Below, piece after piece: positions 1 to 32,717 of a stretch of DNA of 32,717 nucleotides. Source of the stretch: Aquificales bacterium (lineage in GTDB: Bacteria; Aquificota; Aquificia; Aquificales; QOAS01). The number at the start of each line of letters is the position of its first letter. The stretch's first letter is position 1. The stretch covers positions 1-32,717 of the forward strand of contig JALWDU010000063.1 in NCBI GenBank assembly GCA_027036735.1. The letters are read 5' to 3'. A program made the position numbers and the translations under genes. A model generated the notes under the pieces. That model searched no databases and had not been told where the DNA came from. It saw only the letters and a list, made by a program, of their open reading frames with translations.

Positions 1-875
1 ATTAAAGCCTTCCTATCCCCTTCGGTTCTCAAGGGCGGATTTACCTTTACGAGGGAACCGTATTTCAAAACATCTTCCTCCGTAAGGAGCAGGTGGTTCG
101 GGTTCACCTCGCCGGTTATCCTTACCCCCTTTTCCTTAAAGAGTTTTAGAAGTTCTACGGTTTCCTTTGCGGTGATGTGCTGTATGTGAACCTTCGCGCC
201 GGTTATTTGCGCCAGATAGCCGTCCCTAGCGACCGCTATCGCCTCGGCACTCCTGTTTCTGCCCGCGATACCGAGCAGGTCGGAGATTTTCCCCTCGTTT
301 ATATGACCCGCCGACAGAGACGGAAGTTCGGCGTGGTCTTCTATAAGCAGGTCGAGGTCTGCAGCCCACTCGAATGCGGTCCTCAAGAGAGCTTCGTCGG
401 TAGGGGTCGTCCCGTCGTCGGTCAGCGCTATCGCCCCCGCCTCCTTGAGCGCGCCGAATTCGGTCAGCTCCTTGCCCTCTCTACCCCTGGTTATAGCCCC
501 TGCGGGGAAGAGGCGGATTAAGCCAACCCTCTCAGCCTTCAGGCGCTGGTATTCGATTAGGGCGGGGTTGTCGGTTTCCGGATTGGTGTTTGGCATCGAG
601 ACGACCGCGGTAAAACCCCCGAAAACGGCGGCGCGGCTACCGCTCTCTATATCCTCTTTGTGGGTAAAGCCGGGGTCTCTCAGGTGGGCGTGAGGGTCTA
701 CAAATGCGGGGGCGACCACCATATAGCGGGCGTCGATAATTTCCTCCCCCCCCGTAGGGGGGATATTTCTCTCTATCTTGGAAATCTTTCCGTCCTCCAC
801 GAGGATATCGGCTATCCCTTCGAGATTTTGGGAGGGGTCGACGACGTAACCACCCCTTATAAGCAGCTTTCCCAT
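1..875 (-). CDS. pyrC: Dihydroorotase, type I (3' end cut by window)
   Basis: Zinc enzyme closing carbamoyl-aspartate to dihydroorotate in pyrimidine synthesis. About 291 codons are visible from the ATG at 873-875; the C-terminal third, including the usual DHAPH segment, lies beyond the left edge. Metal-site motifs seen in order: DPHAHLRDPG (His62 and His64), LTDDG (Asp152-153), EDHAEL (His181) and KVHIQHIT (His230 and His233). In the family these bind the zinc and the substrate. The arrangement is that of type I dihydroorotases, which in Aquifex form a complex with aspartate carbamoyltransferase; that partner is not in view. The gene diverges from lptD with a 53-bp gap. A GGGGGAGGG stretch lies about 15 bases before the ATG, far for a ribosome site. 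A run of eight G (coding strand) lies at 746-753 and the frame is intact there. Confidence 0.95.
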   Translation of the reverse strand, partial: MGKLLIRGGYVVDPSQNLEGIADILVEDGKISKIERNIPPTGGEEIIDARYMVVAPAFVDPHAHLRDPGFTHKEDIESGSRAAVFGGFTAVVSMPNTNPETDNPALIEYQRLKAERVGLIRLFPAGAITRGREGKELTEFGALKEAGAIALTDDGTTPTDEALLRTAFEWAADLDLLIEDHAELPSLSAGHINEGKISDLLGIAGRNRSAEAIAVARDGYLAQITGAKVHIQHITAKETVELLKLFKEKGVRITGEVNPNHLLLTEEDVLKYGSLVKVNPPLRTEGDRKAL

Positions 876-928
876 CGTTGTTTAATTTTCACCCTCCCCC
901 TTAGGGAGTTGATAATTAATTCCTCGTA

Positions 929-2953
929 ATGAAAAAAACCCTCGCCCTCTTTACCCTTCTCTCGCTAACCTCGGCGGGTTTCGGAAACCTTCTTTTTTTA
1001 AACGCCACCGAGGTGAAAGTGTTATCCGACAACCAACGGGTGGAGGCTTTGGGAAATGTAAAAGCCCTTTACGGGAACTACAGACTAAAAGCCGACCGTT
1101 TGGTGTATTTGAGGGATAAGGGTCTCCTAATAGCGGAGGGAAATGTATTTTTAACCGACGGCAAAGGTGTTTTCCTCCGCGCGAAGAAACTCGTTTACTA
1201 CCTTTCAGAAAGGGTTATCGAATTGTTTAACGTAAGGGGAAAACTTAAGGGGAATTATATAAACTCTTCCTACGTTAGGATAAGGGGCGAAATCTACCTC
1301 TTCAAAGAGGCTTGCGCCACCAAGTGCGCCGACCGCTCGGCGGAGGTTTGCGCGAGGAAATTTGTATTCAAACGGCAAAAGGGCGAGGGTGTAGCCTATT
1401 CGGCAACGGTAAAGGTTGAGGGTATCCCGATATTCTACACCCCCTATTACGCCTTTCAGACCAAACGGAAAACCGGTTTTTTAGCCCCCAAGATGGGGGT
1501 TGACAACTACGGCGATTTCGTCTACCGCCAACCCTTCTTTTGGGCAATCTCCCCCTATTCCGACCTAACCTTTACCGGCGATTACAGGGCGGGGGGACTC
1601 TACGGGGGGGGTTTGCAGTTTAGGAAGTATTTCGCCCGAGATAGCTATTTGGAAACGTTAAATCAGCTCTACTACGACGACGCCTATCCCAGCAAGTGGT
1701 GGGAGGGAAGGGACTACCACCGCCGCCTTAGATACCTGCTCTTCGGCAAGGGGTATAAGGGAAATCTCACCTTCCAATGGGAGTTGCCCTCCGACATAGA
1801 CTACTTCTACGACATATTTTTCTTCGACAAAGACCAACACTACAAGAGTTTTGCGAAAAGCTTTATCCAATACACCTTAAACGGGGAGAGGTTTAACCTA
1901 AACCTAAAAGGGGAGTATTTTTACAACCTCACCACGAGAGACCGTTCGAAAGACCTCGCAACCCTACCCGATATCTATCTCTATCTGAAACCCCAACCTT
2001 TGGGAGAGGGATTTACCTACGACCTGACGACGGAACTCACAAACTTCTACACCGACAATAAGAGTTTTTGGAGGTATAGACTCGTTCCGAAACTGGGATG
2101 GAAACACACATTTGGAACCACTCCGGTGGCTTTTTACTTTAAACCCTACTACATCTATTACTCCTCCACCCGTTACGGAAACCGAAAGAACGTTCTCGGT
2201 TACAGCCTAACCGCAAAGAGTCTCCTATACAACTTCAACCTCGTGAGGACCGAGAGTTGGAATCTCTTCTCCAGTTGGGAGTGGGTTTACAAATTCCACC
2301 CCTTTGAGGAAAAGAATCACCCACCCTTTGACACCTTCGACGAACTTTCGAAACAAAATCTTCTAACCTTGAGGGGTGTAAATTCCCTAAACTACGGCGG
2401 GAAAGAGGTTGCAAACTTTATCGTGGAACAGCCCTACAACTTTTACAGCGGCTACAACTTCCCCACCGACGGAGCCTACATAAACGGCAAACTGCTACCC
2501 CTAAAGCTTTACTACAACATAAACCCCCCTTCGGGGGATATTTCCTTGGGCGGGCAAATCTACTACGACCACCACCTGTCGGAAATCGTTTACAACACCG
2601 CTTGGATAAATTGGACAGCCGTAAAAACCCTAACGGCGAAGTTAGACCTAGACTTTTCCTATACCCTAAGTAAAGACCACCTCGGGGAGAAGCAAACCGA
2701 CCAATACTCCTACGGGTTGAAACTCAACTGGAAAAACCTTCGGGTGGAGGGGAAAAATTACTACGACTCCCTAAGGGGTAAAAACATTAGAAACTCCCTA
2801 AGTGTGGACTACAACCGAAACTGTTGGAGTATAGGTCTCCGCTATCAAAGGGAGTACAACTTCGACAACAACCGTTATGACTGGAACCTCCTATTGGTCT
2901 TCAACTTCTTTTCCAACCCCTTCAACTTCCTAGTAGCCGGAGGTAGAAAATGA
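929..2953 (+). CDS. lptD: LPS assembly outer-membrane protein LptD
   Basis: Outer-membrane beta-barrel that, with lipoprotein LptE, inserts lipopolysaccharide into the outer leaflet. The 674-aa product starts with a signal peptide (MKKTLALFTLL..., likely cleaved near residue 20). A periplasmic OstA/LptA-like beta-jellyroll follows (roughly 25-165: NATEVKVLSDN..., ALGNVKALYG, IAEGNVFLTDG), then a long barrel rich in alternating aromatic residues. Three cysteines (CATKC...C, about residues 128-139) and one near the C-terminus (NRNCWS, about 631) could form the inter-domain disulfides known for LptD, although the usual C-terminal Cys-Cys pair is a single Cys here. The barrel ends without a canonical terminal Phe. 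No Shine-Dalgarno sequence precedes the ATG; a GATAAT box lies 14 bases upstream. It overlaps the next gene by ATGA. Its presence shows the organism has LPS. Confidence 0.93.
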   Translation: MKKTLALFTLLSLTSAGFGNLLFLNATEVKVLSDNQRVEALGNVKALYGNYRLKADRLVYLRDKGLLIAEGNVFLTDGKGVFLRAKKLVYYLSERVIELFNVRGKLKGNYINSSYVRIRGEIYLFKEACATKCADRSAEVCARKFVFKRQKGEGVAYSATVKVEGIPIFYTPYYAFQTKRKTGFLAPKMGVDNYGDFVYRQPFFWAISPYSDLTFTGDYRAGGLYGGGLQFRKYFARDSYLETLNQLYYDDAYPSKWWEGRDYHRRLRYLLFGKGYKGNLTFQWELPSDIDYFYDIFFFDKDQHYKSFAKSFIQYTLNGERFNLNLKGEYFYNLTTRDRSKDLATLPDIYLYLKPQPLGEGFTYDLTTELTNFYTDNKSFWRYRLVPKLGWKHTFGTTPVAFYFKPYYIYYSSTRYGNRKNVLGYSLTAKSLLYNFNLVRTESWNLFSSWEWVYKFHPFEEKNHPPFDTFDELSKQNLLTLRGVNSLNYGGKEVANFIVEQPYNFYSGYNFPTDGAYINGKLLPLKLYYNINPPSGDISLGGQIYYDHHLSEIVYNTAWINWTAVKTLTAKLDLDFSYTLSKDHLGEKQTDQYSYGLKLNWKNLRVEGKNYYDSLRGKNIRNSLSVDYNRNCWSIGLRYQREYNFDNNRYDWNLLLVFNFFSNPFNFLVAGGRK

Positions 2954-3726
2954 AGAGGTGGAAAGGTTTCCTCCACCCGAAGGAGCTGGAGCTTATCGGC
3001 GAACTGAAAGCCAAACAGGGAGATGTTTGGAGGTTATTTCGCATACTGTCGGAGTTCGTGCAGGGATTTGACCTACTTTCGGAGATAGGACCATCGGTAA
3101 CCTTTTTCGGAAGTTCCCGCTTTGGCGAGGATAACCCCTACTACCAACTGGCTTACAAAACCGCCTACCTCTTCGGAAAGGAGGGGTATGCGGTAGTCAC
3201 CGGCGGTGGACCCGGCATCATGGAGGCGGCAAACAGGGGGGCTTACGAGGCGGGAGCCGAAAGTATAGGTCTGCAAATAGATATCCCCACCGAGGTGAAT
3301 AAAAACCCCTATCTCACAAAGCGGTTGGTTTTCAAACACTTCTTTGTCAGAAAGGTTATGCTCCTGCGCTACGCCCTCGGTTACATAATCTTTCCCGGCG
3401 GCTACGGAACCTTTGACGAGCTTTTCGAAGCCCTAACCCTCATGCAGACAAAAAAGATGTATCCCTTCCCCGTCCTTCTCTTCGGTTCCGACTACTGGAA
3501 GCCCTTAGTCCGATACATGCGCCACGTTATGGTAGAAAACGGCACCATAGACGAGGACGACCTTAACTTTTTCCAAATAATAGACCACCCGGAGGAGGCG
3601 GTGGAAATTATCGACCGCTTCGTGTTGGAAAAGAGCAAATTCCTCGGTGAGGATTTTGTAAGAAATAGGAAATTCCTTCCCCTTTTGGAGAGGTTAAAGG
3701 AGAAATACCGCCAAAGGGAGGGTTAG
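2950..3726 (+). CDS. LOG-family Rossmann protein (TIGR00730-type)
   Basis: A 258-aa protein with the two hallmark motifs of the LOG / so-called lysine-decarboxylase-like family: GGGPGIMEAANRGA and PGGYGTFDE. Characterised members are nucleoside 5'-monophosphate phosphoribohydrolases that release a free base, with Arg and Glu of the second motif in catalysis. Many bacterial members have no known physiological substrate, so the true reaction is uncertain. The start overlaps the lptD stop (ATGA) and has a good ribosome site (GGAGG, six bases before the ATG), so it is co-transcribed and translationally coupled with lptD. The reason for pairing with LPS export is not evident. Its stop overlaps that of convergent aroC by four bases. 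Confidence 0.88.
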   Translation: MKRWKGFLHPKELELIGELKAKQGDVWRLFRILSEFVQGFDLLSEIGPSVTFFGSSRFGEDNPYYQLAYKTAYLFGKEGYAVVTGGGPGIMEAANRGAYEAGAESIGLQIDIPTEVNKNPYLTKRLVFKHFFVRKVMLLRYALGYIIFPGGYGTFDELFEALTLMQTKKMYPFPVLLFGSDYWKPLVRYMRHVMVENGTIDEDDLNFFQIIDHPEEAVEIIDRFVLEKSKFLGEDFVRNRKFLPLLERLKEKYRQREG

Positions 3727-4895
3727 AAATTTTTGACGTGTTCCATATAGAGTTTAAATCTCTCTTTGACCTCCTCCATAAAGTCGCCGCCGAGCTTCTC
3801 AAGCAGGGCGTCCGCCAACACTATAGCCAGCATCGCCTCCGCCACAACGGAAGCGGCGGGGACGGCGGTCACATCGGAGCGCTCGCGCATAGCCTTAACC
3901 TCTTGTTTAGTCTCAATATCGACACTCTTAAGGGGAGACATTAGGGTGGGTATCGGTTTCATGGCTATTCTGACAACCAGCGGTTCGCCGTTGGTTATTC
4001 CCCCTTCGGTGCCGCCGAGGCGGTTGGTGTAGCGGAAAAAGCCCCTCTCCTCGCTCCAGCCTATTTCGTCCATAACCCTGCTACCGGGGAGAAAGCCGGT
4101 CTCGAAGCCGCTCCCTATCTCGACCCCTTTAATAGCCTGTATCGACATCATCGCCTGGGCTATGCGACCGTCCAGCCTCCTATCCCACTGAATGTGGCTT
4201 CCCAAACCGGGGGGAACGTTTAGGGCGAACACCTCTATTATTCCCCCCAGCGTTTCCCCCTTCTCCTTCGCCTTATCTATGAGGGTCTTCACATAGGGGT
4301 CTTCCAAGGGGTTGGGAATTCTAACCTCCGACTGCTCCGCCTTTAGGTGTCTGCTCCAGAGGTCGAGGGGCATCTCCTTTACCCTGTAGCCCCCCAATAC
4401 GCGGACGTAGCTACCTATTTTTATCCCGAATTCGGATAGAAACTTCTTACAAACCGCCCCGACGGCAACGCGGGCGGCGGTCTCCCTTGCCGAACTCCTT
4501 TCGAGGATATTCCTCAAATCCCTCTGATTGTATTTGATACCGCCGACTAGGTCGGCATGTCCCGGACGGGGTTTTGTAAAGGGTTGGTAGCCCTCCGGGG
4601 GTTCCCCCTCCACAGCCATCCGCTCCCTCCAGTTTTCGAAATCCCTGTTCCACACCGCCATGGCTATGGGGGAGCCGAGGGTTTTGCCGAAGCGAACGCC
4701 GGAAATGATATCGACCCTGTCTTTTTCTATCTTCATCCGACCGCCGCGTCCGTAACCCTTTTGACGGCGCGCCAGCTCGCGGTTTATATCCTCGGGGGAG
4801 AGTTCGAGATTTGCCGGTATACCCTCCAGTATAGCCACAAGACCCTTTCCGTGACTCTCTCCGGCGGTTAGAAATCTAAGCACCCTTAGAGACAT
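3723..4895 (-). CDS. aroC: Chorismate synthase
   Basis: Last enzyme of the shikimate pathway: converts 5-enolpyruvylshikimate-3-phosphate to chorismate, using reduced FMN. The 390-aa length is normal. Signature stretches are RFLTAGESHGKG at the N-terminus (GESHG catalytic His region), RPGHADLVG, GRSSARETAARVAVGA-type (here ERSSARETAARVAVGA) and GGTEGGITNGEPLVVR. No flavin-reductase fusion is present, so reduced flavin must come from elsewhere. No close Shine-Dalgarno sequence is seen; TAAAAT 12 bases before the ATG is a plausible -10 box giving a very short leader. It is convergent with the LOG gene (overlapping stops) and stands alone on its strand. Confidence 0.97.
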   Translation of the reverse strand: MSLRVLRFLTAGESHGKGLVAILEGIPANLELSPEDINRELARRQKGYGRGGRMKIEKDRVDIISGVRFGKTLGSPIAMAVWNRDFENWRERMAVEGEPPEGYQPFTKPRPGHADLVGGIKYNQRDLRNILERSSARETAARVAVGAVCKKFLSEFGIKIGSYVRVLGGYRVKEMPLDLWSRHLKAEQSEVRIPNPLEDPYVKTLIDKAKEKGETLGGIIEVFALNVPPGLGSHIQWDRRLDGRIAQAMMSIQAIKGVEIGSGFETGFLPGSRVMDEIGWSEERGFFRYTNRLGGTEGGITNGEPLVVRIAMKPIPTLMSPLKSVDIETKQEVKAMRERSDVTAVPAASVVAEAMLAIVLADALLEKLGGDFMEEVKERFKLYMEHVKNF

Positions 4896-5154
4896 TTGGA
4901 GATTAGGATTTTACCCCCTATAGGGAAACAAAAATTCACACTCCGTCTGAGTGAATTGATAAAACCCGTTCCTCTAAGAGGAGAAAAAACTTTCAACCCC
5001 TTTTAGCCAAAAAGCGCTTCCTCAAACTCATTTTGGTGGGCGATAAATTCGCAGTCCGTCAAAAGTTTAGCGGAGAAAAGGAAAACACATCTAAAGGGAA
5101 TAAAAGGGTTAAAACCCAACAAGGGGGGTTGAAGGAAAAAACCCAAAAGGGGGT
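4896..5154. other. Intergenic region with small inverted repeats
   Basis: This 259-bp stretch between aroC (upstream side) and bpsA (downstream side) holds no convincing gene. ATTCAC (4934-4939) and GTGAAT (4951-4956) form an inverted repeat that on the minus strand would lie in the aroC upstream region. CCTCTAAGAGG (4972-4982) is a second small palindrome. The bpsA terminator lies at the right end. No tRNA-like fold or CRISPR repeat was seen. Confidence 0.5.
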
Positions 5155-5157
5155 TTA
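5134..5157 (-). terminator. Intrinsic terminator of bpsA
   Basis: Read on the minus strand, AAACCC, a CCTTTT loop and GGGTTT form a stem followed by a T-run (TTTTTCC). The stem begins inside the stop codon of bpsA, so termination would occur immediately after the gene. Confidence 0.65.
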
Positions 5158-6219
5158 GGTGGTGGAACCCTCTTCGTCGAGGTAGAAAACTTCGTCGGAA
5201 ATGGGTTCGTTGGTTCTCTCGAAGCCGGGGAGCAGTTCTATCCTATACCAGGCGCTTCTATACCATATGTCTTGGGGAGCCTTTTTAACGGGAGCAACCT
5301 GCGCCGCCTTGGTCTCCTCGTGGTAGCCCCAATTCATGTAGTCGTTGAAGTCCTGAATGATATCGGTGATAACCGCTCCGATGCGCAGGAGCTCCTTCTG
5401 GAATTTCTGCCACCTGAAAATCGAGCTATCCCTCAAGGTTAGACCGAAGTATCCGGCTCCGCCGTGGTCTTTAATGGTGGCTATACCCCTCGCGATGAAG
5501 GCTTTAAACGCCGCAAAGGTTTCGGGAGGGTCGGTTACGAATACGTCGAACTTGCCGAGAAACTCGTCGGTATAGGGGTTTCTCAGGTCGTGAACCCTAG
5601 CCTCGACATTTTTTAGACCGAGCTCTTTGATAATTTTGTTGTCGAACTCGATGAGCCTTTCGTCGATGTCGATAATGAGAAGGCGTTTGTAACCTCCGTA
5701 GAGGGCTATAGCGAGACCGGTGAGGTCGTCTTCCGCACCCATAACGATGATTTCTTTACCCTCGATATCACCCCTCATATCCATGTGGAGAACGCGGGAA
5801 ACGGTGGTTTCGGGGGTGACGGCACCTTGGTCGAACTGCTGAACCGGCTCCGGTCTATCCTTGGCTATCTCGACAAAGGTTCTGTAAAACTCGATATTCT
5901 TGTAGAAGGGAACGCCCCTACCCTGGCAAGCCTCGCAGGAAAAGTCCTTGTAGGGACCTATGTTGTATTCCCTAATAACTTCCCAACCCTTTTCGGTCAA
6001 GAGGATTTCGTCGTTTTCAATTTTTACCAAGCCCCTTTCCGCCAAAGCCCTGATGATGGCGCTGGCGTAGGGAACGGGTAGGTCGGAATAGTCCACAACT
6101 TTCCAAAAGTCGGTGGTCACCTGCAGGGCGGCTAGAACCCTTTCAACATTTCTCCTGTAAATGTTTTGAATACCTTGAGCTTGAACTTCCTTTACTATTT
6201 CCATTAATAGGTCTGCCAC
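5155..6219 (-). CDS. bpsA: N4-bis(aminopropyl)spermidine synthase-like (branched-chain polyamine synthase)
   Basis: A 354-aa member of the BpsA (former DUF43) family of aminopropyltransferases. In Thermococcus kodakarensis the family member adds aminopropyl groups from decarboxylated SAM to the internal nitrogen of spermidine, making branched polyamines that protect nucleic acids at high temperature. Visible features: an N-terminal winged-helix part (residues 1-85, ...LTEKGWEVIREY), a CEACQGRG Cys pair (about 95-98), a Rossmann methyltransferase-like core with GAEDDLTGLAIALYGG, LLIIDIDERLIEF, and DPPETF. The start is GTG with a strong double ribosome site (AGGAGGTAGGAG). Genes making the decarboxylated-SAM donor (speD) are not in view. 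Family assignment is firm; the exact polyamine product is inferred. Confidence 0.88.
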   Translation of the reverse strand: MADLLMEIVKEVQAQGIQNIYRRNVERVLAALQVTTDFWKVVDYSDLPVPYASAIIRALAERGLVKIENDEILLTEKGWEVIREYNIGPYKDFSCEACQGRGVPFYKNIEFYRTFVEIAKDRPEPVQQFDQGAVTPETTVSRVLHMDMRGDIEGKEIIVMGAEDDLTGLAIALYGGYKRLLIIDIDERLIEFDNKIIKELGLKNVEARVHDLRNPYTDEFLGKFDVFVTDPPETFAAFKAFIARGIATIKDHGGAGYFGLTLRDSSIFRWQKFQKELLRIGAVITDIIQDFNDYMNWGYHEETKAAQVAPVKKAPQDIWYRSAWYRIELLPGFERTNEPISDEVFYLDEEGSTT

Positions 6220-6359
6220 TTTCTCCTACCTCCTATTGTGGTTTTTACAAAGTTCTCCTTATTTTACGGAACCCCACGCCAGAAAGCCTTCCATCTGTGA
6301 TAGAGAGATAAATTGCATCCTATAGGTTTTAAAATCCCTATCTAAAGGAGTTTGGAACT

Positions 6360-7601
6360 GTGACTAAAGCCGATAAAATCAAACAATCCATTAAACTAAC
6401 CAAAGAAAAAAGGAAGCTCCAAACTCCCAAAGTCTTCCAGCTCAAACTCCAAACCCTCTCTAAATCCGATATAAAAACCTTAGAAAGACTTTTCTTAGAG
6501 GCTAAATGGTTCTATAATTACCTTATAGCCGATATTGATAGCCGATTAAACAAAAAATCTGAAAAACTTAAAGTAGTCGAAATTAAAACTCCTAACAGCT
6601 TTGAAAAAAGAGAACTGAATCTCTTGGGTTCTCAAGTCAAGCAAGGCATTATTGAAAGGATTAAAACCAGCCTTAAAGCTTTGAAAAAACTAAAGGAACA
6701 AGGCTATAAAGTAGGAAAACTCCAATTTAAATCCGATTTTAAAAGCATTCCCCTAAAGCAATTTAGAATCACCTACAAAATAGACTTCAAAAGAAACAGA
6801 ATTAAAGTTCAAGGCATTAGAAAGTGGTTTAGAGTTTTGGGATTGCACCAGATACCTAAAAATTCGGAGATTGCAAACGCTTTTCTGGTTAAAAAGCCTT
6901 CAGGCTTCTATCTATATGTGGTTTGCTATCTTTGGAGAGAGGAAGTTTTAAGGGAAATAAAACAAAAACAGACTTCAATTCCTGTAGGTATTAAATACCA
7001 GCTAACTTTAACAACGGGGGAAAGTTTTAAGTGGTACATTCCCGAAACGAAGAGGCTTAAAAGGTTGCAGAAGATTTTGGCAAGGAAAAGAAAAGGGAGT
7101 AAAAACTATCAAAAGATTAAAAGGTTAATACAAAAGGAATGGGAATATATTAAGAACAAAAGAAAAGACATTCAAAACAAGGTAATAAGCTACTTAAAGA
7201 AGTTTCCGTTTATAGCGGTTCAAAGAGATGACATAAAAGGTTGGCATGAAGGATTGTTTGGGAAAGAAGTTCAAAACACGGGGATAGGGGGAATAACTGC
7301 AAGGCTGAAATACCTTGCGACCTTTATCCCTGTAGAATTTGTGCCGAAATATGAAGCAACAACACAAACTTGCTGTAGATGTGGTTTTAAGCAAAAAGTT
7401 GAATTAAACGAGAGAACTTATAAATGTCAAAAATGCGGTTTAGAGATAGATAGGGATTTAAATGGAGCGTGGAACATATTAAAGATTGGATTAAAGCAAT
7501 TGGCAAAGAAAAATAAGGTGCTGGCAGACCGCCTAAAGTCTGCCCTACCCGTGGACTGCGGGGAAGTAACGCCCGTGGAGTGGGGGTTATCCCCACGATG
7601 A
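6360..7601 (+). CDS. tnpB: TnpB-family protein with defective RuvC site (probably nuclease-dead)
   Basis: A 413-aa TnpB-type protein, in active relatives an RNA-guided endonuclease of the IS200/IS605 family and ancestor of Cas12. The start is GTG with AAAGGAG nine bases before it. Seen: basic N-terminal region, RuvC fold, a four-Cys zinc ribbon (CCRCGF...CQKCG) and the last RuvC motif (EIDRDLNGAWN) with its Asp. Where relatives have GID-x-GI-K, this protein reads VGIKYQLTLTTGE. The simplest alignment is an in-frame loss of four residues including the first catalytic Asp, between two copies of Gly-Ile. The second motif reads VQRDDIKGW where relatives have QDENIKGW, i.e. Glu to Asp. The frame is otherwise intact and the tail (VDCGEVTPVEWG) is the usual one overlapping the omega-RNA. 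It may be a decayed nuclease or a TldR-like repressor. Confidence 0.85.
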   Translation: MTKADKIKQSIKLTKEKRKLQTPKVFQLKLQTLSKSDIKTLERLFLEAKWFYNYLIADIDSRLNKKSEKLKVVEIKTPNSFEKRELNLLGSQVKQGIIERIKTSLKALKKLKEQGYKVGKLQFKSDFKSIPLKQFRITYKIDFKRNRIKVQGIRKWFRVLGLHQIPKNSEIANAFLVKKPSGFYLYVVCYLWREEVLREIKQKQTSIPVGIKYQLTLTTGESFKWYIPETKRLKRLQKILARKRKGSKNYQKIKRLIQKEWEYIKNKRKDIQNKVISYLKKFPFIAVQRDDIKGWHEGLFGKEVQNTGIGGITARLKYLATFIPVEFVPKYEATTQTCCRCGFKQKVELNERTYKCQKCGLEIDRDLNGAWNILKIGLKQLAKKNKVLADRLKSALPVDCGEVTPVEWGLSPR

Positions 7602-7640
7602 AGCGGGAAGCTCCTCATCTCTGATGGGGGAGGAGGTCAC
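7500..7640 (+). ncRNA. Omega-RNA (TnpB guide scaffold), guide begins at 7641
   Basis: The end of tnpB and the right end of the element form the expected string of hairpins. GGCAGAC pairs with GTCTGCC (7523-7544), GTGGGG pairs with CCCCAC (7580-7596), and a terminal hairpin CTCCTCATC/GATGGGGGAG lies at 7611-7632, ending in GGAGGTCAC. By analogy with known omega-RNAs the next 16-20 bases (7641 onward, GGACGTCTCCGGCGCA) would be the guide. The 5' boundary is approximate. Conservation of all three hairpins alongside a broken RuvC site is notable. Confidence 0.6.
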
Positions 7641-7695
7641 GGACGTCTCCGGCGCAAAACCCAACGGAAACTTTCAAAAAATTCACCTACAAAAG

Positions 7696-7740
7696 TGGTA
7701 ATTTTCGGGTTAACAATTTTGGTAATTCTGTTAACACCCG
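7696..7740 (+). promoter_or_regulatory. Repeat-rich putative operator upstream of the ammonium channel gene
   Basis: Two direct copies of TGGTAATT (7696-7703 and 7720-7727) start 24 bp apart, each followed by a GTTAAC-containing stretch. Together they also make an inverted repeat, CGGGTTAACA (7706-7715) against TGTTAACACCCG (7729-7740, one extra base). The block ends 51 bp before the amtB ATG, a normal place for regulator binding. The regulator is unknown; no sigma-54 promoter with correct GG/GC spacing was found. Confidence 0.5.
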
Positions 7741-7791
7741 TTTATTCCCACCTACGGATAATGGCTTCTAAAAACTTGCGGAGGTCTAAAA

Positions 7792-9018
7792 ATGGCGCAG
7801 GTTCACCTCGATACCGGTAATACCGCCTGGATGATGGTGGCTTCTGCCCTTGTGGTCTTTATGACCATACCGGGGCTCGCCCTCTTTTACGGCGGTTTGG
7901 ACAGGGCTAAAAGCATTCTCAACACCATTTTTATGGTGCTGACCGCCTTCGGCATAACCGCCATCACATGGTTTGTTGTGGGTTACTCCATAGCTTACGG
8001 AACCGATATAGGAGGCTTTATCGGCAACCCCCTCGATTACTTATTCGGTAAAGGAATCCACGGGCTCACCTCCAGCGGCTACCCGATGAGCGTGGACGTT
8101 TTATTCCAGCTCACATTTGCCGCAATAACGGTCGCCATAATAGCCGGTGCGCTCGTCGGTAGGATGAAGCTATCCGCTTGGCTGTTGTTCGCATTCCTCT
8201 GGAGCATTTTGGTCTACCCCATTATAGCCCACTGGGTGTGGGGTGGCGGATTCCTCTCCAACGAAGGGGAGCTCGACTTTGCCGGTGGGACGGTCGTTCA
8301 CATAAACTCCGGTCTCGCAGGTTTAATAGCGGCTATCCTATTGGGTGCGCGTAGGGAGAAGTTCCTACTGCCGAACAACGTCCCCTTTGTGGTGCTCGGA
8401 GCGGGAATTCTTTTCTTCGGATGGTTCGGTTTTAACGCCGGTTCCGCCCTCGCCGCCGACCAAGTCGCCGGTTGGGCTATGCTAAACACCACCTTGGCGA
8501 CCGCCGCCGCCATGCTCACCTGGATGGTGCTCGAAATGATACACTTCAAAAAACCCACCATCGTCGGTCTGGCGAGTGGAATAGTCGCCGGTCTCGTTAT
8601 AATCACCCCCGCCGCCGGTTTTGTAAACCCCGTAGGGGCTATATTGATGGGAATAATCGGAACACCTCTACCCTTCTACGCGGTGGTTAAGCTCAAACAG
8701 ATGTTTGGCTACGACGATGCCCTCGACGCCTTTGGAGTTCACGGTGTCGGCGGTATAGCGGGCGCTATTCTAACCGGTATATTCGCAGACCCCGCGATAA
8801 ATGGCGGTGCCGGTTTGCTATACGGAAACCCCAAACAGCTAATCGTTCAAGTAATAGGTGTTCTCGCAACGATGATTTACTCCGGAATAATGACCGCATT
8901 GATTATGTATGTGGTCAAATTCTTAACCGGCGGCGCAAAGGTTTCCGAGGAGCAGGAGATAGAAGGTCTAAACAAAACCCTCCACGGGGAGAAACCCTAC
9001 AACGAGCTCACCTCTTGA
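7792..9018 (+). CDS. amtB: Ammonium transporter Amt/AmtB
   Basis: A 408-aa inner-membrane ammonium channel with about 11 hydrophobic helices. Key residues are present: the periplasmic region (WVWGGGFLSNEGELDFAGG), Asp162, and the twin pore histidines His170 (GGTVVHINSG) and His317 (DAFGVHGVGG). The cytoplasmic tail ends in an EGLNKTLHGEKPYNE stretch, the conserved HGE motif that couples subunits and receives GlnK. No signal peptide is visible, so the N-terminus is short as in many bacterial Amts. The ribosome site is good (GGAGGT six bases before the ATG). The usual partner gene glnK is not adjacent on either side. A weak hairpin plus T-run (ACCTC/GAGGT, 9010-9025) could end the transcript. 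Likely nitrogen-controlled; see the operator-like repeats upstream. Confidence 0.95.
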   Translation: MAQVHLDTGNTAWMMVASALVVFMTIPGLALFYGGLDRAKSILNTIFMVLTAFGITAITWFVVGYSIAYGTDIGGFIGNPLDYLFGKGIHGLTSSGYPMSVDVLFQLTFAAITVAIIAGALVGRMKLSAWLLFAFLWSILVYPIIAHWVWGGGFLSNEGELDFAGGTVVHINSGLAGLIAAILLGARREKFLLPNNVPFVVLGAGILFFGWFGFNAGSALAADQVAGWAMLNTTLATAAAMLTWMVLEMIHFKKPTIVGLASGIVAGLVIITPAAGFVNPVGAILMGIIGTPLPFYAVVKLKQMFGYDDALDAFGVHGVGGIAGAILTGIFADPAINGGAGLLYGNPKQLIVQVIGVLATMIYSGIMTALIMYVVKFLTGGAKVSEEQEIEGLNKTLHGEKPYNELTS

Positions 9019-9029
9019 GGTTTTTCCTT

Positions 9030-10004
9030 TTATCCCCCTATCTTTACCATCGTCCTCTTGTCGGCAAACCAACCGAAACCGCTCGCCTCTATAAAGGCGT
9101 TGTTCTCGGATTTCAACCTCAAAAGGGTGGGAATAATCTCCTTTAACTTCTCCTCCGAAAGGAGGTAGGGTTTTAGGTCGAACTCCCTATCGGTTCTCAA
9201 ACAGAAGTGCAATTTTCCATCGGCGGTAACCCTGAATTTTTCGCATCCCTCGCAGAAGGGTTCGGTTACCGACTTAATAAACCCGACCTTTATCCCCAAA
9301 GATGGTAGGAGGTAATCCTTTGAGGCACCGCTTCCGGTTCTGTCGAGCGGAATTAGTTCCCCGTAGCGGTCTCCTATATAGCTAAAAACCCAATCGAGGG
9401 GGAGAAATCTATCTTCCCCAAAAAAGGGCAAATTCCCAACCGGCATAAGCTCTATAAACCTCAGGTGGAACCCGTTATCGGCGCAAAACATCAATAGGTC
9501 GTCTATCTCATCTTCGGTAAACCCCTTAATGGCGACAGTATTTATCTTTATCCCCCCAAAGTGCCTTTTAGCCTCCTCCAATCCTTCGAGGACTTTGGAT
9601 AAATCCCCTCCCCCCGTAAGGTAGCGAAATTTTTCGGGGTTCAAACTGTCGAGGGAAACGTTAAGCCTATTCAAACCGGCTTCCTTCAAAGGTTTCGCGA
9701 ATTTTTTTAAAAAAAACCCATTGGTGGTGAGGGAAACATCTTCCACATAATCCCCAACGGAGGCTACGATATCGACTATATCGTTCCTCAACAGGGGTTC
9801 CCCTCCCGTAAACCTAACCGTTTTAAGTCCGCATTCGGAAAAAACCTTTACGAGGAGATTTATTTCTTCCTTTGAGAGCCCCGGCGACGGAGAGGTCGGG
9901 TCGTATTTCCTACAGTAGCGACATTTGAAGTTGCAGGCGTCGGTGAGCGATATGCGGAGGTATCCAATCCCCCTTACGGGGGGTAAATATGTCAGTTTTG
10001 ACAT
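9030..10004 (-). CDS. moaA: GTP 3',8-cyclase MoaA
   Basis: Radical-SAM enzyme that starts molybdenum-cofactor synthesis by rearranging GTP to 3',8-cyclo-7,8-dihydro-GTP, later made into cPMP by MoaC. In 324 aa one sees the SAM-cluster motif CNFKCRYC (Cys24, 28, 31), the SAM-binding RFTGGEPLLR stretch, the second 4Fe-4S cluster motif CEGC...C (Cys251, 254, 268), and the essential C-terminal Gly-Gly tail. All functional residues are intact. No Shine-Dalgarno sequence precedes the ATG, but TATACT ends exactly six bases before it, which suggests a leaderless message. Other moa genes are not in view. Cofactor demand would fit a nitrate- or sulfur-respiring organism (inference). Confidence 0.96.
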   Translation of the reverse strand: MSKLTYLPPVRGIGYLRISLTDACNFKCRYCRKYDPTSPSPGLSKEEINLLVKVFSECGLKTVRFTGGEPLLRNDIVDIVASVGDYVEDVSLTTNGFFLKKFAKPLKEAGLNRLNVSLDSLNPEKFRYLTGGGDLSKVLEGLEEAKRHFGGIKINTVAIKGFTEDEIDDLLMFCADNGFHLRFIELMPVGNLPFFGEDRFLPLDWVFSYIGDRYGELIPLDRTGSGASKDYLLPSLGIKVGFIKSVTEPFCEGCEKFRVTADGKLHFCLRTDREFDLKPYLLSEEKLKEIIPTLLRLKSENNAFIEASGFGWFADKRTMVKIGG

Positions 10005-10027
10005 ATTTTTAGTATAGCCTTATTGAA
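10005..10027. promoter_or_regulatory. Bidirectional moaA / DUF523 promoter region
   Basis: Only 23 bp separate the two divergent ATGs. On the minus strand TATACT (plus-strand 10011-10016) is followed by six bases and then the moaA ATG. On the plus strand TATAGC (10013-10018) lies nine bases before the DUF523 ATG, and TTGACA occurs at 9998-10003. The two -10-like hexamers overlap, so transcription in the two directions may compete. No ribosome site exists on either side. Confidence 0.5.
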
Positions 10028-10402
10028 ATGGCGAGAGATAAAGTTTTAGTCAGTGCCTGCCTTTTGGGTATGAATTGCCGCTACGACGGGAGGAATAAAA
10101 AGAACGAAAAACTTCTCCAAATGCTAAGGGATAAGGAGATAATCCCCGTTTGCCCCGAGGTGGAGGGAGGACTGCCCACCCCCCGCGAGCCGGCAACCCG
10201 CGAAGCCGATAGGGTAATAACCAACTTTACCCGCAGGGATGTAACCCCCTTTTTCCGTGTCGGAGCACTTAAAACCTTTCAAAAGGCTAAACGTTTCGGT
10301 ATTAAAAAAGCTTTTCTAAAGTCGAAAAGTCCCTCCTGCGGCGAAAACGGAATAACGACGGAGCTCCTCCAAAGGGAGGGACTGGATATAGAGTGGTTTT
10401 AA
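10028..10402 (+). CDS. DUF523 family protein
   Basis: A 124-aa protein with the DUF523 signatures KVLVSACLLGMNCRYDGRN (conserved Cys pair), CPEVEGGLPTPREPATR and KSPSCGENG. The Cys pattern suggests metal or thiol chemistry, but function is not established for the family. It is shorter than the usual 150-160 aa because the segment after KSPSCG that normally carries YDGTFSG-like residues is missing; the C-terminus (TTELLQREGLDIEWF) is still recognisable. The start is fixed by the conserved N-terminus; no ribosome site is present. The stop overlaps the stop of the convergent zinc-finger gene. Confidence 0.85.
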   Translation: MARDKVLVSACLLGMNCRYDGRNKKNEKLLQMLRDKEIIPVCPEVEGGLPTPREPATREADRVITNFTRRDVTPFFRVGALKTFQKAKRFGIKKAFLKSKSPSCGENGITTELLQREGLDIEWF

Positions 10403-10764
10403 TCCTCCTCCTGTGCCTCCAACATCTCCTTACACCTTATGCAGTAAATCGCCACCGGACGCGCCTTTAGACGCTCGTAACCTATAGGTTCGCCACAATT
10501 TTCGCATATCCCATAAGTCCCCTCCTCGATTTTCCTCAAGGCGTATTCCACTTTACGGAGGTATCGGGTCTCCCTCTCCCTCAGTCGGAGAAGTTTTTCC
10601 CTCTCCATTTCGAGGTCGGCTATATCGACCTCATCCCCAACGTCGGAGGAAACCTTTAAGGTATCACCTTCCACAAAGCGTTTGATTCTTTGAATAACTT
10701 CCTCCCTGCGTTGGAGGAGCAAATTTTTCAACTCCTCTATCTGTTCGGGAGTGAGGTAATCCAT
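10399..10764 (-). CDS. DksA/TraR-family zinc-finger protein
   Basis: A 121-aa member of the DksA/TraR family: a long N-terminal coiled-coil hairpin (residues about 5-80, EQIEELKNLLLQRREEV..., LRLRERETRYLRKVEYALRKI) and a four-Cys zinc finger (CENC...CIRC, Cys87, 90, 108, 111). The loop at the hairpin tip contains DEVDIA (Asp44, Asp47, Ala49), matching the DxxDxA motif with which DksA acts in the secondary channel of RNA polymerase together with ppGpp. It is shorter than E. coli DksA (151 aa) but has the active tip, so a regulator of stress or growth-rate transcription is likely. TACAAT lies exactly six bases before the ATG, with no ribosome site. Confidence 0.9.
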   Translation of the reverse strand: MDYLTPEQIEELKNLLLQRREEVIQRIKRFVEGDTLKVSSDVGDEVDIADLEMEREKLLRLRERETRYLRKVEYALRKIEEGTYGICENCGEPIGYERLKARPVAIYCIRCKEMLEAQEED

Positions 10765-10793
10765 ACTTCTATTGTAGATATCATTTATTGGGA
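10765..10793. promoter_or_regulatory. Divergent promoter region, DksA-like / M23 peptidase
   Basis: Minus strand: TACAAT (plus-strand 10771-10776) is followed by six bases and the ATG, with TTCGCA 18 bases upstream as a 4/6 match to a -35. Plus strand: TATCAT (10779-10784) lies nine bases before the ATG of the peptidase gene. No Shine-Dalgarno sequence exists on either side. Confidence 0.5.
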
Positions 10794-12071
10794 ATGCGAA
10801 GACTGCTACTAAGTTCTTTCATCCTCGCCCTATTAGTCGTTGGCGGAGCTCTGTGGTACTTTTACGGAAATTTACGGGTAAATATCGATATCCCGCCTTC
10901 GGCGGACAAATTGGCGGCGGAGGAAAATATACACCTCCAAATTAAGCCCAACAAACGCCCACCCTTGGGAAAATTGGAAATACTTCTGGTTCAGGGAAAT
11001 AAAACCCTTACCCTCTACAAGGGCAATATAAAGTGCGCCGATACCGACATATTGGTTAAAACCAAAGAGGCGGGTTTTAAAAATGGAGAGGCTCAAATAG
11101 TTGCCTACCTCGAACTTCCCTTTAAAAGGGAAAAAATCTTCCAAAAAGAGGTATACATCGACACAGTTCCTCCGACCATTTCGGTATTGGAAAAACCGCG
11201 CAGGCTGGTTATCGGTGAACCGGGAGTGGTTGCCGTAAAAACCTCCCCCGATACCGCCGATATATACGTTCAACTGGGAGAGGCAAAATTTAAACTGTTG
11301 TCTACGGAAAATGGAACGTATAAAACCGTAATAACGGCACCCCTATTTTTACTGAAATCACCCGCGAACTATTTCATCGTCGCAACCGACGAAGCCGGTA
11401 ACACCGCAAAGGTCTACCTTCCAATAGCGATTAAACCCAAAAAGTTTCGCACCGTAAAAATAGAATTGACGAAAGAAAAACTGGAAGAAATAGTTCTAAA
11501 GTATTTTTCTTCACCGGACAATCTTGTAGAAAAATTTACACAGATTAATACCCTCTTTAGGGCGGAAGATGAGGAATATATTCGCGAAATCTGCTCCAAT
11601 TCGGAAGCCCGATTGATGGCGGAAAAAGCCTTCCTTCAATTACCGGGAAGTGCCCCCACCGCCTTTTACGGCGACCACCGCTACTATTACTACAACGGAA
11701 AACTAATTGGAGAATCCGTTCACAAAGGGATAGACCTCGCCAAATACCGCCACGCCCCCGTTGTGGCGGCCAACAACGGCAGGGTAATTTTTACCGGAAG
11801 GCTGAAAATTTACGGTAACACCGTAATAATAGACCACGGTTTCGGAGTTTTTACCCTCTACGGACATCTAAACGACTTTACCGTCAGTGAAGGCGAATAC
11901 GTTAAAAAGGGTCAACTTATAGGACATACCGATACAACCGGCTTGGCGCTGGGAGACCACCTCCACTTCGGGGTTTTGATTTGGGGATATGCCGCCAACC
12001 CACTTTTCTTCTTCGACGGTTACTACCTCCACTATTACTTTTACAATCCCCTTAAGAAAACCTTTCCCTAA
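10794..12071 (+). CDS. Membrane-anchored M23 (LytM-type) peptidase
   Basis: About 425 aa: an uncleaved N-terminal anchor (MRRLLLSSFILALLVVGGALWYF), a periplasmic region with Ig/beta-sandwich character (about 30-220), a helical linker (225-285) and a C-terminal M23 domain. The zinc and catalytic residues are complete (numbered from a TTG two codons upstream): HKGIDLA (His312, Asp316), YGH at 358-360, and HLHFG (His391, His393). Such enzymes cut peptide cross-links of peptidoglycan, in elongation or separation; the organism's specific role is unknown. Start choice: ATG at 10794 is preferred over TTG at 10788. Its 3' end overlaps the convergent coiled-coil gene by 20 bp. Confidence 0.9.
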   Translation: MRRLLLSSFILALLVVGGALWYFYGNLRVNIDIPPSADKLAAEENIHLQIKPNKRPPLGKLEILLVQGNKTLTLYKGNIKCADTDILVKTKEAGFKNGEAQIVAYLELPFKREKIFQKEVYIDTVPPTISVLEKPRRLVIGEPGVVAVKTSPDTADIYVQLGEAKFKLLSTENGTYKTVITAPLFLLKSPANYFIVATDEAGNTAKVYLPIAIKPKKFRTVKIELTKEKLEEIVLKYFSSPDNLVEKFTQINTLFRAEDEEYIREICSNSEARLMAEKAFLQLPGSAPTAFYGDHRYYYYNGKLIGESVHKGIDLAKYRHAPVVAANNGRVIFTGRLKIYGNTVIIDHGFGVFTLYGHLNDFTVSEGEYVKKGQLIGHTDTTGLALGDHLHFGVLIWGYAANPLFFFDGYYLHYYFYNPLKKTFP

Positions 12072-13284
12072 TAAAACGGGCTTTGGTCTTTTCGTCCTCC
12101 CCCTCCAGCACACCCTCTATTACAAACTTCCCATCTCTGACCGTAAAGTAGACCCTCCCACCGGAAAACCTATCTTTAAAAACTACCCGGTTTGGACTTT
12201 CCAAACTTTCAAACTTCGCGGTAGACGGCTCCATCTTATCCAACTTTTTTAGATATTTAAGAAAACTCTCCTTAACGGTTTCGGACAAACTTTCAAAGTC
12301 CGCCAAAGCCCGGGGGGTAAACTCAACCCTTTCCAATAAAAGGTTTAAGTAGTCCACTATACCCCTATCGAGGAGAGTTTCCAGTTCCTTTATACGTTTC
12401 ATTCTTTCCTCCGCAACACCTTTGAGCGTTTCGAACTTACTCTTTAGTTTGTTTAATTCCTCTTCCACACTCTCTTTTTCGGTTTCGAGTTTTATCTTTT
12501 CCTCCTCGAGGTTTTTGAAATCCTCCTCCAGTCGCGCCAATCGTTTTATCAGTTTTTTTCGCTCCTTACGAAGTCTCCTAAGTTCTTCCCTACTCTTTTG
12601 GGGAATATTATCATCCGCAGATTCTTCTAGCAGCTGCCACAATTCACGATTGTTTTTTTGTAGATTTGCTATTTTTTCTGTGAGTTCCTCTATTTGCTTT
12701 CTAGACTTTGCCAATTCCTCCTCTTTCTGTTCCAGTAAACGTTTCAATTTTTCCGAGTGAGTGGAGTTATAAAGTTCCTCTATTTGTTTTTTTTCCGTTT
12801 CAAGAAGTCTATAGTTTTCCTCTAATTGCAACAATTGTTCTTTATAAAAAGTCAATTTTTCATTTAAAAGATTTACCTTACGCTTCAAATTTTCCATCAG
12901 CTGTTTTTGTTTTTCCCTTTCAAATTCCTCCGGGGATTTAAAAAGGAACAAACTTAAATATGTTAAAAGTGTGGGTATTAACACTCTGGGTATAACCCAC
13001 GGGTCTTTTAAAACCAATGCCAAACCTATTATTTGAAAAGTTACAAAATAGGCAAAAACTAGTAAGTTTTTTCTTCTCTCCCCCAACAACCAGGATAGAA
13101 AGAGGAACCCCGCAAAGGAGTATAAAAACAGCGCTTCCAGTAGACATTTGGGATATACCGGTGTAGAAAGGTGTACTTCTACGTAATGAAGCCCGATATA
13201 AAAGAAAACTATAAGGACTAAAGCTTTTATAACTTCCAAATATGGATAGTATTTAGTTTTTATGTTTCCGAGAAAGTTCATCAT
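12052..13284 (-). CDS. Membrane coiled-coil protein with RelE/ParE-like C-terminal domain
   Basis: A 410-aa protein not recognised as a named family. From the N-terminus: about four hydrophobic helices (residues about 17-35, 46-66, 72-90, 96-114), a very long charged coiled coil (about 118-320, heptad-like Glu/Lys/Leu) and a compact C-terminal domain (about 325-410). That last part, VEFTPRALADFESL through RFSGGRVYFTVRDGKFVIEGVL, follows the helix-helix-beta pattern of RelE/ParE-type toxins. This is a by-eye fold match, and the catalytic residues of RelE are not confirmed. The ATG at 13284 is chosen because AATAAT lies exactly six bases upstream, as in other leaderless genes here; upstream in-frame starts would run into the divergent stt3 gene. 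It could tether an RNA- or ribosome-binding domain to the membrane. Confidence 0.7.
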   Translation of the reverse strand: MMNFLGNIKTKYYPYLEVIKALVLIVFFYIGLHYVEVHLSTPVYPKCLLEALFLYSFAGFLFLSWLLGERRKNLLVFAYFVTFQIIGLALVLKDPWVIPRVLIPTLLTYLSLFLFKSPEEFEREKQKQLMENLKRKVNLLNEKLTFYKEQLLQLEENYRLLETEKKQIEELYNSTHSEKLKRLLEQKEEELAKSRKQIEELTEKIANLQKNNRELWQLLEESADDNIPQKSREELRRLRKERKKLIKRLARLEEDFKNLEEEKIKLETEKESVEEELNKLKSKFETLKGVAEERMKRIKELETLLDRGIVDYLNLLLERVEFTPRALADFESLSETVKESFLKYLKKLDKMEPSTAKFESLESPNRVVFKDRFSGGRVYFTVRDGKFVIEGVLEGEDEKTKARFIRERFS

Positions 13285-15316
13285 GCCTCTATTATTAATG
13301 TTTATCCCCATTGCCTTAGGTCTATTCGTTAGGTACAAACCTGTCTCCTATTGGCAACAACATCACGATTTGTTTTACGTAGAAAACAGACCTATTTTTA
13401 CCGGTTACGATTCCTATTTATACGCCCGCCTTGCCGAGGATTACAAATTGGGAATATTCCAGCCCAAAGGTATAGACCGCCTTAGATTTGTTCCCGATTA
13501 TATGCATTACTACCCCGTTATACCTTTCTACTCTTGGCTATTCGCAAAATTAAGCACCTTAACGGGGAAACATATAGAAAACCTATCGTTCTGGTTAATA
13601 CCTCTCTTTGCAGTATTATTCGTTATACCCTTTGTAATACTCTTTTACAGCGAAGCCTTACCCTTCACCGCCCTTTTGGGTGCTCTAATAGGCAGTATAT
13701 CCCTAATGTATTTGGTTCGAACAGCCTTAAATCGGTTAGATACCGATTCCATAATACTCTTTTCCTTCTTCTCAATACCTATGGCGGTTTATTTAGCCGC
13801 CAATTCTCAAAGCTTAAGAAAAAAATACCTCTATTTACTACTTTTAGCGGCTTTTGTAAATCTCTTTTATTGGGGTTATTACCATACGGGTCTAATTTTG
13901 GTTCTTTGGGTATTTTCAACGATTTATTGGCTTTATCCCCACATTTTAAAAGCCTTGAGGGAGAAAAAGTTTTATTTGGATAAACAAACTTTATTGGATT
14001 TAGGTTTATTAACCTTAGCCTTTAACCCCTATTTTCTTTTAAACGGTATCGGAAGCCTCCTATACCGAATCGAGGTTTACATATTGGGTTTTGGCAAACC
14101 CGAGGCGCATAATTTCCCCGATGTATCCATATCGATTTCGGAACTACAAAAGTTGAGTTTTTCTAAACTCGCACTTTTTACGGTTGGAAGTAAGGTTCTG
14201 TTGATTTTAGCCGTTATAGGTTTGGCTGTTTTTATAGCTTTAAGATTTAGAACTTTTCTACTGGTTCTACCCGTGTTTTTGGTCGGTCTTATAACGCTCA
14301 AAGGAGAATCCCGTTTCGCTATGTATCTGGCACCCGTTTTAGGAATAGGTTTTGGCTTTTTAATAGACCTCCTTTGGAACTTTATAAAGAGATACCTCCA
14401 CCTGGAGGGAATAAAAAAACATATAACCTTTGGAGGACTGGCTTTAATCCTTACCGCAATAGTGGTTTATGCCAACAAGGAGGACTTCAAGTATGTGCCA
14501 ATTCCCATAATGAATTCGCATGTAGCAAAAGCGTTTATCGAGCTCGGAAAACAGACACCTCCCAATGCTTGGATTTATACCTGGTGGGACTACGGCTATG
14601 CAATTCAGTATTACTCCCGAAGGGCTACTTTTCACGACGGCGGTTCCCAACACTCGCCCAAGACCTACTTTATCGCTTTGGGGTTTACAACACCTTCCCA
14701 AGAGAAGGCTTTCAATATTACGAAAACACTAACCGTTTGCGGAGCAAAATGTATAGATAAACTCCTAAAAGAGGGAAAATCTCCGCAAGAGATTAAGAGA
14801 CTCTTTGAAAGCGGCGCTTTAATACAGAACAAAACCTCAAACCATCCGGTGTATTGGGCTTTTACCAAAGACCTGCTGGGGAAATTTTATTGGATTTCCT
14901 ATTTCGGTAGTTGGAATTTTGCAACCCTTAAAGGGGAACACAGCTTTATAAGTCCCACCTATTGCGTATTGAAAGAAAAGGATTTATACCTCTGTAAATC
15001 GGGACCTTTCTTAGGATTATTGGATATTAGAAAATTTGTCCTTAAATTGTCCCCCAACAGAATACTTCCCGTAAAATACTTCGCCGTAAGAACTCCCGAC
15101 CAATTAAAGGTTTTTGAAAACAAATACTCCCCTTACGGGTTAGCTTTCGAAAAAGTTTACACCTACAAGAAAGGGCTTTATGCGTGGTATTTCACCACCA
15201 CCAAAGGTTTTGGAAGCAACTTTAACAAAATGTTCCCCCTTAGGGTGTGGGATAAAAAGTTTTTTGAAAAGGTGGAGGAGAAATTTCCCGATTATGTTTT
15301 TTATCTTGTCCGTTAA
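13262..15316 (+). CDS. Oligosaccharyltransferase STT3/PglB family
   Basis: A 684-aa integral membrane glycosyltransferase, the catalytic subunit for N-linked protein glycosylation at the periplasmic face. About 11-13 membrane helices occupy residues 8-400, followed by a periplasmic domain. Active-site elements in order: GYDSYLYAR (Asp50), RLDTDS (Asp160, Asp162), SISE in external loop 5 (Glu294, equivalent of the TIXE/SVSE glutamate), Arg351 (ESRFAMY) and the acceptor-recognition WWDYG (441-445). All are present, so activity is likely. Start is ATG 13262 or 13283; both lack a ribosome site and overlap or touch the start of the divergent coiled-coil gene. No pgl sugar-synthesis genes are in view. 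Confidence 0.9.
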   Translation: MFPRKFIMPLLLMFIPIALGLFVRYKPVSYWQQHHDLFYVENRPIFTGYDSYLYARLAEDYKLGIFQPKGIDRLRFVPDYMHYYPVIPFYSWLFAKLSTLTGKHIENLSFWLIPLFAVLFVIPFVILFYSEALPFTALLGALIGSISLMYLVRTALNRLDTDSIILFSFFSIPMAVYLAANSQSLRKKYLYLLLLAAFVNLFYWGYYHTGLILVLWVFSTIYWLYPHILKALREKKFYLDKQTLLDLGLLTLAFNPYFLLNGIGSLLYRIEVYILGFGKPEAHNFPDVSISISELQKLSFSKLALFTVGSKVLLILAVIGLAVFIALRFRTFLLVLPVFLVGLITLKGESRFAMYLAPVLGIGFGFLIDLLWNFIKRYLHLEGIKKHITFGGLALILTAIVVYANKEDFKYVPIPIMNSHVAKAFIELGKQTPPNAWIYTWWDYGYAIQYYSRRATFHDGGSQHSPKTYFIALGFTTPSQEKAFNITKTLTVCGAKCIDKLLKEGKSPQEIKRLFESGALIQNKTSNHPVYWAFTKDLLGKFYWISYFGSWNFATLKGEHSFISPTYCVLKEKDLYLCKSGPFLGLLDIRKFVLKLSPNRILPVKYFAVRTPDQLKVFENKYSPYGLAFEKVYTYKKGLYAWYFTTTKGFGSNFNKMFPLRVWDKKFFEKVEEKFPDYVFYLVR
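13285..13296 (-). promoter_or_regulatory. Leaderless-type -10 box of the coiled-coil gene
   Basis: Minus strand AATAAT (plus-strand 13291-13296) is followed by six bases (AGAGGC) and the ATG. It lies inside the coding part of stt3. Confidence 0.45.
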
Positions 15317-15327
15317 TTTTCCCTCCC

Positions 15328-16416
15328 TCAAAGGGATAATCCTTTTATTCTTAGCTCCATATCGGTGGGGTTTTCGGCATAGGAAAGGGCTGTTCTTTCG
15401 TCTATTAACCCTTTTTTGTAAAGTTCCAAAAGATGTTGGTCGAAAGTTTGGGTTCCATAGATTTGGTGACCTTTTTCCAAATACTCGTCTATGTGGGCAA
15501 ACTTTTCTTTATCCAATAACGCATCCTTTATGAGGGGATGATTTACCAATACCTCAACGGCGGCTACTACACCCTTACCATCCTTTCGGGGTAAAAGTCT
15601 TTGGGAAACTATCCCTATTAAGGAGTTTGCCAACATCAACCTAATCTGTTCCCTATTCTCGAGGGGGAACATACCGATAAAACGGTTTATGGTCTCCTTC
15701 GCGTTTATCGTGTGGAGGGTAGAAAATACGAGGTGTCCCGTCTCGGCGGCTTGAAGGGCTATTTTTGCCGTTTCGGTATCCCTAATCTCTCCAATCATAA
15801 TGACATCGGGGTCTTCACGCAACGCCGCCCTTAGAGCGGCACTAAAACTTACCGCATCTTCCCCTATCTCCCTTTGAACGACAAAGGATTTTCTATCGCG
15901 GAATAGGTATTCGATAGGATCTTCTATAGTTACAATAACACGGCTGAACTGTTCGTTTATCTCGTTTATAAGCGATGCGAGGGTTGTCGATTTACCCGAA
16001 CCGGTGGGACCCGTAACCAAAATTAATCCGCTCGTGTTTTCCAGTGCCATCTTTTTAATAACCGGTGGCAATCCGAGGGAATCGAATTTCGGAATACCAA
16101 AAGGTATGTGCCTAAGGGCTATACCCAAAGTATTCCTTTGGTAGTAGATATTAGCCCTAAATCTCGCTATACCGGGAAAAGATGCGGAGGTATCGACCTG
16201 TCGCTCCTTAACCAACTGCTGATGCTTGTCCTCTTTTCCCTTCAATATATAATTGACAAACTCCTGAAGGTCGTTATTGGATAAAACGGGAAAGGAATCG
16301 AGGGTTAAAAGTTGTTTTTTTGCCCTTATGCGGGGCTTGGCACCCGCCTTTAAATGTATATCGGAAGCCTTTGCCTCAACCGCCGTTTTGACTATGTTCG
16401 TCAGTAGTTCCGACAA
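15328..16416 (-). CDS. pilT: PilT/PilU-family type IV pilus retraction ATPase
   Basis: A 362-aa cytoplasmic hexameric ATPase that powers pilus retraction and twitching or DNA uptake. Walker A is GPTGSGKST (136-144). The Asp box [11 protein letters not shown], Walker [13 protein letters not shown] and the His box STLHT are all intact. The C-terminus lacks the AIRNLIRE motif of classical PilT and instead reads [23 protein letters not shown]...[10 protein letters not shown], closer to PilU, so it may be an accessory retraction motor. The start is TTG with GGAGG nine bases upstream. The first 41 bases overlap the 3' end of recA, implying translational coupling. No other pil genes are nearby. Confidence 0.92.
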
Positions 16417-17407
16417 TTCCCAACACCTCCCTTATTTTTTGCTCTATATCATACAGAATGTCGGGATTTTCGGACAGAAACTTTTTAACCTGTTCCTTAC
16501 CTTGACCTATTTTCTTGTCCCCATACGAATACCACGCCCCACTTTTGGTGAGTATTCCCAACTCCGTAGCAACATCGATAATGTCGCAAAGCTTACAAAT
16601 CCCTTCGCCGTAGTAAATTTCGAATTCCGCCTCCTGGAAGGGAGGGGCTAATTTGTTTTTGACAACCCTTACCCTAACGCGGTTGCCCTTTTTCTCTCCA
16701 CCTTCTTTGACTTCTCCAATTTTTCTTATATCCAACCGGAGGTCGGCGAAGAATTTAAGAGCCCTTCCACCGGGAGTGGTCTCCGGATTTCCGAACATCA
16801 CCCCTATCTTTTCCCTAATCTGGTTTATAAAAATCAAAGCGGTTTTCGATTTGTTAACCTCTCCCTTTAGCTTCCTAAGGGCTTGGGACATGAGGCGAGC
16901 CTGTTTTCCGACGTGGGCGTCCCCTATGTTGCCCTCAAGCTCATCTTTGGGAACCAGTGCCGCAACCGAGTCTATAACGACGACATCAACCGCACCGCTT
17001 CTGATGAGCGTTTCCGCTATTTCGAGAGCTTGCTCTCCATAGTCGGGTTGCGAGATGTAGAGGTTTTCCACATCGACCCCTATCTTTTCCGCATATTTGG
17101 GGTCGAGCGCGTGTTCGGCGTCGATAAATACCGCTATTCCCCCCTGCTTTTGGGCTTCGGCGATGATGTGGAGCGCGAGGGTTGTTTTACCGGAGCTTTC
17201 GGGACCAAATATTTCGGTAATACGCCCCTTGGGAATGCCCCCCACACCTATAGCCCTGTCGAGCGCGTAGGAACCGGTATGTATCGCCTCCACCTTTATG
17301 CGCTCTTCGGCACTCTTTAGGGGCATAACAGCCCCTTTGCCGAATTTCTTTTCTATAAAGGACTTAGCCACTTCGAAGGCTTGGAGTTTCTCCTTACTCA
17401 CGGACAT
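16376..17407 (-). CDS. recA: Recombinase RecA
   Basis: Strand-exchange protein for homologous recombination and DNA-damage signalling. It is 343 aa from the ATG at 17407; a TTG 12 bases further upstream lies inside the ribosome site GGAGGTGG and is rejected. Walker A GPESSGKT (68-75), the catalytic Glu in the FIDAEHALD region, loop L1 ([26 protein letters not shown]), loop L2 ([29 protein letters not shown]) and the DNA-binding C-terminal domain are all present. The acidic C-terminal tail typical of E. coli RecA is short and only mildly acidic. No LexA-type operator was recognised upstream. It is followed by overlapping pilT. Confidence 0.98.
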
Positions 17408-17525
17408 TTCCACCTCCAAATGGTTTATTAAATAGGTGCAAACACTCTTAGGCGGTTTCTCAAAGATTTACGACCTATAAATGTAGTCCAAAGGAATAGG
17501 GGGACGCTAACGGGAAATGGAAAAT

Positions 17526-17813
17526 TTATTCCGTTTCAAAAATTCGGGGAACTACGAAATATCCCTCCTCAAATTGGGGTGCGTTCTTTTCTATCTCCTC
17601 CCTCGGAAGGGTCTTTCCGGGAATATCCTCCCTCATAGGGGTTTCTCCATAATCGAGAACAAAGGGTTCAACTCCCTCGGTATCGACCTCGTTCATCTGA
17701 TTGACGAACTCGATAATATCGGCAAGCTGTTTGGAAAAGAGTTCGACCTCCTCTTCGGTGAGGCGTAGGCGGGCGAGTTGTGCCACTTTCAAAACGGTTT
17801 CCCTGTCAATCAT
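17526..17813 (-). CDS. gatC: Asp/Glu-tRNA amidotransferase subunit C
   Basis: A 95-aa small subunit of GatCAB, which converts mis-charged Asp-tRNA(Asn) and/or Glu-tRNA(Gln) to the amide forms. The sequence (VLKVAQLARLRLTEEEVELFSKQLADIIEFVNQMNEVDTEGVEP) is a textbook GatC N-terminal helix pair followed by the belt region. gatA and gatB are not adjacent, so the complex is assembled from separate loci. No ribosome site; TATCAC lies six bases before the ATG, a weaker version of the leaderless arrangement seen elsewhere in the window. It diverges from bioB across a 110-bp gap. Confidence 0.94.
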   Translation of the reverse strand: MIDRETVLKVAQLARLRLTEEEVELFSKQLADIIEFVNQMNEVDTEGVEPFVLDYGETPMREDIPGKTLPREEIEKNAPQFEEGYFVVPRIFETE

Positions 17814-17923
17814 TAAAAAGTGATATTATTCCCCAAAGGGTTTGGATTCGATAATCCCTTAAAGGGTTTCGGTTATAGGAAATTCCCTTCCGAGGGTCGA
17901 AAATATTCGGGAGGGAACCTTAA

Positions 17924-18904
17924 ATGGATTGGGAAAAATATCTGAAACACCTAAGGGATAAAGCTATCGAGGAGTCCATTAATGGGGAGGATTTAAGGGA
18001 GCTCCCCCGTCTGCCGACCGAATATCTACCCCTGATGGTATACCACGCGGGGGAGGTTAAGCGGAACTTTTTCCCCGAAGGGCTTGAATTCTGTTCGATA
18101 ATAAACGCAAAATCGGGCGCCTGCTCGCAGGACTGCAAATTTTGCGCCCAATCCCGCTTTTACGAGACAAAGGCACCCGTCTACACCTTCCTCGATGAGG
18201 AACAAATCCTAAAGGGTGTCGAGTTTGCCGTTAAAAACGGCGCCAAGCATTACAGCCTCGTTCTAAGCGGAAAGGCGGCAACCGATAGGGAGATAGATAG
18301 GCTCGTCCACCTCGCGGGGGAGATAAAAAAACGTTTCCCAAAATTGGAACTCTGTTTTTCCGCCGGAACCCTTAAAAGGGAGCAGATAGAGAGACTGAAG
18401 GAAGCCGGCTTTAGGAGACTCCACCACAATTTGGAGACCTCCGAGAGGTTTTTCCCGAATATAGTCTCCACCCACAGCTGGAGGGAGAGGTATCAAACCC
18501 TTCTATGGGCCAAAGAGGTGAGAATGGAAACCTGTTCGGGTGGACTTTTCGGAATGGGCGAAACCTGGGAGGACAGGATAGATTTGGCTATAACCCTTCA
18601 AGGTCTGGAAGTCGACTCCATACCCCTAAACTTTCTTATCCCGATAAGAGGGACACCCTTGGAGGATAGACCTCTGATGTCCCCCAAAGAGGCGCTTATA
18701 ACCATTGCCATCTTTAGGTTTGCCAATCCCCGTTCCGAAATAAGGCTTGCCGGCGGAAGGGAAAGGGTTTTGGGCGACTATCTGGGCATGGCCAACTTTA
18801 TGGTAAACGCCCATATGGTCGGCGGTTATCTAACCCGAGCCGGTCGCGACCCCTCCGAAGACCGCAAAATGGTGGAGGGGATAGGTCTAAAGTTATTAAA
18901 GTAA
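17924..18904 (+). CDS. bioB: Biotin synthase-like radical SAM enzyme, one auxiliary-cluster Cys replaced by Ser
   Basis: A 326-aa radical-SAM enzyme inserting sulfur into dethiobiotin. The SAM cluster motif CSQDCKFC (Cys67, 71, 74) is intact. Of the four ligands of the classical 2Fe-2S sulfur-donor cluster, three align: Cys144 (LELCFSAGTL), Cys204 (METCSGGLFGMGE) and Arg274 (EIRLAGGRE). The first, which in E. coli lies in RFCMGAA, is Ser111 here (HYSLVLSG). The rest (HHNLETS, INPLIP-like IPLNFLIP, YLTRAGRDP) is typical of BioB. The auxiliary cluster may therefore be unusual. The ribosome site is good (GGGAGGGA). It is not next to other bio genes. HydE or PylB are less likely because of the conserved BioB C-terminal region. 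Confidence 0.87.
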   Translation: MDWEKYLKHLRDKAIEESINGEDLRELPRLPTEYLPLMVYHAGEVKRNFFPEGLEFCSIINAKSGACSQDCKFCAQSRFYETKAPVYTFLDEEQILKGVEFAVKNGAKHYSLVLSGKAATDREIDRLVHLAGEIKKRFPKLELCFSAGTLKREQIERLKEAGFRRLHHNLETSERFFPNIVSTHSWRERYQTLLWAKEVRMETCSGGLFGMGETWEDRIDLAITLQGLEVDSIPLNFLIPIRGTPLEDRPLMSPKEALITIAIFRFANPRSEIRLAGGRERVLGDYLGMANFMVNAHMVGGYLTRAGRDPSEDRKMVEGIGLKLLK

Positions 18905-18915
18905 GCGCTTACTTT
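18898..18915. promoter_or_regulatory. 18-bp perfect palindrome at the end of bioB
   Basis: AAAGTAAGC followed directly by its reverse complement GCTTACTTT, with no loop and no T-run after it, so an operator is more likely than a terminator. It overlaps the bioB stop codon. It lies 29 bp upstream of a TATACT box (18945-18950) that precedes the winged-helix gene at 18968, so it is well placed for autoregulation by that protein (inference). Confidence 0.5.
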
Positions 18916-18967
18916 CCAACTTCTCCTAAATTTTAAAAGGCTTTTATACTAGATTAAGTTCTTAGAA

Positions 18968-19249
18968 ATGCTAAAAACCCGCAAAGAAATTTTCAAATGG
19001 TTATTGGAAAAACGGGGAGGAGGTTATGACGAACTGATTAAAGAAATAGGGAAAGAAATGGCTGACGATTTGGAAGTTTTAGGTTATATCCATAAAGGAT
19101 ATGCAACTCATAATAGCTCCTCCAAAGGGGAAATATCCTGGGGATTAACGGAACGGGGAAAAAAAATGGCGGAGTTGATTGTTAATAATCAAAAAAAGGG
19201 AGAAAAAAAATATTCTATAGCCGATATTTTGAAGAAAATATTGTTTTAA
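18968..19249 (+). CDS. Small winged-helix-like protein
   Basis: A 93-aa protein not recognised as a named family. The pattern DELIKEIGKEMADDLEVLGYIHKG...ISWGLTERGKKMAEL, a recognition helix followed by a short hairpin and an LTERGKK ending, is typical of a winged helix-turn-helix. A basic tail (NNQKKGEKKY) follows. DNA binding is therefore plausible but unproven. Base composition is much AT-richer than in bioB or recR. No ribosome site; TATACT lies 17 bases before the ATG. Its stop is directly followed by the ATG of the next gene (TAAATG), so the two form a unit. A perfect palindrome lies upstream. Confidence 0.65.
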   Translation: MLKTRKEIFKWLLEKRGGGYDELIKEIGKEMADDLEVLGYIHKGYATHNSSSKGEISWGLTERGKKMAELIVNNQKKGEKKYSIADILKKILF

Positions 19250-20227
19250 ATGCCTTATCTGGTCTATTGGGTTCCCAAAAACGATTATTTTCCCTTAGAA
19301 CAAAGAAAGGAAGAAATAAAATTTGAAATAACAGACTCTCATAGTGCTTCAACGATTCAATGTTTTTTAACATTTAAAAAAGATAACCGGCATTTACATC
19401 TAGAATTTAAACCCCAATTTCAAGATATAGAAAATCTGTCTTTCCCCTGCATAGAAGCCAATTTGGAAGAGGGATTTTTTATTTTTAAAATAGATTCTGA
19501 AATTCCTTCCGACTTGAGAAAACTTTTAGAAGAAAAAATCTATCATAACTTTAAAGAACTGTTTCATTCCCACGAACACCATGGGGATGATGAAGATGTT
19601 ATATTAAAAGGTTATTTTTTTGAAGTTGAAGCGAATACAAATACCAATAATTTGAAACAAGCTTCAATCAAAAATTTAATAGAACTATATCGACAAAAAT
19701 TTAAAGCCAGAAATAAAGAGCTTATAGACTTAATGGCGGAAATAAAGGGAATGAGTTTAAATGAAAACACATTGAAACTTATAGAGGAAACTTTGAAAAA
19801 TACCCTTTCCACTTTAGGTGAGAAAACATATTTTAATTTCCTCTATAATTTAGCGCAAAACTACAATCTAAATGAAACTTTTTTAAGGCAGAGTCAATTT
19901 GATATAGAAAATTTGTCGCAAAACTTAAGGATATTTTTGGAATATTTAAAAACAGAAAAAGATTTCTATAATAGAAAATTGTCGGATTATCAAAGCGATT
20001 TAAGCATTACGGCAACAATTTATTTTTCTTTCGCTTTCTTCTTTACAGGTTTATTAGTTAGTGAATCTATAACCTTATCGATATCTTCGGCATTTATTTC
20101 ATTTATAGCTTGGATTTTTATTAAAGATGAATTAAATAAGGCATTTACCAAAAAATTTATACCCGAAGAGTGGATTAAAAAATTAGAAAATTTAAAACAA
20201 ATTTTTAGGAAAGGAGGGTTTAAATGA
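19250..20227 (+). CDS. Uncharacterised protein with C-terminal membrane hairpin
   Basis: A 325-aa protein of unknown family. Residues 1-135 look beta-rich (WVPKNDYF, FEITDSHSASTIQCFLTF, HLHLEFKPQF) and include a His/Asp-rich patch HSHEHHGDDED. Residues 140-250 are mostly helical, partly coiled coil. Two hydrophobic helices (about 255-273 and 276-292) with a very short turn form a C-terminal membrane hairpin, and a basic tail (NKAFTKKFIPEEWIKKL...) follows. It resembles a membrane-tethered sensor or effector more than an enzyme; no catalytic motif was found. AT-rich like its upstream partner. The start is coupled to the previous stop. The stop overlaps the ybaB ATG (ATGA), so this accessory pair feeds straight into ybaB-recR. 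Confidence 0.65.
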   Translation: MPYLVYWVPKNDYFPLEQRKEEIKFEITDSHSASTIQCFLTFKKDNRHLHLEFKPQFQDIENLSFPCIEANLEEGFFIFKIDSEIPSDLRKLLEEKIYHNFKELFHSHEHHGDDEDVILKGYFFEVEANTNTNNLKQASIKNLIELYRQKFKARNKELIDLMAEIKGMSLNENTLKLIEETLKNTLSTLGEKTYFNFLYNLAQNYNLNETFLRQSQFDIENLSQNLRIFLEYLKTEKDFYNRKLSDYQSDLSITATIYFSFAFFFTGLLVSESITLSISSAFISFIAWIFIKDELNKAFTKKFIPEEWIKKLENLKQIFRKGGFK

Positions 20228-20505
20228 ATATCTTCTCGATGATGAAACAGCTCAAAAGCCTCCAAGAGGGTATGAAGAAATTCAAAGAAGACCTCGAAAG
20301 GGAGACGGTAGAATTTGAAAACGAACACTGCAGAATAGTTTCCAACCTCGCGGGGGAGATTGTGGAATTGAAGATAAAGTCCTCCGATTGCGAGAATTTG
20401 GAAAAGCACCTCTTCGAGGCTCTAAAAGAGGTCAACAAACGGGTTAAGGAGAAGGTCAAGGAAAAGGCGGAAAATTCCCTCTTTGGCGGAATGGGGTTGT
20501 TCTAA
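20224..20505 (+). CDS. ybaB: Nucleoid-associated protein YbaB/EbfC
   Basis: A 93-aa dimeric DNA-binding protein of the YbaB/EbfC family, usually found just upstream of recR as here. The sequence shows the long N-terminal helix (MMKQLKSLQEGMKKFKEDLERETVEFEN), the central strand block (CRIVSNLAGEIVELKI) and the C-terminal helix (LFEALKEVNKRVKEKVKEKAE). The tail (SLFGGMGLF) replaces the Gly/Met-rich end common in the family. Its GGAGGG ribosome site lies inside the preceding gene. TAA is followed at once by the recR ATG. Confidence 0.9.
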   Translation: MNIFSMMKQLKSLQEGMKKFKEDLERETVEFENEHCRIVSNLAGEIVELKIKSSDCENLEKHLFEALKEVNKRVKEKVKEKAENSLFGGMGLF

Positions 20506-21114
20506 ATGGGCTTTATACCCGAAGAGATAGAAAAAGCCCTTCGGGAACTTCAAAAGATACCCGGCTACGGTGAAAGGGGAGCGAGCCGCTTCTTTTACAG
20601 CCTTCTAAAGCTCCCCCAAAAGGACAAGGTTGAAATAATAAAGACACTCGCGGAGGCGGTGAAAAAACTCCGACCCTGCGAGGAGTGCGGAATTTACACC
20701 ACAAAGAGGATTTGCGATATATGTTCCTCCCCCGAGAGGAGCAAAAAGCTTATAACCGTTGTGGAGGAAAGCTCCGACGCCTACACCATAGAGAGGTTGG
20801 GGAAATATAAAGGTGTTTACCACGTGCTGGGGGGACATATAGCACCCCTCGAGGGTATAGCCCCCGAAGACCTAAACATAGACAAACTCCTCGAAAGGGT
20901 GGAGAGATACCAACCCGTGGAGGTTATACTTGCAACAAATCCCAACACCGAAGGGGAGGCTACGGCCTCCTACCTGGCGAGGGTTTTGAAAAAACGTTTT
21001 CCCAATTTGAGGATTACAAGAATTGGTTTTGGCGCGGCTTTTGGCACCTACTTAGAACTGCTCGAAGACTTTTCCCTCGGTGAAGCTTTCGAAAACCGAA
21101 AGGAATTCCCCTAG
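20506..21114 (+). CDS. recR: Recombination protein RecR
   Basis: A 202-aa partner of RecF/RecO in loading RecA at gaps. Features in order: helix-hairpin-helix (LRELQKIPGYGERGASRFFYSLL), a C4 zinc finger (CEECGIYTTKRICDIC, Cys58, 61, 70, 73), and a Toprim domain (LITVVEESSDAYTIERLGKYKGVYHVLGG...) followed by the ring-forming tail. Near the C-terminus the commonly conserved Ala-x-Gly-x-Pro-x-Gly region reads GFGAAFGTYLELLEDFSL, a divergent version. It lies directly behind ybaB with no gap; cas6 begins 10 bp later. Confidence 0.95.
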   Translation: MGFIPEEIEKALRELQKIPGYGERGASRFFYSLLKLPQKDKVEIIKTLAEAVKKLRPCEECGIYTTKRICDICSSPERSKKLITVVEESSDAYTIERLGKYKGVYHVLGGHIAPLEGIAPEDLNIDKLLERVERYQPVEVILATNPNTEGEATASYLARVLKKRFPNLRITRIGFGAAFGTYLELLEDFSLGEAFENRKEFP

Positions 21115-21124
21115 GGGTTTAACG

Positions 21125-21865
21125 ATGATTTTGAAATTCGCATTCCGCGCCGAAGACGCGGCTTTGAAACTTCCCAAAAGTTACAACCGCCTACTGCAGG
21201 CTTTCTTTTACAAGAATATGGACGAACAAATCGCCACCTTTTTGCACAACAGGGGATACGAACTCGGAAAGAGAAAGTTCAAACTCTTTACGTTCTCAAA
21301 GATTTTCGGGAAATTCCTCAAAAAGGACGATGAATTTGTCTATTACAAACCCACATTTAGGATATATTTCGCCTCTCCCAAAAATGAGGTGAGTATCTCC
21401 ACCCTCCGAAAGATGCTTTTGGAAAACAAAGACCTCTTTATGGGAGAAAACAGGTTAAAACTCCTAAATGTGGAAGCTATAACCTTGGAAGAAATCCCCG
21501 AAGAGGTTGAGGTTAAAACCCTCTCCCCTATAGTGGTCTATAAAACCGAACTGGGGAGTAAGTTTTTTAACTATCTAACACCCCAAGATGGGGAATTTTA
21601 CAGACTTTTAAGGGAAAACCTAAAGAGGAAATATATGCTCGTTTACGGAAGACCTTTTGAGGGTGAGATAGAAATAGAACCGGTAAAGGTGTCGGAGAGA
21701 GATTTCAAAAAAATAGTTTTCAAAGGGACTTTAATAAAAGCGTGGGGTGGAATATACAGGATGAAAGCCCCTAAAGAGGTGATAAAGTTGGCTTTTGAAA
21801 CCGGTTTGGGTGCGAAAAATAGCGCCGGTTTCGGGATGGTTTTGCCTGTAGGAGTAAAAATTTAA
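21125..21865 (+). CDS. cas6: Orphan CRISPR endoribonuclease Cas6
   Basis: A 246-aa RAMP-type protein. The C-terminal glycine-rich loop GLGAKNSAGFG (about 228-238) and the N-terminal FLHNRGYELGKRKFKLFTFSKIFG segment (His41 is a candidate general acid/base) are typical of Cas6, which cuts the repeats of precursor crRNA. ATG 21125 is preferred, with AGGGG nine bases upstream, over an upstream ATG at 21080 that lies within recR. No other cas gene and no CRISPR array is in the window, so it must act on an array elsewhere or be a relic. The reading frame is intact, which argues for current use. Confidence 0.85.
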   Translation: MILKFAFRAEDAALKLPKSYNRLLQAFFYKNMDEQIATFLHNRGYELGKRKFKLFTFSKIFGKFLKKDDEFVYYKPTFRIYFASPKNEVSISTLRKMLLENKDLFMGENRLKLLNVEAITLEEIPEEVEVKTLSPIVVYKTELGSKFFNYLTPQDGEFYRLLRENLKRKYMLVYGRPFEGEIEIEPVKVSERDFKKIVFKGTLIKAWGGIYRMKAPKEVIKLAFETGLGAKNSAGFGMVLPVGVKI

Positions 21866-21894
21866 TAAAAATAAATAAGAGGAGATAAAGCTAT

Positions 21895-22098
21895 ATGGGT
21901 GAAATGTTAAAAGAATTAGGAAAACTTTTTTATAATTTTGCTCTGCTATTTTTAGGAGCCGTAATACTCCAGCCTTGGTTAAAGGGTAGTTATTCATTAA
22001 AAACTCTGATTGCTGGCTTTAGTGGACTTATAAGCTTTATATTCCTCGGCAGTATTCTAATAGTTTTAGGCGCAAGATTGGAGAATAAGGAGGATTGA
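21895..22098 (+). CDS. Small two-helix membrane protein
   Basis: A 67-aa protein of unknown function. MLKELGKLFYNFALLFLGAVIL forms helix one and LIAGFSGLISFIFLGSILIVLG helix two, with a short loop (KGSYSLKT) and an acidic tail (LENKED). GAGGAG lies about ten bases before the ATG. It is AT-rich. The next small gene starts one base after its stop. It may belong to the accessory block with cas6 and MNT/HEPN. Confidence 0.6.
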   Translation: MGEMLKELGKLFYNFALLFLGAVILQPWLKGSYSLKTLIAGFSGLISFIFLGSILIVLGARLENKED

Positions 22099-22099
22099 A

Positions 22100-22207
22100 A
22101 TGGATATGGTTTTGATATTAGCGACCTTATTGGGATGGATTATCGGATTAATAGCCATCTATTTTGGCTATCGTGAACTGAAAAAAAAGGAAACGGAGCA
22201 TATTTAA
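22100..22207 (+). CDS. 35-aa single-helix membrane peptide
   Basis: A very short gene with a strong ribosome site (AAGGAGG six bases before ATG). MDMVLILATLLGWIIGLIAIYFG is one membrane helix, and the rest is a charged tail (YRELKKKETEHI). It starts one base after the stop of the 67-aa membrane gene. The ribosome site, the spacing and the clean hydrophobic/charged split make it likely to be real. Function unknown; a subunit or regulator of the preceding small membrane protein, or a toxin-like peptide, are options. Confidence 0.55.
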   Translation: MDMVLILATLLGWIIGLIAIYFGYRELKKKETEHI

Positions 22208-22220
22208 AGGTATTTCAATG

Positions 22221-22234
22221 CCCCCTATAGGGGG
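22221..22234. repeat. Perfect palindrome CCCCCTATAGGGGG upstream of the MNT/HEPN pair
   Basis: A 14-bp perfect palindrome ending 22 bp before the MNT ATG. MNT/HEPN modules are often autoregulated, so an operator is possible. It may equally be one of many CCCC-N-GGGG palindromes in this genome or a terminator stem for the small membrane genes (only a weak T-run follows). Confidence 0.4.
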
Positions 22235-22256
22235 AACTTAAAATTTCCACCCCTAA

Positions 22257-22559
22257 ATGGATTTCGGTCTAAGCGAAGACCTAATAAGGGAAATAATCGA
22301 AATAATTTCCCGCTTCGGGTGTGTCAAAAGGGTAATTCTCTACGGTTCCCGTGCGAGGGGAGATTTTAGAAAAACCTCCGACATCGATTTGGCTATAGAG
22401 AGTTGTCCCGATTGGGTGGTCGCCGATATAAGGGAAACCTTCGAGGAGGAAGCCCCAACGCTTTTAACTTTCGATGTGGTCTCCTTAGAAAAAGCCCCAG
22501 AAGGGTTAAGGGAAAATATCCTCCGCGAGGGGGTTACGATTTATGAGAAGACGCCTTGA
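22257..22559 (+). CDS. MNT-type nucleotidyltransferase (antitoxin of MNT/HEPN pair)
   Basis: A 100-aa minimal nucleotidyltransferase. The motif GSRARGDFRKTSDIDLAIE contains the Gly-Ser and the Asp-x-Asp metal pair of the DNA polymerase beta fold; a later Asp in TFDVVSLE could be the third acidic residue. In characterised MntA/HepT systems such proteins attach nucleotides to the HEPN toxin and silence it. Its 3' end overlaps the HEPN gene by 17 bp, the usual arrangement. No ribosome site is visible. Confidence 0.85.
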   Translation: MDFGLSEDLIREIIEIISRFGCVKRVILYGSRARGDFRKTSDIDLAIESCPDWVVADIRETFEEEAPTLLTFDVVSLEKAPEGLRENILREGVTIYEKTP

Positions 22560-22914
22560 GGAGTTTGAAAAGGCTCTCTACCGCCTAACGGAAGCGGTAA
22601 ATGAAGCCCAATCGGAGTTGGAAATAGACGGTGTTATACAGAGATTTGAATTTACCTTCGAATTGGCGTGGAAGACTCTGCAAGAACACCTTAGGGAGGA
22701 AGGGATAATATGCAATTCCCCCCGAAGGTGTCTAAAAGAAGCCTACAAGGTCGGACTTATAGAAGATGAAAAGGTTTGGTTAAAGATTTTGGCGGATAGG
22801 AATTTGTCGGCGCATACAAACGATTTTTCCACTTCAAGGGCTATTTTTGAAAGGATTAAAACCCTTTACCTGAAAGCTTTCGAAAAGCTCCTACAAAGGT
22901 TAAAGGAGTGTTAA
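22543..22914 (+). CDS. HEPN protein, HI0074-type (toxin/substrate-binding partner)
   Basis: A 123-aa helical protein of the HI0074 / nucleotidyltransferase-substrate-binding type. The signature FEFTFELAWKTLQEHL and the HEPN motif Arg-x4-His (RNLSAH in ILADRNLSAHTNDF) are present. RxxxxH HEPN proteins are commonly RNases; HI0074-like members pair with MNT proteins like the one just upstream. The start ATG has AGGGGG nine bases before it. Together with MNT this is a small toxin-antitoxin-like module. Substrate and activity here are inferred only. Confidence 0.85.
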   Translation: MRRRLEEFEKALYRLTEAVNEAQSELEIDGVIQRFEFTFELAWKTLQEHLREEGIICNSPRRCLKEAYKVGLIEDEKVWLKILADRNLSAHTNDFSTSRAIFERIKTLYLKAFEKLLQRLKEC

Positions 22915-22932
22915 CCCATATCTGGGATTTTT
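22915..22932 (+). terminator. Possible terminator after the HEPN gene
   Basis: CCCA, loop TATC and TGGG are followed by ATTTTT. The stem is short, so it is weak, but it falls exactly between the accessory block and the next housekeeping-like gene. Confidence 0.35.
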
Positions 22933-22968
22933 CTCCCGAAGGGCTTCATCGGTTATTTTCAAAACCCT

Positions 22969-23766
22969 ATGGATTTGGAAAAGCTTCTCGAGGTCGCGAA
23001 GGGAGCCGCCCTTATAGGGGGGCAGGTTTTAAAGGAAAACTTCAGGAAGGTTTCCACCGACCAGATAGAGGAGAAGGCTCCCAAAGATTTCGTCTCCTAC
23101 GTGGATAAAACCTCGGAAGAGAGGATTAGGGACTTTTTGGGAAAGGCTACCCCCGAGTTTTCCATCTTGGGTGAGGAGGGAGGTATAGACCAAAAGGGGG
23201 ATTTGCTGTGGGTTATAGACCCCCTCGATGGAACTAAAAATTTTCTCGCCGGCTTCCCCGTCTTTGCGGTATCGGTCGCCTTGGTTGACCCCTCCAAGGA
23301 CTTCAAACCTTTGGTGGAAGCGATATATCTACCCCACTTCGATAGTCTCTATTACGCGGCAACCTCCAAAGGAGCCTTTAAAAATGGAAACCCCATTAGA
23401 GTTAATTCGAATAAAACCTCACTCAAGCAGTGTTTTTTCTCCTACGGGTTTCCCTCGAGGGCGAAGAGAGACCTAAACACCTATTGCGGGATAATGCTCG
23501 AGGTTTTCAGAGAGGTTGCATCTTTACGCCGTCCCGGTGCGGCTGCCGCCGACTTGGCTTACGTTGCGGAAGGGGTTTTCGACGGAACGTTTGAATTTGA
23601 GCTTAAGCTTTGGGATGTAGCCGCCGGCACCCTTTTGGTAGAGGAGGCGGGCGGAAAGGTGGAGTGGTTAAACTTTTCTCCCAAAGATTGGAAGCTCGAC
23701 ATAGTGGCGTCCGTTCCGCAATTTTTCGAAAAAATAAGGGAAATCGTTGCCGGTGGGCTTTCCTAA
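22969..23766 (+). CDS. Inositol-monophosphatase family protein
   Basis: A 265-aa magnesium-dependent phosphatase of the IMPase/SuhB superfamily. Metal-binding residues are visible: GEEGG (Glu69-70), WVIDPLDGTKNF (Asp84, Asp87) and LWDVAAG (Asp near 213). The substrate may be inositol phosphate, fructose-1,6-bisphosphate, or PAP; sequence alone does not decide. In thermophiles such enzymes can help make compatible solutes such as di-myo-inositol phosphate (inference). No ribosome site was found. Its stop overlaps that of the convergent M28 peptidase. Confidence 0.88.
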   Translation: MDLEKLLEVAKGAALIGGQVLKENFRKVSTDQIEEKAPKDFVSYVDKTSEERIRDFLGKATPEFSILGEEGGIDQKGDLLWVIDPLDGTKNFLAGFPVFAVSVALVDPSKDFKPLVEAIYLPHFDSLYYAATSKGAFKNGNPIRVNSNKTSLKQCFFSYGFPSRAKRDLNTYCGIMLEVFREVASLRRPGAAAADLAYVAEGVFDGTFEFELKLWDVAAGTLLVEEAGGKVEWLNFSPKDWKLDIVASVPQFFEKIREIVAGGLS

Positions 23767-24896
23767 TCCCACCGCACATTTTTTACGAAATAGCTCAAGA
23801 AGTTCATCCAGAGTTTAACGGCGAAGGAGTCTATAATTTCAAAGGTGTCTAGAGGGGTATGTCTGTAGGGAAAGGGATTTGAAGCAAAAAACAGCGTTCT
23901 GGCACCCCTCTTTCGGAATGGAATGTGGTCGGAACGACCGCTACTACCCACCGTAAAGGCGAAACTTTCCCTTTTACCCAACTCTTCCAATATTTCAGCG
24001 CAAAATTCAACCAGAGAGGGGCTGTTATATCCCTCCCCATCTCTCACCAAGATGGCAGGCGTTCTCCAGCCTACGGTATCCACGCTTACAGCGATGGACT
24101 TCCTCAATTCCTCTTGAGGGATACTTTCGGCAAACCTTTCCGCACCCAAAAGACCAAATTCCTCCAGGTCGGTAAAGACAAACCTTATTCGATAGGGTAG
24201 CTTTCGCCCGAAACGGGATAGCTTTCCGGCTAACCAAACCAATAGGGCAACCGACAGACCGTTATCTATCGCCCCCGGAGTGTTCGGTTTCGTATCGTAG
24301 TGCGCTATTAGGTATAAAACCCTATCCCCCTCACCCAATTCGAGACAGATATTCTCCCCTTCGACTTCGTAAGGTTTTGTTTTTACCTCTATACCGACGG
24401 CATCGCCTTCGTGCAAAAAGCGGGCTTCGGAAGGCTTTATAGAGATTACCGGTAGCAAACCCGCAGAAATCCCCGCATAAATCTCGTCCACCTCTTCGCG
24501 GTAAACAATAATCCCCCGCGCACCCTTGTTTTTAAAAAACTCCTCCTTTTTGCGGAAAGGTAATTTCCCCTCCTTTAGGAGGATTATCTTTCCCTCAAAG
24601 TTCCTTCCAAGGTTTTCCCGCGGCAAACCGAAACCGACATCGGCGATTTTTCCCCAAACTTTCCCCGAAGGGGAATTGGTATAGGGCAAACCTTCGAAGG
24701 AGAAGAAATCCTTTTCAACCCTCCCGGAAACCGGTTTCTGAAGTGCAGCGCCAAATTTTTGGGTAAACAGGTAACCAAACCCCTTTAGGGAGTTTTTTAA
24801 AAACTTCCTAACCTCAAGGTGGTGGGGAGTTCCGGGGAACCTATTCGCGGAAGATATAAATTCGGCGAGGGAAAAGATAAACCTTAAATCCGACAT
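23763..24896 (-). CDS. M28-family zinc aminopeptidase
   Basis: A 377-aa metallopeptidase of family M28. The co-catalytic zinc ligands are all visible in order: AHYDT (His and adjacent Asp), GAIDNG (Asp), DLEEFGLLG (catalytic Glu and ligand Glu), VSVDTVG (Asp) and YRHTPLDT (His). A PA-like insert (GARGIIVYREE) sits before the catalytic domain. No signal peptide is evident, so it is probably cytoplasmic. The ATG at 24896 overlaps the ilvE stop (TGATG); no separate ribosome site exists, so translation is likely coupled to ilvE. Specificity is unknown. Confidence 0.85.
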   Translation of the reverse strand: MSDLRFIFSLAEFISSANRFPGTPHHLEVRKFLKNSLKGFGYLFTQKFGAALQKPVSGRVEKDFFSFEGLPYTNSPSGKVWGKIADVGFGLPRENLGRNFEGKIILLKEGKLPFRKKEEFFKNKGARGIIVYREEVDEIYAGISAGLLPVISIKPSEARFLHEGDAVGIEVKTKPYEVEGENICLELGEGDRVLYLIAHYDTKPNTPGAIDNGLSVALLVWLAGKLSRFGRKLPYRIRFVFTDLEEFGLLGAERFAESIPQEELRKSIAVSVDTVGWRTPAILVRDGEGYNSPSLVEFCAEILEELGKRESFAFTVGSSGRSDHIPFRKRGARTLFFASNPFPYRHTPLDTFEIIDSFAVKLWMNFLSYFVKNVRWD

Positions 24897-25813
24897 CAAT
24901 ACACCGGCGTAAGGAGATGTTTGTATTTTTCAACCTTTCCACGGACGGCGTTAAAGAATATCTCCTGCAACTGTTTAGTTATCTCTCCCACCTTACCGGT
25001 TCCAATCTTTCTGTTATCCACTTCAACTATAGGTGTAACCTCCGCCGCCGTTCCGGTCATAAATATCTCGTCGGCGATGTATAGCTCGCTGCGTGCGATG
25101 GGGCGCTCCACCACCTCGACGCCCATATCCTCCCGCAGTATCCTTATAACGAGCGCGCGGGTTATCCCCTCCAAGATGTGTTCGTTAACTCCGGGGGTGG
25201 CGACAACACCGTTTCTGACCACAAAGATATTTTCCCCGCTGCCTTCCGCCACATAACCGTTGGCGTTGAGCATAATAGCCTCGTCGTAGCCAGCCATAAG
25301 GGCTTCAGTTTTTGCTAAGGCGCTATTCACATAGGCGCCGGCTATTTTGTAACGGGAAGGTATCGAATTGTCATCGTTTCTTATCCAAGAGGATACCTTT
25401 GCCCTTATCCCCTTTTCGGGGTCGAGATACGCCCCGAAGGGGTAGAGGTATATCGCTATCTCGGGGGTATAACCCACCAATTTGGGGGTTAGCTTCAAAT
25501 CCTTAAAGTAAACTATCGGGCGGATATAGATATCTTCCCTCACGCCGCTTTGTTTTAAAAGTTCCTTGGTTATCTCGACCAAGTCCTCGGCGGTATAGGG
25601 CAACTCCATAAACATAGCGCGGGCATTTTTTAGAAGTCTCTCGTAATGCTCCCTTCCCGCCAAGATATAGAGCTGCTCTTCATCCCCATTCCAATAGGCA
25701 CGGATTCCTTCAAAAACCGCCGTCCCGTAGTGGAAGGAATTGGTCTTTATGCTTATCTTCGCCTCCTCTATGGGGACTATCTTGCCCTCAAAAAATGCGA
25801 GTTCCCGCTCCAC
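24896..25813 (-). CDS. ilvE: Branched-chain amino-acid aminotransferase
   Basis: A 305-aa PLP enzyme of fold-type IV exchanging amino groups between glutamate and Leu/Ile/Val 2-oxo acids. The PLP lysine is in SRYKIAGAYVNS, and the cofactor-phosphate and dimer motifs NGYVAEGSGENIFVV and EGITRALVIRIL are typical. FHYGTAVFEGIRAY near the N-terminus is the family signature. The start is GTG with GGAGG six bases upstream. It is the gene next to the replication origin on the left and is transcribed away from it. The M28 peptidase follows with overlapping stop/start. Confidence 0.95.
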   Translation of the reverse strand: MERELAFFEGKIVPIEEAKISIKTNSFHYGTAVFEGIRAYWNGDEEQLYILAGREHYERLLKNARAMFMELPYTAEDLVEITKELLKQSGVREDIYIRPIVYFKDLKLTPKLVGYTPEIAIYLYPFGAYLDPEKGIRAKVSSWIRNDDNSIPSRYKIAGAYVNSALAKTEALMAGYDEAIMLNANGYVAEGSGENIFVVRNGVVATPGVNEHILEGITRALVIRILREDMGVEVVERPIARSELYIADEIFMTGTAAEVTPIVEVDNRKIGTGKVGEITKQLQEIFFNAVRGKVEKYKHLLTPVY

Positions 25814-25980
25814 CTCAAACCTCCCAAAGGTTTAATTAAACCAAAGTTTACAAAAACCCCCCGAAAGGCGTTTTCAAATTTTGTTTGCCTAGAAAAGCTT
25901 TATCCACAGACTGTGGAAATTTATCCACAATCCACTTTAACTTACTCTATCAAAGGTTACCCGCAAATTCTTCACATCAT

Positions 25981-26011
25981 TTATCCACACATATAAAATT
26001 TGTGTGGATAA
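25981..26011. repeat. DnaA-box inverted pair, unit 1
   Basis: A 31-bp unit: TTATCCACA, 13 bp (CATATAAAATTTG), TGTGGATAA. The first 30 bp are identical in units 2 and 3. Confidence 0.9.
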
Positions 26012-26153
26012 ATTACCCCCTTTTTGAGTCTCAATATCGGTTAGATGCCCCTTTATTTGACATTTATTTCTATTTCAGTTTGCTTGACATAAAATGCAAA
26101 TGTTTCAGAAATTTAAAGCTTAGAAATCTCTAAAACTTCCGAAAATTTCACGT

Positions 26154-26184
26154 TTATCCACACATATAAAATTTGTGTGGATAA
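26154..26184. repeat. DnaA-box inverted pair, unit 2
   Basis: Identical 31-bp copy of unit 1, followed two bases later by a near-box TTATCCACG (26187-26195). Confidence 0.9.
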
Positions 26185-26245
26185 ATTTATCCACGGCTTT
26201 TTAAACTTACTGCCGCAAGCAAAATAGATGTCAAGTTTCAAGCGT

Positions 26246-26276
26246 TTATCCACACATATAAAATTTGTGTGGATAT
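26246..26276. repeat. DnaA-box inverted pair, unit 3
   Basis: Same 31-bp unit with the last base changed (right box TGTGGATAT). Confidence 0.9.
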
Positions 26277-26350
26277 CAATTAGACCCGTTCGCCAAACCC
26301 TTGGGGGAGTAAGGCAAAATTGACGGGGCAAATAATTCTTGAAAAAATGC

Positions 26351-26423
26351 AAACGTATTAATAATTATTATATATAGTATAGCTAGCTATATACGTTTAG
26401 CTTATATATAATAATTAATAATA
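26351..26423. repeat. AT-rich nested inverted repeat, candidate DNA-unwinding element
   Basis: Outer arms of 21 bp (26356-26376 and 26403-26423) are reverse complements at 20 of 21 positions and contain only A and T. Between and across them lie AAACGTAT (26351-26358) versus ATACGTTT (26391-26398), and a perfect 14-bp palindrome TATAGCTAGCTATA (26378-26391). The block is central in oriC, with three DnaA-box pairs to the left and two to the right. Confidence 0.75.
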
Positions 26424-26471
26424 GGCCGAATGTCAAGTTTCGTTTCAGCTTACTCTCCGTAAGGCGAGCTT

Positions 26472-26502
26472 TTATCCACACAAATAACAGTTTTGTGGAT
26501 AA
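26472..26502. repeat. DnaA-box inverted pair, unit 4
   Basis: Both boxes are perfect and the total length is again 31 bp, but the 13-bp spacer differs (CAAATAACAGTTT). Confidence 0.9.
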
Positions 26503-26642
26503 ATGAATGTCAAATTTTCGAAGAATATTGCAGCTCTAAGACGAAATTTATCCACAATTTAAACTTGACATCTCCGAAATAACTTGACATTTTAATCTCA
26601 CTTGAGAGGTTTAAAACTTACTCTCCCAACGGTTTGCGAATT

Positions 26643-26673
26643 TTATCCACACAAAAGTTCCTTGTGTGGATAA
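26643..26673. repeat. DnaA-box inverted pair, unit 5
   Basis: Both boxes are perfect, 31 bp in total, with a third spacer sequence (CAAAAGTTCCTTG). The box spacing is kept while the spacer sequence is not. Confidence 0.9.
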
Positions 26674-26784
26674 ACGAAAACCTCAAAATGGAGAAAATGC
26701 TTGATAGAGTAAGTCCAACCTATGTGGATAAAAGTGTGAAATTTTTATCCACACCCCAAAAGGGGTAAAATTTTATTTGCCTTC

Positions 26785-28113
26785 TTGGAGCGGGTTGTAA
26801 TAAAATCTCTCCCCGTGGAGGTTCTGGACTATCTCATCGACTCCTACGGGAGGTTTAAAAGACTTCTGATAAAACCCTGCGGGGGAGTAAGGGGTGAGGT
26901 TTCCATTTCGGGGGCGAAGAATTCCGCCCTTCCACTCCTGTCGGCTTCCCTTCTCATAGAAGACCTAACTTTGGAAAACTTTCCCTTCTTACTCGACACC
27001 CTTTACGCGCTCAAAATCCTCAAGCTCCTCGGAAAGGAGGTTGAATTATTTCCCGACCGAAAGAGGGTTAGAATTTACGGCGGTATAACCTCCACAAGGG
27101 TGCCTTTGGAATTGGCGTCCCTATTTAGGGGTTCCATTCTCTTTTTGGGGGGACTGCTGGGGGCTGTCGGGAAGGCTACCGTTTCCCCTCCCGGCGGTTG
27201 CCCAATAGGAAGCCGTCCCATAGACCAACACCTCAAATTTGTCGAGCACCTGGGCGGGGAGATAGGCTTTGAAGGGGGTTATATTTCGGTAAACCTAAGA
27301 GCCCGCGCGAAGCGCGGGGATTTTACCTTTGACCTAATTACCGTCACCGGAACGGAAAACGCACTTTTGACCTTAGCCGGTATCGAGGGGGAGCACACCT
27401 TAAGAAATGTCGCGCTGGAGCCGGAAGTTTTAGACCTGGTGAATTTCCTCCGAGAAGTGGGGGTAAATATTGAGACCTACGGTAGGACTATGAAAATAGA
27501 GGTTCCCCCAAAGGGGAAATTGAAGAGGAGACTCACCTATAGGGTTATTCCCGATAGGATTGAAGCCGGCACCTTTTTAGTTTTGGGCGGATTGCTCGGA
27601 GAACCCCTAAGGATTAAAAACTTGAATACCGACCACCTAAGGGCGGTAATTGAAAAACTCACCCAAAGCGGGGTAAGGGTGAATGTTCTCTCACCCTCGG
27701 AGGTCGAGGTTTTTAAGGCGGAAACCTTAAAGGGGATAGACATCGAAACCGCCCCCTATCCGGGTTTTCCCACCGATATGCAGGCGCAGTTTATGGCTAT
27801 GCTCTCGGTGGCGAAGGGCGATTCGGTAATCGTTGAGAGGATTTTCGAAAACCGCTTTAAGCACGCCTACGAATTGCGGAAAATGGGCGCAAATATCGCC
27901 GTAGAGGGAAATACCGCACTTGTTAGAGGGGTGGAGGGTTTAAAGGGGGCTAAGGTAAAGGCAACCGACCTGCGCGCTTCCGCCTCGCTCGTAATAGCCG
28001 GTTTAATCGCTAAAGGGGAAACGGTTGTTGAAAATATCGGACACCTCCTTAGGGGTTACGAGGGTATGGATAAAAAACTCCGAGGGTTGGGGTGTGAGGT
28101 GGAACTCGTTTAG
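26785..28113 (+). CDS. murA: UDP-N-acetylglucosamine 1-carboxyvinyltransferase MurA
   Basis: First committed enzyme of peptidoglycan synthesis, transferring enolpyruvate from PEP to UDP-GlcNAc. Signature residues: SGAKNSALPLL (Lys45-Asn46), PPGGCPIGSRPIDQHL with catalytic Cys139 (so fosfomycin-sensitive by this criterion), FPTDMQAQFMA (Asp) and DLRASASLVIAGL (Arg). The product is 442 aa if it starts at TTG 26785. About 25 residues (ERVVIKSLPVEVLDYLIDSYGRF) precede the usual MurA beginning (LLIKPCGGVRGEVSISG), so either this is a real extension or a later non-ATG start is used. TAAAAT (26766-26771) could give a seven-base leader. The promoter region touches the last DnaA box of oriC. The stop overlaps the next gene's GTG. 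Confidence 0.95.
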   Translation: MERVVIKSLPVEVLDYLIDSYGRFKRLLIKPCGGVRGEVSISGAKNSALPLLSASLLIEDLTLENFPFLLDTLYALKILKLLGKEVELFPDRKRVRIYGGITSTRVPLELASLFRGSILFLGGLLGAVGKATVSPPGGCPIGSRPIDQHLKFVEHLGGEIGFEGGYISVNLRARAKRGDFTFDLITVTGTENALLTLAGIEGEHTLRNVALEPEVLDLVNFLREVGVNIETYGRTMKIEVPPKGKLKRRLTYRVIPDRIEAGTFLVLGGLLGEPLRIKNLNTDHLRAVIEKLTQSGVRVNVLSPSEVEVFKAETLKGIDIETAPYPGFPTDMQAQFMAMLSVAKGDSVIVERIFENRFKHAYELRKMGANIAVEGNTALVRGVEGLKGAKVKATDLRASASLVIAGLIAKGETVVENIGHLLRGYEGMDKKLRGLGCEVELV

Positions 28114-28823
28114 TGTATCCTAACTTTATGGTTTCCCACTTCGGGATTTTAAAGGAACTCTTCGACCGTCAGGTGGAGTATCAAAAGACTCTAGACCCCT
28201 CCTTTTTCAACGAATTCCTTAAGAAGCAAAAGCCCTTTATAACGATGGTTACCTGTTCCGACTCGAGGGTTCAACCGGAGGTTTTCGGGATTAACCCGAT
28301 AAACAACATCTTTTCGGTTAGAAATATCGGAAATCAGATAATCAACTCCCTCGGTTCGGTCGATTACGGGGTAAACCACCTAAAGACGCCGCTTTTGATA
28401 ATCTTGGGACACGTTAGGTGTGGGGCTATTACATCCGCCCTTCAGGGGTATGAAAACGAAACCTTTGCCACCATAAGGGAGCTCAACAACCTCTGTTTCC
28501 CCATAGGGGAGGTCAGAAAGAAGAGCTTTAAACGTTTCCACGATATGGTCGAGGAAGCGGTTTTGGAAAACATCCACTATCAGGTCGATTTGGCTCTGAA
28601 GAGATACCGCCAAAGGGTTGAAAGTGGGGAGTTAACCGTCGTCGGTGCCTTATACGACTTTGCCAACCTCTACGGGAAGGGAAAAGGAAGGGTTTTAATC
28701 GTTAACCTAAACGGGCTGAGGAGTAAGGAGGAAATCCTCCAAAGGGTTAAAGAAGAGGAAAGAGACCTTTGGCGGGAATTTTTGGACGAGTTTTTTGTCT
28801 CAAAGGGGTGGGAGGAGAAATAG
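28113..28823 (+). CDS. Beta-class carbonic anhydrase
   Basis: A 236-aa zinc enzyme interconverting CO2 and bicarbonate. CSDSRV gives Cys48 (zinc), Asp50 and Arg52 (the catalytic dyad); GHVRCGA gives His100 and Cys103 (zinc). The region between (FSVRNIGNQI...SVDYGVNHLKTPLLIILGH) is typical. Useful for bicarbonate supply in an autotroph with reductive carbon fixation (inference). The start is GTG overlapping the murA stop by one base (TAGTG); an ATG five codons later (28128) is the alternative. It is probably co-transcribed with murA. Confidence 0.94.
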   Translation: MYPNFMVSHFGILKELFDRQVEYQKTLDPSFFNEFLKKQKPFITMVTCSDSRVQPEVFGINPINNIFSVRNIGNQIINSLGSVDYGVNHLKTPLLIILGHVRCGAITSALQGYENETFATIRELNNLCFPIGEVRKKSFKRFHDMVEEAVLENIHYQVDLALKRYRQRVESGELTVVGALYDFANLYGKGKGRVLIVNLNGLRSKEEILQRVKEEERDLWREFLDEFFVSKGWEEK

Positions 28824-28828
28824 GTGAA

Positions 28829-28847
28829 CCCCTTTAGGGGCGATTTT
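28829..28847 (+). terminator. Possible terminator of murA-carbonic anhydrase
   Basis: CCCC TTTA GGGG is followed by CG and TTTTT. The stem is short, but the position is right: directly after the stop codon and before convergent fabF. A second imperfect hairpin (28884-28914, CTATTTCAC with GTGAAAGGAAATAG) follows in the remaining gene-free 100 bp. Confidence 0.4.
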
Positions 28848-28944
28848 TGGAAAACTTGTGTTCCACGCGGAGGTTGAAAGCGGCTATTTCACTCTAAGGG
28901 GTGAAAGGAAATAGTAGAAACCGCAAAGGGGAAGAGTTATTTAA

Positions 28945-30207
28945 TTACCCCTCCCATTTTTTAAACAACAGCGAAGCGTTTGTTCCACCGAAACCGAAGG
29001 AGTTTTTAAGCGCGTATCTGACCTCTTTTTTGACCGCCTTATTGGGGGTGTAGTCGAGGTCGCATTCGGGGTCGGGGTATTCGTAGTTTATGGTGGGGGG
29101 AATTATACCCTCTTTAACGGTCAAAACTGTTGCAACGGCTTCCACACCGCCGGCTGCTCCGAGCAGGTGTCCTATCATCGACTTGTTGGAGGAGATTTTT
29201 AGCTTATAGGCGTGGTCGCCGAAGACCTTTTTAATAGCCTTGGTTTCCGTTTTGTCGTTTAGAGGCGTGGACGTCCCGTGGGCGTTAATGTAGTCGACCT
29301 CTTCGGGAGAAATACCGGCGTCCTCTATAGCCATTCTCATGCAGGCGGCGGGACCTTCGGCGCTCTCGTCGGGGGCGGTGATGTGGTAGGCGTCGTCGGT
29401 GGCGCCGTAACCGACCAGCTCGGCGTAAATCGGCGCGCCTCTTCTAAGGGCGTGTTCAAGCTCCTCCAACACCAAAATGCCGGCTCCCTCACCCATTACA
29501 AAGCCGTCCCTCTTTGCGTCGAAGGGGCGGGAAGCCTTTTGAGGTTCGTCGTTTCTCGTCGAGAGCGCCCTCATAACGGCAAAGCCGGCAACCCCGAGGG
29601 GGGTAATTGCCGCCTCCGCCCCGCCGGCGATAGCCACATCTATCATTCCATCCTGAATAAGCTTGTAGGCGTCCCCTATGGAGTGGGTTCCCGTGGCGCA
29701 GGCGGAGACAACACAGTAGTTAACCCCTTTAAAGCCAAACTTTATCGCCGTGAGACCGGCAATCATATTGGAAATCCCGTAGGGGATAAAGAAGGGCGAC
29801 ACCCTTTTGGGACCCCTCTTTTTCAAAACCTCGTGTTGGTCTTCTATATCCTTCAGTCCACCTATACCGCTACCTATAATTACCCCAACCTTCGATTTGT
29901 CTATATCGGCTTTGTCCAGACCGCTGTCGGTAATGGCTTGGATAGCCGCCGCAACGCCGAACTGAATATAGCGGCTTACCCTCTTAGCCTCCTTTTTGTC
30001 GAAGTAGAGCAAGGGGTCGAAATCTTTAACCTCGCCCGCAATTTTGGAGGGCAAATCGGGATAATCGTCGACGTTGAAGTTGACCTTAATCCTATCTATA
30101 CCGGGAACGCCGCTGACCAGGTTTTCCCAAAAGGTTTTAACATCGTTTCCTATAGGGGTAACCGCTCCCAAACCGGTTACGACGACCCTACGCTTTTTGT
30201 TTCCCAT
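28945..30207 (-). CDS. fabF: 3-oxoacyl-ACP synthase II (FabF)
   Basis: A 420-aa condensing enzyme elongating fatty acids with malonyl-ACP, dimeric and cytoplasmic. The Cys-His-His triad is intact: [10 protein letters not shown] (Cys170), [11 protein letters not shown] (first His) and GHLLGAAGG (second His). The C-terminal [16 protein letters not shown] is the usual end. The ribosome site is GAGGT about eight bases before ATG. acpP lies 89 bp upstream on the same strand, a standard acpP-fabF order; the usual fabD/fabG genes are not in view. Confidence 0.97.
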
Positions 30208-30240
30208 ACAACCAACCTCTGAAGGGTTTTAAGAAGGGGG

Positions 30241-30288
30241 AAAAACCTTCAAAAGGAAAGGATTATAATTTGAGGGAACCTTTGAAGG
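30241..30288 (-). promoter_or_regulatory. Hairpin with T-run and TATAAT between acpP and fabF
   Basis: On the minus strand CCTTCAAAGG (plus 30279-30288) and CCTTTTGAAGG (plus 30246-30256) can pair, with TTTTT directly after: a long-loop terminator or attenuator shape. Its loop contains a perfect TATAAT (plus 30262-30267), without a good -35, 54 bases before fabF. Partial termination would lower fabF relative to acpP. Confidence 0.4.
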
Positions 30289-30296
30289 GAAGAAAA

Positions 30297-30539
30297 TTAA
30301 GCCTGACCCAACTTCTGTTTGATGTAGTTAATCGCGTCACCGACGGTTTTAATCTTTTCGGCGTCCTCTTCGGGGATTTCTATACCGAACTCCTCTTCGA
30401 GAGCCATAACGAGCTCGACAACGTCCAAAGAGTCGGCTCCCAAATCATGAACGAAGTCCTTTTCGGGGGTAACATTTTCAACGGGTTCCCCAAGCTGGTC
30501 TGCTATAATTTCCCTAACCCTTTGTTCGATATCAGCCAT
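30297..30539 (-). CDS. acpP: Acyl carrier protein
   Basis: An 80-aa acidic four-helix protein that carries fatty-acyl intermediates on phosphopantetheine. The attachment serine is Ser37 in [20 protein letters not shown] strong ribosome site (AAGGAGGT) precedes the ATG. A good promoter lies upstream, and fabF is downstream on the same strand. Confidence 0.98.
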
Positions 30540-30568
30540 ATTTCAACCTCCTTTTGGATTTGGGGTTT

Positions 30569-30597
30569 ATTATTTTACCCAAAAGGGTTATTGTTAA
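30569..30597 (-). promoter_or_regulatory. Sigma-70-type promoter of acpP-fabF
   Basis: On the minus strand TTAACA (plus 30592-30597), a 17-bp spacer and AATAAT (plus 30569-30574) give five of six matches to each consensus hexamer. Transcription would start about 20 bases before the acpP ATG, leaving room for its ribosome site. Confidence 0.6.
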
Positions 30598-30630
30598 AGT
30601 TTTACCCCTTGGGGTAAGCTCAATCCCTTA

Positions 30631-31809
30631 ATGTTCCTTTCGGGGAAAAATATCCTCATCGGTATAACCGGGGGAATAGCCGCCTATAAGATTTACGAGC
30701 TCATTCGAAAGCTTACAAAGGAGGGGGCTAACGTAAGGGTTGTTTTAACCCCCTCGGCGCTCGATTTTGTCACCCCGACCGTTTTGTCAACCCTCACCGG
30801 AAATACCCCCTATTGGGACTGGGATTACAAAAAACCGCTAATTCACATAGAGCTCGCCAAGTGGACGGACGTTTTTCTGGTCGCCCCCGCGACGATAAAT
30901 ACGATATCGAAACTCGCAAACGGTATAGCCGACAACCTGCTAACGGCTACATGGTTTGCCTGCGATAAGCCGAAACTTCTCGCCCCCGCCGCCAACACCG
31001 TTATGTTTACCGACCCGATTGTTCGGGAGAACTTGATGAAACTCCAAAAGGTGGGGGTTGAGATAATTCCCACCGAAAGCGGTCTTTTAGCCTGTGGAGA
31101 CCTAGGGGAGGGAAAACTCGCCGATATAGACCTCATTAGGGACTACCTCGTCAAATCCCTAACCCCCCAAAGGTGGAGGGGAAAAAAGGTTCTCATCACC
31201 TTGGGTGCGACGAAGGAGTATTTAGACCCCGTTAGGTTTATCTCTAACGGTTCGAGCGGGAAGATGGGGCTAGCCCTCGCAAAGGCTATCTTCTACCAAG
31301 GCGGGGAACCCCTCCTCGTGGTTGGGGACGTTAGGGTTGAAATTCCCAAATGGTTTAAAGCCCTTCGGGTGGAAACCACCGAGGAGATGTTATCGGCCTG
31401 TCTCGAGCTCTTCCCCCGGGTGGACGCGGTCTTTATGAACGCCGCCGTAACCGATTACAGGTTTGAAAAGACCTTCGACCGCAAGCTGAAGAAAAAGGAG
31501 GAGGAACTCCTCGTTAGATTGGTTCCGACGCCCGATATCCTCGCCGAGTTGGGGAAAAGAAAGGGAGACCAAATATTAGTGGGATTTGCCGTTGAGACCG
31601 ACCGCTTGGTGGAAAATGCGACAAAAAAACTCCAAAGGAAGAATTTGGACGCCATAGTGGTGAACCCCGCAAAGGTGATGGGAAGCGATACCTACGAGGG
31701 TGTGCTGATAACGAAAAGCGGTCTGGTGGAGGAGATAAAAACCCCTACAAAGGAGGAGGGTGCATTTTATATCACCCAAAGGGTGGCGGAACTCTTTTTC
31801 GACCTTTAG
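30631..31809 (+). CDS. coaBC: Bifunctional phosphopantothenoylcysteine synthetase/decarboxylase CoaBC
   Basis: A 392-aa two-domain enzyme of coenzyme A synthesis. The N-terminal CoaC flavoprotein part (about 1-180) has GITGGIAAYK, HIELAKWTDVFLVAPATINTISKLANGIADNL and the Cys loop SGLLACGDLGEGKLA. The C-terminal CoaB part (about 185-392) has ITLGATKEYLDPVRFISNGSSGKMG, FMNAAVTDYR and GFAVETD. Its product feeds the phosphopantetheine arm attached to the divergently encoded acyl carrier protein. No ribosome site is visible. CCCCTTGGGG (30605-30614) lies just upstream. Confidence 0.96.
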   Translation: MFLSGKNILIGITGGIAAYKIYELIRKLTKEGANVRVVLTPSALDFVTPTVLSTLTGNTPYWDWDYKKPLIHIELAKWTDVFLVAPATINTISKLANGIADNLLTATWFACDKPKLLAPAANTVMFTDPIVRENLMKLQKVGVEIIPTESGLLACGDLGEGKLADIDLIRDYLVKSLTPQRWRGKKVLITLGATKEYLDPVRFISNGSSGKMGLALAKAIFYQGGEPLLVVGDVRVEIPKWFKALRVETTEEMLSACLELFPRVDAVFMNAAVTDYRFEKTFDRKLKKKEEELLVRLVPTPDILAELGKRKGDQILVGFAVETDRLVENATKKLQRKNLDAIVVNPAKVMGSDTYEGVLITKSGLVEEIKTPTKEEGAFYITQRVAELFFDL

Positions 31810-31821
31810 GGGGAGGAAGTC

Positions 31822-32466
31822 TCACAACCTTTTAAGGGTTTCTTCCAATTGTTCCCTGTAGAGGTGTAGATTTTCCCTTTCCTCCACCCATAGGGGGTCT
31901 CCCAGTCGTATTTCCAACCTCGAAAAGGGGAGAGGAACTCTAAACCTATCCCACGTTGGGAGGGTAAAACCCTTTACCCTTATCCTCACGGGGTATATAG
32001 GTCTCTTTGTAAACCAGGCGGCGTAAACAATTCCCTCTTTTACCCTACAACAGGGACCTTTGGGACCGTCCACCGTAAGGGCTACGTTGTATCCCTCCCT
32101 CACGAGGTTGATAATCTCCCGAAGGGCTCTTGAACCTCCCTTATACCTACCTTCGTCGGTCGAACCCCTAACGAGGCGGTAGCCGAGCCTTTGTAAAACT
32201 CGGGCGATAATCTCCCCGTCGGCGTGCCGGCTTACCACCGCCGCCAACCTCGGTCTAAAAGCCCCGTAGAGGGTTAGAGGTAAAAGTTCCCCGTGGTAAA
32301 GCGCCAAAAAAACCGGTCTATCCTCCTCCACCCGTTGCCAAAAGCTGTCGTCGAACCTCAAGGTGGAGCGTAGAAGTCTTAGAAGTTCCGCCAAAGGGAG
32401 GTTTAGGGAAATGAGCGATTTCCTCAGTAGGGGGCGGAAAATGGTTAAATCCAATTTTTTACCCAT
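31822..32466 (-). CDS. DUF374 lysophospholipid-acyltransferase-like protein
   Basis: A 214-aa protein of the DUF374 group within the LPLAT superfamily. It has the family pattern LYHGELLPL, SRHADGEIIARVLQRLGYRLVRGS, GGSRALREIINLVREGYNVALTVDGPKGP and ARFTKRPIYPV-like (here AAWFTKRPIYPVRI). The group is probably acyltransferases for lipid A or other lipids in Gram-negatives, not well characterised. No clear membrane helix. It starts four bases after the GNAT gene's stop and is in the same transcript. Convergent with coaBC across a 12-bp gap. Confidence 0.85.
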   Translation of the reverse strand: MGKKLDLTIFRPLLRKSLISLNLPLAELLRLLRSTLRFDDSFWQRVEEDRPVFLALYHGELLPLTLYGAFRPRLAAVVSRHADGEIIARVLQRLGYRLVRGSTDEGRYKGGSRALREIINLVREGYNVALTVDGPKGPCCRVKEGIVYAAWFTKRPIYPVRIRVKGFTLPTWDRFRVPLPFSRLEIRLGDPLWVEERENLHLYREQLEETLKRL

Positions 32467-32470
32467 CGGG

Positions 32471-32717
32471 TTAATCGAGCTCCCTTATCATAGCGGTCTC
32501 GTCGCAGGTGGGAAACTTCGGGCAGTTTATGCAGTCGCTCCAGACCTTGTGGGGTAGCAATCTCTTGTCCAACTCTCGGAAACCTAGTTTTTTGAAAAAC
32601 TCCACCTGGTAGGTTAAAACGAAGACCCTCTTTAGGTCGTATTCCTTAGCCTCCTCCAGGCATCGGAGAACCAGTTTTTTCCCTACACCCTTTTTGTGGT
32701 GTTCCCTCTTTACTGCC
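32471..32717 (-). CDS. GNAT N-acetyltransferase, ArgA-like (5' end cut by window)
   Basis: The last 81 codons are visible. AVKREHHKKGVGKKLVLRCLEEAKEY contains the acetyl-CoA-binding Q/RxxGxG/A-type loop. VFVLTYQVEFFKKLGF is the usual beta6-alpha4 end of GNAT folds. The tail LLPHKVWSDCINCPKFPTCDE has four Cys in a CxxC...C arrangement typical of the stand-alone amino-acid N-acetyltransferases related to arginine-pathway NAGS. An N-acetylglutamate-forming role is likely but not certain without the N-terminus. Confidence 0.8.
   Translation of the reverse strand, partial: AVKREHHKKGVGKKLVLRCLEEAKEYDLKRVFVLTYQVEFFKKLGFRELDKRLLPHKVWSDCINCPKFPTCDETAMIRELD

What the first reader, a model, noticed from the sequence alone, without database searches (positions are those of the whole stretch)
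6360..7601. TnpB with RuvC-I aspartate deleted and RuvC-II glutamate changed: candidate nuclease-dead TnpB
Relatives read GID-x-GI-K at RuvC-I. Here it is GIK, best explained by a 12-base in-frame deletion between repeated Gly-Ile codons (GGTATT remains). RuvC-II reads VQRDD instead of QDEN. Yet the 413-codon frame, zinc ribbon, RuvC-III Asp and omega-RNA hairpins are intact. Known TldR proteins are such nuclease-dead TnpBs turned into RNA-guided repressors.
Basis: partly seen in the sequence, partly recalled or inferred. Interest (0 to 1): 0.8.

Follow-up and report, generated by a model that had tools for sequence, protein, structure and literature searches.

The report
Recently broken copy of mobile TnpB
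This is one copy of an ordinary mobile RNA-guided DNA-cutting gene (TnpB) that has lost a catalytic aspartate through a small, probably recent slippage deletion; two intact copies sit in the same genome and nothing shows it has become a gene regulator.

Summary
The 12-base in-frame deletion is real. Two sister TnpB copies in the same genome (92-93% identical) read VGIDLGIKYQ where the window reads VGIKYQ, and the aspartate is present in all 25 relatives aligned. The deletion removes one of two TAGGTAT repeats and the spacer, a replication-slippage signature. A structure model shows the RuvC-I strand shortened and its two partner strands lost, so the copy is very probably nuclease-dead.

The RuvC-II half of the finding is a misreading. 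VQRDD is shared by both intact sisters, and an Asp at that place is usual across this Aquificota lineage, including intact multi-copy families. It is not a mutation of this copy.

The repressor (TldR) reading is not supported. The element is a recent insertion: the sister species with 98-99% identical flanking proteins has an empty site. The deletion is in no other copy found, there is no partner gene or conserved locus, and the guide has no convincing target elsewhere in the genome. Other copies in the genus carry stops or are fragments. Substitutions on this copy's branch look purifying, which fits a very recent deletion or, less likely, retained function.

Best explanation: a freshly inactivated mobile TnpB copy. 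Low interest.

The parts
6268..7640 (+). Whole solo-TnpB element (IS200/IS605-type ends, no TnpA): left end directly after TTTTAC, right end finishing in GGTCAC
   Evidence: Similarity to L002 and L003 stops at these points; the element is absent in G006 and G001
6262..6267 (+). TTTTAC just outside the left end: presumed insertion target / target-adjacent motif (TTTAC is shared by all three copies)
   Evidence: comparison with the IS608 TTAC target (PMC8612924). TAM role inferred
6360..7601 (+). tnpB ORF, 413 codons, GTG start
6985..6991 (+). Scar of the 12-base deletion: one remaining TAGGTAT; the intact sisters have TAGGTATAGATTTAGGTAT (encoding Gly-Ile-Asp-Leu-Gly-Ile)
   Evidence: Nucleotide alignment
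7218..7232 (+). RuvC-II VQRDD; acidic residue is Asp290 (codon 7227-7229); the place is Asp or Glu in all family copies
7353..7355 (+). Glu332, six residues before the first zinc-ribbon Cys; conserved in Aquificota copies; possible relocated RuvC-II glutamate
   Evidence: role inferred by analogy with Fanzor Ealt (PMC10711439)
7371..7436 (+). Zinc ribbon (Cys338, 341, 356, 359), intact
7455..7457 (+). RuvC-III Asp366 (DRDLN), intact
7515..7640 (+). Presumed omega-RNA scaffold and transposon right end; terminal hairpin one base shorter than relatives but still closable
   Evidence: extent of the RNA inferred
7641..7660 (+). Presumed guide (GGACGTCTCCGGCGCAAAAC), flanking host DNA
   Evidence: By analogy with TnpB right ends; no second match above chance in the genome

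Best explanation
A solo-TnpB mobile element of IS200/IS605 type recently inserted after TTTTAC in the intergenic region between divergent bpsA-like and amt genes. Replication slippage between two TAGGTAT repeats removed 12 bases from its tnpB, taking out the RuvC-I aspartate and collapsing that beta-hairpin. The protein should no longer cut DNA and, because intact RuvC is needed for omega-RNA self-processing in a tested TnpB, probably no longer matures its own guide. The copy is a fresh loss-of-function allele on the way to decay, while two intact copies remain elsewhere in the genome. Shown: the deletion, intact sisters, empty site, lineage-wide RuvC-II state, decayed copies in the genus. Inferred: slippage as the cause, loss of cleavage, recency of the deletion, absence of a new function.
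For: Exact 12-base deletion at 7-base repeats against two intact sister copies. Asp invariant in 25 relatives. Model: strand 209-215 becomes 209-212 and the strands at 218-221 and 226-228 are lost. Empty site in G006 (bpsA 99%, amt 98% aa; flanks 95-97% nt) and in G001. Synonymous divergence G000-G006 is about 0.09-0.11, less per lineage than this copy's own branch (about 0.15), so the insertion here is younger than much of the copy's history. The genus holds copies with a TAG at RuvC-II, with two TAA, and many fragments. No Y1 transposase found in the genome. D191A and E278A kill ISDra2 TnpB (PMC8612924); RuvC is required for omega-RNA processing by AmaTnpB (PMC10278001).
Against: The ORF is otherwise clean: no stop or frameshift, and dN/dS on its branch is about 0.10, as low as the intact sisters (0.14 and 0.15; Fisher p = 0.35). 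Neutral drift could cover at most roughly 2-15% of the branch, so the loss must be very recent or the dead protein is still constrained. Cleavage was not tested.
Confidence: 0.86

Rival explanations
1. Domesticated TldR-like RNA-guided repressor: a dead TnpB that uses its omega-RNA to bind and silence a host gene.
For: Catalytic Asp lost while the rest of the ORF, zinc ribbon and right-end hairpins are kept; low dN/dS on the branch.
Against: Recent insertion at a site empty in the sister species; deletion seen in one copy only; guide has no match above chance (4 hits at 3 mismatches besides its own site against about 3 expected); no partner gene, only ordinary flanking genes.
Confidence: 0.04
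2. The dead copy acts in trans on the two intact copies, for example by competing for omega-RNA or occupying donor joints, and so is retained.
For: Two intact copies with 92-93% identical proteins and closely similar right ends in one genome; low dN/dS.
Against: No direct evidence; the same data fit a deletion too recent to show decay.
Confidence: 0.05
3. Assembly or sequencing error: collapse at the short repeat in a draft genome of 110 contigs.
For: Draft assembly; the deletion lies exactly at a short direct repeat.
Against: Two 7-base repeats 12 bases apart are easily spanned by short reads; the two other copies were assembled with the full sequence.
Confidence: 0.05

Closest known systems
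IS200/IS605-type solo TnpB (NCBIfam guided_TnpB NF040570), e.g. ISDra2 TnpB (PDB 8H1J, 8EXA)
   Same: Domain order, RuvC-III DRDxN, zinc ribbon, right-end hairpin next to a guide, TTTAC/TCAC ends; best fold match 8h1j
   Different: RuvC-I Asp deleted in this copy; lineage-wide rearranged RuvC-II (Gln at the canonical Glu)
TldR (TnpB-like nuclease-dead repressors)
   Same: RuvC catalytic residue lost while guide-RNA parts appear kept
   Different: No clade, no partner gene, no conserved locus, no guide target found; intact sisters in the same genome; recent insertion
TnpB clades with rearranged RuvC-II (RII-r3, RII-r5; PMC10278001) and the Fanzor-like alternative glutamate (Ealt; PMC10711439)
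   Same: Canonical RuvC-II Glu absent, other acidic residues nearby; one RII-r5 member is active
   Different: Assignment to a named RII-r clade was not tested; the conserved Glu here is 6 positions before the Cys, whereas the search pattern in PMC10711439 puts Ealt 7 positions before

Membership tests
TnpB (IS200/IS605 accessory RNA-guided nuclease) | OrfB/TnpB domains and fold | tested here: met
TnpB (IS200/IS605 accessory RNA-guided nuclease) | Transposon ends with the guide directly after the right end | tested here: met
   Shared ends in three copies and empty site in the sister species; guide use itself inferred
TnpB (IS200/IS605 accessory RNA-guided nuclease) | Complete RuvC catalytic site (active nuclease) | tested here: not met
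   RuvC-I Asp deleted in this copy only; so a TnpB by descent, not an active nuclease
TldR | Inactivated RuvC | tested here: met
TldR | Inactive state conserved across a clade | tested here: not met
   All 25 aligned relatives keep the Asp
TldR | Stable association with non-transposon genes | tested here: not met
   Empty site in the sister species; flanks are ordinary bpsA-like and amt genes
TldR | Guide matching a host promoter next to a TAM | tested here: not met
   No match above chance in the own genome, which is a draft
TldR | RNA-guided DNA binding and repression | not testable with these tools
   Needs an experiment
RuvC-II-rearranged TnpB clade (RII-r) | Canonical RuvC-II Glu replaced, acidic residue elsewhere | tested here: met
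   Profile alignment puts Gln at the Glu of ISFba1 TnpB 8iaz; D/E two residues on
RuvC-II-rearranged TnpB clade (RII-r) | Phylogenetic placement in a named RII-r clade | not tested
   Reference sequences of the clades were not available

The most novel reading that the evidence does not exclude
The deleted TnpB is still made and selected as a non-cutting RNA-guided DNA-binding protein, either regulating a host gene or modulating its intact sister copies, which would be the birth of a TldR caught at its first step in an Aquificota bacterium.
Probability: 0.05. Interest if true: 0.7.

Novelty: new member of a known kind. Interest (0 to 1): 0.17.

Why it matters
As a broken mobile-element copy it matters little. 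It usefully shows that a dead RuvC motif in one TnpB copy does not make a repressor: sister copies, the empty site and the lineage's own RuvC-II motif have to be checked first. The side observation, that this TnpB lineage lacks the canonical RuvC-II glutamate but keeps other conserved acidic residues, is a more general and testable point about RuvC-II rearrangement.

Tried and rejected
RuvC-II change as a second inactivating lesion: rejected, lineage-wide. Right-end hairpin damage as evidence of decay: I first read the one-base deletion as breaking the stem, but it still closes with 8 pairs including two G-U, so it is not used. Guide target search in the own genome: nothing above chance. Rfam scan of the window: no match. 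The primary TldR paper and the TnpB classification paper are not held. Viral contigs and plasmids gave only more distant relatives (below 60% identity), none bearing on the deletion.

Full report
Observation. The ORF at 6360-7601 encodes a 413-residue TnpB. A search of its own genome found two further full-length copies, L002 and L003, 93% and 92% identical in protein. Both read SIPVGIDLGIKYQLTLTTG where the window copy reads SIPVGIKYQLTLTTG. The DNA alignment shows a clean 12-base in-frame gap. In the sisters the DNA reads TAGGTATAGATTTAGGTAT; in the window one TAGGTAT remains (6985-6991). Loss of one repeat plus the spacer is the usual mark of replication slippage. In an alignment of 25 relatives the Asp is invariant, and no other Asp takes its place in the window copy.

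RuvC-II. Both intact sisters have the same VQRDD. Across Aquificota the motif is Q-x-[D/E]-x-[I/V]: Asp in the genus and in a related family of the same class (QKDD, QKDS, QDDS, QNDN), Glu in another family (QDEQ, QEEQ), and Asp again in multi-copy Thermoplasmata elements (QNDP). One genome (G122) has four full-length copies without internal stops. So this is an old lineage state. A profile alignment to solved TnpBs puts the Gln of this motif at the canonical RuvC-II Glu (8iaz). The whole family therefore has a rearranged RuvC-II, a condition described before, with at least one active member among such clades (PMC10278001). Aquificota and Thermovirga copies also carry a conserved Glu six residues before the first zinc Cys, where QDEN/QDES relatives have Phe or Tyr. 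This may be a further relocation of the RuvC-II glutamate, near the Fanzor alternative position (PMC10711439). Thermoplasmata copies lack it, so this is a suggestion only.

Effect of the deletion. AlphaFold2 models give strands at 209-215, 218-221 and 226-228 in the intact L003 protein. In the window protein the first strand is 209-212 and the other two are not formed. The overall fold still matches TnpB structures (8h1j, E 5.6e-16). With D191A known to abolish cleavage by ISDra2 TnpB (PMC8612924), loss of cleavage is very likely. Intact RuvC was also needed for omega-RNA processing by AmaTnpB (PMC10278001).

Setting. The element runs from 6268 to 7640, directly after TTTTAC and ending in GGTCAC, as in the sisters. 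It has no TnpA, and no Y1 transposase was found in the genome, although G003 and G006 in the genus have one. It lies between divergent bpsA-like and amt genes. In G006, whose flanking proteins are 99% and 98% identical, the two genes are about 200 bases apart with no element; G001 is also empty. The insertion is therefore recent. Synonymous divergence between G000 and G006 is 0.09-0.11, so about 0.05 on this lineage, while this copy's own branch is about 0.15.

Selection. The window copy has 37 unique synonymous and 14 unique non-synonymous changes, dN/dS about 0.10, against 0.14 and 0.15 for the sisters. There is no sign of relaxed selection. If the ORF has been neutral since the deletion, that period is at most about 2-15% of the branch, depending on the earlier dN/dS. 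Either the deletion is very recent or the dead protein is still constrained. The data cannot separate these two, but the recent insertion and the single-copy occurrence favour the first.

TldR test. Known TldRs arose by repeated RuvC inactivation and many show strong associations with non-transposon genes (PMC13418256). Neither a dead clade nor such an association is found here. The presumed guide with TTTAC has four matches at three mismatches besides its own site, against about three expected by chance. Copies in the same genus carry a TAG at RuvC-II, two TAA, or are fragments: ordinary decay is common in this family.

Verdict. A recently inserted and very probably nuclease-dead copy of an ordinary mobile TnpB.

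Noticed in passing
window 7218-7232 and 7353-7355; L044-L062, L090, L101: TnpB lineage with Gln at the canonical RuvC-II Glu, Asp (or Glu) two residues on, and a conserved Glu six residues before the first zinc Cys, where QDEN/QDES relatives have Phe/Tyr. Possible stepwise relocation of the RuvC-II glutamate.
   Followed up: partly
L026-L033 (Thermoplasmata archaeon TL1-3.bin39): Eight closely similar TnpB copies in one archaeal draft genome with RuvC-II QNDP and Thr at the alternative Glu place; many copies despite no Glu at either site.
   Followed up: no
L006 (G001:C133): TnpB relative with an in-frame TAG exactly at the RuvC-II Gln codon (V*EDD) and an otherwise near-complete frame.
   Followed up: no
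window 929-2953 and 12052-13338: Two long ORFs (674 and 428 aa) without any Pfam match at 1e-5.
   Followed up: no
window 13262-15316: ORF with STT3/PglB-type oligosaccharyltransferase domains, suggesting protein N-glycosylation in this bacterium.
   Followed up: no
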